From: an uncultured Anaeromyxobacter sp.
GTDB taxonomy: Bacteria; Myxococcota; Myxococcia; Myxococcales; Anaeromyxobacteraceae
Assembly: GCA_903855945.1 (NCBI GenBank)
Contig: CAIOAK010000085.1
Span: 1 to 55,663 of the forward strand
Reading direction: 5' to 3'
DNA: 55,663 bases
The translations under genes were made by a program, and so were the position numbers. Within the stretch, counting starts at the first letter, position 1. The number at the start of each line of letters is the position of its first letter. The notes below the pieces were generated by a model. That model was not told the DNA's origin, did not search any database, and saw only the letters and a list, made by a program, of their open reading frames with translations. This document shows positions 1-55,663 of this stretch, piece by piece.

Positions 1-1
1 C

Positions 2-94
2 TGCTACGACGAGAGTCTCCAGGGTGCCGTGACGGTGACCCTGGGCAACAACTGCGAGTGCCCTACCGTGTTGTCGCACCTCGACTGGTATTGA
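2..94 (+). CDS. C-terminal fragment of an unknown protein (cut by window start)
   Basis: Reading frame 2 gives about 30 residues ending in NNCECPTVLSHLDWY and a TGA at 92-94. Third codon positions are mostly G or C, as in real genes of this window. The fragment contains three cysteines, two of them in a CEC motif. Its last 32 bases overlap the 3' end of the convergent mobA gene. No family can be named from so little sequence. It could also be a chance open frame. Confidence 0.4.
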   Translation, partial: CYDESLQGAVTVTLGNNCECPTVLSHLDWY

Positions 95-698
95 TCGGCG
101 CAGGTGGCTCGAGCCCCAGCCGCCGGAGGTCCTCCGGCGTGTTGGCGTTCTCGAACGAGCGGCCGCCCGGGTCGACGACGCGCCACTCCACCGCCGGGAC
201 GATCCGTGCGCCCACGGCGGCGGCGATGGCCCGCAGGGAGGGGTCGCCCTCCCGGAGCATCCGCTCCACGGTCGGAAGGATCCCCCTCGACCAGAAGGCG
301 TGGAGCCCCTCCGGGCCACGCTCCCCCTCGACGAGCACCGCCGGTGCGTCGCCCCGCAGCGACGCGAGGTGCCGGATGGGACCCTCGGCGAGGAAGGGCA
401 TGTCGCAGGCCGCGGTGAAGATCCAGCCGGTCGTGGCGCAGGAGAGCGCCGCGTGCAGGCCGCCCGGGGCTCCCTTCCCGGGGATGGCGTCGGGCACCAC
501 GGCCACTCCGGAATCGGACCACGGGGCAGGGTCGTTCGCCACCACCCGCACCTCGCCGAAGAGGAGGCGGAAGAGCTCGATCGTCCGGGTGGCGATCGGC
601 ACCCCTTCGAGGCGGGCCTGCCCCTTCGCCATGCCCCCGAGCCGCCGGGCGCGCCCTCCCGCCACGAGCACGCCGGTGCAGTCGGGGATCCGCTCCAT
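63..698 (-). CDS. mobA: Molybdenum cofactor guanylyltransferase (MobA)
   Basis: This 211-residue protein should transfer GMP from GTP to molybdopterin, forming the guanine dinucleotide cofactor of bacterial molybdoenzymes, in the cytosol. The N-terminus holds the nucleotide-binding glycine-rich loop (VAGGRARRLGG, with a following K). A metal/nucleotide motif AACDMPFL lies near residue 95, and the C-terminus has FENANTPEDL, the usual NxNTPxDL ending of the family. Length is normal (about 190-210). The ATG at 698 was chosen because it starts just before the nucleotide-binding strand; upstream in-frame sequence is antisense to fabI. No Shine-Dalgarno is seen, but a TATGCT -10-like element ends 7 bases before the start. 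The gene is divergent from fabI with a 66-base gap. Known role is from the family; no molybdoenzyme is encoded nearby. Confidence 0.85.
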   Translation of the reverse strand: MERIPDCTGVLVAGGRARRLGGMAKGQARLEGVPIATRTIELFRLLFGEVRVVANDPAPWSDSGVAVVPDAIPGKGAPGGLHAALSCATTGWIFTAACDMPFLAEGPIRHLASLRGDAPAVLVEGERGPEGLHAFWSRGILPTVERMLREGDPSLRAIAAAVGARIVPAVEWRVVDPGGRSFENANTPEDLRRLGLEPPAPINTSRGATTR

Positions 699-704
699 CC
701 GGAG

Positions 705-710
705 AGCATA
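705..710 (-). promoter_or_regulatory. Candidate -10 element of mobA (leaderless)
   Basis: On the minus strand TATGCT is followed by six bases and the mobA ATG. No -35 hexamer is seen at the usual distance. Position implies a transcript beginning at or next to the start codon. Confidence 0.4.
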
Positions 711-748
711 CCGTGGGTCATCCCCCGGTGGCGGGAGCAACGCCCCTC

Positions 749-757
749 TGCTACACC
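749..757 (+). promoter_or_regulatory. Candidate extended -10 of fabI (leaderless)
   Basis: TGC-TACACC is an extended -10-like element (TGn followed by TANNN). It is followed by seven bases and the fabI ATG at 765. There is no Shine-Dalgarno before that ATG and no clear -35. Confidence 0.45.
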
Positions 758-764
758 CTCGGCC

Positions 765-1550
765 ATGAGCGGACTCATGCAGGGGAAGAAGGCCTTCGTG
801 ACCGGCGTCGCCAACGACCGGAGCATCGCCTGGGCCATCGCCGAGCGGTTCCACGCCGAGGGGGCGGAGCTGGCCTTCAGCTACCCGGGCGAGGCCATGG
901 GCAAGCGCACCATCCCGCTCGCGAAGACGATGAACCCCGCGGCCATCCTCGACGTCGACGTCGGGAGCGACGAGCAGATCGCGGCCGCGGTGGCGGAGAT
1001 GGGCAAGGTCTGGGACCAGGTGGACGTCCTGGTGCACTCCATCGGCTACGCGCCGCGCGAGGCGCTCGACGGCCGCTTCGCCGACGTCACCACCCGTGAG
1101 GCCTGGCGCATCACGATGGACGTGTCGGCCTACTCCCTCATCGCCCTCGCCCGCGCCTTCCGCCCCATGATGAAGCCCGGGGCCAGCATCGTCACGCTCA
1201 GCTACTACGGTGCCGAGAAGGTGGTGACGAACTACAACGTGATGGGGGTGGCCAAGGCGGCGCTCGAGGCCTCGGTGCGCTACCTGGCCGAGGACCTGGG
1301 GCGCGACGGCATCCGGGTCAACGCCATCAGCGCCGGTCCCCTGAAGACGCTCGCCGCCGCGGGGATCAAGGGGATGCGGACCATGCTCGGCGAGAACGCC
1401 GCCAAGACGCCGCTGCGGCGCAACATCGACCACGACGAGGTGGGCAAGGCGGCCCTCTTCCTCTGCTCGTCGCTCGGATCGGGAGTCACCGGCGAGACGC
1501 TCCACGTCGATGCCGGACAGAACATCATGGGCGTGGTGTCGATGGGGTAG
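765..1550 (+). CDS. fabI: Enoyl-[acyl-carrier-protein] reductase (NADH), FabI
   Basis: This 261-residue short-chain dehydrogenase catalyses the last step of each fatty-acid elongation round, reducing trans-2-enoyl-ACP. The FabI-type nucleotide motif GVANDRSIAWAIA lies near the N-terminus. The catalytic pair is Y-x6-K (YNVMGVAK), the spacing that separates FabI from other SDRs, which use Y-x3-K. SYYGAEK supplies the upstream active-site tyrosine region, and SAGPLKTLAAAGI matches the substrate loop. A second in-frame ATG at 777 is an alternative start (MQGKKAF). No Shine-Dalgarno precedes either ATG; a -10-like element just upstream suggests a leaderless message. The gene stands alone, divergent from mobA and convergent with the hydrolase gene ending at 1554. 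Confidence 0.95.
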   Translation: MSGLMQGKKAFVTGVANDRSIAWAIAERFHAEGAELAFSYPGEAMGKRTIPLAKTMNPAAILDVDVGSDEQIAAAVAEMGKVWDQVDVLVHSIGYAPREALDGRFADVTTREAWRITMDVSAYSLIALARAFRPMMKPGASIVTLSYYGAEKVVTNYNVMGVAKAALEASVRYLAEDLGRDGIRVNAISAGPLKTLAAAGIKGMRTMLGENAAKTPLRRNIDHDEVGKAALFLCSSLGSGVTGETLHVDAGQNIMGVVSMG

Positions 1551-1553
1551 GCG

Positions 1554-2192
1554 CTACAGCTCGGCTCCGCCCACGAACGGGTTGCTCCGCCGCTCCTCCC
1601 CGATCGTGCCGGCAGGGCCGTGACCCGGGAAGAAGCGGACGTCGTCCCCCAGCGGGAAAAGCTTCTCCCGGATCGAGCGGACGAGCTCGGCCGAGTTCCC
1701 GCCCGGGAAGTCGCTGCGCCCCACCGAGCCGACGAAGAGGGTGTCGCCGGTGAAGAGTGCCTTGTCCGCCGGGAACCACAGGCAGACGCTCCCCGGGCTG
1801 TGGCCCGGCGTGTGGATGACCATCCCCTCGTGACCTCCCACGCGCACCACGTCCCCGTCGGCGAGCGGGCCCGAGACCTCCGGCGTGCGGACCTCTCCGA
1901 AGCCCATGCCGGCGGCCTGAGACGGCAGGGCCCGGACGAACGGGGCGTCGCCCGGGTGGATGCGAAAGGTGGCACCGGTTCGGCGCCGCAGTTCGTCCAC
2001 CCCGACGATGTGATCGACGTGGCCGTGGGTGGCGAGCACCTGTCCGATGCGCAGGTCGGGCTGGGCGAGGCCGAGCACGCGGGCGGTCTCGCCGCCCGGA
2101 TCGATGACGGCCGCGTCGCCCGTCTCGCCGTCCCCGACGAGCCAGGTGTTCTCGGCGAAGGGGCCGACGACCGCCTGGCGGATGGTCAGCAA
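1554..2192 (-). CDS. Metallo-beta-lactamase-fold hydrolase (glyoxalase II-like)
   Basis: The 212-residue protein has a complete binuclear metal site: THGHVDH near residue 56, HTPGHSPGS near 128, FTGDTLF near 146, and a C-terminal GHGP histidine. The size and the absence of a C-terminal glutathione-binding domain fit the short YcbL/hydroxyacylglutathione-hydrolase-like group, which hydrolyses thioesters in the cytosol; the true substrate is unknown. The start is a TTG two bases downstream of the erpA-like stop, so the two are probably one operon. No good Shine-Dalgarno is visible, so translation may depend on coupling. Its stop lies 3 bases from the convergent fabI stop. Confidence 0.85.
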   Translation of the reverse strand: MLTIRQAVVGPFAENTWLVGDGETGDAAVIDPGGETARVLGLAQPDLRIGQVLATHGHVDHIVGVDELRRRTGATFRIHPGDAPFVRALPSQAAGMGFGEVRTPEVSGPLADGDVVRVGGHEGMVIHTPGHSPGSVCLWFPADKALFTGDTLFVGSVGRSDFPGGNSAELVRSIREKLFPLGDDVRFFPGHGPAGTIGEERRSNPFVGGAEL

Positions 2193-2194
2193 GG

Positions 2195-2578
2195 CTACGC
2201 CGTGAAGGAGGAGCCGCAGCCGCAGGTGTTCTTGGCGTTCGGATTGAGGAACTTGAACCCGGCGCCCTGGAGCCCCTGCACGTAGTCCACGGTGACGCCC
2301 TGCAGGTACATGGAGCTCATCGGGTCGACGAAGAGCTTCAGGCCGCCCATCTGATCGAGCACCACGTCGCCTTCCTTGGCGTCCTTCTCGAAGTCCATCG
2401 TGTACTGGAATCCCGAGCAGCCGCCGCCGGCGACCCCGATGCGGATCCCGTGCCCCTTGAGCCCCTCCTGCTCGATGGCCGCGAGGACCATGTCGACCGC
2501 CTTCTGGGTCAGGGTCACGAAGGGCTGGACGTCGGCTGCGGGGCTCTGGGTAGGGGCTGCGGTGGTAGCGGTTTCCAT
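2195..2578 (-). CDS. erpA: A-type iron-sulfur carrier protein (ErpA/IscA/SufA family)
   Basis: This 127-residue protein should receive Fe-S clusters from a scaffold and hand them to target enzymes. It has the three family cysteines: C54 in GGGCSGF and C119/C121 in the C-terminal CGCGSSF. About 20 residues, rich in A/T/P and without conservation, precede the A-type domain, which begins at VTLTQKAVD. A good Shine-Dalgarno (GAGGAG) precedes the ATG. A perfect 7-base-arm inverted repeat at 2605-2620 lies just upstream and resembles the core of the SUF operator in this window, so shared iron-sulfur control is possible. The SUF machinery itself is encoded at 39755-45948. ErpA, IscA and SufA cannot be told apart with certainty by motif alone. 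Confidence 0.85.
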   Translation of the reverse strand: METATTAAPTQSPAADVQPFVTLTQKAVDMVLAAIEQEGLKGHGIRIGVAGGGCSGFQYTMDFEKDAKEGDVVLDQMGGLKLFVDPMSSMYLQGVTVDYVQGLQGAGFKFLNPNAKNTCGCGSSFTA

Positions 2579-2604
2579 TCGGGCTCCTCGGTGAAGATGT
2601 TCGT

Positions 2605-2620
2605 GGACCCCTCGGGGTCC
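2605..2620. promoter_or_regulatory. Inverted repeat upstream of erpA, possible operator
   Basis: GGACCCC-TC-GGGGTCC is a perfect 7-base inverted repeat 27-42 bases before the erpA start. It shares the GGACC...GGTCC arms of the SUF operator at 39671-39701, but with a 6-base instead of 5-base inner spacer. It could also be a leader hairpin. Confidence 0.35.
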
Positions 2621-2657
2621 GGGTGCTGGGAATCTTTAATCGACCCGACCGGTCCAG

Positions 2658-2673
2658 GCAATCGAGGTGTCAA
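2658..2673 (-). promoter_or_regulatory. Ambiguous promoter element upstream of erpA
   Basis: On the minus strand a perfect TTGACA (2673-2668) lies just beyond the end of the SDR gene. The overlapping TGACAC-N5-TTGC resembles a sigma-54 -24/-12 pair with one mismatch in the key GG. No matching -10 for a sigma-70 reading is seen at 17 bases. Only weak support exists for either reading. Confidence 0.2.
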
Positions 2674-2682
2674 CCTCCCGGG

Positions 2683-3387
2683 TCAGCCGGCGACTCCCAG
2701 GTGCCGGCCGCCGTCCACGGGGACGGTCGCCCCGGTCACGAAGGGGGAATCGGCGAGGAAACGCACGGTTCGAGCGACGTCCTCCGGGGCGCCGACCCGG
2801 CGCAACGGGATGGTCCGGGCGAGCCGGCGCCGGGCCGCTGCAGTGTAGCTCTCCGGCCAGAGGACCGTTCCGGGGGCCACTCCGTTCACCCGGACGGTCG
2901 GGGCGAGCTCGAGCGCCAGCGCCTCGGTCACCGCCCGGAGCGCCGCCTTGGACGCCCCGTAGGCGGAGTACGAGCGCCAGGGAACCATCGCGCCACCCAC
3001 GTCGAGCACGTTCACCACCGACCCGCCCGCGCGCCGGAGCAGCGGGAGCAGCGCGCGGGTGAGGAGCAGCGGGGCGCGCGCGTTGAGCGCCATCTGGGCG
3101 TCGAAGAGCGCCGCGTCGGTGTCCTCCAGGGCGCGCCGCTCGAAGAGGGCCGCCCCGTTCACCAGCAGGTCGAGCCGGTCGAACCGCTTCCGGAAGGTCC
3201 GGGCCAGGCCGGCGGGGCCTCCGGGGATGGACAGGTCGCCCCGGATGCCGAGGAGCGTGCGGGGCGGGCGGTGGGAGTGGAAGTGGGCCACCACCTGCCA
3301 CCCGTGCCGGGCGAGGTCGAGCGCGATGGCGCGGCCGACGCGGGTGCCGCCTCCCGTGACGAGCGCCACCCGCCGGCGCGCGGGCAC
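2683..3387 (-). CDS. SDR oxidoreductase with pteridine-reductase signature
   Basis: The 234-residue protein is a classical short-chain dehydrogenase with NAD(P) loop TGGGTRVG at residues 11-18, NGAA near 82 and the active-site YGASK near 147. The loop matches TGx3RxG, the signature that marks pteridine reductase/FolM-type SDRs, so reduction of dihydropterin or dihydrofolate is a reasonable guess; other SDR substrates are possible. It starts with GTG, separated by one base from the stop of the adenosyltransferase gene, indicating an operon and translational coupling. The conserved C-terminal PVDGGRHL motif is present, and length is normal for the family. Confidence 0.8.
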   Translation of the reverse strand: MPARRRVALVTGGGTRVGRAIALDLARHGWQVVAHFHSHRPPRTLLGIRGDLSIPGGPAGLARTFRKRFDRLDLLVNGAALFERRALEDTDAALFDAQMALNARAPLLLTRALLPLLRRAGGSVVNVLDVGGAMVPWRSYSAYGASKAALRAVTEALALELAPTVRVNGVAPGTVLWPESYTAAARRRLARTIPLRRVGAPEDVARTVRFLADSPFVTGATVPVDGGRHLGVAG

Positions 3388-3388
3388 G

Positions 3389-3946
3389 TCAGCGGTCCTT
3401 CCGCGGCTGCCAGGTCGTCTCGGCGACGCCGGCTCGCTGGTTCACGGCCCGGGCCGCCTCGAAGAGGAAGTCGGAGAGCCGGTTCAGGTACACCACGACG
3501 TTCGGATCGACCGGGGCCAGGTGCGCGAGCGCCACCACGCGCCGCTCGGCCCGGCGGCAGGTGGCCCGAGCCACGTGGAGCGCGGCCGCGACCGGCGTCC
3601 CGCCCGGGAGCAGGAAGGAGGTGAGCGGGGCGAGCTCGGCATCCCACCGGTCCATCTGCTGCTCCAGCGCCTCCGCCCAGCCGGCGTGGACGCTCGGGAT
3701 GGACTCGCGCGCCCGGGAGCCCGGGGGGGTTGCGAGCTCCGAGCCCACGGCGAAGAGCTCTGCCTGGATGCGCGCCAGGTCGCCGTCCACCTCGGGGCCC
3801 GCCCCGAGGGAACGCGCGAGCCCGATGGTCGCGTTCAGCTCGTCCACCGAGCCATAGGCGTCCACCCGTGCGTCGTCCTTGGGGACGCGACCGCCCCCGA
3901 AGAGGCTGGTTTCCCCACCGTCGCCGGTCTTCGTGTAGATCTTCAT
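3389..3946 (-). CDS. Cob(I)alamin adenosyltransferase (PduO/CobO2 type)
   Basis: This 185-residue enzyme transfers the adenosyl group of ATP to cob(I)alamin, giving coenzyme B12. The N-terminal ATP motif YTKTGDGGETSLFGG, the DAYGSVDELNA motif and the helix-4 arginines in RATCRRAERR are all present, as in the trimeric PduO family. Length is typical (180-200). The ATG lies 26 bases from the divergent ATP-grasp gene start, so the two share a very short promoter region. The gene heads an operon with the SDR at 2683-3387. It may serve B12-dependent enzymes elsewhere in the genome; none is encoded in this window. Confidence 0.9.
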   Translation of the reverse strand: MKIYTKTGDGGETSLFGGGRVPKDDARVDAYGSVDELNATIGLARSLGAGPEVDGDLARIQAELFAVGSELATPPGSRARESIPSVHAGWAEALEQQMDRWDAELAPLTSFLLPGGTPVAAALHVARATCRRAERRVVALAHLAPVDPNVVVYLNRLSDFLFEAARAVNQRAGVAETTWQPRKDR

Positions 3947-3955
3947 GCACCGCCT

Positions 3956-3964
3956 TGCTATCAG
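3956..3964 (+). promoter_or_regulatory. Candidate extended -10 of the ATP-grasp gene
   Basis: TGC-TATCAG lies in the 26-base divergent gap, followed by eight bases and the ATG at 3973. No Shine-Dalgarno is present. It follows the leaderless pattern seen at other genes here, though the last base of the hexamer is G rather than T. Confidence 0.3.
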
Positions 3965-3972
3965 CGCCCGCC

Positions 3973-5319
3973 ATGCACCGCAACGGTCCCTTCACCCCCG
4001 ACGAGCTGGTCCGCATCGGAACCGACGCGGCCCGACAGGCCTGGGGCGCCGGGATGACGGTGCTTCGCCCCGACGGGGAGGTGGTCCCCATCCCGCTCGT
4101 GGCCGAGCCGGAGGTGGAGTCGCGGGAGCGGCTCGGGTGGCTGTCCGCCGAGTCGAGGGCCATCCTCTCCGGGTCGGTGAAGCTCGCCCGGGCGCTCATC
4201 CAGCGCGGCGATCCGCTCGATCGGGAGTCCCTGCTCGGCCCGTTCGAGGGGCTCGAGGCCGAGGCGATGGCGCTCCTCTTCACCGAGGCGCCGTGCCCCG
4301 CCGTGGTCTCCCGGGTCGATTTTCTCCCCCCGGGCGACGGGGGGCTGCCGCGAGCGCTCGAGCTGAACGCCACCATCCCCGCCATGCCGGCCTACGCGGA
4401 CCTGGCCAGCCACTCCTGGATCCGCGCCGCCGCACGGATGCGCGGCCTCGTCCCCCACCGCGAGCGGGAACTCCTGGCGCGGGCCGGCAGCCACATGGAG
4501 GCCCTGCGGGAGACCCTGGTCGCCTTCTACCGCCTTCGGGGTGGGGAGCGGGAGCGCCCCTCCATCGCCATCGTGGCCCGCCCCGGAGACGCCCAGATCG
4601 GCGAGCTGCGGCGGCTCGAGGCACACTTCCGGCAGATGGGGCACGAGGTCGCCGTCCTCGTCCCCTCCGAGGCCGATCCCGATCGGCACGACCTCCTCTA
4701 CAGGCACGTCTGGGCCCACCGGACGCCGCCCGACTCGCCCTTCGCACGCGCCCTGCGCGAGCCGGCACGCTGGCCGCTCGCCAATCCGGTCAACGGCTTG
4801 CTGGAGGCGAAGGCGCTCTTCGCCCGGCTCTCCCAGGCGGCCGAGGACGCCTCGCTCGCCGGCCTGGCCGGCCTGGACGGGGTGGAACTCGCCGCCGCCC
4901 GCCGACTCCCCTGGACGCGGCTCCACGGCACGGCAACGGTCGATCGCCTCCTGGAGCGGCGGGAGGAGCACGTGCTCAAGCGGAGCTGGGACTACGGCGG
5001 GAAGAGTGTCCACCTCGGAGCGGAGACCGAGCCCGCCGCGTGGGAGCGGATCGTCCGCGAGGCGGCCCAGGACCACCGGGGAGGTGGGTTCGTGGCCCAG
5101 GAGCGGGTCTTCGCCGCGCGCCGCCCGGCCACCCGGATCACCCCGGCCGGCGCGGAGCCCGGGAGCCTCTACCGCGACATCTCCACCTACGGCGGTCTCC
5201 TCCCGGTGCATCCGGGCGGAAGCGTGGTCCGCGCGGCAGCTTCACCCATAGTGAATATTCTGGGCGGCGGCGGCCTGGCCCCGGTGATCCCCGGCGACGT
5301 CTGGGAGGCACTCTGCTGA
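3973..5319 (+). CDS. Probable ATP-grasp-like enzyme of unknown substrate
   Basis: The 448-residue protein has no signal peptide. Features that suggest a circularly permuted ATP-grasp (glutathionylspermidine-synthase-like) fold are ELNATIPAMPAYADL near residue 132, a lysine-glycine loop LKRSWDYGGKSVHLG near 335, and a C-terminal GGSVVRAAASPIVNILGGGGLAP resembling the nucleotide-site end of such proteins (quoted in parts: VVRAAASPIVN, LGGGGLAP). A ligase or amide-bond-forming role is therefore inferred, not shown. The stop TGA overlaps the codon before the next coding frame, so the downstream degenerate GGDEF domain may be coupled or fused to it. The position just upstream of a sensor kinase and NtrC-type activator is suggestive but not informative about substrate. 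Confidence 0.6.
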   Translation: MHRNGPFTPDELVRIGTDAARQAWGAGMTVLRPDGEVVPIPLVAEPEVESRERLGWLSAESRAILSGSVKLARALIQRGDPLDRESLLGPFEGLEAEAMALLFTEAPCPAVVSRVDFLPPGDGGLPRALELNATIPAMPAYADLASHSWIRAAARMRGLVPHRERELLARAGSHMEALRETLVAFYRLRGGERERPSIAIVARPGDAQIGELRRLEAHFRQMGHEVAVLVPSEADPDRHDLLYRHVWAHRTPPDSPFARALREPARWPLANPVNGLLEAKALFARLSQAAEDASLAGLAGLDGVELAAARRLPWTRLHGTATVDRLLERREEHVLKRSWDYGGKSVHLGAETEPAAWERIVREAAQDHRGGGFVAQERVFAARRPATRITPAGAEPGSLYRDISTYGGLLPVHPGGSVVRAAASPIVNILGGGGLAPVIPGDVWEALC

Positions 5320-5717
5320 TCGGGCTCGAGGCCTCGCTCCGCCGGGAACTGGCGCGCGCGCTGCGCTACCGCCATGCGGCGTCGCTCATCGTCCTGGATC
5401 TGACCGCGTCGTCCGACGTCCAGGCCCGGGTCCGGGACGTGGTCCGGCTCTGCGACGCGGTCGAGGCCACCCCAGGGGGACAGCTCGCGGTCCTCCTGCC
5501 GGAGACCGACCTGGCGGGTGCGCTGCAGACGGCGAGCCGACTCCTGGGTCTCCTCCGACCGGGTCCCGAGGAGGGTACGGCGATGGCGGTAGGGGTCGCC
5601 AGCTACCCGGGTCCGGGAATCACCGATGCGGAGGGGCTCCTGCGCGCCGCCCAGCGTGCGATGGAGCGGGGCCGATCGGCCGGGGGTGGTATCCTGACCC
5701 CCGGCGCGCGCCATTGA
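5316..5717 (+). CDS. Degenerate GGDEF domain protein; no canonical start codon
   Basis: About 133 residues follow the outline of a GGDEF domain: an N-terminal LEASLRRELARALRYR helix, the LIVLDLTAS strand, then PGGQLAVLLPETDLAGA where GG[DE]EF should be, and a C-terminal AEGLLRAAQRAMERGR. The catalytic DEF residues are replaced (GGQLA), so cyclic-di-GMP synthesis is not expected. No in-frame ATG, GTG or TTG precedes the domain for over 70 codons. The first is a GTG at 5439, inside the domain. The CTG at 5316 overlaps the TGA of the ATP-grasp gene, so either a CTG restart or a -1 frameshift into one fused protein is needed. The boundary given here is the CTG. Confidence 0.55.
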   Translation: MIGLEASLRRELARALRYRHAASLIVLDLTASSDVQARVRDVVRLCDAVEATPGGQLAVLLPETDLAGALQTASRLLGLLRPGPEEGTAMAVGVASYPGPGITDAEGLLRAAQRAMERGRSAGGGILTPGARH

Positions 5718-5744
5718 CCCAAGAGGGTATTCTTGACCCGGGTG

Positions 5745-5774
5745 TTGACATACCCGTGGTTACCCTGGGTTACT
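5745..5774 (+). promoter_or_regulatory. Sigma-70-like promoter of the kinase-activator operon
   Basis: A perfect TTGACA (5745-5750) is followed after 18 bases by GTTACT preceded by TGG, an extended -10. The expected start site is about 12 bases before the kinase ATG. Two GGTTAC copies at 5758 and 5768 repeat with a 10-base period inside the core promoter and could be half-sites for a regulator. Confidence 0.45.
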
Positions 5775-5792
5775 GGCGCACCAGCCCCCCCA

Positions 5793-7322
<1,530 letters not shown>

Positions 7323-7336
7323 TCGGAGAATTCCCC

Positions 7337-8806
7337 ATGGAAGACGCCGCACGTCCCGCCCGCGTCCTGGTCGTCGACGACGAGCCCAGCGTCCTGCGCG
7401 CGCTCGAGGTCATCCTCCGCAAGAAGGGGCACGACGTGGTGGCCCTCGACTCGCCCATCGCCGCCATGCAGCGGCTCGCGTCGGAGGACTTCGACGTGGC
7501 GATGCTGGACATCCGCATGCCCGAGCTCTCCGGGATCGAGCTCCTGAACGCCGTGAAGCACCGTAGGCCGGAGGTCGAGGTCATCATGATGACCGGCCAC
7601 GCCACCGTGGACACCGCGCTCGCCGCCATGAAGGCGGGCGCGCACGACTACCTCATCAAGCCCTTCATCGAGAAGCCCGACGACATCGAGCACGTGGCCT
7701 ACGTGGTGGCCCGGGCGGCCGAACGAAAGCGGCTGCAGGATCGCAACCGGCAGCTCACGACCCGGCTCGAGGCGATGGAGAACACGCAGGGGCTCGTGGG
7801 TTCGAGCGGGCCGATGCGCGAGGTGGTCCGGATGATCGAGGCCGTGGCCTACAGCGCCACGACCGTGCTCGTGCAGGGGGAGAGCGGCACGGGGAAGGAA
7901 CTCGTCGCCCGCGCGCTCCACGCCCGGAGTCCGCGCCGGGCCCAGGCCTTCGTGGCGATCAACTGCGGCGCGCTCACCGAGACGCTGCTGGAGAGCGAGC
8001 TGTTCGGCCACGTGAAGGGGTCCTTCACCGGGGCGAACCGCGACCACAAGGGGCTCTTCGAGTCGGCCACCGGAGGCACCATCTTCCTCGACGAGATCGG
8101 CGACATCCCGCTCTCCACCCAGGTCCGGCTGCTGCGGGTGCTGCAGGAGGGGGAGATCAAGCGGGTGGGATCCACCGAGCCCATCAAGGTGGACGTGCGG
8201 GTGATCGCGGCCACGCACCGGGAGCTTCCCAAGCTCGTCCGGGCCGGGAAGTTCCGCGAGGACCTCTTCTACCGGCTCAACGTGATCGCCATCCCGCTTC
8301 CGGCGCTGCGCGACCGGCTCGACGACGTCCCGCTCCTCGCCCACCATTTCGTTCGCCGCTACGCGGACCGGCTCGGCAAGCAGATCCACTCGATCTCGCC
8401 GCAGGCCATCGAGCTGCTCTGTGCCTACCGCTGGCCCGGAAACGTGCGCGAGCTGGAGAACGCCATCGAGCGGGCGGTGGTCCTCTGCCGCGGCGACCTG
8501 ATCCAGCCGGTGGACCTCCCCCCGTCGGTCAGCGGGCGCACGGCGCCGGTGCTGCGCGATGCCGCCGGAGCCGCCGCCGACGCGGAGATGATCCTCCAGA
8601 GCTACGCCACCGCCAAGGAGGTCGCGCTGCGCAACTTCGAGCGGCGCTACGTCGATGCGCTCATGAAGGCCTGCGAAGCCAACATCTCGGCCGCCGCCCG
8701 CCGGGCCGGGATGGACCGGTCCAACTTCAAGCGGGTGCTGCGCAAGTACCAGCCCGACGTCGCCGACGAGGGGGACGGAGAGGGGTCGCAGGAGGCCACC
8801 CCGTAG
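7337..8806 (+). CDS. NtrC-family sigma-54-dependent response regulator
   Basis: The 489-residue protein has a receiver domain (D58 in LDIRMPELSG, K in YLIKPF), an AAA+ domain with Walker A GESGTGKE and Walker B GGTIFLDEIGD, and a Fis-type DNA-binding helix-turn-helix at the end (ISAAARRAGMDRSNFKRVL). It should oligomerise when phosphorylated and drive open-complex formation by sigma-54 RNA polymerase. The sigma-54 contact loop reads GSFTGA (228-233) instead of GAFTGA. A good Shine-Dalgarno (GGAGAA) precedes the ATG. It follows the hybrid kinase by 14 bases and is probably phosphorylated by it. No convincing -24/-12 promoter was found near it, so its targets probably lie elsewhere. Confidence 0.95.
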   Translation: MEDAARPARVLVVDDEPSVLRALEVILRKKGHDVVALDSPIAAMQRLASEDFDVAMLDIRMPELSGIELLNAVKHRRPEVEVIMMTGHATVDTALAAMKAGAHDYLIKPFIEKPDDIEHVAYVVARAAERKRLQDRNRQLTTRLEAMENTQGLVGSSGPMREVVRMIEAVAYSATTVLVQGESGTGKELVARALHARSPRRAQAFVAINCGALTETLLESELFGHVKGSFTGANRDHKGLFESATGGTIFLDEIGDIPLSTQVRLLRVLQEGEIKRVGSTEPIKVDVRVIAATHRELPKLVRAGKFREDLFYRLNVIAIPLPALRDRLDDVPLLAHHFVRRYADRLGKQIHSISPQAIELLCAYRWPGNVRELENAIERAVVLCRGDLIQPVDLPPSVSGRTAPVLRDAAGAAADAEMILQSYATAKEVALRNFERRYVDALMKACEANISAAARRAGMDRSNFKRVLRKYQPDVADEGDGEGSQEATP

Positions 8807-8817
8807 CGCCACGACCC

Positions 8818-9471
8818 TCAGGTCGGGAGGCCGGAGAGCCCCTCGCGCAGGAAGGACCGGGTGGACGCCACGATCCGGGGCAGCGACGCGGTCAGCTCGT
8901 GGCCGTCGTCCACCACCTCGAGCCGCGCACCCGGTGTGCGCTCCACCCAGGCGCGCACGTCCTCGAGCGGCACGGTCTCGTCGCGGGAGCCGGCGATGCA
9001 GAGGGCCGGGACGTGGACCTCCGGGAGGGGCGGCCAGCGTGCCGCGTCCTCGAAGAAGGCCCAGCCGATCCGGCGGGGGGTGTTCGTGGCGTGGTGATGG
9101 ACCTCCACGCTCCCCTCCCGCCGCCAGCGCTCCAGATCCCCCGGGGACAGGCGAGCTTTCCACCGCTCGTGAAGCCGGAAGGCGGGCGCGAGCAAGACGA
9201 GGCGCGCCACGGACGGGTTGCGGGAAGCCGCCAGCGCGGCCAGCCAGCCGCCGAGGGAGCTCCCCACGAGCGCGTGGGGCCCGGGCGAGGCACGCATCGC
9301 CTCCTCGACGATGGCGAGCATGGAGGAGGGAGTGCTCCGCTCGAATCCGTCCGGGCCCGGGGTGAGGTCGAGCCGCACCGGGACGATGCCATCCAGCGCG
9401 AGCCCGGCTGCCAGGGCGGTGGCCTTGGTCGAGCCCGGTCCGGAGGCGAAGCCGTGGAGGTAAAGGAGCAT
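8818..9471 (-). CDS. Alpha/beta hydrolase, YqiA-like esterase
   Basis: The 217-residue protein opens with LLYLHGFASGPGSTKA, a pattern typical of YqiA/YcfP-like small esterases. The nucleophile elbow GSSLGGW has the serine near residue 81. The acid is probably in GSRDETVPLED and the catalytic histidine in VVDDGHELT. It has no signal peptide, so it acts in the cytosol. The native substrate is unknown. The ATG at 9471 directly precedes the first beta strand; in-frame sequence upstream is antisense to the CBS gene region. It converges with the sigma-54 activator (11-base gap) and diverges from the CBS gene. Confidence 0.8.
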   Translation of the reverse strand: MLLYLHGFASGPGSTKATALAAGLALDGIVPVRLDLTPGPDGFERSTPSSMLAIVEEAMRASPGPHALVGSSLGGWLAALAASRNPSVARLVLLAPAFRLHERWKARLSPGDLERWRREGSVEVHHHATNTPRRIGWAFFEDAARWPPLPEVHVPALCIAGSRDETVPLEDVRAWVERTPGARLEVVDDGHELTASLPRIVASTRSFLREGLSGLPT

Positions 9472-9570
9472 TCCGACATCATGCGTCAAGACCGGTCCGA
9501 CCCAAAAGGGATGAAGGGCGCCGAGCGAGCGGCGCGACGACCGGATATGCCCCGCCCGAGGAGGTCTCCC

Positions 9571-10038
9571 ATGGAGCTGAAGGCCGATACCCAGACCCCG
9601 CTGTCCCAGGTCCTCGCCGAGAAGGGGCGCGGATCGTCCACGCTCACCGTTCCCCCGGAGGTCACGGTGGCCGCCGCCGCCGAGGTGCTCATCCGCAACC
9701 AGGTCGGCTCCGTGCTGGTGATGGACGGCGGACGGCTGGTCGGGATCTTCACGGAGAGAGATATCCTCCGGCGCGTGGTGGGGGAGCGGCGCGACCCCGC
9801 CACCACGAAGGTCGCGGACGTCATGACGCGCGACCTCGTGGTCATGCGACCGACGTCCTCGGTGGTGGATGCCATGAAGGTGATGGCGGCGAAGCGCATC
9901 CGTCACGTGCCGGTGGTGGACGGGGGAGTCGTGGTCGGGGTCCTCTCGCAGGGCGACCTGAGCCACTGGCTGGTGCGCAACCGCGAGGGGCAGATCCAGG
10001 ACCTGGTGGACTTCGTGACCGGGCGCTACCCGGGATAG
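9571..10038 (+). CDS. Tandem CBS-domain protein
   Basis: This 155-residue protein is essentially two CBS domains (about residues 18-75 and 85-145), including GSVLVMDGGRLVGIFTERD and RHVPVVDGGVVVGVLSQGD. Such stand-alone pairs bind adenine nucleotides and act as energy or ionic sensors; the partner is unknown here. The ATG at 9571 was chosen for its strong Shine-Dalgarno (GAGGAGGT, 9558-9565), although in-frame ATGs exist upstream at 9511 and 9547. The last 13 bases overlap the 3' end of rarA on the other strand. Confidence 0.85.
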   Translation: MELKADTQTPLSQVLAEKGRGSSTLTVPPEVTVAAAAEVLIRNQVGSVLVMDGGRLVGIFTERDILRRVVGERRDPATTKVADVMTRDLVVMRPTSSVVDAMKVMAAKRIRHVPVVDGGVVVGVLSQGDLSHWLVRNREGQIQDLVDFVTGRYPG

Positions 10039-11345
10039 TGTCCCTCGGCGCGCAGCCGCGCCAGCCGCTCGAAGAGCTCCTTCTCGAGCCCGTTCCCGGA
10101 GGGCTCGACCACCCGCGTGCCCCGGAGCGCGTCGGGAAGGGACTCCTCCGCGACGTAGTTCCCGTCGAAGTTGTGCGGGTAGCGGTAGCCGCCCCCGTAG
10201 CCCATCGATTCGAGGAGGCGCGTGGGGGCGTTTCGCAGCCGCAGCGGAACCGGCAGCGGCCCCATCTCCCGCACGAGCCTCCGCGCCGTGGTGTAGGAGG
10301 CGATGACCGTGTTCGACTTGGGAGCGAGGGCCAGGTAGGTGGCGGCCTGGGTGAGCGGGAGGACACCCTCCGGCATCCCCACCAGTTCCAGCGCCTGGAG
10401 GGCCGCGGTGGCCACCTGGAGCGCGCGCGGGTCGGCGTTGCCCACGTCCTCGGACGCGAAGATCACCATCCGGCGGACCACGAAGCGGGGCTCCTCGCCC
10501 CCCTCCAGCATCCGCACCATGTAGTAGACGGCGGCGTCCGGGTCGGAACCGCGCATCGACTTGATGAAGGCGCTCGCGAGGTCGTAGTGCTGCTCCCCGG
10601 CCTTGTCGTAGGGGAGCGGCCTGTGCTGCATCGCCTCCTCGGCGTCGGCCGAGGAGATCTCGTCTCGCCCGGTCAGGCGGACCGCCGCCGCCGCCGAGTC
10701 GAGCGCCACGATGGCCCGGCGCGCGTCGCCGTAGGCCGACCGGGAGAGGAACTCCCGCGCCTCCGGCGAGAGGCGCACCGTCCCGGCGAGCCCCCGGGGC
10801 GAGGAGACCGCGCGGTCGAGGACGAGGCCCACCTCCTCGTCGGTCAGCGCCCGCAGCGTCACCACCCGGCAGCGCGAGAGGAGCGCCCCGTTGATCTCGA
10901 AGGAGGGGTTCTCCGTGGTGGCGCCGACGAGCGTCACGGTTCCGGCCTCCACGTGCGGGAGGAAGGCGTCCTGCTGGGAGCGGCTGAAGCGGTGGATCTC
11001 GTCCACGAAGAGGATGGTCCGCTGCCGGTGGAGCCGGCGCCGTTCCCGGGCCGCCGCCACGATCTCCCGGATCTCCTTCACGCCGCCCAGCACCGCCGAG
11101 AAGGGCACGAAGGTGGCGCCGGTGCGCTCGGCCACGATGTGGGCGAGCGTGGTCTTCCCGGTGCCCGGAGGGCCCCAGAGGATGAGGGAGGGGACCTGGT
11201 CGGCCTCGATGGCGCGGCGCAGCGCGCTCTCCGGTCCGAGCACGTGCTCCTGCCCGACGAACTCCTCCAGGCGGCGGGGACGGAGCCGCTCCGGAAGCGG
11301 TTTCGCGGCGTCATCCCGGTCGAGTGCCTGGTCGAAGAGGTCCAT
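10026..11345 (-). CDS. rarA: Replication-associated recombination protein A (RarA/MgsA)
   Basis: The 439-residue AAA+ ATPase is related to clamp-loader subunits and acts at stalled replication forks. Walker A is GPPGTGKTT near residue 46, Walker B/sensor is LFVDEIHRFSRSQQDAFLPH, sensor 1 is GATTENPSF, and the C-terminal tetramerisation domain includes MVRMLEGGEEPRFVVRRM and the family ending near RYPHNFDGNYV. Length is typical. The ATG at 11345 was preferred over upstream in-frame codons because the conserved DLFDQ N-terminus begins there and those codons run into the divergent nadK gene. The 28-base intergenic gap contains the symmetric AT-rich element described separately. Confidence 0.93.
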   Translation of the reverse strand: MDLFDQALDRDDAAKPLPERLRPRRLEEFVGQEHVLGPESALRRAIEADQVPSLILWGPPGTGKTTLAHIVAERTGATFVPFSAVLGGVKEIREIVAAARERRRLHRQRTILFVDEIHRFSRSQQDAFLPHVEAGTVTLVGATTENPSFEINGALLSRCRVVTLRALTDEEVGLVLDRAVSSPRGLAGTVRLSPEAREFLSRSAYGDARRAIVALDSAAAAVRLTGRDEISSADAEEAMQHRPLPYDKAGEQHYDLASAFIKSMRGSDPDAAVYYMVRMLEGGEEPRFVVRRMVIFASEDVGNADPRALQVATAALQALELVGMPEGVLPLTQAATYLALAPKSNTVIASYTTARRLVREMGPLPVPLRLRNAPTRLLESMGYGGGYRYPHNFDGNYVAEESLPDALRGTRVVEPSGNGLEKELFERLARLRAEGHYPG

Positions 11346-11355
11346 GGAGCCAGGA

Positions 11356-11367
11356 CAATATATATTG
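11356..11367. promoter_or_regulatory. Perfect AT palindrome, candidate divergent -10 for rarA and nadK
   Basis: CAATATATATTG is a perfect 12-base palindrome in the 28-base gap. It gives TATATT on both strands. On the plus strand this hexamer ends 8 bases before the nadK ATG; on the minus strand it ends 12 bases before the rarA ATG. Such an AT run is exceptional in this GC background. Confidence 0.55.
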
Positions 11368-11373
11368 CGTCGG

Positions 11374-12216
11374 ATGGAATCCCTTCCTTGCTCCGTGCCG
11401 CGCCGGATCGGCATCGTGCCGAAGAAGACATCGGCCGAGGCCGCAGAGACGGCCCACTACGTGGAGCGCTTCCTCCGCGGCAAGGGCGTGGACGTGCTGC
11501 GGGACGAGGAGGCGGTGGGGCGCGACTCCGACCTGGTCGTGGTCCTGGGGGGCGATGGCACGCTCATCCACGCCGCCCACCTGCTGGCCAGCCGCCCGGT
11601 GCCCATCCTGGGCATCAACATGGGGAGCCTCGGATTCATGACCGAGGTCCCCCAGAGCGAGATGTACGAGGCGCTGGAGCGGGTGCTCGCGGGACAGTCC
11701 ACGGTCTCCCCCCGCATGAAGCTCCGGATCCACCTCCACCGGGGCGGGCGCGAGGGCGGCCCCGACATCGACGCCGAGGTGCTGAACGACGCGGTCATCT
11801 CCAAGGGGGCCCTCTCCCCCATGGCCGAGCTCGACACCTCCTACGGCGGCGACTACCTCACCACCTACAAGGCCGACGGGGTGATCATCGCCACCCCCAC
11901 CGGCTCCACGGCCTATTCACTGGCAGCGAATGGTCCCATCGTCTACCCCACGATGCGCGGGGTGATCATCAGCCCCATCTGCCCCCACACGCTCACCCAG
12001 CGGCCGCTGGTGGTCCCGGATGACCGGTCCATCAACGTGGTCCTCCAGAACGACGCCAAGGTCTACCTGTCGCTCGACGGGAAGACCGGCGTGCCGCTCA
12101 CCCGGGGGGACCGGGTGCAGGTGAAGCCGTCCCAGAGCCGGGTGCTGCTCGTGCAGAACCCGAGCTTCCACTTCTTCGGGATCCTGCGGGCGAAGCTGCG
12201 CTGGGGCGAGCGCTGA
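11374..12216 (+). CDS. nadK: NAD kinase
   Basis: The 280-residue enzyme phosphorylates NAD to NADP in the cytosol. The diagnostic GGDGT motif (VVLGGDGTLIHA) lies near residue 66. The NDAVISKG motif and the glycine-rich YKADGVIIATPTGSTAYSLAANGPI region (seen as DGVIIATPTGSTAYS) bind NAD and ATP. The C-terminal all-beta domain is complete. The ATG at 11374 sits 8 bases after the TATATT element and has no Shine-Dalgarno, so the message may be leaderless. It diverges from rarA and ends 13 bases from the convergent envelope-protein gene. Confidence 0.95.
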   Translation: MESLPCSVPRRIGIVPKKTSAEAAETAHYVERFLRGKGVDVLRDEEAVGRDSDLVVVLGGDGTLIHAAHLLASRPVPILGINMGSLGFMTEVPQSEMYEALERVLAGQSTVSPRMKLRIHLHRGGREGGPDIDAEVLNDAVISKGALSPMAELDTSYGGDYLTTYKADGVIIATPTGSTAYSLAANGPIVYPTMRGVIISPICPHTLTQRPLVVPDDRSINVVLQNDAKVYLSLDGKTGVPLTRGDRVQVKPSQSRVLLVQNPSFHFFGILRAKLRWGER

Positions 12217-12229
12217 CCCGCAGCAGGGA

Positions 12230-12772
12230 TCAGGGGAAGCGGAGCGCGAAGGTCGCGAGCAACAGCATGCCGTTCATGTCCACCGTGCCGAAGTCGTAGC
12301 TCGGCTGGAGCCAGAGGTAGCCCGCCTCGGCCCCGATGGTGAACATCTCGCCGAAGACGAGGTCGAATCCGCCACCCGCCTGGGCGGTGAAGGCCACCGT
12401 CTGGGAGGCGACCATGTTCACGAGAGCGCGGGACGGGGCGAAGCCGACGCCGCCGTACACGAAGGGGGCGAACACTCCGAGGGGCAGCCGGCCGCGTGCG
12501 CGCACTGCGACGGGGAAGCAGTCCTCCGTGAAGACCTGCCCTGCGCCGGAGTTGACGAACCCGGCCCAGAGAGAGCCTCCGACGTACTCCGAGTCCCAGC
12601 CCACCGCCAGGGACGCGGTGGCGCGGGTCTGCATCGACCCGAAGCGGGAGGCGCCAGAGGGCAGGAAGGCGCCACCCGAGATGGCGGCCCACAGGTCGGC
12701 GCGTGCGAGGGTGGGGAACAGGGCGAGGAGGGCGATGGCGAGGAGCGCGGGCGCGAGTCGACGGGTGGGCAC
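12230..12772 (-). CDS. Small outer-membrane beta-barrel-like protein
   Basis: The 180-residue product has a signal peptide (LAPALLAIALLALFPTLARA, cleavage before DLWA). Alternating hydrophobic strands follow with aromatic girdle residues, such as TASLAVGWDSEYVGGSLWAGF, seen as VGWDSEYVGG, and GAEAGYLWLQPSYDFG. It ends in TFALRFP. This is the look of an eight-stranded OmpA/OmpW-size barrel; function is unknown. The start is the GTG at 12772: no ATG lies between it and the previous gene, and the signal peptide begins there. A TACTCT element six bases upstream and the lack of a Shine-Dalgarno fit a leaderless start. Confidence 0.65.
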   Translation of the reverse strand: MPTRRLAPALLAIALLALFPTLARADLWAAISGGAFLPSGASRFGSMQTRATASLAVGWDSEYVGGSLWAGFVNSGAGQVFTEDCFPVAVRARGRLPLGVFAPFVYGGVGFAPSRALVNMVASQTVAFTAQAGGGFDLVFGEMFTIGAEAGYLWLQPSYDFGTVDMNGMLLLATFALRFP

Positions 12773-12778
12773 GGGAGG

Positions 12779-12784
12779 AGAGTA
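12779..12784 (-). promoter_or_regulatory. Candidate -10 of the 12230-12772 gene (leaderless)
   Basis: On the minus strand GC-TACTCT is followed by six bases and the GTG start. No Shine-Dalgarno is present in those six bases (CCTCCC). Confidence 0.4.
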
Positions 12785-12816
12785 GCGCGTCGCGGGGCGT
12801 TCGGCTCCCCTTCTCA

Positions 12817-12833
12817 GCTGAACGGAATCGCAC
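12817..12833. promoter_or_regulatory. Possible LexA (SOS) box upstream of recN
   Basis: Read on the minus strand, 14 of 17 positions agree with the myxobacterial LexA consensus CTRHAMRYBYGTTCAGS as I recall it, including an intact CGTTCAGC end. It lies 45-61 bases before the recN ATG. recN is a classic SOS gene in other bacteria. Confidence 0.3.
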
Positions 12834-12862
12834 CTGAAAGCTTGCGCAGTGTCAGGGGCTGG

Positions 12863-12871
12863 TGGCACACT
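12863..12871 (+). promoter_or_regulatory. Candidate extended -10 of recN
   Basis: TGG-CACACT is followed by six bases and the recN ATG at 12878. The first base of the hexamer is C. No Shine-Dalgarno is seen. Confidence 0.3.
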
Positions 12872-12877
12872 CCCGCC

Positions 12878-14677
12878 ATGCTGACGACCCTGCGCATCAC
12901 GGGCTTCGCGGTGGTGGACCAGGTGGAGGTTCGGTTTGGCCAGGGGCTGAACGTCCTCACCGGGGAGACCGGCGCGGGGAAGTCGCTCCTCGTCGGGGCG
13001 CTCCACCTCGTGCTCGGCGGTCGGATGGGCGCCGACGTCCTCCGCGAGGGAGCGGACGAGGCCTCGGTGGAGGCCCTCTTCGAGCTCCCCGCTGGCCACC
13101 CGGCGCTCTCCCGGCTCGAGGCCGCCGGGATCCCGGCGCGCGCCGCCGAGGAGGGCGGCGTGGCCGAACTGCTCGTCCGCCGCGTCCTGACGCGGGGGGG
13201 GCGCAGCCGGGTATTCGTGAACGGTGCGCTCTGCACCGTCGGAATCCTCGAGGGCGCGCTCCGCGGCGTGGTCGACGTCACCGGGCAGCACGAGCACGTC
13301 ACGCTGCTCGACGCGTCCACCCACCTCGACCTCCTCGACGCGTTCGCGGGCGTGTCGGTTCCCGGCGGGCTCGCCAGCCGGTACCGGCAGGCCTTCGAGA
13401 GCCTCTCCGCACTCGTGCGGGAGGAGCGGGCGCTCGCCGACGACGAGGGGGAGCGGGCCCGGCGAGCCGACTACCTCGCCTTCCAGATCGGGGAACTCGA
13501 CGCCGTGGACCCGAAGCCCGGGGAGGACGCCGCCCTGGACGCGGAACGGAAGGTACTCGCGGCGGCGGTCCGGCTGGCCGAGGCGGCCAGTGTCGCGGAG
13601 GCGATCGCCTACGGGGAGGAGGGGAGCGCGGCCGAGCGCATCGGCCAGGCGCTGCGGGCGCTCCAGGAGGCGGTGTCCATCGACCCGCGCCTCGAGGGGC
13701 CTCTCTCGCTGCTGCGCTCCGCCGCAGCCGAGGTGGAGGAGGCGGGGAGGGCGCTCTCGCGCTACGCCGGCTCGCTGGAGGGCGATCCCGATCGGCTGGC
13801 CGAGATCGACGATCGGATCGCCGCGCTGCGGGCGCTCGCGCGCAAGCACGGGGGAGGGCTCGAGGCGGCGCTGGCCCGGCGCGAGGCGATGAAGGCCGAA
13901 CTCGCTGGACTCGCGGGTGCCGAGGGGCGGCGCGGCGAGGTCGCGCGGGCGGTGGAGGAGAAGGGTCGCGAGGCGGCCCGGATCGCCGCCGACCTGGGCC
14001 GGGAGCGGCGTCAGGCCGCCCGCTCCTTCTGCCGCGCGGTGGCCCAGGAACTCGGGAAGCTCGCCATGTCCCGCTGCGGCCTGGAGGTTGCCTTCGCCGA
14101 GCCGGCCGGGGCCATCGAGGTGGGAGAGGTGAGGCTGGGCCCGTCCGGCGCCGAGGCCGCCGAGATCCTCATCGCGCCCAATCCGGGAGAGCCGGCCCGG
14201 CCGCTCGCCCGGGTGGCATCGGGCGGGGAACTCTCCCGCGTGCTCCTCGCCGTGAAGCGGGCCCTCTCCCGCGCCGACCCGGTGCTGTCCTACGTCTTCG
14301 ACGAGGTGGACGCCGGCATCGGCGGCGCCGTGGCCGAGGCGGTGGGCCGGGCGCTCGCCGGCGTCGCGCGCAACCGTCAGGTCATCTGCGTCACCCACCT
14401 GCCGCAGGTGGCGGCCTTCGCCACGGTGCACGCCCGGGTCGAGAAGCGTGTGGCCGCCGGTCGCACCGTCACCACGGTCGTTCCGCTCACGGCCGAGGGG
14501 GAACGCCGGGCCGAAGTGGCTCGCATGCTGGCCGGGCACACCGTCACGGCATCGGCCCTCGAGCACGCCGGGGCGCTCATCTCCGCCGCACGGTCGGCCT
14601 GCGGCGAGGGGTCGGCGCGTCCGGCGCGTGGGCCGTCCGGTTCGCGCCGGGCCCGGGGAGATGCGGCGCGCGCGTGA
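12878..14677 (+). CDS. recN: DNA repair protein RecN
   Basis: The 599-residue SMC-like ATPase acts in double-strand-break repair. It has an N-terminal Walker A (GETGAGKS, 29-36), long alanine/glutamate-rich coiled-coil arms, the ABC signature ASGGELSRVLLAVK and Walker B YVFDEVDAGIGG, then the D-loop and H motif VICVTHLPQVAAFA. All match RecN rather than RecF or SbcC. Length is slightly above the usual 550-560 because of an A/G/R-rich tail. The ATG at 12878 begins the canonical MLTTLRI start. Its TGA overlaps the GTG of the downstream phosphatase (GTGA), which implies translational coupling. Confidence 0.95.
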   Translation: MLTTLRITGFAVVDQVEVRFGQGLNVLTGETGAGKSLLVGALHLVLGGRMGADVLREGADEASVEALFELPAGHPALSRLEAAGIPARAAEEGGVAELLVRRVLTRGGRSRVFVNGALCTVGILEGALRGVVDVTGQHEHVTLLDASTHLDLLDAFAGVSVPGGLASRYRQAFESLSALVREERALADDEGERARRADYLAFQIGELDAVDPKPGEDAALDAERKVLAAAVRLAEAASVAEAIAYGEEGSAAERIGQALRALQEAVSIDPRLEGPLSLLRSAAAEVEEAGRALSRYAGSLEGDPDRLAEIDDRIAALRALARKHGGGLEAALARREAMKAELAGLAGAEGRRGEVARAVEEKGREAARIAADLGRERRQAARSFCRAVAQELGKLAMSRCGLEVAFAEPAGAIEVGEVRLGPSGAEAAEILIAPNPGEPARPLARVASGGELSRVLLAVKRALSRADPVLSYVFDEVDAGIGGAVAEAVGRALAGVARNRQVICVTHLPQVAAFATVHARVEKRVAAGRTVTTVVPLTAEGERRAEVARMLAGHTVTASALEHAGALISAARSACGEGSARPARGPSGSRRARGDAARA

Positions 14678-15522
14678 GCCCTTCGCCGGTCGTTGACCCG
14701 CGCTGGAGGGCGGGGATACCATCCGCGCCTCTCGTGGCCGGTCCCCCTCCATTTTCCCTCCAGGCGCGGGGCGCCACCGACGTCGGTCGGCGCCGCGAGC
14801 AGAACGAGGATGCCTTCCTCGTCGATCTCCACACGAGCCTCTTCATCGTGGCCGACGGCATGGGAGGGCACGCCGGCGGGGGCACCGCATCCCGGATCGC
14901 CGTCCGCACCATCCAGGAGAGGGTACGCGCGGCATTCGACGCCTCCCCGCAAAGCTTCCGGTCCCCGACGGTCGCCGACGCGAGCCACCTGCCCGTCCTC
15001 CTGCGGCTCGCCGTCGAGGCGGCCTGCAAGGCCATCTACGGGGCGGCCCAGGAGGACCCGAGCCTGGCCGGGATGGGCACCACGGTCACGGCGGCGCTCC
15101 TCGTGGGGCGGTCGGCCTTCGTGGCGCACGTCGGGGACAGCCGCTGCTACCTGCTCCGGAACGGGCGCATCTTCCAGATCTCCGAGGACCACTCGCTCGT
15201 GAACGAGCAGCTCAAGTCCGGCGCCATCACCGAGGAGGAGGCCCGGCAGAGCCGCTTCCGGAACATCATCACCCGGTCGGTGGGATTCGAGGAGGAGGTG
15301 CAGGTCGACGTCGTCGGGATGGAGGTCGAGCCCGGGGACGCCCTCTTGATCTGCTGCGATGGCCTCTCCAACATGATCACCGACGCCGAGATCCTCGAGG
15401 TCGTCACGGGGACCCGTCTCGCCGAGGCGCCGGAGCGGCTCGTCGCCCTCGCCAACGAGCGGGGGGGCGACGACAACATCACGGTGATCGTGGTCCGGGT
15501 TGACGGCACCGCCAGGTCGTAG
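14674..15522 (+). CDS. PP2C-family serine/threonine protein phosphatase
   Basis: The 282-residue metal-dependent phosphatase carries all main PP2C motifs: GRRREQNEDAFL, VADGMGGHAGG, GMGTTVTAALL, AHVGDSRCYLL, ISEDHSLVNE and GGDDNITVIVV. It should remove phosphate from Ser/Thr of proteins phosphorylated by Hanks-type kinases, which are plentiful in myxobacteria. The start is uncertain. GTG 14674 overlaps the recN stop as GTGA, while GTG 14734 in frame would give a protein 20 residues shorter; the catalytic domain begins after both. It has no membrane segment. Pairing with recN suggests co-expression, but a functional link is not shown. Confidence 0.9.
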   Translation: MSPSPVVDPRWRAGIPSAPLVAGPPPFSLQARGATDVGRRREQNEDAFLVDLHTSLFIVADGMGGHAGGGTASRIAVRTIQERVRAAFDASPQSFRSPTVADASHLPVLLRLAVEAACKAIYGAAQEDPSLAGMGTTVTAALLVGRSAFVAHVGDSRCYLLRNGRIFQISEDHSLVNEQLKSGAITEEEARQSRFRNIITRSVGFEEEVQVDVVGMEVEPGDALLICCDGLSNMITDAEILEVVTGTRLAEAPERLVALANERGGDDNITVIVVRVDGTARS

Positions 15523-15565
15523 CGGCCGTACCGCATCCTTCCCACTCGGCTCCCACCAGGGCGCG

Positions 15566-15587
15566 TGGCGTTCCGCCTTGAACGCCA
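15566..15587. terminator. Hairpin between the phosphatase and DUF1254 genes
   Basis: TGGCGTT and AACGCCA form a perfect 7-base stem with an 8-base loop, 44 bases after the phosphatase stop. No T-run follows. It could be a factor-dependent terminator, a processing site or an operator for the following gene. Confidence 0.35.
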
Positions 15588-15632
15588 GGAGGCCGGCGCT
15601 AGAACCCCCCGGACGTTCGCCCGGAGGGAAGA

Positions 15633-17162
15633 ATGAACCGAGAAGCCGTCAACGCCGTCCTGGTCTGCATCGTCGTCGGCGCTGCAGCCCCCGCGCTCGC
15701 CCAGCCGCTCAGCGGCCCAGCGGCGGACCCCCAGTACATGTTCTCGACCGCCATGCCGCCGGGCGTGGCGTCGCCCGACCGGGTGGAGACCCGGCTCGGG
15801 ACGCTCCACTTCTTCGACGGCTTCCCCGACAAGGCGTCGGCGGCGAAGCTGTTCGACAACCTCGACTTCCAGCGAGCCGTCCAGGCGTACCTCCTCGCCA
15901 TGCCCGCGGTGAATCAGGCCGGGGACAGGGACGCCATCCTCACCCAAGGTGCGCCAAACGGGACGGTTCCCATCTGGGAACAGCTCGTCGACTCGCGGAC
16001 CATCGAGCTCACCGCCAACGACAACACCCCGTACACCTGGTTCTGGATCGACCTGCACGCGGGTCCCGTCGTCATCGAGGTGCCGCCCAAGGTGCTCGGC
16101 CTCGTGAACGACATGTGGTTCCGCTGGGTCGTCGACCTGGGCCTCACCGGTCCGGACGAGGGCAAGGGGGGCAAGTACCTCCTCCTGCCGCCGGGTTACG
16201 CGGGGCAGGTCCCGAGCGGCCACGAGATCGTCCGGCCCAGGACCTTCAGCAATGTCGTCATCTGGCGCAGCTTCCTCGTGGACGGTGATCCGAGGCCCGG
16301 TGTCGACGCCGTGAAGAAGTTCACGAAGGTCTACCCTCTCGCGCAGTCCGGGAAGCCTCCGACGCCGACGTTCGTGAACATGTCGGGCAAGCCCTTCAAC
16401 ATGGTGAACCCCGCGGACTTCCGGTTCTGGGCATTGCTCGACAAGGTCGTCCAGGAGGAGCCCACCGAGTCTTTCGACCCGGTGCGGCTCGGGTTCTTCC
16501 AGTCCATCGGCATCGAGAAGGGCAAGCCGTTCGCGCCCGACGAGCGGATGAGGAAGATCCTCACCGAGGCGGCGGCGGTGGGCGATGCCACGGCGCGCGC
16601 GGTCGCGTTCCACATGCGGGACCGGGCCGACTACTACTACGAGAACGGCAGCTGGCAGCTCCCGTTCATGGGAGGCTACCGTTTCGAGTTGCCGCCGGGA
16701 GTGCTCCGGCTGGACGGCTACATCTTCTACTACTTCATGGCGACGGGCGTGACCCCGGCCATGGAGATGAAGAGGGTCGGGCAGGGCTCGCAGTACGCCT
16801 GGACCCCACGTGATTCCCGGGGCGAGCCGCTCGACGGCGCGAGGAACTACAGGCTGCACCTCCCGCCCAACGTCCCCGTGAAGGACTTCTGGTCGGTCAT
16901 CCTCTACAGCAACCAGACCCGCTCGATGATCCAGACGGACCAGAAGGCGCCAAGCGTCAGCAGCCAGACGAAGGGGGTGCTCGTGAACGCCGATGGCTCG
17001 GTGGACGTGTACTTCGGGCCCAAGGCCCCCCCGGGGAAGGAGAAGAACTGGGTGCAGACCGTCCCCGGCAAGGGCTGGAACGTCATCCTCCGGCTCTATG
17101 GACCGCTGGAATCCTGGTTCAACAAGACCTGGAGACCCGGGGAGATCGAGCCGCAGCCGTAG
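15633..17162 (+). CDS. Secreted DUF1254/DUF1214 domain protein
   Basis: The 509-residue protein has an N-terminal signal peptide (VLVCIVVGAAAPALA, then QPL). A DUF1254-like half follows (about 60-200, including TPYTWFWIDLHAGPVVIEVPPKV, seen as WFWIDLHAGPVVIEVPP). The C-terminal DUF1214-like half includes FWSVILYSNQTRSMIQT and ends with PGKGWNVILRLYGPLESWF. Proteins with this pair are common in proteobacteria and their biochemical role is not established. It is probably periplasmic or secreted. A good Shine-Dalgarno (GGAGGGAA) precedes the ATG. The small membrane-protein gene follows after 18 bases, so they probably share a transcript. Confidence 0.85.
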   Translation: MNREAVNAVLVCIVVGAAAPALAQPLSGPAADPQYMFSTAMPPGVASPDRVETRLGTLHFFDGFPDKASAAKLFDNLDFQRAVQAYLLAMPAVNQAGDRDAILTQGAPNGTVPIWEQLVDSRTIELTANDNTPYTWFWIDLHAGPVVIEVPPKVLGLVNDMWFRWVVDLGLTGPDEGKGGKYLLLPPGYAGQVPSGHEIVRPRTFSNVVIWRSFLVDGDPRPGVDAVKKFTKVYPLAQSGKPPTPTFVNMSGKPFNMVNPADFRFWALLDKVVQEEPTESFDPVRLGFFQSIGIEKGKPFAPDERMRKILTEAAAVGDATARAVAFHMRDRADYYYENGSWQLPFMGGYRFELPPGVLRLDGYIFYYFMATGVTPAMEMKRVGQGSQYAWTPRDSRGEPLDGARNYRLHLPPNVPVKDFWSVILYSNQTRSMIQTDQKAPSVSSQTKGVLVNADGSVDVYFGPKAPPGKEKNWVQTVPGKGWNVILRLYGPLESWFNKTWRPGEIEPQP

Positions 17163-17180
17163 CCACGCCGAGGGAACCAG

Positions 17181-17693
17181 ATGCTCGACGGATGGAACAA
17201 CTTCTTCACGCTGACCGGGTCGGCGGGCGCCACGCTCATCGGGCTGCTGTTCATCGTCATCACGCTCAACACCGGCCTGTCCACGTCCCGGACGCTCGAC
17301 ATCGCGCGCGCGTCGATGACGCCCGCGCTGTACAGCTTCGGCGGTGTGATGCTCCAGAGCATGGTCGCAGTCGTGCCGTGGCGGTCCCGCTGGCCGGGTG
17401 GAGCGATCTTCGTCCTGCTGGGGATCGCCGGCCTCGTCTATCGGATCCATGCGGTCTTCGAGCGAAGGGGGCTCCACCTCCGGGCCATCCAGGGGTCGAT
17501 CGACCGGATCTTCCACAACGCGGTACCGGTGATCTCCAGCATCGTCCTGATCGTCGGCGGGGCGGGCTTGATCCAGGGCGCGGACATCGCTCCCTTCGCC
17601 ATCGCGGGGTCGTGCACGCTCCTGCTCGTCTCCGGGATCTACCGGGCCTGGGGCGAGACCCTGGCGTTGATCGGAACTCGCGGAAAGCCGTAG
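17181..17693 (+). CDS. Small integral membrane protein of unknown function
   Basis: The 170-residue protein has about four hydrophobic segments: near 10-30 (SAGATLIGLLFIVITLN), 50-90, 115-135 (AVPVISSIVLIVGGAGLI) and 138-158. Short basic loops include HAVFERRGLHLR. A Shine-Dalgarno (GAGGGA) lies 5 bases before the ATG. No catalytic motif is seen and I do not recognise a family beyond a general membrane protein. It follows the DUF1254/DUF1214 gene closely and may act with it. Confidence 0.75.
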   Translation: MLDGWNNFFTLTGSAGATLIGLLFIVITLNTGLSTSRTLDIARASMTPALYSFGGVMLQSMVAVVPWRSRWPGGAIFVLLGIAGLVYRIHAVFERRGLHLRAIQGSIDRIFHNAVPVISSIVLIVGGAGLIQGADIAPFAIAGSCTLLLVSGIYRAWGETLALIGTRGKP

Positions 17694-17815
17694 CCGAGGG
17701 GGCGAGGTCGAGTGGCGCCCTCCCGGTGATCGCGATGCCCCCCGAAGGAAGGGCCGAGGGATAGACTCGCCAGCATCTGGTGTCCTCGAACTCAGGTTCC
17801 ATCAGCGGAGAGATC

Positions 17816-19873
17816 ATGGGGAACGACCATTCGGCGAAACGCAACGTCCTGGCCATCGCGTGCATCGGCGTGGCGGCGGTGGCCGCCGGCTGGATCCGAA
17901 GCAGCCGCCAGGGCCCGACCTACCCCATTGACGCCAACGTCGTGAAGACGACCACCCGGGTGCTCAGGTTCCCCGTGCCCGTGCAGCCCTCTGGCCCCGG
18001 AGCGACCACCGGCCTCCACAAGACCGAGCTCGACCAGGTCCAGAACTACGGCAGCTTCGATCCGATGTACGGCGCCTGGACGTTCAGTTCCGGGGGGCTC
18101 CCGGTGGTCCCGCGGACCGATCTCATGCCGGCCGACTACATCCCCAGCTCGCTCCCCCGGATCCGGCAGTTCACCCACTTCTTCACCATCACCGACATCC
18201 ACATCACCGACAAGGAGGCGCCGAACCAGCTGCTCCATCTCCAGCAGCTGGACGCGACCTTCTCGGGCAGCAACACCTCCATCTACTCGCCGGTCATGCT
18301 CTACACGACCCAGGTGCTCGACGCGGCGATCCAGACGGCGAACGCCCTTCACGGTCAGGTTCCCTTCGACTTCGGGCTCTCCCTCGGCGACGCGGCCAAC
18401 AGCTCCTCCTACAACGAGCTCCGCTGGTACATCGACGTCATCGACGGGCAGCGGATCACCCCGAGCTCGGGCGCACATCTCGGATCCACCACCGTTGACT
18501 ACCAGCTGCCGTTCCAGGCGGCGGGGCTCGACCGATCGATCCCGTTCTACCAGGCGATCGGCAACCACGATCACTTCCTCATCGGGTCGTTCCCCGTCCG
18601 CGCAGACCCGTCGATCGGGCTCGCCGCGTCCTACCTCGCCGACACGGTCTGGGCGATCCCCGACGTCCCGATCCCCTGGCCTCCGAATTTCCCGAGGGTC
18701 GCCAGCATGGACAACTTGAGGAACCCGGTGGTTCCGGTGCCCCCGGCCCGGTACTACCAGGGGGTGATCGACGGAACCTCGCCGACCGGCGCGATCACCG
18801 GCGCGGGGCCGATCGGTTTCTACGACAGCCCGCCGAAGGTCGTGGCCGACCCCGGCCGCCGCTCCCTCCTCCAGGCGGAGTGGGTCCAGGAGTTCTTCCA
18901 GACCACCTCCCATCCGGTCGGTCACGGCTTCGCGCTCGTCGAGCCGGGCCAGCCGGAGGGCTTCGCCTGCTACAGCTTCCTTCCGAACCCGAGCGTGCCG
19001 CTCAAGGTGATCGTCCTCGACGACACCCAGTCGGAGACCGACGGCTCGAAGGACATCCACGGGCACGGGTATCTCGATGCGAACCGCTGGGCCTGGCTCC
19101 GGCGAGAGCTCGAGGCCGGACAGGCGGCGAACCAGCTCATGGTCATCGCCGCCCACATCCCGATCGGGGTGATGGGGCCTGCGACCGGGATGGAATGGTG
19201 GGACTCGGCGGCCGACCCGGACGCGGTCGAGCAGAACGCCGTCTCCTTGAGGGAACTGGTCGCGAAGCTCCAGGACACGCCGAACCTCCTGATGTGGCTC
19301 GCGGGGCACCGTCACCTCAACGTCGTGAAGGCCTTCCCGCCCATCGACCCCCGCGAACGCGACAGCGCTCCCTGGAAGGGGTTCTGGCAGGTGGAGACCT
19401 CCTCGCTGCGCGACTATCCCCAGCAGCTCCGCACCTTCGAGATCTTCCTCAACGGCGACTACTCCGTGTCGATCGTCACCACCAACGTCGACCCGGCGGT
19501 CCAGGCGGGGACACCGGCCGCGACGTCGCGGGCGTACTCCGTCGCAGCCCAGCAGATCGTCCAGAACGACCTGGTCCAGAACAACGTCAACCGGTCGATG
19601 ATCAACAAGGCGCCCTTCGACGCCCCGCCGGCCTACGCTCCCATCCCCACGATGGATCCGACCCGGCCGCAGATGCCGGCGGGATGCTACGTCCCGGCCC
19701 CCCAGGCAGACCTGCGCTGCATACCGGCCCTCTTCCAGGACCCGAGCATCCAGATCGGGTCGGTCCCCGGCGTTCCCTACGTCGCGTCCTACAACGCCGA
19801 GCTCTTCAAGCAGCTCAGCCCGGGCATGGTGAGCTACCTCAGGGCGAGGTACCCGGCGAAGACGTCACGGTGA
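17816..19873 (+). CDS. Metallophosphoesterase, large exported type
   Basis: The 685-residue protein begins with a hydrophobic segment (VLAIACIGVAAVAAGWI) that is a signal peptide or anchor. Calcineurin-like motifs are present: TITDIHITDKEAPN near 125, SLGDAANSSS near 187, AIGNHDHFL near 243, IAAHIPIG near 446 and LAGHRHLN near 497. Together these give the two-metal site. It resembles the long metallophosphoesterases in the RPA4764-type group (TIGR03768 as I recall); the substrate is unknown. ATG 17816 was chosen because GGAGAG precedes it; a GTG at 17780 would add 12 residues. The gene is convergent with the membrane-protein gene ending at 19902. Confidence 0.85.
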   Translation: MGNDHSAKRNVLAIACIGVAAVAAGWIRSSRQGPTYPIDANVVKTTTRVLRFPVPVQPSGPGATTGLHKTELDQVQNYGSFDPMYGAWTFSSGGLPVVPRTDLMPADYIPSSLPRIRQFTHFFTITDIHITDKEAPNQLLHLQQLDATFSGSNTSIYSPVMLYTTQVLDAAIQTANALHGQVPFDFGLSLGDAANSSSYNELRWYIDVIDGQRITPSSGAHLGSTTVDYQLPFQAAGLDRSIPFYQAIGNHDHFLIGSFPVRADPSIGLAASYLADTVWAIPDVPIPWPPNFPRVASMDNLRNPVVPVPPARYYQGVIDGTSPTGAITGAGPIGFYDSPPKVVADPGRRSLLQAEWVQEFFQTTSHPVGHGFALVEPGQPEGFACYSFLPNPSVPLKVIVLDDTQSETDGSKDIHGHGYLDANRWAWLRRELEAGQAANQLMVIAAHIPIGVMGPATGMEWWDSAADPDAVEQNAVSLRELVAKLQDTPNLLMWLAGHRHLNVVKAFPPIDPRERDSAPWKGFWQVETSSLRDYPQQLRTFEIFLNGDYSVSIVTTNVDPAVQAGTPAATSRAYSVAAQQIVQNDLVQNNVNRSMINKAPFDAPPAYAPIPTMDPTRPQMPAGCYVPAPQADLRCIPALFQDPSIQIGSVPGVPYVASYNAELFKQLSPGMVSYLRARYPAKTSR

Positions 19874-19901
19874 CGGGGGTTCGGGTTGGCGGCCTCGCGG
19901 C

Positions 19902-20642
19902 TCACCCCACCATCCACGCCGCGGCGGCGCGCCAGGCATCCGTCCTGGAGAGCCGCAGCACGACCGGAGGGACGATGAAGGCTGCGAGCAGGAGACCCGA
20001 GTAGGCGGGGTGGATCCGCTTGCGGGTCGCGATGTCGTAGGCCGGCCCGACGAGGAGGAAGGCCACGGCGAGCGCCGCGATGGCTCCGTCGTGTCCCGCG
20101 ATGCCCGGGAGGCGCGAGATGCCCGGCGGCATGAGGCCGGCCACGGTGGCGGCAAGCATGAACCGCTTGTGGGCCTGCGGGCGACGGCGCCACCACCAGC
20201 CCGCCGCGACCAGGAGCGAGAAGATGACGATCGAGGAGACGTTGAGGAGCAGGAAGCCCTGGGTGTCCGGGAACTCGACACCCGGGATGCCCTTGTGCCC
20301 GGAGCGCGCTGCGTCGATCGCCGTGGCGAGACCCGTGACGAGCATCGCCCCGGCGATCGCGAGTCCTGCCTGGCCGAGGCGCACGTGCGCCTGGATGTGG
20401 CCGCGCACGACGAGAAGCGTCTGGGCGACGAAGAGGACGAGCCAGCAGAGGAAGACCCCCGCGTGGAGGTGGATGATGGCCGGCACGGGCCTCGAGCCGG
20501 TGATCACCTTGGGTCCATAGGTGCTCGCGAATCCCGTCACGATGACGACCGAAGCGACGACCGACATGGCGGCGTAGAAGCGGCGGTCCGCGGGGTGGGA
20601 CGGGAAGGCGGGCACGGGGGAGGGACGCCTAACGGGGAGCAT
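19902..20642 (-). CDS. Multi-pass membrane protein, unknown function
   Basis: The 246-residue protein has about six or seven hydrophobic segments. One includes histidines in IIHLHAGVFLCWLVLF, followed by VRGHIQAHVRLGQAG; a later one carries RRRPQAHKRFML. Paired histidines in helices suggest possible haem or metal binding, but this is only a guess. The ATG at 20642 was chosen; a TTG at 20711 would add 23 residues encoded by the AT-rich promoter-like stretch. It ends 28 bases from the convergent metallophosphoesterase gene. I do not recognise the family with confidence. Confidence 0.7.
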   Translation of the reverse strand: MLPVRRPSPVPAFPSHPADRRFYAAMSVVASVVIVTGFASTYGPKVITGSRPVPAIIHLHAGVFLCWLVLFVAQTLLVVRGHIQAHVRLGQAGLAIAGAMLVTGLATAIDAARSGHKGIPGVEFPDTQGFLLLNVSSIVIFSLLVAAGWWWRRRPQAHKRFMLAATVAGLMPPGISRLPGIAGHDGAIAALAVAFLLVGPAYDIATRKRIHPAYSGLLLAAFIVPPVVLRLSRTDAWRAAAAWMVG

Positions 20643-20675
20643 CGCCGTTCGCCCTTCGGGCGAGCGATTTCCCGC

Positions 20676-20715
20676 CGAAATAATAAATAATCCAAATGAA
20701 CATAAGGACAAAGCC
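20676..20715 (-). promoter_or_regulatory. AT-rich promoter region of the 19902-20642 gene
   Basis: This is the most AT-rich stretch of the window. On the minus strand it holds TTGTCC followed by several TATTAT/ATTTAT hexamers at 17-20 bases, then the ATG about 40 bases on. The exact -10 cannot be fixed by eye. Confidence 0.35.
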
Positions 20716-20796
20716 AGTGGCCGTTCAGGCCGTTGGGAGAGGGTTCAGGCAGCCCATCCAGATAAGAACCCGCTCATGATTCTACGGGGAAGCCCG

Positions 20797-20825
20797 TTGA
20801 CACCCCCCACCCTAGCTGTTACCCA
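20797..20825 (+). promoter_or_regulatory. Sigma-70-like promoter of the M23 peptidase gene
   Basis: A perfect TTGACA (20797-20802) is followed by 17 bases and TACCCA (20820-20825), with TGT directly before the hexamer. The expected transcription start near 20832 falls at the base of the hairpin at 20829-20853. Confidence 0.45.
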
Positions 20826-20828
20826 ATG

Positions 20829-20853
20829 CCCCGTTGTCGTCGTTGCAACGGGG
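20829..20853 (+). promoter_or_regulatory. Leader hairpin upstream of the M23 peptidase gene
   Basis: CCCCGTTG and CAACGGGG form a perfect 8-base stem around 9 bases. The inner half contains a second perfect palindrome, CGTTGCAACG (20841-20850), so two pairings are possible. It lies 47-71 bases before the ATG, at the predicted transcription start. Confidence 0.4.
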
Positions 20854-20899
20854 TACAGGGCGGCGGGCGGTTCGGGACCCCACATTCCAAATTCCAAGA

Positions 20900-21808
20900 A
20901 TGACCAAGCCTACCGACTCCCGGCAGTACACGCTGATCGTGGTCAGCGACCATTCACAGGCCGTGCGGAAGTTCCGTCTTCCGCGCCCGTGGCTGAAGCG
21001 GGGTCTCGTCGGAACCGGTGTCGCGGTCGTGGTCGGCCTCCTCACCCTGACCCACTACTTCACCCTCCTCTCGGCGGCCTCGGAGAACCGGGTCCTGAAG
21101 GAGGAGAACGCCCAGCTCAAGTCGCAGGTGCTCCTCGTCCAGGAGAAGGTGGCCCACGTCCAGTCCACCCTGGAGCGAGTCGAGCGGTTCGACGCCAAGC
21201 TGCGGAGCGCCGTGACCCATTTGCAGGACTCCGAGCGCAACCTGGCCATGGGCCCCGTCGGCGCGCCCGAGGCGCCCGCCTCGTCCGCCCCTGCCTCCAG
21301 CGAGAGCCCCATGGCCCTCCCTGGCCGGATCGCGGCGCTCGACAACGAGGCCCACCGGAAGGAAGCGAGCCTCCGGGAGCTGTCCGAGTACTTCGAGGAC
21401 CAGAAGTCGATGCTGGCCTCCACCCCGTCGGTCTGGCCCACCCAGGGCTGGGTGACGAGCGACTTCGGCGCCCGGATGGATCCGTACAACGCCGACCGCA
21501 GCATGCACCAGGGGCTCGACATCTCCACCCCGCACGGCCAGGGCGTCATCACCCCGTCCGACGGGACCGTGGTGTTCAACGGCACCGAGGGCGGGTACGG
21601 CAAGGTCCTCGTGGTCGATCACGGCTACGGGGTGAAGACCCGCTACGGGCACCTCTCCGAGACCTTCGTACGGCTCGGCGAGAAGGTCGCGCGCGGGCAG
21701 AAGATCGCCGCCGTGGGCAACACCGGGCGCTCCACAGGCCCCCACCTCCACTACGAGGTGCGGGTGAACGGAATCCCGGAAAACCCCCGCAAGTTCATCC
21801 TGGAGTAG
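20900..21808 (+). CDS. Membrane-anchored M23-family metallopeptidase
   Basis: The 302-residue protein has a short cytoplasmic N-terminus, a membrane segment (about 36-57), a coiled coil (about 58-105, SENRVLKEENAQLKSQV, seen as LKEENAQLKSQ), a P/A/S linker, and a C-terminal LytM/M23 domain. The zinc ligands are HQGLDIS and GPHLHYEV. It should bind or cut peptidoglycan cross-links in the periplasm, like MepM. The basic start (KPTDSRQYTLIVVSDHS) precedes the membrane segment. An ATG at 20900 fits best; a GTG or TTG further upstream would read through the leader hairpin. Shine-Dalgarno is weak. An intrinsic terminator follows at 21818. Confidence 0.9.
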   Translation: MTKPTDSRQYTLIVVSDHSQAVRKFRLPRPWLKRGLVGTGVAVVVGLLTLTHYFTLLSAASENRVLKEENAQLKSQVLLVQEKVAHVQSTLERVERFDAKLRSAVTHLQDSERNLAMGPVGAPEAPASSAPASSESPMALPGRIAALDNEAHRKEASLRELSEYFEDQKSMLASTPSVWPTQGWVTSDFGARMDPYNADRSMHQGLDISTPHGQGVITPSDGTVVFNGTEGGYGKVLVVDHGYGVKTRYGHLSETFVRLGEKVARGQKIAAVGNTGRSTGPHLHYEVRVNGIPENPRKFILE

Positions 21809-21817
21809 CGGACTCCG

Positions 21818-21850
21818 CGGCGGGGGTTCCCCTGCCGGTTTGCTTTTGTC
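21818..21850 (+). terminator. Intrinsic terminator after the M23 gene
   Basis: A GC-rich stem of eight to nine pairs (CGGCGGGG with CCCCTGCCG, one G-T pair) has a 4-base loop and is followed by GTTTGCTTTTGTC. It starts 10 bases after the stop codon. It is the only clear hairpin-plus-T-run terminator in the window. Confidence 0.7.
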
Positions 21851-21866
21851 TGGCGCGGTGTTAGCT

Positions 21867-21904
21867 CGGAGGATAGCCTCCGCGCGCGCCGGGGGTGCGC
21901 GCGC
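21867..21904 (+). promoter_or_regulatory. Two hairpins in the secA leader
   Basis: CGGAGG-ATAG-CCTCCG (21867-21882) and a perfect GCGCGCGC stem with a 7-base loop (21882-21904) lie directly before secA. The second ends 23 bases before the ATG and leaves the Shine-Dalgarno (AGAGGGA) exposed. They could regulate secA translation or transcript stability. Confidence 0.4.
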
Positions 21905-21927
21905 CGCGCGCCGCCAAAGAGGGAACG

Positions 21928-24750
<2,823 letters not shown>

Positions 24751-24775
24751 GGCCGGGTCCGGACGGGCGCCCCGC

Positions 24776-25681
24776 ATGCGCACTCCCCTCCATTTCGACC
24801 TCGACCGGGTCGTCCGCAGCCACGGCTGGTACGACCTGCCGCCCTGGCGCTGGGATCCGGCGCGTCGCGTCCTCGACCGCCCCCTGGGCCTCTCCTCGGG
24901 TCGGGTGGTCCACGTGGAGGTCACCGAGGCCGGCGCCGGTTCCCTGGCGCTCCGCGTGACGGCCCGGGGCCGGGTCGGCGCGGGCGACGCGGCGGAGGTG
25001 CGGGACGCCGCCCGGATCTTCCTGGCTATCGACGAGGATCTCGAACCGTTCCGGGCCCGTGCCCGGGTGGTGGAGTCGGAGGGCCCCCGTCCGGTGCAGC
25101 GGGCGCTCGATCGGGGGCTGGGGCGCCTGCTCCGCTCCCCCACCGTCTTCGAGGACGCCGTGAAGACGCTCTGCACCACCAACTGCTCCTGGGCGCTCAC
25201 CCGGGCCATGGTCACCCACCTGGTGGACGGGCTCGGCGAGGAGGGACCCGGCGGCCGCACCTTCCCGACCCCGGAGGCGATGGCCAGGCGGACGGAGCGC
25301 TTCTACCGGGAGCGCATCCGCTCGGGCTATCGAGCCCCCTTCCTTCGTACGCTCGCCCGCGACGTGGCGAGTGGTCGGCTCGAGCTCGAGGGCTGGCGCG
25401 ATCCATCCATCCCCCCCGCCGAGCTGCGTGCGCGGATCCTGGCGCTCGACGGCTTCGGTCCCTACGCGGCCGAGCACCTGATGCGACTGCTGGGGCGGCA
25501 CGAGGGGCTGGCGCTCGATTCGTGGACGCGAAAGAAGATCGCCGGGCTCCGGGGGCGGCGGCGAATCCCGTCCGACCGGGTCTTCGCCCGCTGGTTCACC
25601 CCCTGGGGGGAGTGGGCCGGGCTCGCCATGTGGCTCGAGGCCACCTGCGACTGGCACGACGACGAGCCCGCAGGGGCGTGA
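24776..25681 (+). CDS. HhH-GPD DNA glycosylase-like protein
   Basis: The 301-residue protein resembles the AlkA/OGG base-excision glycosylases. An N-terminal beta-rich domain (1-110) is followed by a helical HhH-GPD domain with TVFEDAVKTLCTTNCSWALT, the hairpin LDGFGPYAAEHLMRLLG, and the catalytic aspartate in LALDSW. Lack of a C-terminal four-cysteine cluster argues against EndoIII/MutY. It probably removes alkylated or oxidised bases. It starts 25 bases after secA; a weak Shine-Dalgarno is present. The stand-alone RAM gene follows after 12 bases, so it may form a secA-distal operon. Confidence 0.85.
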   Translation: MRTPLHFDLDRVVRSHGWYDLPPWRWDPARRVLDRPLGLSSGRVVHVEVTEAGAGSLALRVTARGRVGAGDAAEVRDAARIFLAIDEDLEPFRARARVVESEGPRPVQRALDRGLGRLLRSPTVFEDAVKTLCTTNCSWALTRAMVTHLVDGLGEEGPGGRTFPTPEAMARRTERFYRERIRSGYRAPFLRTLARDVASGRLELEGWRDPSIPPAELRARILALDGFGPYAAEHLMRLLGRHEGLALDSWTRKKIAGLRGRRRIPSDRVFARWFTPWGEWAGLAMWLEATCDWHDDEPAGA

Positions 25682-25693
25682 TAGGGAGACGGG

Positions 25694-25942
25694 ATGCGAT
25701 TCGCCTTCGTGCTGGTCAAGGTGGAGCTGGGCCGCCTCGAGGAGGTGGCCAACGCCGTCATGGAGATCGACGGGGTCTCCGAGGTCCACAGCATCACCGG
25801 ACCGTTCGATCTCCTCGTGAAGCTCTACGCGCCCGGCTACGACGACTTCGGGGACCTCATCCCCTCGCGGCTCCAGAAGGTCCCGGGCATCCGCGAGACC
25901 GAGACCCTGCTCGCCTTCCGGGCCTTCCAGACGAAGGGCTGA
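25694..25942 (+). CDS. Stand-alone Lrp/AsnC ligand-binding (RAM) domain
   Basis: The 82-residue protein matches only the C-terminal effector-binding domain of Lrp/AsnC regulators: AFVLVKVELGRLEEVANAV, GVSEVHSITGPFDLLVKLYA and a final strand. No helix-turn-helix is present and there is no room for one, since the ATG follows a good Shine-Dalgarno (AGGGAG) 12 bases after the glycosylase gene. Such SraA-like proteins form oligomers that may bind amino acids or act as partners for full-length Lrp proteins. Confidence 0.85.
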   Translation: MRFAFVLVKVELGRLEEVANAVMEIDGVSEVHSITGPFDLLVKLYAPGYDDFGDLIPSRLQKVPGIRETETLLAFRAFQTKG

Positions 25943-25964
25943 CGGCGCCGCGCCGGCGACCGGT

Positions 25965-26999
25965 TCAGCCGTCCTGCCAGGCCTGGACGACCGCGACCAC
26001 GAGCGCGAGGGTGAGCGGGCCGGCCACGAGCCCCACCGGTCCGAAGGCGGCGAGCCCCCCGAGCAGCGCGAAGAAGACCAGCCCCACCGGGAAGGCCACG
26101 CCTCGGCGGATGAGCGCGGGCTTCACGAAGTTGTCGGCCATCCCGACGACGAGGATTCCCCAGGCGAGGAGGAAGAGACCCTTGGCCGTGTGGCCCGTGC
26201 CGATCTTGAGGAGGGCGAGCGGCAGCCACACGAGCATCGTGCCCACCGCCGGGATGAGGGAGGTGAACAGGGTCAGGATCGCGAAGAAGATGGCCGAGGG
26301 AACGCCGGCGATGAAGTAACCGATGAGGGCCAGCACGGCCTGGACCCCCGAGGTGGCGAGCGTGGAGATCACCACCGAGGAGGTGACGGTGCGGAGGTAG
26401 CCGAGGAGCGCCGCGGCCTTCCCCGCCGGCAACGGGATCGCCTTCTTCGCCCACGCGACGAGGCGGGGCCCGTCGGCGATCAGGAAGAAGAGGGCCACGA
26501 AGAAGAGAAGCAGCGAGGAGAGCGCCGACCCCGTCGCCTGGAGGACGCCCCCCATGGTGGAGAAGGCTCCTGCGCCGAGCGTGGACTGGATCGCGTCCTC
26601 GAACTCGCGGGCGCCGTGAGGGATCCGCTCGGTGAGTCGCGCGGCCAGCGGCTGCACGCCCACGGGGAGCCGTGCGATGAGCCCCGCGAAACCCTCCTGG
26701 TGAACCGCATTGGTGAGCCAGTTCACCGCGTTCGAGGCCTGCTGGACCAGCAACGCGGTCATGGCGGTGAGCGGCCCGAGGGTCGCGAGGAGAAGCCCGA
26801 ACGTGACGAGGACCGCCGCGCGCCCCCGCTTCCCGCCGGTCCTTCGCTCGACCCAGGCGACGACCGGACCCAGGACCGTCGCCAGCACCGCGGCCATGAA
26901 GAGGATCCCGGCGAACGGGCGCACGACGAGCCAGGCCAGCCAGAAGGCGAGCGCGGTGAGGAGGAGGAGGAAGTGGCGCGGCTCGAAGCGAAGGCGCAA
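25965..26999 (-). CDS. AI-2E family transporter (permease)
   Basis: The 344-residue membrane protein has about eight hydrophobic segments and the family pattern: an N-terminal pair (FLLLLTALAFWLAWLVVRPFAGILF seen as LTALAFWLAWLVV), a central amphipathic region, and LTLFTSLIPAVGTMLVWLPLALL near 245, typical of PF01594. Members are linked to autoinducer export, Na+/H+ exchange or other transport; the substrate here is unknown. The start is a TTG at 26999, chosen because GGGAG lies 5 bases upstream and no ATG or GTG fits the first helix. It lies 17 bases downstream of the reductase gene, so apt, reductase and permease form a likely operon. Confidence 0.85.
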   Translation of the reverse strand: MRLRFEPRHFLLLLTALAFWLAWLVVRPFAGILFMAAVLATVLGPVVAWVERRTGGKRGRAAVLVTFGLLLATLGPLTAMTALLVQQASNAVNWLTNAVHQEGFAGLIARLPVGVQPLAARLTERIPHGAREFEDAIQSTLGAGAFSTMGGVLQATGSALSSLLLFFVALFFLIADGPRLVAWAKKAIPLPAGKAAALLGYLRTVTSSVVISTLATSGVQAVLALIGYFIAGVPSAIFFAILTLFTSLIPAVGTMLVWLPLALLKIGTGHTAKGLFLLAWGILVVGMADNFVKPALIRRGVAFPVGLVFFALLGGLAAFGPVGLVAGPLTLALVVAVVQAWQDG

Positions 27000-27016
27000 G
27001 GGAACTCCCGGGGGAG

Positions 27017-27724
27017 CTAGAAGTTGAGGTGAACCCGCTCGGGCGGCACACCGGCCTCCGCGAGCGTCCCCTTCACGTCGTCCACCATCGCGGTCATGCC
27101 GCAGACGAAGGCCTCGGTCCCGGCCGGGTCGGAGCCCCCCAGCGCCAGCGCCCGGGCGACCTCCTGCACCCGCCCCCGCACGCCCGCCCAGGCCTCGTCG
27201 GCCTCGGAGGGGCAGAGGACCACCCGGACGCCGTGCCGCTCCCAGTCGAGCTGCTCGCCGCGGTAGGCGAAGTCGCCGCCGCGCCGCTGCCCGTAGAAGA
27301 GGGTGGTGCGGCCGAAGCGGGCCCGGTGGCCGATCACGTGCTGCACGAGCGCCCGGACGGGGGCGATCCCCGACCCGGCGGCGAAGAGCAGGATGTCCCG
27401 CCCCTCCGCCTGTGCCACCGGGAAACCCTTGCCGAACGGGGCGCTCACGTCGATCCGTGCGCCGGGGTGCGCAGCGGCGACGATCTCGTCGGCGATCCGG
27501 CCGCCGCGCTTCAGGAGGAGTTCCGCGGTGCCGTCCGGTGCCGGTGCATTCGCCAGCGCGAAGTAGGCGTCCCCCGAGGGAGCCCGGACCTTCACCACCT
27601 GTCCGGGAGCGACGTGTCGGCCGGCGAGGGCCCCCAGCGTGACGCGGATTCCCCGCAGCGCAGGGGTCTCGTCCCATGCGGCCAGGACCGGGACGTTCTC
27701 GAACGGGGTCGGCGTTCCGGGCAT
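27017..27724 (-). CDS. FNR-like flavin/NAD(P)-binding oxidoreductase
   Basis: The 235-residue protein has the two domains of ferredoxin-NADP-reductase-type enzymes. In the first, the usual RxYS flavin motif reads YFALANAP, so the conserved arginine is missing. The second has the NAD(P) site LFAAGSGIAPVRALVQHV, the YGQRR loop and the C-terminal CGMTAMVDDVKGTL. It probably moves electrons between NAD(P)H and an unknown partner, or has lost tight flavin binding. It lies 10 bases after apt and 17 before the permease gene. No membrane segment or iron-sulfur domain is fused to it. Confidence 0.8.
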   Translation of the reverse strand: MPGTPTPFENVPVLAAWDETPALRGIRVTLGALAGRHVAPGQVVKVRAPSGDAYFALANAPAPDGTAELLLKRGGRIADEIVAAAHPGARIDVSAPFGKGFPVAQAEGRDILLFAAGSGIAPVRALVQHVIGHRARFGRTTLFYGQRRGGDFAYRGEQLDWERHGVRVVLCPSEADEAWAGVRGRVQEVARALALGGSDPAGTEAFVCGMTAMVDDVKGTLAEAGVPPERVHLNF

Positions 27725-27734
27725 GGCCGCCTCG

Positions 27735-28262
27735 CTAGAAGGTCACGAGGGCATCGACCTTGTCGTCCCCGAGCCGTCGCCTGCCGTTCAGGAAGGCCAG
27801 CTCGACCACGAAGGCGTACCCGGCCAGCTCCGCCCCCTGACGGGCCACGAGACGCCCGACCGCCTCCGCGGTGCCCCCGGTCGCGAGCAGGTCGTCCACC
27901 ACCAGCACCCGCTCCCCCGGTCCCACGGCGTCGATGTGCAATTCCAGCCCGTCCTGGCCGTACTCCAGCTCGTAGGTCTCCCGGATCGTCTCGAAGGGCA
28001 GCTTCCCCGGCTTGCGGACGATGGAGAGTCCCGCGCCGAGCGCGTAGGCGAGCGGGGCGGCGAAGATGAAGCCGCGCGACTCGATCCCGACCACCTTGTC
28101 GATCTTGCGCGGCGCCCAGCGGGTCAGCAGCTCGTCGATGACGCGCCGGTAGGTGGCCGCGTCGCCCAGGATCGGGGTGATGTCCTTGAAGATGATCCCC
28201 TTCTTGGGGAAGTCGGGGACGTCGCGGATGGTACGGCGGAGGAGGTCGGAGATCGATTCCAT
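27735..28262 (-). CDS. apt: Adenine phosphoribosyltransferase
   Basis: The 175-residue enzyme salvages adenine to AMP using PRPP. The PRPP loop [14 protein letters not shown] near residue 122, the [13 protein letters not shown] motif near 60 and the N-terminal [19 protein letters not shown] (family signature DFPxxGI) are all present. Length is normal. It heads the apt-reductase-permease run and lies 35 bases downstream of the nlpD-like gene; transcription could continue from surE-nlpD or start in between. No strong promoter was seen in the 35 bases. Confidence 0.95.
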
Positions 28263-28297
28263 GTCGAGGCGACTCTATCGCAAAGGGTGCGCGGCCA

Positions 28298-29041
28298 TCA
28301 GGGGAGGAAGGTGAGGGGATCGCGGGGGCGCGTTCCCTCCCGCACCTCGAAGTGGAGGTGCGGGCCGGTGGTGCGCCCCGACTGGCCGACCTTGGCGACC
28401 GGAGTCCCGGCGGCCACTCGGTCCCCCTCCTTCACCAGGACCGCGCTGTTGTGCGCGTAGAGGGTGATGAGGGAGCCGGAGTGGCGAAGGATCACGATGG
28501 TGCCGTAGCCGGCCTGGTTGCCCGTGTAGATCACCTCGCCGGACGCGGCGGCGTGGACCAGCGTGCCCTCGGGCGCCGACAGGTCGATCCCGTCGTGGCG
28601 CTGTCCCTGCTTCACCCCGAAGCCGCGGTAGAGGACCCCCTTGAGCGGCCACTGCAGCGAGCCGTTCCCTCCCTTGCGGGGGGCCACCTCCGGCTCCAGG
28701 GCTGCGGTGGCGCCCGGGGGCAGCGGGCCCACGTCGAGCGAGCGGGCGGCGCCCGGGACGAAGAGCTGCTGGCCCGCGCTGATGGAGCGCGAATCGGTGA
28801 TCCCGTTCGCCTCCATCAGTTCCCGCGGGTCGATCCCGTAGGTCTTCGCGATCCGGTACAGCGTCTCGCCCTTCTGAACCACGTGGGTGGTGCCCACCAG
28901 GTCCGGCTCGACGTGGTCGTCGCCGGAGAGGGGGATGGGGGGCGTCCGCTGGCCGGAGACCTCCGTCGGCGTGCGCTGGCGGGAGGAGCAGCCGGAGAGC
29001 GTCGCCAGGGTGATCGCCCCGGCGACGAGCCACCGGGTCAC
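28298..29041 (-). CDS. nlpD: LysM-M23 lipoprotein, NlpD-like
   Basis: The 247-residue lipoprotein has a signal peptide with lipobox LSGC (C18), a single LysM domain (about 52-96, THVVQKGETLYRIAKTYGI) and a C-terminal M23 domain with HDGIDLS and GPHLHFEV. In NlpD-type proteins the M23 site is often degenerate and activates amidases. Here both zinc motifs (HxxxD and HxH) look intact, so it may be catalytic. It sits in the outer membrane or periplasm. The GTG start overlaps the surE stop as GTGA. The surE-nlpD order matches the surE-pcm-nlpD locus of enterobacteria. Confidence 0.88.
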   Translation of the reverse strand: MTRWLVAGAITLATLSGCSSRQRTPTEVSGQRTPPIPLSGDDHVEPDLVGTTHVVQKGETLYRIAKTYGIDPRELMEANGITDSRSISAGQQLFVPGAARSLDVGPLPPGATAALEPEVAPRKGGNGSLQWPLKGVLYRGFGVKQGQRHDGIDLSAPEGTLVHAAASGEVIYTGNQAGYGTIVILRHSGSLITLYAHNSAVLVKEGDRVAAGTPVAKVGQSGRTTGPHLHFEVREGTRPRDPLTFLP

Positions 29042-29796
29042 GGGCCGCGCTCCCTGCGGTAGCCGGGCACGTCCATGTCACCGAGCGGCGAGAGGAGTGC
29101 GTCGTGGGTGAGGTCGAGCTGGAGCGGGGTCACGGAGGCGAGTCCGTCGTCGAAGACCGTGTTGCAGTCGGAGAGGGGGATGTCCCCGTGGCTCGCGTCC
29201 CCGCCGATCCAGAAGTAGCTGCGGCCGCGCGGATCCTGCTTCTCCACCACCTCGTTGCCGTAGGTCCGGACGCCCAGGCGGGTGACCCGGTAGCCCTGCA
29301 CCGGGCCGGGCGGGACGTTCACGTTGAGGAGAGTGGGGGAGGCGGGAGGGTGGGCGAGGAGGCTTCGCGCCAGGACGGCCGCGAAGGCGGCGGCCGGTTC
29401 GAAGTCGTGGGGAGGTCGGGCCGCCAGGGAGACGGCGATGGAAGAGACGCCGAGCAGCGCGCCCTCCATCGCCGCGGCCACCGTCCCCGAGTAGAGGACG
29501 TCATTTCCCAGGTTGGGCCCGTGGTTCACCCCGGAGAGGACGATGTCGGGCGCGCGCCCCCGCAAGAGGTGGTTCAGAGCGAGGTAGATGGCGTCGGTGG
29601 GCGTCCCGTCCACCGCGAAGCGACGCTCGCCCACCTGGGTGATCCGGAGCGGCCGGTGGAGGGAGATGGCGTGGCTGGAGGCCGACTGCTCCCGGTCGGG
29701 AGCCACGATCCAGACCTCGTCCCCGGGGAAGGCGGCGGCCAGGGCGGCCAGGCCCGAAGCGTGGACACCGTCGTCGTTGGAGAGCAGCACGCGCAC
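29038..29796 (-). CDS. surE: 5'/3'-nucleotidase SurE
   Basis: The 252-residue phosphatase acts on nucleoside monophosphates. The metal site is in the N-terminal VLLSNDDGVHASG, with D8 and D9, the serine in DREQSASSHAISL and SGVNHGPNLGNDVLYSGTVAAAMEG (seen as SGVNHGPNLGNDVLYSGTV). Length is typical (about 250). The start is GTG 29796; a second GTG lies two codons on. No Shine-Dalgarno precedes it, but a TGC-TACATT element lies just upstream. It is the first gene of surE-nlpD, and the two overlap by 4 bases. Confidence 0.93.
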   Translation of the reverse strand: MRVLLSNDDGVHASGLAALAAAFPGDEVWIVAPDREQSASSHAISLHRPLRITQVGERRFAVDGTPTDAIYLALNHLLRGRAPDIVLSGVNHGPNLGNDVLYSGTVAAAMEGALLGVSSIAVSLAARPPHDFEPAAAFAAVLARSLLAHPPASPTLLNVNVPPGPVQGYRVTRLGVRTYGNEVVEKQDPRGRSYFWIGGDASHGDIPLSDCNTVFDDGLASVTPLQLDLTHDALLSPLGDMDVPGYRRERGP

Positions 29797-29803
29797 GCCG
29801 GCG

Positions 29804-29812
29804 AATGTAGCA
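29804..29812 (-). promoter_or_regulatory. Extended -10 of surE (leaderless)
   Basis: On the minus strand TGC-TACATT is followed by seven bases and the surE GTG. This is one of the best extended -10 matches in the window. No Shine-Dalgarno exists in the short space. Confidence 0.5.
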
Positions 29813-29840
29813 GCGCCCCGCCCCCCCGGCCAGGAACGGG

Positions 29841-30650
29841 TCAGCGCAGTCCGGCCAGGAGCACGACCAGCGCGACGACGCTGCCGGTGAGCGCGCCCCA
29901 TCCCACCCGACGCAGGCGGCTTGCGGGGACGCGCAGGCCGATCACTGTGAGTGAAGAGAGCGCCAGGGGAGCCACCGCCGCCGGGACGGTCCAGGGCGCG
30001 ATCCGGAGCGCGGACAGCGCGACCGCGATCCCCTGCAGGAGCAGGACCGCGCCCATCGCGGGGAGTCCCGGGTCCCGTGCCGGGGCCCGGGCGCGAGCGA
30101 GCACCACCTCGACCGCCAGCGTGGTGGCGGCGAATCCGAGGATCCAGGCGACCCAGGCCGCCGCTGCCGCGGCCACCGTCGCCCCGGCGGCCACCGCCAC
30201 CGGGAAACCGGCCGACGAGAGAGCGACCGCCACGGCCACCTCTCCCGCCACCGTGCGTTCCAGTTCCAGCCTCACGAGCAGCGCGACCACCGCCGCCAGC
30301 AACGGCGGGACCCCCGCGGCGAGACGGGCCGCCGGAGGGGAGAGGAAGAGTCCCGCTCCGGCGAGAAGGGTCGCCGCCGCCGCCAGGCGAAAGGCCAGGC
30401 GGACGGCGCGCGCCCCGTCCTCGTCCCGCGCCCGGCGGCCCCGACGGCCGGTGGCGACGAGGAGCGGCTCGTAGGCCAGGAATCCGGCGAAGGCGCCCGC
30501 TGCGAGAAGGAAGGCCGCGGGCCCCGGCCTCCCCAGTGCGAGCCCGCAGGCGAGGGGCATCGCGATCTGGCCGTAGGCGCCGTGCTCGTGCGGCAGGAGG
30601 TTGCGGCGTGCGGTCGCGGGCATGGGTTGGCGCGGAGCGCGCCCCCTCAT
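29841..30650 (-). CDS. YwiC-like membrane protein
   Basis: The 269-residue protein has 8-9 hydrophobic segments rich in A, V and L. Its N-terminus carries LLPHEHGAYGQIAMPL, the hallmark of the YwiC-like family (PxEHGAWG), followed by a helix pair and a long cytoplasmic basic stretch (TGRRGRRARDEDGAR). Function is not established. The ATG at 30650 overlaps the thioesterase stop (ATGA), giving translational coupling. An alternative ATG lies at 30623. It is the last gene of the phospholipase-thioesterase run. Confidence 0.85.
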   Translation of the reverse strand: MRGRAPRQPMPATARRNLLPHEHGAYGQIAMPLACGLALGRPGPAAFLLAAGAFAGFLAYEPLLVATGRRGRRARDEDGARAVRLAFRLAAAATLLAGAGLFLSPPAARLAAGVPPLLAAVVALLVRLELERTVAGEVAVAVALSSAGFPVAVAAGATVAAAAAAWVAWILGFAATTLAVEVVLARARAPARDPGLPAMGAVLLLQGIAVALSALRIAPWTVPAAVAPLALSSLTVIGLRVPASRLRRVGWGALTGSVVALVVLLAGLR

Positions 30651-31102
30651 CTCCTGCGGATGGCGGGCAGCTCCGAGAAGGGATCGCTCCGGGGTGCCGC
30701 CTGGAGCACCTCGGCGAGGTCGCGGGGCGGCGCCGTGGCCCGACGCAGCTCGAGGTCGATCCAGCCCCCCAGCACCGTGATCCGGGCCATCTCGGTCCCG
30801 TCCACCTTCCAGAGCCGATGGAGGAGCGACCAGCGGGAGGCATCGGGGGCGAGACCGGCCACGAGCGAATCGACGAGCACCTCCTCGCCGATGGAGGCCT
30901 CGCGCCGGTATTCGATCTCCTCCCGGAAGAGCACCGGGCCGAGCTGCAGCGACTGGAAGCGCTTCCAGGGGAAGCCGAGCGTCGCGAACATGGCCACGCG
31001 GGTGTCGGTGGCGTACTCGGAGAACGCGGTGTTGCGCATGTGGCCGTTCGCATCCGCGTCGGACCAGCGCACCACGAAGCGACGGGGGGCAGCGATGCTC
31101 AT
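30647..31102 (-). CDS. Acyl-CoA thioesterase, 4HBT hot-dog fold
   Basis: The 151-residue protein carries the 4-hydroxybenzoyl-CoA-thioesterase-type motif VVRWSDADANGHMRN, with the catalytic aspartate and the NxHxxN loop, at residues 10-24. It is followed by the long helix SEYATDTRVAMFATLG and the five-stranded sheet. It should hydrolyse acyl-CoA or acyl-ACP in the cytosol. Its ATG overlaps the stop of the phospholipase-like gene, and its stop overlaps the YwiC-like start (both ATGA). Co-expression with a secreted phospholipase hints at lipid-product turnover, but this is inference. Confidence 0.88.
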   Translation of the reverse strand: MSIAAPRRFVVRWSDADANGHMRNTAFSEYATDTRVAMFATLGFPWKRFQSLQLGPVLFREEIEYRREASIGEEVLVDSLVAGLAPDASRWSLLHRLWKVDGTEMARITVLGGWIDLELRRATAPPRDLAEVLQAAPRSDPFSELPAIRRR

Positions 31103-33027
31103 CGGGGCGGCGCCAGGTCGTCGCGGGAGCCGAAGAAGTAGCGTCCGTCGAACTGGGCGCGGAGGAAGAAGTTGTAGGAGGGGCCGATGGCCGCGTTCCC
31201 GAAGCCCTCGGGGAAGACGACCGGGCTCGTGAAGGGGATCTCCACGCCGAACCCGAACTGCAGGACCGTGGCGAAGACGAGCTGGGTCGCGAAGGTGCGG
31301 AACGGGGTCCACTCCAGGATGGGGAAGTTGAGCGCGATCGACCGCAGCTTCGCGGCGCCGTAGATCGACTGGGGCTCGGGGGGCGGCCCGACGGGGGTGA
31401 GGATGACCACGTCGGAGAGGTAGCCGTAGAGCACCGTGTCCACCTCCCGCCCGATGACGACCTGCAGCGTGCCCACGCCCACGGGGAAGCCCTGCTCGTA
31501 GGGGATGAGCCCGCCGCTCGCGGCGGCCACGCCCACCGACGACAGCGCGCTCGGCGAGACGAGGGCGAGGATCGGTCCGAGGAGCAGCATGTCTCCGGGG
31601 ATGAGCCAGAAGGGGAGCCGCAGGTCGAGCCGGAGGCCGGTGCGGGCGGGGACGCGCGGGAAGTAGGAACTCGTTCCGAGCACCGAGCACACGGGCCCGG
31701 CGTCGCAGGGGTTGGTCTGGGCCGACTGCATCGTGATGCCGGCGTCGACGAAGATGAGTCCGGTTCCCACCGACCCCGTGAGGCTCTCGGCGCCGAAGCC
31801 CAGGCGGATGCCGGCGGAGAGCGAGCCGTAGAACTGCGCGACGTCGGTGCCGAATCCGCCCCATCCCAGGTTTCCCGTGGCCGAGGCGAAGGCCCCCACG
31901 AACGGACCGAGCTCCTCGCGGAACCGGGGCAGGTGCACGTCCCCCTCGCCGCGCCCCGGCACGGGCATCGCCATGACCACGGTGGTGAAGTGGCGACCCA
32001 GCGTGTCGAGCCCGGCCACCGAGGGCTGGAGCTCCTCCTTGCAGGAGTCGAAGGCGAAGATCTCGGCGGCGGGCCGCCCGAACGCCGTCGCGAGCCGCCC
32101 CAGCTCGTCCCCGGGACGGAGCGCCGAGACGAGCTGCTCGAGGCTGCGCTCCAGCGCGGCGGAGGCGCGGCGCAGGTCCGCGGGGCGCATGTGGGAGTCG
32201 CCGAAGAGGATGGCGGGCTCGCCGCCCCAGGTGACGCTGTCGAACCCGAACTCGTTGTAGTAGTCGTGCGTCCCCTTGCGCCAGGCGTCGCTGCCCCAGG
32301 TGCCGACCACGTGCCCGGAGGCGTAGGTGTCCTCGAGCCAGTGGAGCGCGTAGCCCTCGGCCACGAGGATGCGGAGCGCCGCGGCGGGCCGCTCCGCCGG
32401 AGGCGGCGGGCTGGAGGCGTAGCGCTGCGCCAGCTCCAGAGCCGCCATGTGGTACTGGAGGTAGAGCCCCATCGCGTTCAGCGGCGCCCCCTCCTTCACG
32501 GCGTTGCGCATGTAGGTGCCGGCGTCGTTGTCGATCCGGGGGAGGAGGAAGTGGGAGTTGTTGGCTCCGGCGCGGCTCACGTACTCCGTGTCGGCGGCCT
32601 GCAGGTCCAGGTTCTGGACGGCGATGGCGGAGAGCATCTGGTCGCGGTCGGAGGCCTTCTGGAGGTTTCTCTTGGTCTCCGCTCCGATCCGGGCGACGTC
32701 CATGATCCAGGCGCTCGGCAGGGTTCGCTGGGCCACCTCACGCGGGCTGCAGGAGTGGTCGCCCGACATGGCGGGGAAGGCCGCGAAATCGATGCAACCG
32801 GGCTTGAGTCCCTGGTCGCCGGCGCTCGGCGAGGCGCAGAGCCGGGACGGGAGCGCCTTCCGGGCCTCGGCCCAGAGCGCGTCGAACACCTCCCGGTCGC
32901 CGGGGGGGAGCTGTTGCACCCCGGCCACCGCGATGTCGCGGTGCTCGGGGTAGATCCAGGCGGACGCCGTCCCGGGGAGGGCGGACAGGGCCAGAGCGGC
33001 CAGCCATGCCGCCGTCGAGGTGCGCAT
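31099..33027 (-). CDS. Secreted zinc phospholipase C-like protein with a barrel-like C-terminus
   Basis: The 642-residue precursor has a signal peptide ending in TASA, so the mature chain starts at W24, the N-terminal tryptophan that ligates zinc in bacterial phospholipase C and P1/S1 nucleases. Further likely ligands are H29, D90/H91, H159 in NSHF (as in B. cereus PLC), and H229, D233 and H239 in HWLEDTYASGH (H-x3-D-x5-H). H254 and E259 may complete the set. From about 340 on the sequence changes to alternating hydrophobic strands with many aromatics and glycines, ending in FNFFLRAQFDGRYFFGS-like strands (FFLRAQFDGRYFFG), which look like an outer-membrane barrel. Lipid or nucleic-acid hydrolysis is inferred. 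It overlaps the thioesterase by 4 bases. Confidence 0.78.
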   Translation of the reverse strand: MRTSTAAWLAALALSALPGTASAWIYPEHRDIAVAGVQQLPPGDREVFDALWAEARKALPSRLCASPSAGDQGLKPGCIDFAAFPAMSGDHSCSPREVAQRTLPSAWIMDVARIGAETKRNLQKASDRDQMLSAIAVQNLDLQAADTEYVSRAGANNSHFLLPRIDNDAGTYMRNAVKEGAPLNAMGLYLQYHMAALELAQRYASSPPPPAERPAAALRILVAEGYALHWLEDTYASGHVVGTWGSDAWRKGTHDYYNEFGFDSVTWGGEPAILFGDSHMRPADLRRASAALERSLEQLVSALRPGDELGRLATAFGRPAAEIFAFDSCKEELQPSVAGLDTLGRHFTTVVMAMPVPGRGEGDVHLPRFREELGPFVGAFASATGNLGWGGFGTDVAQFYGSLSAGIRLGFGAESLTGSVGTGLIFVDAGITMQSAQTNPCDAGPVCSVLGTSSYFPRVPARTGLRLDLRLPFWLIPGDMLLLGPILALVSPSALSSVGVAAASGGLIPYEQGFPVGVGTLQVVIGREVDTVLYGYLSDVVILTPVGPPPEPQSIYGAAKLRSIALNFPILEWTPFRTFATQLVFATVLQFGFGVEIPFTSPVVFPEGFGNAAIGPSYNFFLRAQFDGRYFFGSRDDLAPPR

Positions 33028-33085
33028 CCCTCGCAGGTAGCAGGACCCGGCGGCGCGGGCAAGAGCGGCGGAATATGAGGACGGC

Positions 33086-34264
33086 TTGGCCTCGATCGAC
33101 GTCCACGTCCGGTCCACCCTCTCCGACGTCCTGCCCGAGGAATGGGACCGGCTCTGGTTCCACGAGCCCGAAAGGGCCACCCCGTTCCTGTCCCACGCCT
33201 GGCTCGATGCGCTGGAGCAATCGGGCGCCGCGACGCCGGAACGGGGATGGTCGGGGCGCCATCTGATCCTGAAGAGGGAGGGGCGCGCCGTGGCCGCGCT
33301 TCCCGCCTGGGTCCGGAGCGACTCCCACGGTGACTTCGGCCGCGACTGGCAATGGGCCGACGCCGCCCAGCGGGCCGGGATCGACTACTACCCGAAGCTG
33401 GTGGTCGGGGTCCCCTTCACGCCGGCCACCGGACGCCGGTTGCTCGTCGCCGAGGGCGAGGACCGGATGTCGATGGCCCGCATCGCGATCGACGCGCTGC
33501 GTGAACTCTGCGCCGAGGAGGGCATCCACTCGATCCACGTGCTCCACATGCCGACGGAGGATGCCGAGGAGATGGAGGCGGCGGGGCTCGCGCTCCATCT
33601 CGACTTCCAGTACCACTGGGTGAACGCCGGGTACCGGACCTTCGACGATTTTCTCGCCCGCTTCCCCTCTCGCCGGAGGAACGCGATCCGGAGGGAGCGG
33701 GCGGCGCCGGCGGCGCAGGGCATCTCCATCCGGACGGTCTCCGGGGCCGAGCTGGGGGAGCGACCGGAGGCGTGGGCCCAGGACGTGGCCCGGCTCCACG
33801 GCCACTCGGTCTCACGCATGGAGTGGGGCATGCGCTTCCTCGAGCGGCGCTTCTTCGAGCGGGTGATGCGCACCATGCCGGGCTTCCTGGAGGTGGTGGA
33901 GGCACGCCGGGAGGGGCGGCTCGCCGCCATGGCGTTCAACGTGGCGTCGCAGACCAGGCTCTTCGGTCGCTACTGGGGGGCCGTGGAGGAGCACCCGTTC
34001 CTCCACTTCAACGTGGCCCTCTACCACTCCGTGGAGGAGTGCATCCGGCTCGGTCGAAAGGTCTTCGAGGGAGGCGCCGGCGGCGACCACAAGCTCTCCC
34101 GGGGGTTCGAGCCGGTCGAGGTGTGGAGCGCCCACCACTTCCTCGACCCCCGGCTCGATGTCCCGCTGCGCGGTCACCTCGAGGCCGAGCGGGCCTCGTC
34201 GGTCGCGGCCATCGCCCGCTGGAGGGCGAACGAGCCGGTCCTCAAGCCGCTCTTCCCCAGCTGA
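33086..34264 (+). CDS. GNAT/FemAB-like acyltransferase (COG3146-type)
   Basis: The 392-residue protein has a family-like start (VRSTLSDVLPEEWDRLW). Motifs include ATPFLSHAWLDALEQSG near 33, FARFPSRRRNAIRRER-type basic helix (FPSRRRNAIRRER) near 192, and a C-terminal FEGGAGGDHKLSRGFEPVE near 333. These fit the predicted N-acyltransferases of COG3146 (DUF482). The acyl donor and target are unknown; peptide or lipid acylation is possible. The start is a TTG at 33086, preceded by GAGGA; an out-of-frame ATG at 33075 is not usable. Its last 23 bases overlap the convergent methyltransferase gene. Confidence 0.82.
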   Translation: MASIDVHVRSTLSDVLPEEWDRLWFHEPERATPFLSHAWLDALEQSGAATPERGWSGRHLILKREGRAVAALPAWVRSDSHGDFGRDWQWADAAQRAGIDYYPKLVVGVPFTPATGRRLLVAEGEDRMSMARIAIDALRELCAEEGIHSIHVLHMPTEDAEEMEAAGLALHLDFQYHWVNAGYRTFDDFLARFPSRRRNAIRRERAAPAAQGISIRTVSGAELGERPEAWAQDVARLHGHSVSRMEWGMRFLERRFFERVMRTMPGFLEVVEARREGRLAAMAFNVASQTRLFGRYWGAVEEHPFLHFNVALYHSVEECIRLGRKVFEGGAGGDHKLSRGFEPVEVWSAHHFLDPRLDVPLRGHLEAERASSVAAIARWRANEPVLKPLFPS

Positions 34265-34997
34265 GGGTCAGCTCCCGGGTCCAGGTCGCGCCGCCCGCGC
34301 GATCCGCGAGCTCACGCGCCGAGGCGAGCAGCGCGAGGAGTCGCGACGGGCCGAGCGCCGGACCCACGAGGGAGAGGGAGCGCAGGACCGCCTCGAGCCG
34401 CTCCGGCGGAAGGTGCTCCTCCGAGGGGAAGCGCTCCCGGGTCACCTCCCGCACCCCCGCTGCGGCGAGGAACTGGTCCAGGCGCGACGCCGGCCGGGCG
34501 GCTGCGCGTGGATTCTCCGCGGCGATCAGGCATGCGATCGCGTCGGCGAAGGGGGAGCCGCCCAGGCGCGCCTCGACGACGGCCAGGACGCCCCCCGGGG
34601 AGAGCAGCCGGGCCGCCTCGATCCCCGTGCGCTCCGGTTCCACCCACTGGAGCGCGTCCGCCAGGAACACGAGGCTCGCCGCGCCGGGCGGCAGCCCGGT
34701 GGCCTCGGCGGCCGCGTGGACGGGTTCCACCGGGATCCCCGCTGCTCCCTCCCGGAGCACCTCGAGCATGGCGATGGCCGGCTCCACCGCGCGAACGTGG
34801 ATGCCCCGGACGCCGAGCGGCAGGGCGAGGAGGCCGGTTCCCGCGCCGAGATCGACGACCGCCGGCCCCACGCCCCCGAGCGCGACGAGCCGCTCGACGA
34901 GCGCGTCGGGATACCCCGGCCGCGCGCGGTAGTCGGTGGCCAGCCGGTTGAAGACCCACCGGCTCGCGTCCTCCACCGAGATTCCCCTGCGCCCCAT
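34242..34997 (-). CDS. SAM-dependent class I methyltransferase
   Basis: The 251-residue protein has a Methyltransf_11-like core: AVVDLGAGTGLLALPL (motif I) near residue 47, VEPAIAMLEVL (motif II), ADALQWVEPER (motif IV, W-rich) and LLSPGGVLAVVEA. The start includes a ubiE-like FNRLATDYRARPGYPDALVERL (seen as ATDYRARPGYP), typical of methyltransferases acting on small molecules. Substrate unknown. No Shine-Dalgarno precedes the ATG; a TGC-TAAGGT element lies six bases upstream. It shares a 48-base gap with the divergent ABC gene and overlaps the acyltransferase 3' end by 23 bases. Confidence 0.85.
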   Translation of the reverse strand: MGRRGISVEDASRWVFNRLATDYRARPGYPDALVERLVALGGVGPAVVDLGAGTGLLALPLGVRGIHVRAVEPAIAMLEVLREGAAGIPVEPVHAAAEATGLPPGAASLVFLADALQWVEPERTGIEAARLLSPGGVLAVVEARLGGSPFADAIACLIAAENPRAAARPASRLDQFLAAAGVREVTRERFPSEEHLPPERLEAVLRSLSLVGPALGPSRLLALLASARELADRAGGATWTRELTLSWGRAA

Positions 34998-35003
34998 CCC
35001 ACG

Positions 35004-35012
35004 ACCTTAGCA
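35004..35012 (-). promoter_or_regulatory. Extended -10 of the 34242-34997 methyltransferase (leaderless)
   Basis: On the minus strand TGC-TAAGGT is followed by six bases and the ATG. Together with TACACT on the other strand it makes a compact divergent promoter pair. Confidence 0.45.
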
Positions 35013-35033
35013 GCGCGCCGGCCCCACCTGCTC

Positions 35034-35039
35034 TACACT
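35034..35039 (+). promoter_or_regulatory. Candidate -10 of the ABC transporter operon (leaderless)
   Basis: TACACT is followed by six bases and the GTG at 35046. No Shine-Dalgarno is present. Confidence 0.45.
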
Positions 35040-35045
35040 TCGACC

Positions 35046-35978
35046 GTGCCCGACCCCGTCGTCCGCATCCGCGGACTCTCCAAGCGCTACGGCGACTTCA
35101 CCGCCCTCGACCGGGTAGACCTCGACGTGGTCCAGGGAGAGATCCTCGCGCTCCTCGGACCCAACGGAGCGGGGAAGACCACACTCATCAGCATCGTGGC
35201 CGGACTGGTCCGCGCCAGCGAGGGGGAGGCCACCGTCCTCGGTCGGGACGTGGTGCGGGACTACCGGTTCACCCGGCGCGCCGTGGGGCTCGTGCCCCAG
35301 GAGACCAACTTCGACCCGTTCTTCACCGTCGAGGAGACCCTGCGCTTCCAGGCCGGCTACTTCGGGGTTCGCCTCTCCCCCGATCGGCTCGAGGAGATCC
35401 TCCATGCGCTCGATCTGGCCGGAAAGCGGCACGCCAACACCCGGTCGCTGTCGGGCGGGATGAAGCGCCGGCTCCTGATCGGCAAGGCGCTCGTCCACGA
35501 ACCAAAGGTCCTCTTCCTCGACGAACCCACCGCGGGCGTGGACGTGCGGCTCCGGCAGCAGCTCTGGGCGTACGTCCGCCTGCTCCGGTCCCGTGGCACC
35601 ACCATCGTGCTCACCACCCACTACCTGGAGGAGGCCGAGGAGCTCGCGGAGCGCGTGGCCGTGATCGATCGGGGGCGCATCCTGCTCGTCGAGGGGAAGG
35701 AACTCTTGATGGCGCGCCGGGGAGGCAAGACGCTGCGGGTCTCGCTCGGCGCCCCCATCCCCGAGCTGCCCGGTCGCCTCGCGGCCATGGGGGCGAGGCT
35801 CGCCGAGGGCGGATGCGCCATCGACGTCGATGCGCCATCGGAGGGTTCCTTCGGCCCGGTGCTCGCGGCCCTGGCCGAGGCCGGCCTGCCGATAGGCGAC
35901 GTCGAGACCCGGCGGGCTCGCCTGGAGGAGGTCTTCGTCTCGCTTCTCGGGGATGGGGCTGCCGGGGGTGCGCCGTGA
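35046..35978 (+). CDS. ABC-2-type exporter ATP-binding protein
   Basis: The 310-residue ATPase has Walker A GPNGAGKTT near residue 41, the Q-loop GLVPQETNFD, signature LSGGMKRR, Walker B VLFLDEPTAGVD and the H motif TTHYLEEAEEL. A 70-residue C-terminal extension is like those of drug-resistance (DrrA/CcmA-type) ATPases. It drives an exporter together with the permease encoded downstream. The GTG at 35046 follows a -10-like TACACT, without Shine-Dalgarno. The stop overlaps the permease start as GTGA. The substrate is unknown. Confidence 0.92.
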   Translation: MPDPVVRIRGLSKRYGDFTALDRVDLDVVQGEILALLGPNGAGKTTLISIVAGLVRASEGEATVLGRDVVRDYRFTRRAVGLVPQETNFDPFFTVEETLRFQAGYFGVRLSPDRLEEILHALDLAGKRHANTRSLSGGMKRRLLIGKALVHEPKVLFLDEPTAGVDVRLRQQLWAYVRLLRSRGTTIVLTTHYLEEAEELAERVAVIDRGRILLVEGKELLMARRGGKTLRVSLGAPIPELPGRLAAMGARLAEGGCAIDVDAPSEGSFGPVLAALAEAGLPIGDVETRRARLEEVFVSLLGDGAAGGAP

Positions 35979-36736
35979 ACACCCTGGGTGTCCGGACGCT
36001 CTTCTCGAAGGAGATGCGCCGCTTCCTGCGGGTGCCGGGGCAGACCGTGCTCTCCCCCCTCATCACCACCTCCCTCTATTTCCTGGTGTTCGGCTGGTCG
36101 CTGGGCAGCCGGATCCGGGAGGTGGACGGCGTCCCGTACGCGCGCTTCATCCTGCCGGGTCTGGTGATGCTCGGGGTGGTCACGAACGCCTACCTGAACA
36201 GCGCCTCCTCCCTCTTCGTCATGAAGCTGCAGGGGACGGTGGTGGACGTGCTCGTCTCGCCGCTCTCCTACGCCGAGATCCTGGGCGCCTTCGTGGCGGC
36301 GGCGGTGGTCCGCGGCCTCCTCGTCGGCGGGATCATGTGGCTCGTGGGCGCGGCCTTCACCGGCTTCGGAGTGGCCCACCCGGCCGTGGCGACCCTCCTG
36401 CTCGTGGCCGTGGCGTCCGGCTTCGCCGCCCTGGGGTTCCTCACGGCGACGTGGGCGGCGAGCTTCGAGCAGGTGAACTTCCTGCCCACCTTCGTGGTCA
36501 CGCCCCTCACGTTCCTGGGCGGCGTCTTCTACTCGGCGTCGATGGCGCCGCCCGCGCTCCGCTGGCTCACCCGGTCGAACCCCGTCTACTACCTCGTCGA
36601 GGCGCTTCGCTGGGCGGTGCTCGGCCGGTCGGACGTTCCCCCGGGCGCGGGGCTGGCGGTGGCGGCGGTGCTCGCCACCGGAGCCCTCGCAGCGGCCTAC
36701 GCAGTCCTGCGAAGCGGCTGGCGGCTCCGGGGATAG
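35975..36736 (+). CDS. ABC-2-type exporter permease
   Basis: The 253-residue membrane protein has the six-helix ABC-2 outline: an N-terminal amphipathic LFSKEMRRFLRVPGQTVLSPL, helices from TSLYFLVFGWSLG onward, the LKLQGT/LVSPLSYAEI cytoplasmic loop (VDVLVSPLSYAEI), and the conserved PLTFLGGVFYSASMAPPALRWLTRSNPVYYLVEALR end (quoted in part: FLGGVFYS, NPVYYLVEALR). With the ATPase upstream (4-base overlap) it should form a homodimeric-permease exporter of a lipid, polysaccharide or drug-like molecule. Confidence 0.92.
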   Translation: MNTLGVRTLFSKEMRRFLRVPGQTVLSPLITTSLYFLVFGWSLGSRIREVDGVPYARFILPGLVMLGVVTNAYLNSASSLFVMKLQGTVVDVLVSPLSYAEILGAFVAAAVVRGLLVGGIMWLVGAAFTGFGVAHPAVATLLLVAVASGFAALGFLTATWAASFEQVNFLPTFVVTPLTFLGGVFYSASMAPPALRWLTRSNPVYYLVEALRWAVLGRSDVPPGAGLAVAAVLATGALAAAYAVLRSGWRLRG

Positions 36737-36741
36737 GCGGT

Positions 36742-36747
36742 TATCTT
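36742..36747 (+). promoter_or_regulatory. Weak candidate -10 for the OB-fold lipoprotein gene
   Basis: TATCTT lies in the 50-base gap after the permease gene, 40 bases before the ATG. It matches 4 of 6 -10 positions; no -35 is clear. Read-through from the exporter genes is equally possible. Confidence 0.25.
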
Positions 36748-36786
36748 ACGTCGCCAGTTCAGGCCCAAGGTTCCCGGAGGAATTTC

Positions 36787-37584
36787 ATGCGCATCGCCCT
36801 TGCCGTTCTCCTCGCGCTCGCAGTCACCGCGTGCAAGAAGTCCAACGCACCGACGCCCGCCCAGGCCCCCGCGGCCGGAGTGCCCACGGCGGCTGCCGCC
36901 GGTGGCGTCGGGGGCAAGGTCCTCGAGAGGATCGACGCGGCCCCGTACAGCTATCTGAAGATCGCGAGCGCCGGCGGAGAGGTCTGGGCTGCCGTTCCCC
37001 AGGCCGCCGTCGAGACCGGGACCGAGGTGGTCATCGAGAACCCCATGGCCATGGACGGGTTCGAGTCGAAGACCCTGAACCGGAAGTTCGAGCGCATCTA
37101 CTTCGGCACGCTCGGCGGCGCGGCGGGCGCGCCCCAGGCGGCGGCTCCTGCCGGGATGCCTCCCAGCGCACCTGGCCAGATGCCTCCCGGCGGAATGCCC
37201 CCGGGTGGGATGGCCGCGCAGCACGCCGCGGCCGCGGCCGGCCCCTCCGACGTCACCGACGTGAAGGTCCCGAAGGCGACCGGCGCGAACGCCAAGACCG
37301 TCGCCGAGATCCACGCCCAGAAGGCGCAGCTCAAGGAGAAGAAGGTCACCGTCCGCGGCAAGGTGGTGAAGTCCAACTCCGGCATCATGGGCAAGAACTG
37401 GGTCCACATCCGCGACGGCAGCGGCAGCCAGGAGAAGTCGGACAACGACATCACCGTCACCTCCGATTCGGCCGCCAACGTCGGCGAGGTGATCGTGGTC
37501 ACCGGCGTGGTCCGCGTCGACAAGGACTTCGGCGCCGGCTACTCCTACCCGGTCATCATCGAGGAGGCCGTCTACTCCAAGTAG
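36787..37584 (+). CDS. Lipoprotein with NrfJ-like and OB-fold domains
   Basis: The 265-residue protein has a lipoprotein signal peptide (C16 in LAVTAC). A first domain (about 40-115), GKVLERIDAAPYSYLKIASAGGEVWAAVP (seen as DAAPYSYLKIASAGGEVWAA), resembles the beta-barrel region of NrfJ-type proteins. A linker rich in Met, Pro and Gly (MPPGGMPPGGM) follows, then a second OB-fold-like domain (about 180-265, VTVRGKVVKSNSGIMGKNW, HIRDGSGSQEK). The role is unknown; the Met-rich linker could bind copper. The Shine-Dalgarno is GGAGG. A strong hairpin follows the gene. Confidence 0.75.
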   Translation: MRIALAVLLALAVTACKKSNAPTPAQAPAAGVPTAAAAGGVGGKVLERIDAAPYSYLKIASAGGEVWAAVPQAAVETGTEVVIENPMAMDGFESKTLNRKFERIYFGTLGGAAGAPQAAAPAGMPPSAPGQMPPGGMPPGGMAAQHAAAAAGPSDVTDVKVPKATGANAKTVAEIHAQKAQLKEKKVTVRGKVVKSNSGIMGKNWVHIRDGSGSQEKSDNDITVTSDSAANVGEVIVVTGVVRVDKDFGAGYSYPVIIEEAVYSK

Positions 37585-37609
37585 GCGCAGCCCACTCCCC
37601 AGAAGCACC

Positions 37610-37640
37610 GAGGGCGGTCCGGGTCACCCGGGCCGCCCTC
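37610..37640. terminator. Strong bidirectional hairpin between convergent genes
   Basis: Arms of 15 bases (GAGGGCGGTCCGGGT and ACCCGGGCCGCCCTC, 14 pairs plus one wobble) flank one base. It sits between the convergent lipoprotein genes, 26 bases after one stop and 22 before the other. It lacks a T-run, so it may stop or stabilise both transcripts. Confidence 0.6.
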
Positions 37641-37662
37641 GTCACATCAGGACCTCGGGAGC

Positions 37663-38289
37663 CTAGTTCCCGTTGATGAGCTCCGCGTAGGTCTTCTTGA
37701 TCTTCGCGTAGAAGCAGACGCCGACCTGGCCGGTCCAGGTGCTTCCCGCCGGCAGCCTGGCGGAATCGACCGTTCCGGTCACGGCGGTGACGAGCGTGCC
37801 GTTGCTCGACAGGAAGTCGGAGAGGTTCAGGTCCTGGTTGCTCCCCGGCACGGTGACGCTGGTGAGGAGCGGCCCCACATGGCCGGTCTGCCCCGAGCCC
37901 GGGGTCCACGAGGCCAGGACCACCGGCGTGGTGGTCCCCTTCTGCACCGTGATCTGCACCGACTGGAGCCAATCGAGGTTGGCACCCGCCGCGCCGCTCG
38001 CCGCCACCGAGAAGCTCAGGAGGTGGAGGATCCGGCTGTCCGAGGAGCCCTTCGTCATGAAGTCGGGGAGCCAGCTCGAGAGGCCGAGGTCCACCTGCGC
38101 ACCGAACCCTGCGAGCGTGGTGGCGGCGGCCGCCTCGGCGACCGGCGCGGCGGACGACCCCGTGATCGTGAAGGTCTGGGGTGCGAGGGTGACGCAGACC
38201 TGGGGCTGCTCGGCCTCCGCGTAGAAGGTGTTGCAACCGGCGAGGGTCAGGGCGAGCAGGGCGAGCGCGGTGTTTCGGATGGGATTCAT
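37663..38289 (-). CDS. Lipoprotein of unknown function
   Basis: The 208-residue protein has a lipobox (LTLAGC, C19). The rest is a Ser/Thr/Ala/Val-rich beta-structured domain with alternating strands (LLSFSVAASGAAGANLDW, QVTVQKGTTTPVVLASW-like) and only one further Cys pair (QVCVTL, GVCFYA). No family is recognised. It is downstream of and may be co-transcribed with the barrel-like gene at 38304-38945. Localisation to the outer membrane is expected from the lipoprotein signal. Confidence 0.75.
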   Translation of the reverse strand: MNPIRNTALALLALTLAGCNTFYAEAEQPQVCVTLAPQTFTITGSSAAPVAEAAAATTLAGFGAQVDLGLSSWLPDFMTKGSSDSRILHLLSFSVAASGAAGANLDWLQSVQITVQKGTTTPVVLASWTPGSGQTGHVGPLLTSVTVPGSNQDLNLSDFLSSNGTLVTAVTGTVDSARLPAGSTWTGQVGVCFYAKIKKTYAELINGN

Positions 38290-38303
38290 GGAGGTCCCCG
38301 GTC

Positions 38304-38945
38304 CTAGAAGAAGTAGAGGAAGGAGATGCGGGCGGTGGGGAAGAAGGACTGGGCCTTCCAGGCTTCCGTCGTCACCTGCGCGCCGTTCACCGTGGAGGAT
38401 CCCCCCTTCACGTTGAGCGAGATCAAGCCGATGCCGCCCTCGAGGGCCGCGGTGAATCCGCGCCGGCTCCCGATGGCGATCCCGACGAGCCCGGAGAACC
38501 AGTTGTAGGAGGCGCTGCCCACGAGCGGCCACTGCGCCTCCGGCACCCCGGCCCACTTCATGATCTGGTCCGCGGTCCTGCCGGGGAAGTAGTAGCCGTA
38601 CTCTCCGCGGATGATCGGCGCGACGAAGAAGTCGATGGGGCGGAACTCGAGACCGACGACGAGGCCGGGCTGGAGCGTGTAGGCGAACCCGGCGTCGAGC
38701 ATCATCCACCAGAGCGGCGACCAGGTGAACGAGAGCACCGCGCCGTCCGCGACGCCCAGCGTGAGGGCGAGCCCGAACTGCGGGTCCCGCTTCTCCTCCA
38801 CCGGCGGAGGAGCCGGGGCGGCCGCCTGGACCGGGGCGGTGGCGGCCGGTGCCGTGGCGGCAGGGGCGCCCGGGGTGGCCGACTGGCCGGCGGCCAGAGA
38901 GGGCGCCGCGAGCAGGCCGGCGAGCAGAAGGGGGAGGATTCGCAT
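38304..38945 (-). CDS. Small outer-membrane barrel-like protein
   Basis: The 213-residue precursor has a signal peptide (LPLLLAGLLAAPSLAAGQ), then an A/P/T-rich low-complexity linker (ATAPAATAPVQAAAPAPPP), then about eight amphipathic strands rich in aromatics (FTWSPLWWMMLDAGFAY, GEYGYYFPG). It ends in RISFLYFF with a terminal phenylalanine, the Omp assembly signal. A Shine-Dalgarno (GGAG) lies 6 bases before the ATG. It lies 14 bases upstream of the lipoprotein gene, so they are probably co-transcribed. Confidence 0.75.
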   Translation of the reverse strand: MRILPLLLAGLLAAPSLAAGQSATPGAPAATAPAATAPVQAAAPAPPPVEEKRDPQFGLALTLGVADGAVLSFTWSPLWWMMLDAGFAYTLQPGLVVGLEFRPIDFFVAPIIRGEYGYYFPGRTADQIMKWAGVPEAQWPLVGSASYNWFSGLVGIAIGSRRGFTAALEGGIGLISLNVKGGSSTVNGAQVTTEAWKAQSFFPTARISFLYFF

Positions 38946-38974
38946 GTAGGGCTCCGTGTAAGAGACAACTCCAA

Positions 38975-38985
38975 ACGATAATCGT
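38975..38985. promoter_or_regulatory. AT-centred palindrome upstream of the 38304-38945 gene
   Basis: ACGAT-A-ATCGT is an 11-base palindrome 30 bases before the ATG. It contains GATAATC, which also occurs in Fur-type boxes. It may be an operator; only one such site is seen. Confidence 0.25.
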
Positions 38986-39051
38986 CGCATGCGGGGCGCG
39001 CCGGAAGAAGGGCTCAAACGGGATTCCTGGGTGTGGCTCGAACGGGGGAGG

Positions 39052-39060
39052 TGCTAGGTT
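39052..39060 (+). promoter_or_regulatory. Extended -10 of yaeQ (leaderless)
   Basis: TGC-TAGGTT is followed by eight bases and the TTG at 39069. A GGGGGAGG stretch lies further upstream, too far to act as Shine-Dalgarno for that TTG. Confidence 0.4.
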
Positions 39061-39068
39061 CTCGCCCC

Positions 39069-39626
39069 TTGGCCCTCCCCGCGACGCTCCACGACTTCCA
39101 GATCGAACTGGCGCACGTCGACCTCGGTGTGAACCAGCGCGTATCCCTGCGTGCGGCGCGCCATCCTTCCGAGTCGATGGAACGGCTCTGGCTTCGCGTC
39201 CTCGCCACCTGCTGGATGTGGAGAGAGGGGATCGAGCAGGGGCCGGGCCTCTCCGACCCGGATGCGCCGGACGTGCTGGCCCGCGACCTCACCGGACAGC
39301 TCACGCTCTGGATCCGGGTTGGGCGCCCCGACGCGGCGCGGATCCAGCACGAGGCAGACCGGAACCGGGGCGCCGAGGTCGCCGTCCTCTTCGACTCTCC
39401 TCGGCGCATGGAGGCCTTCGTGGAGGAGGCCCGCGCGGCGAAGCTCGCGAGGCTCGACCGGGTCGCGCTCGCCGCCCTGGACCCGACCCTGCTCGCCACG
39501 CTCGCCGGGAGCGACGAGCGTCGAGCCCGCCTTTCCCTCACCATCGTCGGCGACCATCTGTACGTCGAGCGGGACGGCAAGTCCTTCGACGGCCCGCTCA
39601 CGAGAGCCTACCTACCCGGAATCTGA
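39069..39626 (+). CDS. yaeQ: YaeQ family protein (PD-(D/E)XK nuclease-like)
   Basis: The 185-residue protein matches YaeQ of enterobacteria: the start MALPATLHDFQIELAHVD parallels MALKATIYK..., then RAARHPSESMERLWLRVLA, GPGLSDPDAPDVLARDLTG, LWIRVGRPDAARIQ and a C-terminal beta-rich tail ending in YLPG. YaeQ proteins have a restriction-endonuclease-like fold; their role is not settled. The TTG at 39069 is preferred to GTGs at 39033 and 39051 because it gives the family N-terminus and length (about 181). It precedes the SUF regulator in the same direction. Confidence 0.85.
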   Translation: MALPATLHDFQIELAHVDLGVNQRVSLRAARHPSESMERLWLRVLATCWMWREGIEQGPGLSDPDAPDVLARDLTGQLTLWIRVGRPDAARIQHEADRNRGAEVAVLFDSPRRMEAFVEEARAAKLARLDRVALAALDPTLLATLAGSDERRARLSLTIVGDHLYVERDGKSFDGPLTRAYLPGI

Positions 39627-39670
39627 GGCGAAAAGTTGTCGTGCAGGACGCGCGGAGGGCGTTACATTCC

Positions 39671-39701
39671 GCCTATCGGGACCTTTTCGGTCCTGTTAGG
39701 C
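39671..39701. promoter_or_regulatory. Palindromic operator of the SUF operon (Rrf2-type)
   Basis: Arms GCCTATCGGGACC and GGTCCTGTTAGGC (13 bases, 11 paired) flank TTTTC. Inner spacing GACC-N5-GGTC equals that of the E. coli IscR type-1 box (GACT-N5-AGTC). It ends 54 bases before the regulator's ATG. The regulator probably represses its own operon here. Confidence 0.65.
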
Positions 39702-39713
39702 ACCGGGACGCAG

Positions 39714-39719
39714 TAGATT
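39714..39719 (+). promoter_or_regulatory. Candidate -10 of the SUF operon
   Basis: TAGATT matches 4 of 6 consensus positions and lies 36 bases before the ATG. With it, the palindrome covers the -35 region, as expected for repression. Confidence 0.4.
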
Positions 39720-39754
39720 GCCCCCGGAGCCGCCCCGAAAGGGTGGTCCTCGCG

Positions 39755-40213
39755 ATGATTCGCATGACGAAGCTGGCCGACTACGGGATCGTCATCCTCA
39801 CCCACATGTCCATGGAGCGGCAGGGATCGCTCCACACGGCGCACGACCTGGCCGCCCGGTCGCGCGTGCCGGTGCCCACCGCGTCGAAGCTCCTCAAGTC
39901 GCTGACCCGGGCCGGGCTCGTCCTCTCGCACCGCGGGCGGCACGGGGGCTACGGCCTCGCGCGGGACCCCGACACCATCTCGGTGGCCGAGATCATCGCC
40001 GCCATCGAGGGGCCCATCGGCCTCACCGAGTGCGGCACCGGGACCGAGGGTGCCTGCGACATGGAGTCCTTCTGCGCCGCCAAGGGGCGCTGGGCGCCGA
40101 TCAACCAGGCCATCGAGCGGGCCTTGCAGGACGTGCCCCTCTCGGCCATGCGTCCGCAGACGCCGACCGGACAGATGGTCCGGCTGGGCGGGATCGCGGA
40201 GGTGGCGCCGTGA
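39755..40213 (+). CDS. Rrf2-family SUF operon regulator
   Basis: The 152-residue protein has an Rrf2 winged helix ([54 protein letters not shown]) and three cysteines, C93, C101 and C107, positioned to hold an Fe-S cluster. It matches the SUF-associated Rrf2 regulators (IscR/SufR-like). With an Fe-S cluster lost it should derepress the operon. ATG 39755 or ATG 39764 may be the start; both precede the first helix. Its stop overlaps the sufB GTG as GTGA. Confidence 0.9.
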
Positions 40214-41643
40214 GCGACGTGATCCGCGAACTCACCGAGCAGAAGTACAAGTACGGCTTCGTCACCGACGTCGCGGAGGATCGGATCCGCAAGGGGCTCG
40301 ACGAGGACATCGTCCGGCTCATCTCCTCGAAGAAGAACGAGCCGGCCTTCCTGCTCGACTTCCGCCTCAAGGCCTTCCGCCACTGGCTTACGCTCGAGGA
40401 GCCGACCTGGGCCAAGGTGAGCTACCCCCGCCTCGACTACCAGGACATCGTCTACTACTCGGCACCCAAGCCGCGGAAGAAGCTGGCCTCGATGGACGAG
40501 GTCGACCCGGAGCTCCGGGAGGCCTTCGCGAAGCTCGGCATCCCCCTCGAGGAGCAGAAGCGGCTCTCCAACGTGGCGGTGGACGCGGTCTTCGACTCGG
40601 TGTCGGTCGCCACCACCTTCAAGAAGAAGCTGGCCGACATGGGCGTGATCTTCGGCTCCTTCTCCGACGCGGTGAAGGAGCACCCCGAGCTCGTGGAGCG
40701 CCACCTCGGCTCGGTCGTGCCCTACACCGACAACTACTTCGCCACCCTCAACTCGGCGGTCTTCTCCGACGGGTCGTTCGCCTACATCCCGAAGGGCGTC
40801 CGCTGCCCCATGGAGCTCTCCACCTACTTCCGCATCAACGCCGCGGACACCGGCCAGTTCGAGCGCACCCTCATCGTGGCCGACGAGGGATCCTACGTCT
40901 CCTACCTGGAGGGCTGCACGGCCCCGCAGCGGGATCAGAACCAGCTCCATGCCGCGGTGGTCGAGCTCGTGGCTCTCGACGGCGCCGAGATCAAGTACTC
41001 CACCGTCCAGAACTGGTACCCGGGCGACGCCGAGGGCAAGGGCGGCATCTTCAACTTCGTCACCAAGCGCGGCCGGGCGATGCGGAAGTCCAAGATCTCC
41101 TGGACGCAGGTGGAGACCGGTTCTGCCATCACCTGGAAGTACCCGAGCTGCATCCTCCAGGGCGACGACTCGGTCGGCGAGTTCTACTCGGTGGCCCTCA
41201 CGAACCACCGTCAGCAGGCCGACACCGGCACGAAGATGATCCACATCGGGAAGAACACCCGGTCGACGATCGTGTCGAAGGGCATCTCCGCCGGCCGGGG
41301 CCAGAACACCTACCGGGGGCAGGTGAAGATCGGGAAGGGGGCCGAGGGGGCCCGCAATCACTCGCAGTGCGACTCGCTGCTCATCGGCGACCGCTGCGGC
41401 GCCCACACCTTCCCGTACATCGAGGCCCGCAACCCCACCGCCCAGGTGGAGCACGAGGCCACCACCTCCAAGATCAGCGAGGAGCAGCTCTTCTACTGCC
41501 GGCAGCGCGGGATCTCCGAGGAGGACGCGGTGTCGATGATCGTGAACGGATTCGCGCGGCAGGTCCTGAAGGAGCTGCCCATGGAGTTCGCCGTGGAGGC
41601 CCAGAAGCTGCTCGGCATGAGCCTGGAAGGGAGCGTGGGATGA
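40210..41643 (+). CDS. sufB: Fe-S cluster assembly scaffold SufB
   Basis: The 477-residue protein is full-length SufB of the SufBCD scaffold, on which clusters are built. Motifs include [63 protein letters not shown] (with the conserved cysteine) and [21 protein letters not shown]. Start GTG 40210 overlaps the regulator's stop, and the stop overlaps sufC as ATGA. It acts in the cytosol with SufC and SufD. Confidence 0.96.
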
Positions 41644-42404
41644 GCCAGCCGTCGAACGGAGCGTTGCTCGAGGTGCGGGATCTGCGGGCACGCATCGACG
41701 CCAAGGAGATCCTGAAGGGTCTCGATCTCGTCGTGAAGCCCGGCGAGGTGCACGCCATCATGGGCCCGAACGGTTCGGGCAAGAGCACCTTCGCCGGCGT
41801 GCTGGCCGGGCGCGACCGCGCCGAGGTGACCGGTGGCAGCGCGACCCTCGACGGGAAGGACCTGCTCGCCATGTCGCCCGAGACGCGGGCCGTGGCCGGC
41901 CTCTTCCTGGGCTTCCAGTACCCGGTGGAGATCCCGGGCGTCGGCAACCTCTACTTCCTCCGCACCGCGCTGAACGCCCAGCGCAAGGCCCGCGGCGAGG
42001 AGGAGCTCGACGCCGTCGACTTCCTCGGCCTGGCCCGCGAGAAGATGAAGCTCGTCGAGATGGACCCGGCCTTCATGAACCGGGGCGTGAACGAGGGCTT
42101 TTCCGGCGGGGAGAAGAAGCGCAACGAGGTTCTCCAGATGGCGGTGCTCGAGCCCCGCCTCTCCATCCTCGACGAGATCGACAGCGGCCTCGACATCGAC
42201 GCCCTGCGCCAGGTGGCCCGGGGCGTGGAGGCCCTGCGCAGCCCGGAGCGGTCCATCCTGCTCGTCACCCACTATCAGCGGCTGCTCGAGTACATCGTCC
42301 CTGACCAGATCCACGTGATGGCGGCGGGGCGCATCGTGCGCACCGGTGGGCGGGAACTGGCGCTGGAGCTCGAGAAGAAGGGCTACGCCTGGGTGGATTC
42401 GTGA
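41640..42404 (+). CDS. sufC: Fe-S assembly ATPase SufC
   Basis: The 254-residue ABC ATPase has Walker [10 protein letters not shown] near 44, the SufC-specific [13 protein letters not shown], signature [10 protein letters not shown], Walker [17 protein letters not shown] and TVTHYQRLL-type H motif ([11 protein letters not shown]). It powers SufBCD conformational change. It overlaps sufB by 4 bases (ATGA) and sufD by 4 (GTGA), so the three proteins are translated as a coupled set. Confidence 0.97.
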
Positions 42405-43711
42405 ACGCTGCCGAGGCCAGCCTGGTGTCGGCGACCGGGGGGCTTCCTCCGGCGCCGGAGTTCGTGGCCGCGGCCCGCCGGGCCGGTCGCGACGCCTTCG
42501 AGCGCAGCGGGCTGCCCGGAACGCGGCAGGAGGACTGGCGCTTCACCTCGCTCGCGCCGCTCGCCGCGCACGCCTTCGGCCACGGCGATCCGGCCGTACC
42601 GGTCCTCGCGGGGGACCTGGAACGGGTCGCCGGGAAGCCCTTCGGGGCGCGGCTCGTCTTCGTGAACGGCCGGTTCCGCGGGGAGCTCTCCACGGCACAC
42701 GGGATGCCGACGGGCGTCCACGCCTCGAGCCTGGCCCACGCCATCTCGGCCACCCCCGGGCTCGTGGAGTCGAGGCTCGGCCGCACGGCGATGGTGGACG
42801 GACGCCCCTTCGCGGCGCTGAACGCCGCCTTCCTCGGGGACGGAGCCTTCGTGCACGTCGGGGCGGATGCGCGCGGCGGGGTCGTCGAGCTCGTCTTCGC
42901 CACCGCGAGCACCGACGGTCCGGTGGCCTGCCACCCCCGCGTGCTCGTGGTCGCCGATCCCGGGGGAGATGCCACCCTGGTCGAGACCTACGTCGCGCTC
43001 GGCGATCACCCGGTCCTCACCAACGCGGTCACCGAGGTGTCGCTCGGGGCCGGGGCGCGTCTCGACCACTACCAGGTGCAGGACCAGCCGGCGAACGCCT
43101 TCCACTTCGCCACCCTGACGGTCGAGCAGGGGACGGACGCCCGCCTCTCCACCCACTCCACGGCGCTCGGCGCTGCCCTCTCGCGCAGCGACGTGCTGGC
43201 TCGCCTGGTGGGGGAGGGGGCCGAGGTCCACGTCGCCGGCCTCTACATGGCCGACGGGAAGCGACTGGTGGACAACCATTCGGTGATCGAGCACGTGGTT
43301 CCGCGGGGGACGAGCCGGGAGATCTTCAAGGGGATCCTGGACGGCGCGGCGCGCGGCGTCTTCGCGGGGCGCATCCGCGTGATGGCGGGGGCGTCGAAGG
43401 CCGACGCCCACCAGCACAACTCCAACCTGCTCCTGTCGCGGGACGCGGTGGTGGACGCGCTGCCGCAGCTCGAGATCTACACCGACGACGTGAAGGCCGG
43501 CCACGGCGGCACGGTGGGCGAGCTGGACCGGGAGGCGCTCTTCTACCTGCGCTCCCGCGGCATCCCGGCCCCGGCGGCCCGCGGCCTGCTCATCTACGCC
43601 TTCGCCCGCGAGATGGTGGACCGGGTGGCCGTTCCCGCGCTGCGCGACCGCCTGGGGCAGCAGGTGGCGGCGCGCCTCGCCGGCGGCGGGGCCATCCTGG
43701 AGGCGGAATGA
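42401..43711 (+). CDS. sufD: Fe-S assembly protein SufD
   Basis: The 436-residue partner of SufB has the helical N-terminus with GTRQEDWRFTSLAPL, a central right-handed beta-helix with ALGAALSRSDVLARLVGEGAEVHVAGLY, and the C-terminal helical part with LYLRSRGIPAPAARGLLIYAFA. The histidine in the helix (HQHNSNLLLS) is conserved. The GTG start overlaps sufC, and the ATG of sufS overlaps its stop (ATGA). It belongs to the SufBC2D complex. Confidence 0.95.
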   Translation: MNAAEASLVSATGGLPPAPEFVAAARRAGRDAFERSGLPGTRQEDWRFTSLAPLAAHAFGHGDPAVPVLAGDLERVAGKPFGARLVFVNGRFRGELSTAHGMPTGVHASSLAHAISATPGLVESRLGRTAMVDGRPFAALNAAFLGDGAFVHVGADARGGVVELVFATASTDGPVACHPRVLVVADPGGDATLVETYVALGDHPVLTNAVTEVSLGAGARLDHYQVQDQPANAFHFATLTVEQGTDARLSTHSTALGAALSRSDVLARLVGEGAEVHVAGLYMADGKRLVDNHSVIEHVVPRGTSREIFKGILDGAARGVFAGRIRVMAGASKADAHQHNSNLLLSRDAVVDALPQLEIYTDDVKAGHGGTVGELDREALFYLRSRGIPAPAARGLLIYAFAREMVDRVAVPALRDRLGQQVAARLAGGGAILEAE

Positions 43712-44925
43712 GCTTCGACGTCGAGGCCATCCGGCGCCAGTTCCCGGTCCTCTCGCAGCGGCCGCACGGCAAGCGGCTGGCCTTCCTGGACAGCGGCGCC
43801 ACGGCCCAGAAGCCCCAGGCCGTCATCGACGCCGTGACCCGCTTCTACGACCGGGACAACTCGAACGTCCACCGGGGCGTCTACGACCTGGCGGAGCGGG
43901 CCACCGCCGCCTTCGAGGGGGCGCGCAAGAAGGTGGCGCGCTGGATCGGCGCGGAGCCGCGCGAGGTCATCTTCACCCGCGGTACCACCGAGGGCGTGAA
44001 CCTGGTGGCCCAGTCGTGGGGGCGTGCCCACGTCGGCGCCGGCGACGAGATCCTCGTCACCGGGATGGAGCACCACTCCAACATCGTCCCCTGGCAGCTC
44101 CTCGCCGCCGAGAAGGGGGCGAAGCTGGTCGTGGTGCCCGTGGACGACTCGGGGCAGGTGCACCTCGCCGACTTCGAGAGGCTCATCGGGCCTCGCACCC
44201 GCATCGTGGCGGTCACCCAGGTCTCGAACGCGCTCGGCACCGTGAATCCGGTGAAGGAGATCGTGGCGCTGGCCCACGCGCGCGGCGTGCCGGCGCTGGT
44301 GGACGGGGCCCAGGCCGTGCCCCACATGAAGGTGGACGTCCGCGACCTCGACGCCGACTTCTACGTCTTCAGCGGCCACAAGATGTTCGGCCCCACCGGC
44401 ATCGGCGTGCTCTACGGCAAGGCGCGCCTGCTCGAGGCCATGCCCCCCTGGCAGGGCGGCGGCGACATGATCCTGTCGGTCTCCTTCTCGGGCACCAGGT
44501 TCAACACCATCCCGTACAAGTTCGAGGCCGGCACGCCCGACGCGGCCGGCGCGGTGGGGCTCGGCGCCGCCATCGACTGGCTGGAAGGGCTCGACCGGAG
44601 CGCCGTGGAGGCCCACGAGCGGGACCTCCTCGCCTACGCCACCGCGAGGCTCTCGGCGGTGCCCGGCCTGCGCGTCATCGGCACCGCGCCCGGCAAGGCC
44701 GCGGTGATCTCCTTCGTGATGGAGGGCGTCCACCCGCACGACGTGGGCACCATCCTCGACGCCGAGGGGGTGGCGGTGCGCGCCGGCCACCACTGCGCCC
44801 AGCCGCTCATGGAGCGGTTCGGGGTTCCGGCCACCGTCCGCGCATCCATGGCCCTCTACAACACCCGCGAGGACGTGGATCAGCTGATCCAAGGCCTCGG
44901 GCGCGTCCGGGAGATGTTCCCATGA
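43708..44925 (+). CDS. sufS: Cysteine desulfurase SufS
   Basis: The 405-residue PLP enzyme takes sulfur from cysteine for Fe-S synthesis. The PLP lysine is K225 in FSGHKMFGPTG, the PLP histidine in GMEHHSNIVPW is present, and the catalytic C363 lies in RAGHHCAQP, the group II type. It pairs with SufU rather than SufE. The ATG overlaps sufD, and the stop overlaps sufU, so the whole run is coupled. Confidence 0.96.
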   Translation: MSFDVEAIRRQFPVLSQRPHGKRLAFLDSGATAQKPQAVIDAVTRFYDRDNSNVHRGVYDLAERATAAFEGARKKVARWIGAEPREVIFTRGTTEGVNLVAQSWGRAHVGAGDEILVTGMEHHSNIVPWQLLAAEKGAKLVVVPVDDSGQVHLADFERLIGPRTRIVAVTQVSNALGTVNPVKEIVALAHARGVPALVDGAQAVPHMKVDVRDLDADFYVFSGHKMFGPTGIGVLYGKARLLEAMPPWQGGGDMILSVSFSGTRFNTIPYKFEAGTPDAAGAVGLGAAIDWLEGLDRSAVEAHERDLLAYATARLSAVPGLRVIGTAPGKAAVISFVMEGVHPHDVGTILDAEGVAVRAGHHCAQPLMERFGVPATVRASMALYNTREDVDQLIQGLGRVREMFP

Positions 44926-45368
44926 GCGATCTCACCGACCTCTACCAGGAGGTCATCCTGGACCACGGGCGGAAGCCCAGGAACTTCCGCCCCATGCCCG
45001 ACGCCACCGCGACCGCCGAGGGGCTGAACCCGCTCTGCGGCGACCATTACCAGGTGTTCCTGAAGCTCGACGGCGACCGCATCGCCGACGTCTCCTTCCA
45101 GGGCTCCGGATGCGCCATCTCCAAGGCGTCGGCCTCGCTCATGAGCGCCGCGCTGAAGGGGAAGACGGCGGCCGAGGCCGAGGACCTCTTCCAGCGCTTC
45201 CACAAGATGGTGGTGGAGGGGGACGCCTCCCAGGCCGACGGCCTCGGCAAGCTGGCCGTCCTGAAGGGCGTGGCAGACTTTCCCACCCGTGTGAAGTGCG
45301 CGAGCCTCGCCTGGCACGCGCTCCACTCGGCCCTGCGCGGCGAAGTCCAGCCGGCCACCACGGAGTGA
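44922..45368 (+). CDS. sufU: SufU zinc sulfur-transfer protein
   Basis: The 148-residue protein has the zinc/sulfur cysteines C39 (NPLCGD), C64 (GSGCAISKASASLM) and C126 (RVKCASLAW). It also has the roughly 20-residue insertion between the second and third motifs that distinguishes SufU from IscU. It accepts persulfide from SufS. It overlaps sufS by 4 bases and is followed by sufT after 4 bases. Confidence 0.95.
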   Translation: MSDLTDLYQEVILDHGRKPRNFRPMPDATATAEGLNPLCGDHYQVFLKLDGDRIADVSFQGSGCAISKASASLMSAALKGKTAAEAEDLFQRFHKMVVEGDASQADGLGKLAVLKGVADFPTRVKCASLAWHALHSALRGEVQPATTE

Positions 45369-45372
45369 GACG

Positions 45373-45948
45373 ATGGAGCGCCGCGAACCCGTCTCGCTGA
45401 GCCGTGCCGTCGAGGTGACCCTCGTCCCCTCCGGCGAGCGGCAGGAGCTGCCCCCGGGCACGCTCGTCATGCCGCAGCAGGAGCTGGGCGGCCACTTCAC
45501 CATCATGCTCGACCGCGGCGGGCTGGCCCGCCTCGCCAACGAGGACGCCGATGCGCTCGGCCCCGCCTTCGCCGAGCGTGCCCGCAAGCTGGTCGAGGCC
45601 GATCAGGCGCGGCTCGAGGCGGCCACCGGCCAGCCCTTCGACGAGCAGCTCGTCTGGGAGGCCCTGAAGAAGGTCTTCGACCCGGAGATCCCGGCCAGCA
45701 TCGTGGACCTCGGCCTCGTCTACGAGCTCGTCCAGGTCGAGCGGCCGGAGGGCGGGAGGAAGGTCACCATCCGCATGACCCTCACCGCGCCCGGCTGCGG
45801 CGTGGCGCCCATGATCCTGGACGACGTGCGGGAGCGGGTGGCCAAGGTGCCGGGCGTGGGAGCGGTCGACGTCGATCTGGTATTCGACCCCCCCTGGACG
45901 CCCGACAAGATGAGCGAGGCCGCGCGGTTGCAGCTCGGCTTCTGGTAG
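45373..45948 (+). CDS. sufT: SufT (DUF59) Fe-S maturation protein
   Basis: The 191-residue protein has an N-terminal SufT-specific stretch (REPVSLSRAVEVTLVPSG, ELPPGTLVMPQQELGG) and a C-terminal DUF59/MIP18 domain (KVFDPEIPASIVDLGLVYELV, TLTAPGCGVAPMI). It helps load clusters into enzymes. It is the last SUF gene and starts 4 bases after sufU. The full-length architecture matches TIGR03406-like proteins as I recall. Confidence 0.93.
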   Translation: MERREPVSLSRAVEVTLVPSGERQELPPGTLVMPQQELGGHFTIMLDRGGLARLANEDADALGPAFAERARKLVEADQARLEAATGQPFDEQLVWEALKKVFDPEIPASIVDLGLVYELVQVERPEGGRKVTIRMTLTAPGCGVAPMILDDVRERVAKVPGVGAVDVDLVFDPPWTPDKMSEAARLQLGFW

Positions 45949-45964
45949 AACCCTCCGCCGCAGC

Positions 45965-47137
45965 ATGGCCGACGAATCCAACGCCCGAGCTCCGGCCCCC
46001 GGGGCGCACCATCCCGCGCTCGACGGGCTGCGGGGCGTCGCGGTGCTGCTCGTGCTCGGATTCCACTTCCTCCACATCGACGGCGAGGGGGGCCCGGCCG
46101 AGCGCTTCCTCCTCGGCGCGACACGCTCCGGGTGGGCGGGCGTGGACCTCTTCTTCGTCCTCTCCGGCTTCCTCATCACCGGGATCCTGCTCGACGCCCG
46201 GGGAGGGGAGGGCTACTTCCGGGCCTTCTACGCGCGGCGGGTGCTGCGGATCTTCCCGCTCTACTACGCCTACCTGGCCATCCTCTTCCTCCTCGTCCCG
46301 GCGGTCCTTCCTTCACTCAACGTGAAATCGGAGACGCAGGGCTGGCTCTGGACCTACCTCGGCAACGTGCTCTTCGCTCGGGAGGGGGGCTTCCAGGCGA
46401 GCCCGTACACGGGCCACTTCTGGTCGCTCGCCGTGGAGGAGCAGTTCTACCTCTTCTGGCCGCTGCTGGTGTGGCTGCTCCCGCGCCGCCGCCTGGCGGT
46501 CGTGTGCGGCGTGATCGTCCTGGGCGCCTTCGCGCTGCGCTTCGCCATCCACCGGACCACCTTCAACGCGACAGCCGCCTACGTGCTCACGCCGGCCCGC
46601 ATGGACGCGCTGTCCCTGGGAGCGCTCGTCGCCATCGCCGCGCGGGAGCCGGGCTGGTGGGCCCCGGTGCGCCGGGCCGCTCCCTGGGTGCTCCTGGCCT
46701 CGGCCGCGGCGGTGGCGGCGGTCTGGATCGGGCAGGGGGGATTCTTCGGCGGGGACCCGGTCGTGCAGGTGTGGGCCTTCGGCCCGCTCGCGTCCGGATT
46801 CGCGGCGCTCCTCGTGATCACGCTGGGTGAGGCCCCTGCGCCCCTCGCCCGGACGCTCCAGAGCCCGGTGCTCCGCGGGGCCGGCAAGTACAGCTACGGA
46901 CTCTACGTGCTCCACTACCCGATCTTCCTCGCGCTGGAGGGGCTGGGCGTGACCTCGCTCGTGCTCGCCGGGATCCTGGGCAGCCGCCTCGCGGGGGTGG
47001 CCGCCTTCGCCGCCATCGCCGGCGCCGCAACGTGGACGGCCGCGCTCCTCTCCTGGAACCTGCTCGAGAAGCGCTTCCTCGGCCTGAAGGACCTCGTCCC
47101 CTACCGCTCCCTCGCGCCCGGCTCCGCCCGGCGTTAG
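45965..47137 (+). CDS. Acyltransferase family 3 (OafA/YrhL-like)
   Basis: The 390-residue membrane protein has about ten hydrophobic segments. The conserved N-terminal ALDGLRGVAVLLVLGFHF carries the active-site histidine, and FFVLSGFLITGILL and FYARRVLRIFPLYYAYL complete the family pattern. It probably adds acetyl or similar groups to a surface polysaccharide or lipid; the target is unknown. It begins 16 bases after sufT, possibly by read-through. The aldo/keto reductase gene follows after 9 bases. Confidence 0.9.
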   Translation: MADESNARAPAPGAHHPALDGLRGVAVLLVLGFHFLHIDGEGGPAERFLLGATRSGWAGVDLFFVLSGFLITGILLDARGGEGYFRAFYARRVLRIFPLYYAYLAILFLLVPAVLPSLNVKSETQGWLWTYLGNVLFAREGGFQASPYTGHFWSLAVEEQFYLFWPLLVWLLPRRRLAVVCGVIVLGAFALRFAIHRTTFNATAAYVLTPARMDALSLGALVAIAAREPGWWAPVRRAAPWVLLASAAAVAAVWIGQGGFFGGDPVVQVWAFGPLASGFAALLVITLGEAPAPLARTLQSPVLRGAGKYSYGLYVLHYPIFLALEGLGVTSLVLAGILGSRLAGVAAFAAIAGAATWTAALLSWNLLEKRFLGLKDLVPYRSLAPGSARR

Positions 47138-47146
47138 GAGATCGTC

Positions 47147-48169
47147 ATGGAACGACGACAGCTGGGGCGATCCGGCCTTCGCGTCAGCGCCCTCTCCTTC
47201 GGGGCGATGACGCTGGGTGAATCGCAGGGGTTCATGAAGGGGGTCACCTCCACCGAGGCCGAGGCGCGTCGGGTCCTCGACCGGGCGCTCGACGCCGGGA
47301 TCGATACCGTCGATACCGCCAACGTCTACTCGGAGGGGCGCTCGGAGGAACTGCTGGGGCGCTGGCTGGAAGGAAAGCGCGACCGGGTCACGCTGGCCAC
47401 CAAGTGCCGATTCCCCACGTCCGGGCTCGGGGCGGACGTGGCGCCCCACGAGCAGGGGCTGTCGCGCAAGGCCATCCTGCGAGCCTGCGAGGCGTCGCTC
47501 CGGCGGCTGCGCACCGACCACCTCGACCTCTACCAGGTCCACATGCAGGACCGGTCGGTGCCCATCGAGGAGACCCTCGAGGCCCTCACCGACCTGGTCC
47601 GCGCCGGCAAGGTCCTCTACGTGGGGTGCTCCAACTACGCCGGATACCGGCTCGTCGAATCGCTCTGGGCGGCCGACCGGCGCCACCTCGTTCCCTACGC
47701 CTCGATCCAGATGCAGTGGTCGCTCGTGGCGCGGGAGGGGGAGCGGGAGCTCGTCCCGGCGGCGCGCCACTTCGGGCTCGGGATCCTGGCCTGGAGCCCG
47801 CTCGGGCGCGGATTCCTCTCCGGCAAGTACCGCCGCGGCATGCAGCCGCCGGCGGGGAGCCGTCTCTCCGCCTGGCTGGACACCTGGAAGAGCATCGACA
47901 CCGAGCACAACTGGCGCGTGCTCGATGCCGTCGAGGGCGTGGCCCGACGGCTGGGCACGACCCCGTCGGCGGTATCGCTCGCCTGGCTGCTCGGCCGCCC
48001 CGGTCTCTCCACCGTCATCGTCGGCGCGCGGACCCTGGAGCAGCTGGAGGAGAACCTGGCGGCGCTCCGGCTCGCGCTCCCGCCCGAGGACGTGGCCGAG
48101 CTCGACCGGGTGTCGGCGCCCGACTGGGGGTACCCGCAGGCGTTCATCGGGGCGCGGGAGCCCTGGTAG
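47147..48169 (+). CDS. Aldo/keto reductase
   Basis: The 340-residue NADPH-dependent reductase is a TIM barrel. The catalytic residues are D in VDTANVYSEGRSEELLG, the Y in the same stretch, K in TLATKCRF, and H in YQVHMQDRSVPIEE. The C-terminal ARTLEQLEENLAALRLAL motif binds the phosphate of NADP. The pattern is close to YghZ/Tas-like families; the substrate is unknown. A good Shine-Dalgarno (TAGGAG) precedes the ATG, 9 bases after the acyltransferase. Confidence 0.92.
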   Translation: MERRQLGRSGLRVSALSFGAMTLGESQGFMKGVTSTEAEARRVLDRALDAGIDTVDTANVYSEGRSEELLGRWLEGKRDRVTLATKCRFPTSGLGADVAPHEQGLSRKAILRACEASLRRLRTDHLDLYQVHMQDRSVPIEETLEALTDLVRAGKVLYVGCSNYAGYRLVESLWAADRRHLVPYASIQMQWSLVAREGERELVPAARHFGLGILAWSPLGRGFLSGKYRRGMQPPAGSRLSAWLDTWKSIDTEHNWRVLDAVEGVARRLGTTPSAVSLAWLLGRPGLSTVIVGARTLEQLEENLAALRLALPPEDVAELDRVSAPDWGYPQAFIGAREPW

Positions 48170-48171
48170 CG

Positions 48172-48223
48172 TTGACCGGCGTCGGGCCCCGTGTTAATCC
48201 GTCCATCCGGATATGCGAATGGA
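48172..48223 (+). promoter_or_regulatory. Promoter/operator region of the ArsR-methyltransferase gene
   Basis: TTGACC (48172-48177) and GTTAAT (48193-48198) are 15 bases apart and may form a promoter. Just downstream are ATCCGGAT (48205-48212), a perfect 8-base palindrome, and TCCAT-N12-ATGGA (48202-48223), which overlap the start codon. They are candidate binding sites for the encoded ArsR domain. Confidence 0.4.
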
Positions 48224-49169
48224 TACGGCGACCGCACGCCCCGAGGGGCTCTTCGGATGGATGGAGGGGCTCGCCGACCCGACGAGGCTCCGGCTCCTGC
48301 ACGTGCTCGACCGGCACGAGCTGGGCGTGGCCGAGCTCTGCGAGGTGCTGCAGCAGCCCCAGTCCACCGTGAGCCGCCACCTCAAGGTCCTCTCCTCCCA
48401 GGGCTGGATCGAGGTGCGCCGCCACAACCAGAACCGGCTCTACCGGATGTCGGAGGGGATCGACCCGGCCGCCCGCCGGCTCTGGAAGGTGGCCCGCAGC
48501 GAGAGCGAGGGATGGGCCACCCTGCACCAGGACCAGCTCCGGCTCGACCGGCGACTGCGCGACCGGCGCGTGGACGGGGACGATTTCTTCGCGGGAGCGG
48601 CCGGCGACTGGGACCGGCTGCGCGCCGAGTGGTACGGCACCGGCTTCGGCACGGAGGCGCTCCTCGCGCTGCTGCCCCCGGAGTGGACCGTCGCCGACCT
48701 GGGCTGCGGCACGGGTGCGCTCGCGGCGGCGCTGGCGCCCGACGTGGCGCGGGTGATCGGCGTAGACCGCTCCGCCCACATGCTGCGCTCCGCCCGTCGT
48801 CGCACCGCCGGCCATCCCAACGTGGAGCTGCGGCGCGGTTCGCTCGAGGAGCTGCCGCTCGAGGATGCGTCCTGCGACGCGGCGCTGCTCGTCCTCTCGC
48901 TCGGATGGGTGGACGACCCGGGCCGGGCGCTCGCCGAGGCGGCCCGGGTGGTCCGGCCCGGAGGGCGGCTGGCGCTCGTGGATGCGGTGCTGCACGACGA
49001 CGAGGCGTTCCGCCGCCGCGCCGGCCAGGTCTGGCCCGGCTTCGAGCCCGCCCGGGTGGTGCAACTGCTCCAGGCCGCCGGCTTCCGAGACGCCACCTGC
49101 CGTCCCCTGCCGCCCGAGCCCGCCGCCAAGGGGCCCGCGCTCCTCATCGCCCGCGCCCGCCGACCCTGA
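48213..49169 (+). CDS. ArsR-type regulator fused to a SAM-dependent methyltransferase
   Basis: The 318-residue protein begins with an ArsR winged helix (LADPTRLRLLHVLDRHELGVAELCEVLQQPQSTVSRHLKVL seen as LADPTRLRLLHVL and QPQSTVSRHLKVL). It has no ArsR metal-site cysteines. A class I methyltransferase follows (VADLGCGTGALAAAL near 160, VVRPGGRLALVDAV). Such fusions are found next to ahcY or met genes in several bacteria, and the enzyme half may sense SAM or SAH. Start ATG 48213, with an ATG two codons on. It precedes ahcY by 42 bases in the same direction. Confidence 0.88.
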   Translation: MRMDTATARPEGLFGWMEGLADPTRLRLLHVLDRHELGVAELCEVLQQPQSTVSRHLKVLSSQGWIEVRRHNQNRLYRMSEGIDPAARRLWKVARSESEGWATLHQDQLRLDRRLRDRRVDGDDFFAGAAGDWDRLRAEWYGTGFGTEALLALLPPEWTVADLGCGTGALAAALAPDVARVIGVDRSAHMLRSARRRTAGHPNVELRRGSLEELPLEDASCDAALLVLSLGWVDDPGRALAEAARVVRPGGRLALVDAVLHDDEAFRRRAGQVWPGFEPARVVQLLQAAGFRDATCRPLPPEPAAKGPALLIARARRP

Positions 49170-49211
49170 CCTCCGTTCCTCACCCCCGACCCGAAGAAGG
49201 AAGGAAGAGAC

Positions 49212-50681
49212 ATGGCCAAGACCGCACGCAAGCCCCGCCCCGCCGCGCCGTTCGAGTACCTCGTGAAGGACCTCTCGCTGGCCGACTGGGGGCGCAAGGA
49301 GATCGAGCTCGCCGAGAAGGAGATGCCCGGCCTCATGGCCGTCCGTCGCGAGTACGCGAAGCGGAAGCCGCTCCAGGGGCAGCGCATCACCGGCTCGCTC
49401 CACATGACCATCCAGACCGCGGTCCTCATCGAGACCCTGGTCGATCTGGGCGCCGACGTCCGCTGGGCCTCCTGCAACATCTTCTCCACCCAGGACCACG
49501 CCGCGTCCGCGGTGGTGGCCGGTCGGGGTGGCTCGGCCGAGTCCCCGAAGGGGGTCCCGGTCTTCGCCTGGAAGGGGGAGACCCTGGAGGAGTACTGGGA
49601 GTGCACCGAGCGTGCGCTCGACTTCGGCGGTGGCAAGGGGCCGACCCAGATCGTGGACGACGGCGGCGACGCCACGCTCCTCATCCACAAGGGGGTCGAG
49701 TTCGAGGCCGCCGGGGCGGTGCCCTCGCCGGCCACCGCCGACTCCGAGGAGTTCGCGGTGGTGCTCGCGCTGCTCGGCCGGGAACTGAAGAAGGACCGGC
49801 AGCGCTGGACGAAGGTGGCCAAGGAGATGAGGGGCGTCACCGAGGAGACCACCACCGGCGTGCACCGGCTCTACGACATGGAGCGGGCCGGCCAGCTCCT
49901 CTTCCCGGCCATCAACGTGAACGACAGCGTCACCAAGTCGAAGTTCGACAACCTCTACGGGTGCCGCCACTCCCTCATCGACGGGCTCAACCGCGCCACC
50001 GACGTCATGCTGGCCGGCAAGATGGCCGTGGTCTGCGGCTACGGCGACGTGGGCAAGGGCTGCGCCCAGGCGCTCCAGGGGCAGGGTTCACGGGTGGTCA
50101 TCACCGAGATCGACCCCATCTGCGCGCTGCAGGCGGCCATGGAGGGCTACCAGGTGCTGCGCCTCGAGGACGTCCTCGGGAAGGCCGACGTCTTCATCAC
50201 CTCCACCGGCAACGTGGACGTCATCACCGTCGATCACATGCGGAAGATGAAGGACGGCGCCATCATCGGGAACATCGGCCACTTCGACAACGAGATCGAC
50301 ATGGCCGGCCTGAAGAAGGCCACCGGCGTGGTCCGCACCAACATCAAGCCCCAGTTCGACAAGTTCACCTTCCCGGACGGCCACTCGGTGCTCATCCTGG
50401 CCGAGGGGCGGCTCCTCAACCTGGGTTGCGCCACCGGCCACCCCAGCTTCGTCATGTCGAACAGCTTCACGAACCAGACCCTCGCCCAGATCGAGCTGGC
50501 CGAGCGGGCCGACCGCTACGGCAAGAAGGTCTACACGCTGCCCAAGCACCTCGACGAGAAGGTGGCCCGCCTGCACCTCGACCAGATCGGGGCCCGGCTG
50601 ACGAAGCTCACCTCGAAGCAGTCGTCCTACATCGGCATCTCGCCGAAGGGCCCGTTCAAGCCCGACACCTACCGGTACTAG
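49212..50681 (+). CDS. ahcY: S-adenosylhomocysteine hydrolase
   Basis: The 489-residue enzyme cleaves SAH to adenosine and homocysteine, so methyl transfer is not inhibited. The NAD-binding [13 protein letters not shown] lies near residue 276-288. The substrate motifs [15 protein letters not shown] and [13 protein letters not shown], and the C-terminal [20 protein letters not shown] and DTYRY tail are present. The form with the extra insertion (residues 105-190) matches long bacterial AhcY. A strong Shine-Dalgarno (AAGGAAGGAA) precedes the ATG. It is probably co-transcribed with the ArsR-methyltransferase gene upstream and the PNPOx-like gene 2 bases downstream. Confidence 0.97.
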
Positions 50682-50683
50682 CC

Positions 50684-51157
50684 ATGGCCCCTCCCTCGGA
50701 GCTCGCCGCGGTCGCCTCCGATCTGCTCGCCGGCGCCCGGGTCGGCGTGCTCTCCACGCTGTCCGCCCGCAAGCCGGGCTGGCCGCTCGGATCGCTCGTC
50801 TCCTTCGCGCTCGACGGGGTGGGGCGCCCCATCTTCCTCTTCACCGAGATCGCCCAGCACACACGGAACCTGCGTGCCGACCCGCGCGCCTCGCTCTTCG
50901 TCCAGGAGCCGGGCGCGCGGAACCCACAGTCCTCGGGGCGGCTCGCGCTGCTCGGGACGCTCACGCAGGTTCCCGGCGGGGAGCTCTCCGAGGCCCGGGA
51001 CCGCTACATCGCCGTCCACCCGGAGGGGAGGTCCTTCGCCGAGCTGGGGGACTTCCTCTTCTGGCACATGAACGTGGAGGACGTGCACGTGGTGGGCGGC
51101 TTCGCCCGGGCCGGGTGGATGTCCTGGCAGGAGTTCCGGGAAAACGGCGGGCGGTAG
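50684..51157 (+). CDS. PNPOx-like split-barrel flavin/haem protein
   Basis: The 157-residue protein has the fold of pyridoxamine 5'-phosphate oxidase/HugZ proteins: VGVLSTLSARKPGWPLGSLVSFA, then IFLFTEIAQHTRNLRADPRASLFVQEP and ALLGTLTQVPGG. The second piece resembles the FMN-binding section of the family. Neither the PLP-pathway residues nor a HugZ C-terminal haem motif is clear, so function is unknown. It starts 2 bases after the ahcY stop, in an operon. It has no signal peptide. Confidence 0.8.
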   Translation: MAPPSELAAVASDLLAGARVGVLSTLSARKPGWPLGSLVSFALDGVGRPIFLFTEIAQHTRNLRADPRASLFVQEPGARNPQSSGRLALLGTLTQVPGGELSEARDRYIAVHPEGRSFAELGDFLFWHMNVEDVHVVGGFARAGWMSWQEFRENGGR

Positions 51158-51201
51158 GGCCCGGACGTCACGTGGAAGCGGCGCGCGGAGACGTTTCGCG
51201 C

Positions 51202-51207
51202 TAGTTT
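51202..51207 (+). promoter_or_regulatory. Candidate -10 of the M20 peptidase gene (leaderless)
   Basis: GC-TAGTTT is followed by eight bases and the ATG at 51216. No Shine-Dalgarno is present. GCGCG/CGCGC flanks form a weak hairpin upstream. Confidence 0.35.
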
Positions 51208-51215
51208 GCACGGTC

Positions 51216-52610
51216 ATGCCCCACAAGACCGCGCGCGCCCTCGACCACTATCAGGTCCACGCCCCCGAGTACCTGGAAGATCTGAAGACGCTGGTCCGCA
51301 TCCCCAGCGTCTCCTTCGACGGCTTCCCTCCGGAGACGGTCCGGCAGAGCGCCGAGGCCACCGCCGAGCTCCTGCGGCGGCGCGGCTTCCCGGTCGTCGA
51401 GATCCTCGAGGTGAAGGGAGCCCACCCCTACGTCTTCGCCGAGTACGTGGTGGACCCGAAGGCCCCCACGGTCCTGCTCTACGCCCACCACGACGTGCAG
51501 CCGGCCGGCGACGAATCGCTCTGGGTCACGCCCCCCTTCGAGCCCGCCGAGCGGGACGGGCGGCTCTACGGCCGCGGCACCGCCGACGACAAGGCCGGCA
51601 TCGTGGTGCACGCCGCCGCCGCCGCTTCCTGGCTCCGGGGGCCGGGGACCCTGCCGCTCAACCTCAAGGTGGTCATCGAGGGGGAGGAGGAGGTGGGCAG
51701 CGCGCACCTCCCGCAGTTCATCGAGCGCTACCGCTCCCGGCTCGACGCCGACGCCCTCGTGATCACCGACACCTCCAACGTCGACGCCGGCGTCCCCTGC
51801 GTCACCATCGCGCTGCGCGGCATCGTCACCGCCGAAGTGGAGTTCCGGGCGCTCGACCAGAGCGTGCACTCGGGCATGTGGGGCGGGCCCATCCCCGACC
51901 CCACGGTGGCGCTCTGCCAGGTGCTGGGCTCGCTGGTGGACCCGGCGGGGCGAATCGCCATCCCGGGCATCTACGACCAGGTCCGGCCTCTCTCCGCCGC
52001 CGAGCGGCGCGCCATCGAGCTGCTCCCGGTCTCGCCCGACGAGTTCCGGCGCCAGGCCGGCCTGCGCCCGGGCGTGGCGCTCCTCGGGGACGTCCACCCG
52101 CTCGAGTCCAACTGGTGGCAGCCTACACTGGCAGTGAATGCATTCCAGGCCTCCAGCCGGAAGGAGGCCCGCAACGTCATCAACGACGTGGCCTGGGCCC
52201 GGCTCGGCATCCGGCTGGTGCCCGACATGGACCCCGCCGACGTGGGGCGCCGCCTCGAGGAGGCCATCCGCACCCGCGCCCCCTGGGGCGTGGAGGTGAA
52301 GATCAAGGTGGAGAGCCACGGGGCGGCCTGGAAGACCGACGTCGGCCACCCGGCCTTCGCGGCGGCCTTCCGGGCGCTGGAGCGTGGCTTCGGGCGGGAG
52401 CCGCTCGCCATCGGGTGCGGCGGCAGCATCGGCTTCGTCGAGCCCTTCGTGAAGGCGCTGGGCGGTGTCCCGGCCCTGATGGTGGGGGTCGAGGATCCCC
52501 GCTCCGCCGCCCACTCCGAGAACGAGAGCCTCAACCTCTCCGATTTCCACGCCGCCGTGCGAAGCGCCATCGCGCTCTACGGCGAGCTGGCCACCGCCCT
52601 GAAGAAGTAG
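51216..52610 (+). CDS. M20-family dipeptidase/amidohydrolase
   Basis: The 464-residue metallopeptidase has the M20 metal motifs YAHHDVQPAGD near residue 89, RGTADDKAGIVVHAAA, IEGEEEVGSAHL and VITDTSNVD, and ENESLNLSDFHAAV near the C-terminus. The dimerisation lid domain lies in between, with VRALDQSVHSGMWGGP-like EFRALDQSVHSGMWGG. The pattern fits PepV/CPG2-like dipeptidases or acyl-amino-acid hydrolases; the substrate is unknown. The gene stands alone, with glgP starting 22 bases after the stop behind a Shine-Dalgarno. Confidence 0.9.
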   Translation: MPHKTARALDHYQVHAPEYLEDLKTLVRIPSVSFDGFPPETVRQSAEATAELLRRRGFPVVEILEVKGAHPYVFAEYVVDPKAPTVLLYAHHDVQPAGDESLWVTPPFEPAERDGRLYGRGTADDKAGIVVHAAAAASWLRGPGTLPLNLKVVIEGEEEVGSAHLPQFIERYRSRLDADALVITDTSNVDAGVPCVTIALRGIVTAEVEFRALDQSVHSGMWGGPIPDPTVALCQVLGSLVDPAGRIAIPGIYDQVRPLSAAERRAIELLPVSPDEFRRQAGLRPGVALLGDVHPLESNWWQPTLAVNAFQASSRKEARNVINDVAWARLGIRLVPDMDPADVGRRLEEAIRTRAPWGVEVKIKVESHGAAWKTDVGHPAFAAAFRALERGFGREPLAIGCGGSIGFVEPFVKALGGVPALMVGVEDPRSAAHSENESLNLSDFHAAVRSAIALYGELATALKK

Positions 52611-52632
52611 ACAGTTCCCCCCGAGGAGATCG

Positions 52633-55152
52633 ATGGCCGCCAGCAAGTTTCCCGAGAAGCAGACCGAGGAGGCGCGTGTCCTGGAGCGCGCCCGCGATCT
52701 CCCCAGCATCCGCACCGCGCCCGACGTGGACGCCCTCCGGCGCGCCTTCGCCGATCACCTCCAGTTCTCCATCGGGAAGGACGAGCACTCGGCCACCTCG
52801 CTCGACCGGTACATGGCGGTGGCCGACGCCGTCCGCGACCGGATGATGCGTCACTGGTTGCAGACGCAGCAGACCTATTACCGGAGCGACGCCAAGCGGA
52901 TCTACTACCTCTCCCTCGAGTTCCTGATGGGCAAGGCGCTCGAGAACAACCTCCTCAACCTCGGGCTGCTCGACAACATGAAGGCGGCCGTCTCCAGCCT
53001 CGGACTCGACCTCACCGAGCTCCTCGGGCAGGAGCCGGACGCCGGCCTGGGCAACGGCGGCCTGGGGCGGCTCGCGGCCTGCTTCCTCGACTCGATGGCC
53101 ACGCTGGCGCTGCCGGCCTACGGCTACGGCATCCGCTACGAGTACGGGATCTTCGACCAGGAGATCCGGGACGGGTGGCAGGTGGAGCGCCCCGAGGAGT
53201 GGCTCCGCTTCGGGAATCCCTGGGAGATCGCCCGCCCGGAGAACCAGGTACCGGTCTCCTTCTTCGGGCGCACCGAGCGCTACGCCGGCGAGGACGGGCG
53301 CGAGCGGGTGCGCTGGGTGGAGGGGAAGCGCGTGCTCGGCATGGCCTACGACACGCCCATCGCCGGCTTCCGCAACCGCACCGTGAACACGCTGCGCCTC
53401 TGGCGGGCGCGGTCGCCCGCCGAGTTCGACCTGGCCGACTTCAACGCCGGCGACTACCTGGCGGCGGTCGAGGACAAGAACGTCTCGGAGACCATCTCCA
53501 AGGTGCTCTACCCGAACGACCTCACCGTGATGGGCAAGGAGCTGCGGCTGCAGCAGCAGTACTTCTTCGTGGCCTGCTCGCTCCACGACATCGTCAACCG
53601 CCACCTCAAGGTTCACGAGTCCTTCGACGACTTCCCCGACAAGGTGGCCATCCAGCTCAACGACACCCACCCGGCCATCGCCATCGCCGAGCTGATGCGC
53701 GTCCTGCTCGACGAGCACGGGCTTCCGTGGGGCCGGGCCTGGCCCATCTGCCAGGCGGTCTTCGGATACACGAACCACACGCTGCTCCCGGAGGCGCTGG
53801 AGCGATGGCCGGTGGAGCTGCTCGGGCGCGTGCTGCCCCGCCACCTGGAGATCATCTACGAGGTGAACGACCTCTTCCTGGCCAGCATCCGGGGAGATGC
53901 GCGGTTCGACGCCGCCGCGGTGGGGCGGATGTCCCTCATCGAGGAGGGCGTTCCCAAGCAGGTGCGCATGGCCAACCTGGCCGTGGTCGGGTCCCACTCC
54001 GTGAACGGCGTGGCCGCCCTGCACACCGAGCTCCTGGAGAAGGAGCTGTTCCGCGATTTCTACGAGCTCTGGCCGGAGAAGTTCAACAACAAGACCAACG
54101 GGGTCACGCCGCGACGCTGGATCCTCCAGGCCAACCCCGAGCTGGCGTCGGTCCTGAACGAGGTGGTCGGACCGGGGTGGATCACCGACGCCGAGGAGCT
54201 CTCCCGGCTCGAGCTCGTGGTGGACGACGCCGCGTTCCGGCGCCGCTTCCGGGAGATCAAGCGGAACAACAAGGAACGGCTGGCCGAGATCATCCTCCGG
54301 GAGAACGGGATCGAGGTGGACCCGACCTCCATCTTCGACGTGCAGGTGAAGCGGATCCACGAGTACAAGCGGCAGCTGCTCGACGTCCTGTTCGTGGTCC
54401 ACCAGTACCTGCGCATGAAGGCCGATCCGAAGTACCGGCCGCCGCCGCGCACCTGGATCTTCGCCGGCAAGGCCGCCCCCGGCTACGTGATGGCGAAGTG
54501 GATCATCAAGCTCGTGAACTCGGTGGCGTCGGTGGTGAACGCCGACCCCGCGGTGAACGGCCACATGCGGGTGGTGTACCTGCGCAACTACCGGGTCTCG
54601 CTGGCCGAGCGCATCTTCCCCGCCGCCGACCTCTCCGAGCAGATCTCCACCGCCGGCAAGGAGGCCTCCGGCACCGGGAACATGAAGTTCGCGCTGAACG
54701 GGGCGCTCACCATCGGCACCCTCGACGGCGCCAACGTCGAGATCCGGGAGGCGGTCGGGGCCGAGAACTTCTTCCTCTTCGGGCTCACCGTGACGGAGGT
54801 CCAGGAGCTGAAGCGGGCCGGGTACAACCCCTGGGACTGGTACCGGGGCAACCCCGACCTGAAGGCCGTGATCGACGCCATCTCCGGCGGGACCTTCTCC
54901 CCGGACGAGCCGCGCCTGTTCCAGCCGGTGGTGGACTCGCTGCTGCACGGCGGCGACACCTACCTCGTGCTCGCCGACTTCGCCGCCTACGTCGCTGCCC
55001 AGGAGCGGGTCTCGCAGGCCTGGCTCGACTACGAGCAGTGGACGCGGATGGCCATCCTGAACGTGGCCCGCTGCGGCCGCTTCTCCTCCGACCGAACCAT
55101 CCGGCAGTACGCGGAGGAGATCTGGGACGTGGGGCCGATCCCGATCGAGTAG
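52633..55152 (+). CDS. glgP: Glycogen/maltodextrin phosphorylase
   Basis: The 839-residue PLP enzyme releases glucose 1-phosphate from alpha-glucans. Features include the N-terminal SLEFLMGKALENNLLNL, LGNGGLGRLAACFLDSMA, the catalytic KVAIQLNDTHPAIAI, KRIHEYKRQLL, and the PLP-binding K685 in ASGTGNMKFALNGA. Length fits the family (about 800-850). The Shine-Dalgarno is GAGGAG. No glycogen synthase or branching enzyme is nearby. The last 124 bases overlap the antisense reading frame of the HNH gene. Confidence 0.96.
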   Translation: MAASKFPEKQTEEARVLERARDLPSIRTAPDVDALRRAFADHLQFSIGKDEHSATSLDRYMAVADAVRDRMMRHWLQTQQTYYRSDAKRIYYLSLEFLMGKALENNLLNLGLLDNMKAAVSSLGLDLTELLGQEPDAGLGNGGLGRLAACFLDSMATLALPAYGYGIRYEYGIFDQEIRDGWQVERPEEWLRFGNPWEIARPENQVPVSFFGRTERYAGEDGRERVRWVEGKRVLGMAYDTPIAGFRNRTVNTLRLWRARSPAEFDLADFNAGDYLAAVEDKNVSETISKVLYPNDLTVMGKELRLQQQYFFVACSLHDIVNRHLKVHESFDDFPDKVAIQLNDTHPAIAIAELMRVLLDEHGLPWGRAWPICQAVFGYTNHTLLPEALERWPVELLGRVLPRHLEIIYEVNDLFLASIRGDARFDAAAVGRMSLIEEGVPKQVRMANLAVVGSHSVNGVAALHTELLEKELFRDFYELWPEKFNNKTNGVTPRRWILQANPELASVLNEVVGPGWITDAEELSRLELVVDDAAFRRRFREIKRNNKERLAEIILRENGIEVDPTSIFDVQVKRIHEYKRQLLDVLFVVHQYLRMKADPKYRPPPRTWIFAGKAAPGYVMAKWIIKLVNSVASVVNADPAVNGHMRVVYLRNYRVSLAERIFPAADLSEQISTAGKEASGTGNMKFALNGALTIGTLDGANVEIREAVGAENFFLFGLTVTEVQELKRAGYNPWDWYRGNPDLKAVIDAISGGTFSPDEPRLFQPVVDSLLHGGDTYLVLADFAAYVAAQERVSQAWLDYEQWTRMAILNVARCGRFSSDRTIRQYAEEIWDVGPIPIE

Positions 55153-55663
55153 CCGGAATGGCCTCCTCGAGGGCGACGGCGCCGTGCTGACGGAGCCTGG
55201 CGGGTGGCGAAGGGTACCTCGTCCGCCTCATCGGGCAGGTCGGGCGAGTTCACGAGGTGTGAATGCGTGACCTCCGCGTACGGAGCGACGCCCTCCCGCA
55301 CCACGGGGGCGAAGAGGTCCATCACTTCGTCCCCGTAGGTGTTCCGCGCGGCCTCGAGATTGTGCGGTTTGCAAAGGATCCTGCAGTTGTCCACGGTCGA
55401 GGGGCCGCCGAGCGCACGCGGTTGCACGTGATCGATCTCGAGCCGCACCGTCGCGCCGCAGATGCCGCCGTCGTGGGTCGGCCATTGGCACTTTGCCCCG
55501 TCCCGCTGGAGGACCTCCCGCTTCACCTCGGCGGGGACGCTGGCCTTGCGCCTCTCCTGCTGGGCGAGGAGGAGATCCAGCGCGGCGTCGATGACCTGCT
55601 CGTCGGTGGCGTCGGGCTGGACGTGGGATTGCCCGTTGCGGGCCTTCCGGAGCTTGGCCAGCA
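55029..55663 (-). CDS. HNH endonuclease, 5' part beyond the window
   Basis: The reading frame enters from the window edge (LAKLRKARNGQSHVQPDATDE...), and encodes a helical region typical of the deltaproteobacterial HNH family, then an HNH domain: VKREVLQRDGAKCQWP, CGATVRLEIDHVQPRALGG and NCRILCKPHNLEAARNTYG. The HNH domain ends near the family's usual C-terminus at about 55290, yet the frame continues about 85 more codons to a stop at 55029, inside glgP on the opposite strand. The tail (PSARRRRPRGGHSGYSIG) has no family resemblance. The stop may have been lost, or the gene may be a decayed remnant. It may cut DNA non-specifically; its role is unknown. Confidence 0.75.
   Translation of the reverse strand, partial: LAKLRKARNGQSHVQPDATDEQVIDAALDLLLAQQERRKASVPAEVKREVLQRDGAKCQWPTHDGGICGATVRLEIDHVQPRALGGPSTVDNCRILCKPHNLEAARNTYGDEVMDLFAPVVREGVAPYAEVTHSHLVNSPDLPDEADEVPFATRQAPSARRRRPRGGHSGYSIGIGPTSQISSAYCRMVRSEEKRPQRATFRMAIRVHCS

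Follow-up and report, generated by a model that had tools for sequence, protein, structure and literature searches.

A separate, reduced GGDEF gene overlapping the end of an ATP-grasp-like gene in an Anaeromyxobacter, with a candidate CTG start and a putative c-di-GMP-binding site

In a 55,663-nucleotide stretch from an uncultured Anaeromyxobacter sp. (contig CAIOAK010000085.1, hereafter the window), the stop codon of an ATP-grasp-like gene overlaps the start of a degenerate GGDEF coding sequence (positions 5313 to 5717, forward strand; stop codon at 5715–5717) that would give 134 residues if read from the CTG at 5313. This remnant is under purifying selection, on the branch leading to the window as well, and is very probably a separate reduced gene that has shrunken in place from a receiver-GGDEF regulator. 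As to what it does, the reading we favour, for and against which we find the case about evenly weighted, is that of a stand-alone degenerate GGDEF domain and putative I-site binder of c-di-GMP, weakly translated from a CTG by coupling to the ATP-grasp gene. Among the papers listed in a literature search restricted to open-access articles, none dealt with the remnant gene.

The ATP-grasp-like gene upstream of the remnant (3973 to 5319, forward strand, from an ATG to the TGA at 5317–5319) encodes 448 residues ending in DVWEALC. Its label is weak in the window protein, for which the best Pfam model, CP_ATPgrasp_2, scored 11 bits at E 0.2, with no family reaching E 0.1 and no match in an NCBIfam scan, but it is better in relatives, where 2 of 10 members matched at E up to 0.1 (best 2.8e-8). 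A search of solved structures with this protein gave E 0.25 at best, which we treated as chance. Distant relatives match models of circularly permuted ATP-grasp proteins and of glutathionylspermidine synthase, and the family is present in 53 of the 60 relatives searched. Three neighbours serve as syntenic markers: upstream, a cobalamin adenosyltransferase gene on the reverse strand (3389 to 3946), identified by family match, and downstream, both on the forward strand, genes for a receiver-histidine kinase (5793 to 7322; family match, start picked by eye) and for an NtrC-type regulator (7337 to 8806; named by eye from its sequence, without a family scan). A promoter and terminator scan of positions 3900 to 5900 found none and was uninformative.

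The usual gene order in other genera is cobalamin adenosyltransferase, ATP-grasp, receiver-GGDEF, receiver-histidine kinase and NtrC-type regulator, and in the window genus it is the remnant that occupies the receiver-GGDEF slot. Of 20 genomes from other genera of the family, 17 have a full-length receiver-GGDEF gene with a GGEEF motif, 0.03–3.1 kb downstream of the ATP-grasp gene; as for the remaining three, in G018 and G020 the contigs break off ~0.2 and 1 kb past that gene, and G023 yielded no more than a fragment of it. Moreover, a profile built from the four remnants, those of the window and of three sister species (G001–G003), ranked eight locus GGDEF domains as its top eight among 35 domains, these being 29 of the 35 GGDEF matches in four genomes plus six further locus domains. 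In a GGDEF tree the remnants sat on a long branch (1.87) in an unsure position and were not grouped with the locus domains, and forcing them together was not rejected (p-AU 0.224; four long or partial rows were omitted from the second tree). Since the tree neither supports nor rejects descent, the claim of descent rests on position and on the similarity ranking.

All three sisters also encode, among the matches listed, a full receiver-GGDEF elsewhere in the genome, but this is only 37–41% identical to the locus protein, compared with 48–89% identity to the G013 copy among locus copies of other genera, and on these figures we take it to be a paralogue. Among the matches listed (of 81) in the window genome, none spans both a receiver and a GGDEF domain, and the best is a GGDEF domain with 45% identity. 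That genome also has seven other GGDEF matches, one of them cut by a contig end, and five PilZ matches. Within one family, then, an enzyme appears to be turning into a probable pure sensor, being full length in other genera and reduced in four species, and the full and reduced forms behind the same gene would allow a direct test of which residues c-di-GMP binding needs after catalysis is lost.

An earlier note, made from the window's letters, had described a degenerate GGDEF domain read in the −1 frame relative to the ATP-grasp gene, and both points were borne out. The frame reads LLIGLEASLRRELARALRY...PGGQLAVLLPETDL..., and the window remnant matches the Pfam GGDEF family with E 1.5e-4 and 22 bits, just under the 23.8 cut-off; matches were obtained in all four genus members, the best with E 3.1e-7. 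That the frame begins at the ATP-grasp stop holds for its conserved part, the frame itself being open far upstream. With ~134 residues against ~330 in a full receiver-GGDEF protein, the remnant has lost the receiver, the DxLTxLxNRR motif, the GGEEF motif, the substrate loop (DHFKxxND...GD) and roughly one helix. An alignment of 17 locus GGDEF domains (the G014 gene is split, and only its C-terminal part aligned well) has 44 invariant columns, of which 14 are retained in all four remnants. The losses cover the bulk of the substrate loop (D, F, K, N, D, H, G, D), GGEEF apart from its second glycine, and the C-terminal K and R. Replacement of the catalytic motif had been noted before with the letters GGQLA, but the stretch that aligns with GGEEF is PGGQL (residues 54–58; 5472 to 5486, forward strand), and PGDRV stands there in the three sisters, so that none of the four has a GG[DE]EF motif. 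Of the substrate-loop signature DxDxFKxxND with its C-terminal K and R, only the first D is kept (D29), which we take to correspond to a metal ligand of active cyclases, and in all four remnants the C-terminal K has become R (residue 121) and the R has become G (residue 125). Our assignment of roles in active cyclases to these residues follows in part a report on the Myxococcus xanthus protein SgmT (PMC3509222). With nearly all catalytic residues gone, the remnant is very probably without cyclase activity.

What remains of the charged residues is D29, R45, D48 and R76, and the last three make up a potential I-site. An RxxD (RLCD; R45 and D48; 5445 to 5456, forward strand) stands five residues before the degenerate motif, its R and D being invariant in 17 of 17 locus domains and all four remnants, and R76 (5538 to 5540, forward strand), also present in all four remnants, matches by spacing a third I-site residue, R794 of SgmT. 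The remnant thus combines a degenerate catalytic site, an RxxD at the expected distance and a second arginine, the sequence features of an I-site receptor. The 14 retained columns, out of 44, include every one of the three I-site positions (hypergeometric p 0.027, a post hoc comparison). An AlphaFold2 model, computed from the window protein and six rows from related loci, had a pLDDT of 87.8 and a pTM of 0.84, and its best PDB matches were GGDEF domains (Foldseek E 7e-7; Z 16.9 over 130 aligned residues at 2.5 Å), with only GGDEF-type entries among the top matches read. Full GGDEF domains have two helices between the first two strands; the model has one. The GGDEF fold is therefore predicted to be retained. 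With that predicted fold and the three I-site residues remaining, a small stand-alone c-di-GMP receptor is the most likely product, although for the binding itself we would go no further than calling the remnant a putative receptor, a designation as apt to prove wrong as right.

Proteins of this kind have been described. SgmT has a degenerate A-site (GGGVF) and an intact I-site through which c-di-GMP binding was demonstrated (PMC3509222), and the distances separating its R763, D766, motif at 772 and R794 equal those between R45, D48, the motif at 54 and R76. SgmT likewise comes from a myxobacterium, but there the GGDEF domain forms the C terminus of a hybrid histidine kinase, whereas the remnant stands alone. 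BcsE and PelD lack the P-loop and helix α1 and still bind c-di-GMP via the I-site (PMC7439463); like the remnant, they miss both elements, have a diverged GGDEF motif and keep the RxxD, but they are multidomain proteins of exopolysaccharide systems, and BcsE keeps a degenerate receiver of the sort lost here. A third comparison is with the locus receiver-GGDEF proteins of other Anaeromyxobacteraceae (DmxB/PleD-type layout), which share the slot, the GGDEF fold family and the I-site residues, and have a receiver, GGEEF and a full substrate loop, all three of which the remnant lacks. We regard the observation as mostly explained, by a reduced GGDEF gene with a rare CTG at its start, and the remnant as a candidate member of the degenerate GGDEF I-site receptors of the SgmT, PopA, PelD and BcsE type, with putative binding. 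Counting against a receptor are the retention of D29 and the example of TmoK of M. xanthus, a GGDEF protein that neither makes nor binds c-di-GMP (PMC4877007), from which it follows that a GGDEF protein need not bind this ligand.

As the earlier note had stated, the head of the remnant frame has no canonical start. The nearest in-frame ones are a GTG 279 nt before the end of the ATP-grasp stop and the GTG at 5439, 120 nt after it, with no ATG, GTG or TTG between the two; the upstream GTG was rejected as a start, as no sister starts there. The three sister species (records L004, L003 and L005, with the same junctions) have the same frame at the same place, and in each a GTG overlaps the ATP-grasp stop, the junction being GTGCTGA in the first two sisters and GTGA in the third. 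At the window junction, CTG CTG A with GGAGG ahead, the CTG at 5313–5315 (forward strand) aligns with the GTG of the first two sisters, and the CTG at 5316–5318 (forward strand), which overlaps the stop as CTGA, aligns with the stop-overlapping GTG of the third. At 5313 the window has a C where the first two sisters have the G of their GTG, a substitution that leaves the ATP-grasp protein unchanged (leucine either way, CTG or CTC). More GTGs lie near the junction of the third sister, so that its exact start is unsure. A Shine-Dalgarno-like GGGAGG (5303 to 5308, forward strand) precedes the two window CTGs by 4 and 7 nt respectively, and GGAGG, or GGAG in one sister, lies upstream of the remnant start in all four genus members. 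These elements are not peculiar to the overlap: GGAGG occurs at equal distance in a locus of another genus (L029) where no remnant overlaps, and a GTG or ATG overlapping TGA, as well as GGAGG, was found in relatives without an ATP-grasp/GGDEF overlap.

A restart at CTG, one of the two routes to expression proposed in the earlier note, fits the window copy, given that a GTG occupies the corresponding position in the sisters; a CTG here stands where orthologues have a canonical start and is preceded by a ribosome-binding sequence. We consider it somewhat more likely than not that CTG is used as the remnant start today. Such use would be rare and weak: CTG accounts for 0.024% of bacterial starts and supports 0.86% of AUG efficiency (PMC11497404), and a change from GUG to CUG was recorded for 1 of 5,080 ancestral GUG starts (PMC5622118). 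The window copy would be an uncommon natural case of a GTG start replaced by CTG in a gene that selection still seems to maintain, and so bears on the natural use of CTG.

Selection on the frame was assessed with a codon model for the four sequences on a fixed four-species tree (130 codons, the first three omitted), for which synonymous sites are near saturation (pairwise dS 0.7–1.05). In frame, ω ranged over 0.10–0.25 across branches, segments and the two treatments of branch length (free or fixed), as against 1.4 and 5.5 in wrong-frame controls (122 and 128 of 129 codons), and on this comparison a chance open frame in GC-rich DNA was rejected. With free branch lengths, ω was 0.19 on the window branch and 0.095 in the sisters (difference p 0.20), and neutrality on the window branch was rejected (LRT 15.1, p 1e-4), these being branch averages, which cannot date a recent loss. 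When branch lengths were taken from the ATP-grasp gene and fixed, ω was higher on the window branch, 0.22 versus 0.145 (p 0.03), and for codons 42–132 alone 0.25 versus 0.13 (p 0.007), which fits an onset of decay. The remnant also evolves fast, the window copy being 50–55% identical to those of the sisters versus 85–87% for the ATP-grasp gene.

We propose that ribosomes finishing the ATP-grasp gene reach the TGA at 5317–5319 with GGAGG just behind them and a CTG, at 5313 or 5316, within reach, and would restart there with low efficiency; as the remnant start overlaps the ATP-grasp stop, translation is probably by coupling. After the change from GTG to CTG the start should still work, though with some 1% of the efficiency of AUG if Escherichia coli figures hold here. 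The product, ~134 residues with a predicted GGDEF fold, should not make c-di-GMP but may bind it through R45, D48 and R76, and could pass the signal by contact to a presumed partner, for which gene order suggests the ATP-grasp protein or the downstream receiver-histidine kinase. Loss of the receiver would have cut the remnant off from phosphorelay input. The fullest version of this account, a single-domain c-di-GMP receptor shrunk in place, coupled to the ATP-grasp gene as a possible partner and turned down by a natural GUG-to-CUG change while under selection, is offered tentatively, as somewhat unlikely to be right in all its parts.

The strongest rival, to which we give slightly less credence again, is that the gene is functional in the genus but was newly silenced here, the GTG-to-CTG change having nearly switched it off and decay just beginning. 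The start codon is the sole lesion seen and CTG is a very weak start (PMC11497404), and the window copy is the faster-evolving one, with a higher branch ω in one of the two tests; against silencing, the copy is free of stops and frameshifts, it preserves the predicted fold, the I-site residues and GGAGG, and neutrality is rejected on its branch, by a test that averages over time and hence cannot date a loss. An error of sequence or assembly, by which the true base at 5313 would be G and the start a GTG as in the sisters, is less probable still. The assembly has 213 contigs and one base would restore the sister state, but a single mistaken C/G exchange would have had to fall on precisely the start codon, a small target, and the neighbouring codons differ from those of the sisters too. 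We think it distinctly improbable that translation starts at GTG 5439, the nearest canonical start downstream, to give a 92-residue fragment: this would miss the N-terminal helix and strand of the modelled fold, and the 39 codons ahead of that GTG are constrained (ω 0.17, neutrality rejected with p 1e-11, lengths fixed from the ATP-grasp gene), which makes such a start unlikely. Least likely, and scarcely credible on the loci read, is the other route of the earlier note, fusion of the two frames by a −1 frameshift into an enzyme with a regulatory GGDEF domain. In its favour, the remnant frame lies open ahead of the stop and across it, and an in-frame GGGGGGN heptamer ~55 nt before the stop, in a conserved LGGGG stretch, is common to the three sisters. 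Against it, the window shows no slippery heptamer in frame over the 900 nt preceding the stop, and all four genus members retain an intact ATP-grasp stop. Homologues are separate, with a normal GTG start overlapping the stop in 3 of 3 sisters, an outcome that the earlier note had itself named as refuting. No fused gene was found in the four genus members or the family loci read, and elsewhere in the family the GGDEF domain belongs to a separate downstream receiver-GGDEF gene.

The family loci vary in other respects. In G012 (L006/L049) the ATP-grasp match extends over ~1446 nt in two segments, compared with the usual ~1320, which suggests an insertion near query residues 119–123. G007 (L045/L033) has an extra receiver domain ~130–480 nt after the ATP-grasp match and ahead of the receiver-GGDEF, ~46% identical to the receiver of the window's receiver-histidine kinase, and one open frame through both suggests a receiver-receiver-GGDEF protein. 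No receiver-histidine kinase was found at the usual place in G009 (L047) or in L010 (JAJZTO010000267.1, the same locus as L016, of G014), where an NtrC-like match of 48% comes after the receiver-GGDEF instead. In G014 (L010/L016) the reading frame shifts within the receiver-GGDEF gene (84–1069 nt after the ATP-grasp match) and so splits it, likely an error given the record's coverage of 1.2. Finally, ~3.1 kb separate the ATP-grasp and receiver-GGDEF genes in G022 (L056) as against 0.03–1.4 kb in the other loci compared, which points to an insertion.

Follow-up and report, generated by a model that had tools for sequence, protein, structure and literature searches.

A putative phospholipase C/P1 nuclease-like enzyme joined to a predicted outer-membrane beta-barrel belongs to an undescribed family present in several bacterial phyla

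The analyzed window is a 55,663-nucleotide stretch of DNA from an uncultured Anaeromyxobacter sp. (contig CAIOAK010000085.1 of the assembly GCA_903855945.1). Its minus strand carries a complete gene (positions 31099–33027) that starts with ATG at position 33027, ends with a stop codon at 31099–31101 and encodes a protein of 642 aa. The start codon matches that of the genus-level homologues. The predicted product is composed of a signal peptide, a catalytic domain resembling phospholipases C (PLC) and P1 nucleases, a linker and an outer-membrane beta-barrel. The adjacent downstream gene (30647–31102, minus strand) encodes a 4HBT_2 hot-dog thioesterase, and the two overlap by ATGA (enzyme stop 31101–31099, thioesterase start 31102–31100). 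The preliminary description proposed co-translation of both genes. In Anaeromyxobacter the gene either overlaps the thioesterase gene by ATGA or directly precedes it. The link does not extend further: no thioesterase neighbour was found for homologues outside the genus or for paralogues within it.

Homologues of the protein (33–83% identity, full-length for most) were identified in Myxococcota, Acidobacteria, Ignavibacteria, Bacteroidota and Proteobacteria. A single scan of genome contigs yielded 39 loci, approximately 33 of them full-length or almost so, in Anaeromyxobacter, other Myxococcota, Acidobacteria, Ignavibacteria, Bacteroidota, Burkholderiales and Gammaproteobacteria. Since at least five phyla have full-length homologues, the gene is not a chance open reading frame of a high-GC window. 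The distribution of the family is broad yet patchy. The gene is present in 4 out of 4 Anaeromyxobacter genomes and absent from all of the 20 further Anaeromyxobacteraceae genomes that were searched, while near-full-length members occur in about 8 of 195 Myxococcota genomes and about 8 of 296 Bacteroidota genomes (the latter set takes in the genome on which it was centred). Two paralogues, sharing 55% and 38% identity with the protein, are encoded in the window's own genome. The cultured bacteria with a family member include the environmental Algoriphagus lutimaris. At one locus (L043, positions 1981–3214) the barrel is partly missing and the frame is shifted, which reflects either gene decay or a fault in the assembly; this locus was considered as a stand-alone catalytic domain, a reading rejected on account of the barrel remnant and the shifted frame. 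No useful Pfam, NCBIfam or PHROGs model was found for the protein, sequence searches of the PDB returned chance matches alone (VP35 and 5-FTHF cyclo-ligase), and no description of an enzyme-barrel fusion of this type was found in open-access papers. The protein is a member of an undescribed and unnamed family that is present in several bacterial phyla.

The predicted signal peptide (residues 1–23; 32959–33027, minus strand, as are all features of the gene given below) ends with TASA, directly before Trp24 (32956–32958). A, G or C directly precedes this tryptophan in 36 of 36 aligned homologues, and 33 of them have A, G, S or T at -3. Trp24, which is the predicted mature N-terminus and a predicted zinc ligand by analogy to S1 nuclease (PMC5201275), is invariant in an alignment of 42 family members (paralogues included). 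The same applies to His29 (32941–32943), residue 6 of the predicted mature protein; to Asp146, a candidate general base and ligand, and His159 within the NNSHF motif (32551–32592); to His229, Asp233 and His239 of the H-x3-D-x5-H motif HWLEDTYASGH (32311–32343); and to His254 (32254–32268 with the residues that follow it). The tryptophan after the predicted cleavage site and the ordered motifs on which the preliminary description based its secreted, zinc PLC-like enzyme are conserved in all 42 members.

The defining feature of the PLC/P1 superfamily is a set of nine zinc ligands, made up of a single Trp, three Asp and five His (PMC4144908). S1 nuclease has the PLC/P1 fold; its mature chain begins with a Trp that takes part in the zinc cluster, and an Asp serves as the general base (PMC5201275). 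Judged by motif order and spacing, which is how the ligands were assigned residue by residue, eight of the nine ligand positions are invariant and in the right order in all 42 sequences. Six histidines are invariant: five occupy the ligand-His places in order, and the sixth is His91 of an insert located between ligand groups 1 and 2 (Asp80 to His91; 32755–32790), in which Asp80, Asp90 and His91, the last two within a GDHS motif, are invariant. Distant relatives have a G-D-H or G-D-Y/F motif at a similar place. The ninth position (residue 258), at which the canonical acid follows the last histidine by four residues (His+4), is N in 31, D in 4, C in 4 and S in 3 of the 42 sequences. Asp255, adjoining His254, is invariant in all 42 and may stand in for the ninth ligand. 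The predicted metal site is therefore PLC/P1-like with one departure. Because the third acidic ligand (His+4) is mostly replaced, the protein is described here as working like PLC/P1 enzymes (clan CL0368) and is not filed as a full member.

An AlphaFold2 model built with 36 aligned sequences (mean pLDDT 80.1, pTM 0.63) shows helices across residues 27–352 and strands across residues 373–631. The predicted catalytic domain (residues 24–302; 32122–32958) is all-helical. When the structures listed by Foldseek were re-aligned with VIA-align, the N-terminal part gave Z-scores of 8.5–9.1 with solved zinc PLCs, 8.5 with SmNuc1 and 7.4–8.0 with S1 nuclease, values of 7–9 being below the level that the tool calls safe for helical bundles. 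The superpositions on PLCs and S1/P1 nucleases comprised 153–183 residues at 3.8–4.8 Å. The evidence for a PLC/P1 fold provided by the model is moderate, and the two enzyme groups are tied in fold scores, so the list does not separate them. None of 36 members scored over the curated Pfam cut-offs for Zn_dep_PLPC (PF00882) or S1-P1_nuclease (PF02265), the two families for which the preliminary description had proposed an HMM search. Comparison of the catalytic domain with Myxococcota S1-P1 and Zn_dep_PLPC sets using hhalign gave probabilities of 2.4% and 0.6%, respectively, and routing the comparison through distant relatives gave no support either. The sole hint from a sequence profile concerned the first 31 residues of S1/P1 nucleases. 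As there is no Pfam match, the likeness is confined to motifs and fold. The protein probably functions in the manner of PLC/P1 enzymes and is filed in neither PF00882 nor PF02265.

Zinc PLCs of the Bacillus cereus type (PF00882) share with the family the mature N-terminal Trp, the five ligand histidines, the H-x3-D-x5-H motif and the all-helical fold; unlike them, the family has the insert with Asp80 and GDHS, a replaced His+4 acid and an outer-membrane barrel after the catalytic domain. S1/P1 nucleases (PF02265; e.g. SmNuc1 and S1) have in common with it the ligand set, the fold and W-x4-H at the mature N-terminus, a spacing in the analyzed protein that we take to resemble that of P1. In contrast to the predicted product of 31099–33027, these nucleases are soluble and have no membrane barrel.

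The catalytic domain is followed by approximately 300 residues rich in predicted strands, which the preliminary description had regarded as a large barrel-like domain. Structure prediction bore this out: residues 373–631 (31135–31911) are modelled as an outer-membrane beta-barrel both in the full-length protein, with Z-scores of about 10–11 to NspA, OmpA and OmpW, and when the C-terminal part was modelled alone (pLDDT 76.7, pTM 0.73; VIA-align Z 10.8 to NspA, 10.1 to OmpA and 9.9 to OmpW). The assigned strands are 373–389, 398–413, 424–434, 461–470, 520–534, 560–579, 584–600 and 617–631, with the short strands 541–546 and 555–560 taken as an outward hairpin. Under this assignment the modelled barrel is most likely 8-stranded, ten being the alternative count. 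Dyad hydrophobic alternation was detected in five of the eight strands (p < 0.05), with two more at 0.07–0.08; strand 560–579 showed none. The last strand (617–631; 31135–31179) contains an aromatic beta-signal with the family consensus FDWRYYF. Every complete full-length member has F-[DN]-x-[RK]-x-[YF] at its C-terminus or no more than about 10 residues from it; the chain ends at this motif in approximately half of the members and extends up to about 10 residues beyond it in the rest. An aromatic motif in the last strand is the expected signal for the BAM machinery. The 8-stranded proteins OmpA, OmpW and NspA share the barrel fold of residues 373–631 and the aromatic last strand. The barrel differs from theirs in a conserved helical hairpin of fixed length between strands 4 and 5 (residues 471–519; 31471–31617), predicted to be periplasmic, and to our knowledge none of the three carries a PLC/P1-type domain.

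The two faces of the modelled barrel differ in conservation. On the side of the catalytic domain, the turns 414–423, 471–519 and 580–583 are of fixed length and have pair identities of 0.52, 0.53 and 0.42, respectively. Of the opposite loops, L2–L4 vary in both sequence and length (pair identities of 0.25, 0.19 and 0.28), and the first loop has a pair identity of 0.40. Conserved periplasmic turns and variable outer loops are the usual pattern in outer-membrane proteins. With the turns conserved on one face and the loops variable on the other, the catalytic domain is therefore predicted to lie in the periplasm.

In four proteobacterial loci (L034, L035, L038 and L040) a gene for a phospholipase D (PLD)-like lipoprotein lies downstream (3') of the homologue. 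A PLD-like lipoprotein sharing 26% identity with the proteobacterial ones was also found in an acidobacterium (locus L016 of genome G195), and its domains score above the PLDc_2 cut-off. This acidobacterial protein (L016, 9884–11500) has both HKD-type motifs, and a putative GTG start of its gene overlaps the stop codon of the homologue. There are few PLD genes per genome in these bacteria, and adjacency by chance in two lineages is therefore unlikely, although many neighbours were inspected. The PLD-like neighbours point to lipids, the link being confined to part of the family. In Ignavibacteria, a Chlorobiota MAG and a Bacteroidetes MAG, DUF3943 genes lie close to the homologue (L049, 5943–7538; L023, 6008–7471; L024, 2–1285), and the end of a DUF2490 gene (L022, 7330–8004) overlaps the start of an ignavibacterial homologue.

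On balance, the reading favoured here is that of an outer-membrane-tethered, periplasm-facing PLC-like enzyme of lipid turnover, with zinc binding, orientation, substrate and role all being predicted. After export by Sec, the protein would be cleaved directly before Trp24; the N-terminus of this residue would then be free and, together with His29, Asp146, His159, His229, Asp233, His239 and His254, would bind a zinc cluster of the PLC/P1 type. BAM would insert the C-terminal barrel (probably 8-stranded) by means of its aromatic last strand, and the barrel would keep the catalytic domain in the periplasm, beside the inner leaflet of the outer membrane. Glycerophospholipids lie in this leaflet. 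Their zinc-catalysed phosphodiester hydrolysis, the most likely reaction, would yield diacylglycerol and a phospho-headgroup and serve lipid turnover or outer-membrane asymmetry, i.e. the trimming of the membrane from inside the cell envelope. Phospholipid is put forward as the substrate because of the PLD-like neighbours, in Proteobacteria and one acidobacterium, and the outer-membrane anchor; of the two roles suggested in the preliminary description, lipid remodelling fits these data better than predation.

Its main rival, which we consider improbable, casts the protein as an S1/P1-type nuclease or 3'-nucleotidase that is anchored in the outer membrane, acts in the periplasm and breaks down incoming nucleic acid for nutrients or defence. 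The ligands and the fold are common to S1/P1 enzymes (Z-scores of 8.5 for SmNuc1 and 8.0 for S1 are tied with those of the PLCs), the W-x4-H spacing is P1-like and the lone profile hint leads to these nucleases. PF02265, however, was not matched, in two lineages the neighbouring genes encode PLD-like lipoproteins, not nucleic-acid uptake functions, and an outer-membrane anchor is of obvious use for a lipid substrate but less so for a soluble one.

More doubtful still is an autotransporter-like barrel that carries the catalytic domain out to the cell surface for action on other cells or their lipids. The order of enzyme and barrel and a helix preceding the barrel (residues 340–352) are type V-like, and the 12-stranded beta-domain of the autotransporter EspP ranked first for the barrel by Foldseek E-value (7.5e-5). 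Against this, the barrel models with 8 (at most about 10) strands and aligns better with 8-stranded outer-membrane proteins (Z 10–11) than with NalP (Z 6.5), and the autotransporter domain (PF03797, 12-stranded) had no Pfam match. An 8-stranded barrel would have no channel for exporting a domain of 280 residues, and the conserved turns and helical hairpin lie on the catalytic-domain side, with the variable loops facing outward. Features of type Vd (PlpD-like) secretion were sought as well; neither patatin nor Omp85 was matched in Pfam, and the strands are too few. The enzyme of PlpD itself, formerly thought to be exported, is periplasmic (PMC11116518). Consequently, given the small 8-stranded barrel type and the conservation pattern, the alternative offered in the preliminary description, "outer-membrane-anchored or self-exported", is narrowed to the anchor, for which the barrel models and the beta-signal speak, and neither self-export nor a predation tool is supported, as the pattern puts the enzyme domain on the periplasmic face.

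Least likely of all is that the substrate is some other phosphodiester or phosphate of the envelope (for example phosphoethanolamine, the headgroup of lipid A or a polyprenyl-phosphate sugar), or that the changed ninth ligand has made the protein a catalytically altered relative. Most members have Asn, Cys or Ser in place of the His+4 acid, with Asp255 and GDHS invariant, so that the metal site may differ from that of known PLCs. The strict conservation of all other ligands, however, speaks for a functional multi-metal site.

The favoured reading, a tethered periplasmic phospholipase, has its closest parallels in proteins of other design. PlpD and FplA (type Vd) likewise combine an N-terminal phospholipase domain with a C-terminal outer-membrane barrel, the phospholipase being C-like and predicted in the present case. 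Theirs is a patatin serine hydrolase accompanied by a POTRA domain and a 16-stranded Omp85 barrel, whereas in the protein analyzed here the N-terminal domain has predicted metal ligands, POTRA is lacking and the barrel has about 8 strands. The patatin domain of PlpD is located in the periplasm, and its loss alters the lipid profile (PMC11116518). OMPLA (PldA; PF02253) is an outer-membrane phospholipase comparable in function, in which the barrel itself is the enzyme. PF02253 was absent from 25 of 25 related genomes searched, Myxococcota included. Replacement of OMPLA by the family was considered and set aside, since PF02253 is absent from relatives both with and without the gene and the comparison is uninformative.

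Somewhat more tentatively, the family may constitute a new class of outer-membrane enzymes, in which a metallo-phosphodiesterase of the PLC/P1 type, its activity being proposed, is mounted on a small outer-membrane barrel and faces the periplasm. If so, metal-dependent turnover of outer-membrane phospholipids would take place in several phyla, separately from OMPLA, PlpD and Mla, by a route partly coupled to a PLD-like lipoprotein. Few outer-membrane enzymes acting on phospholipids are known, and a barrel-tethered, metal-dependent one would add a means of lipid turnover, also in Myxococcota, which are among the lineages lacking OMPLA in the 25 genomes.

The family and its distant relatives are covered by no Pfam or NCBIfam model. 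Profile searches found the catalytic-domain portion in many Myxococcota proteins without a Pfam family, and in five such proteins that were scanned (from loci L093–L111) nothing exceeded the Pfam or NCBIfam cut-offs. An H-F-[LA]-x-D-x-[FW]-[AS]-x-G-H region is common in the Myxococcota proteins of these loci, several of which apparently have no signal peptide. Pfam and NCBIfam scans of the distant relatives gave no useful match. A second branch in Bacteroidota, represented by L132 and by proteins of the gut bacterium Parabacteroides distasonis (WP_211744399.1) and Hymenobacter (WP_270129398.1), shares the N-terminal domain (E of about 1e-20) but has a different C-terminal region, which appears strand-rich on visual inspection and has F or Y as its last residue. 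The loci of this branch are L134 (2429–4270; P. distasonis), L135 (2432–4207; Hymenobacter yonginensis) and L132 (886–2544). Where annotated, their products are hypothetical proteins, and the P. distasonis gene adjoins a DUF5686 gene.
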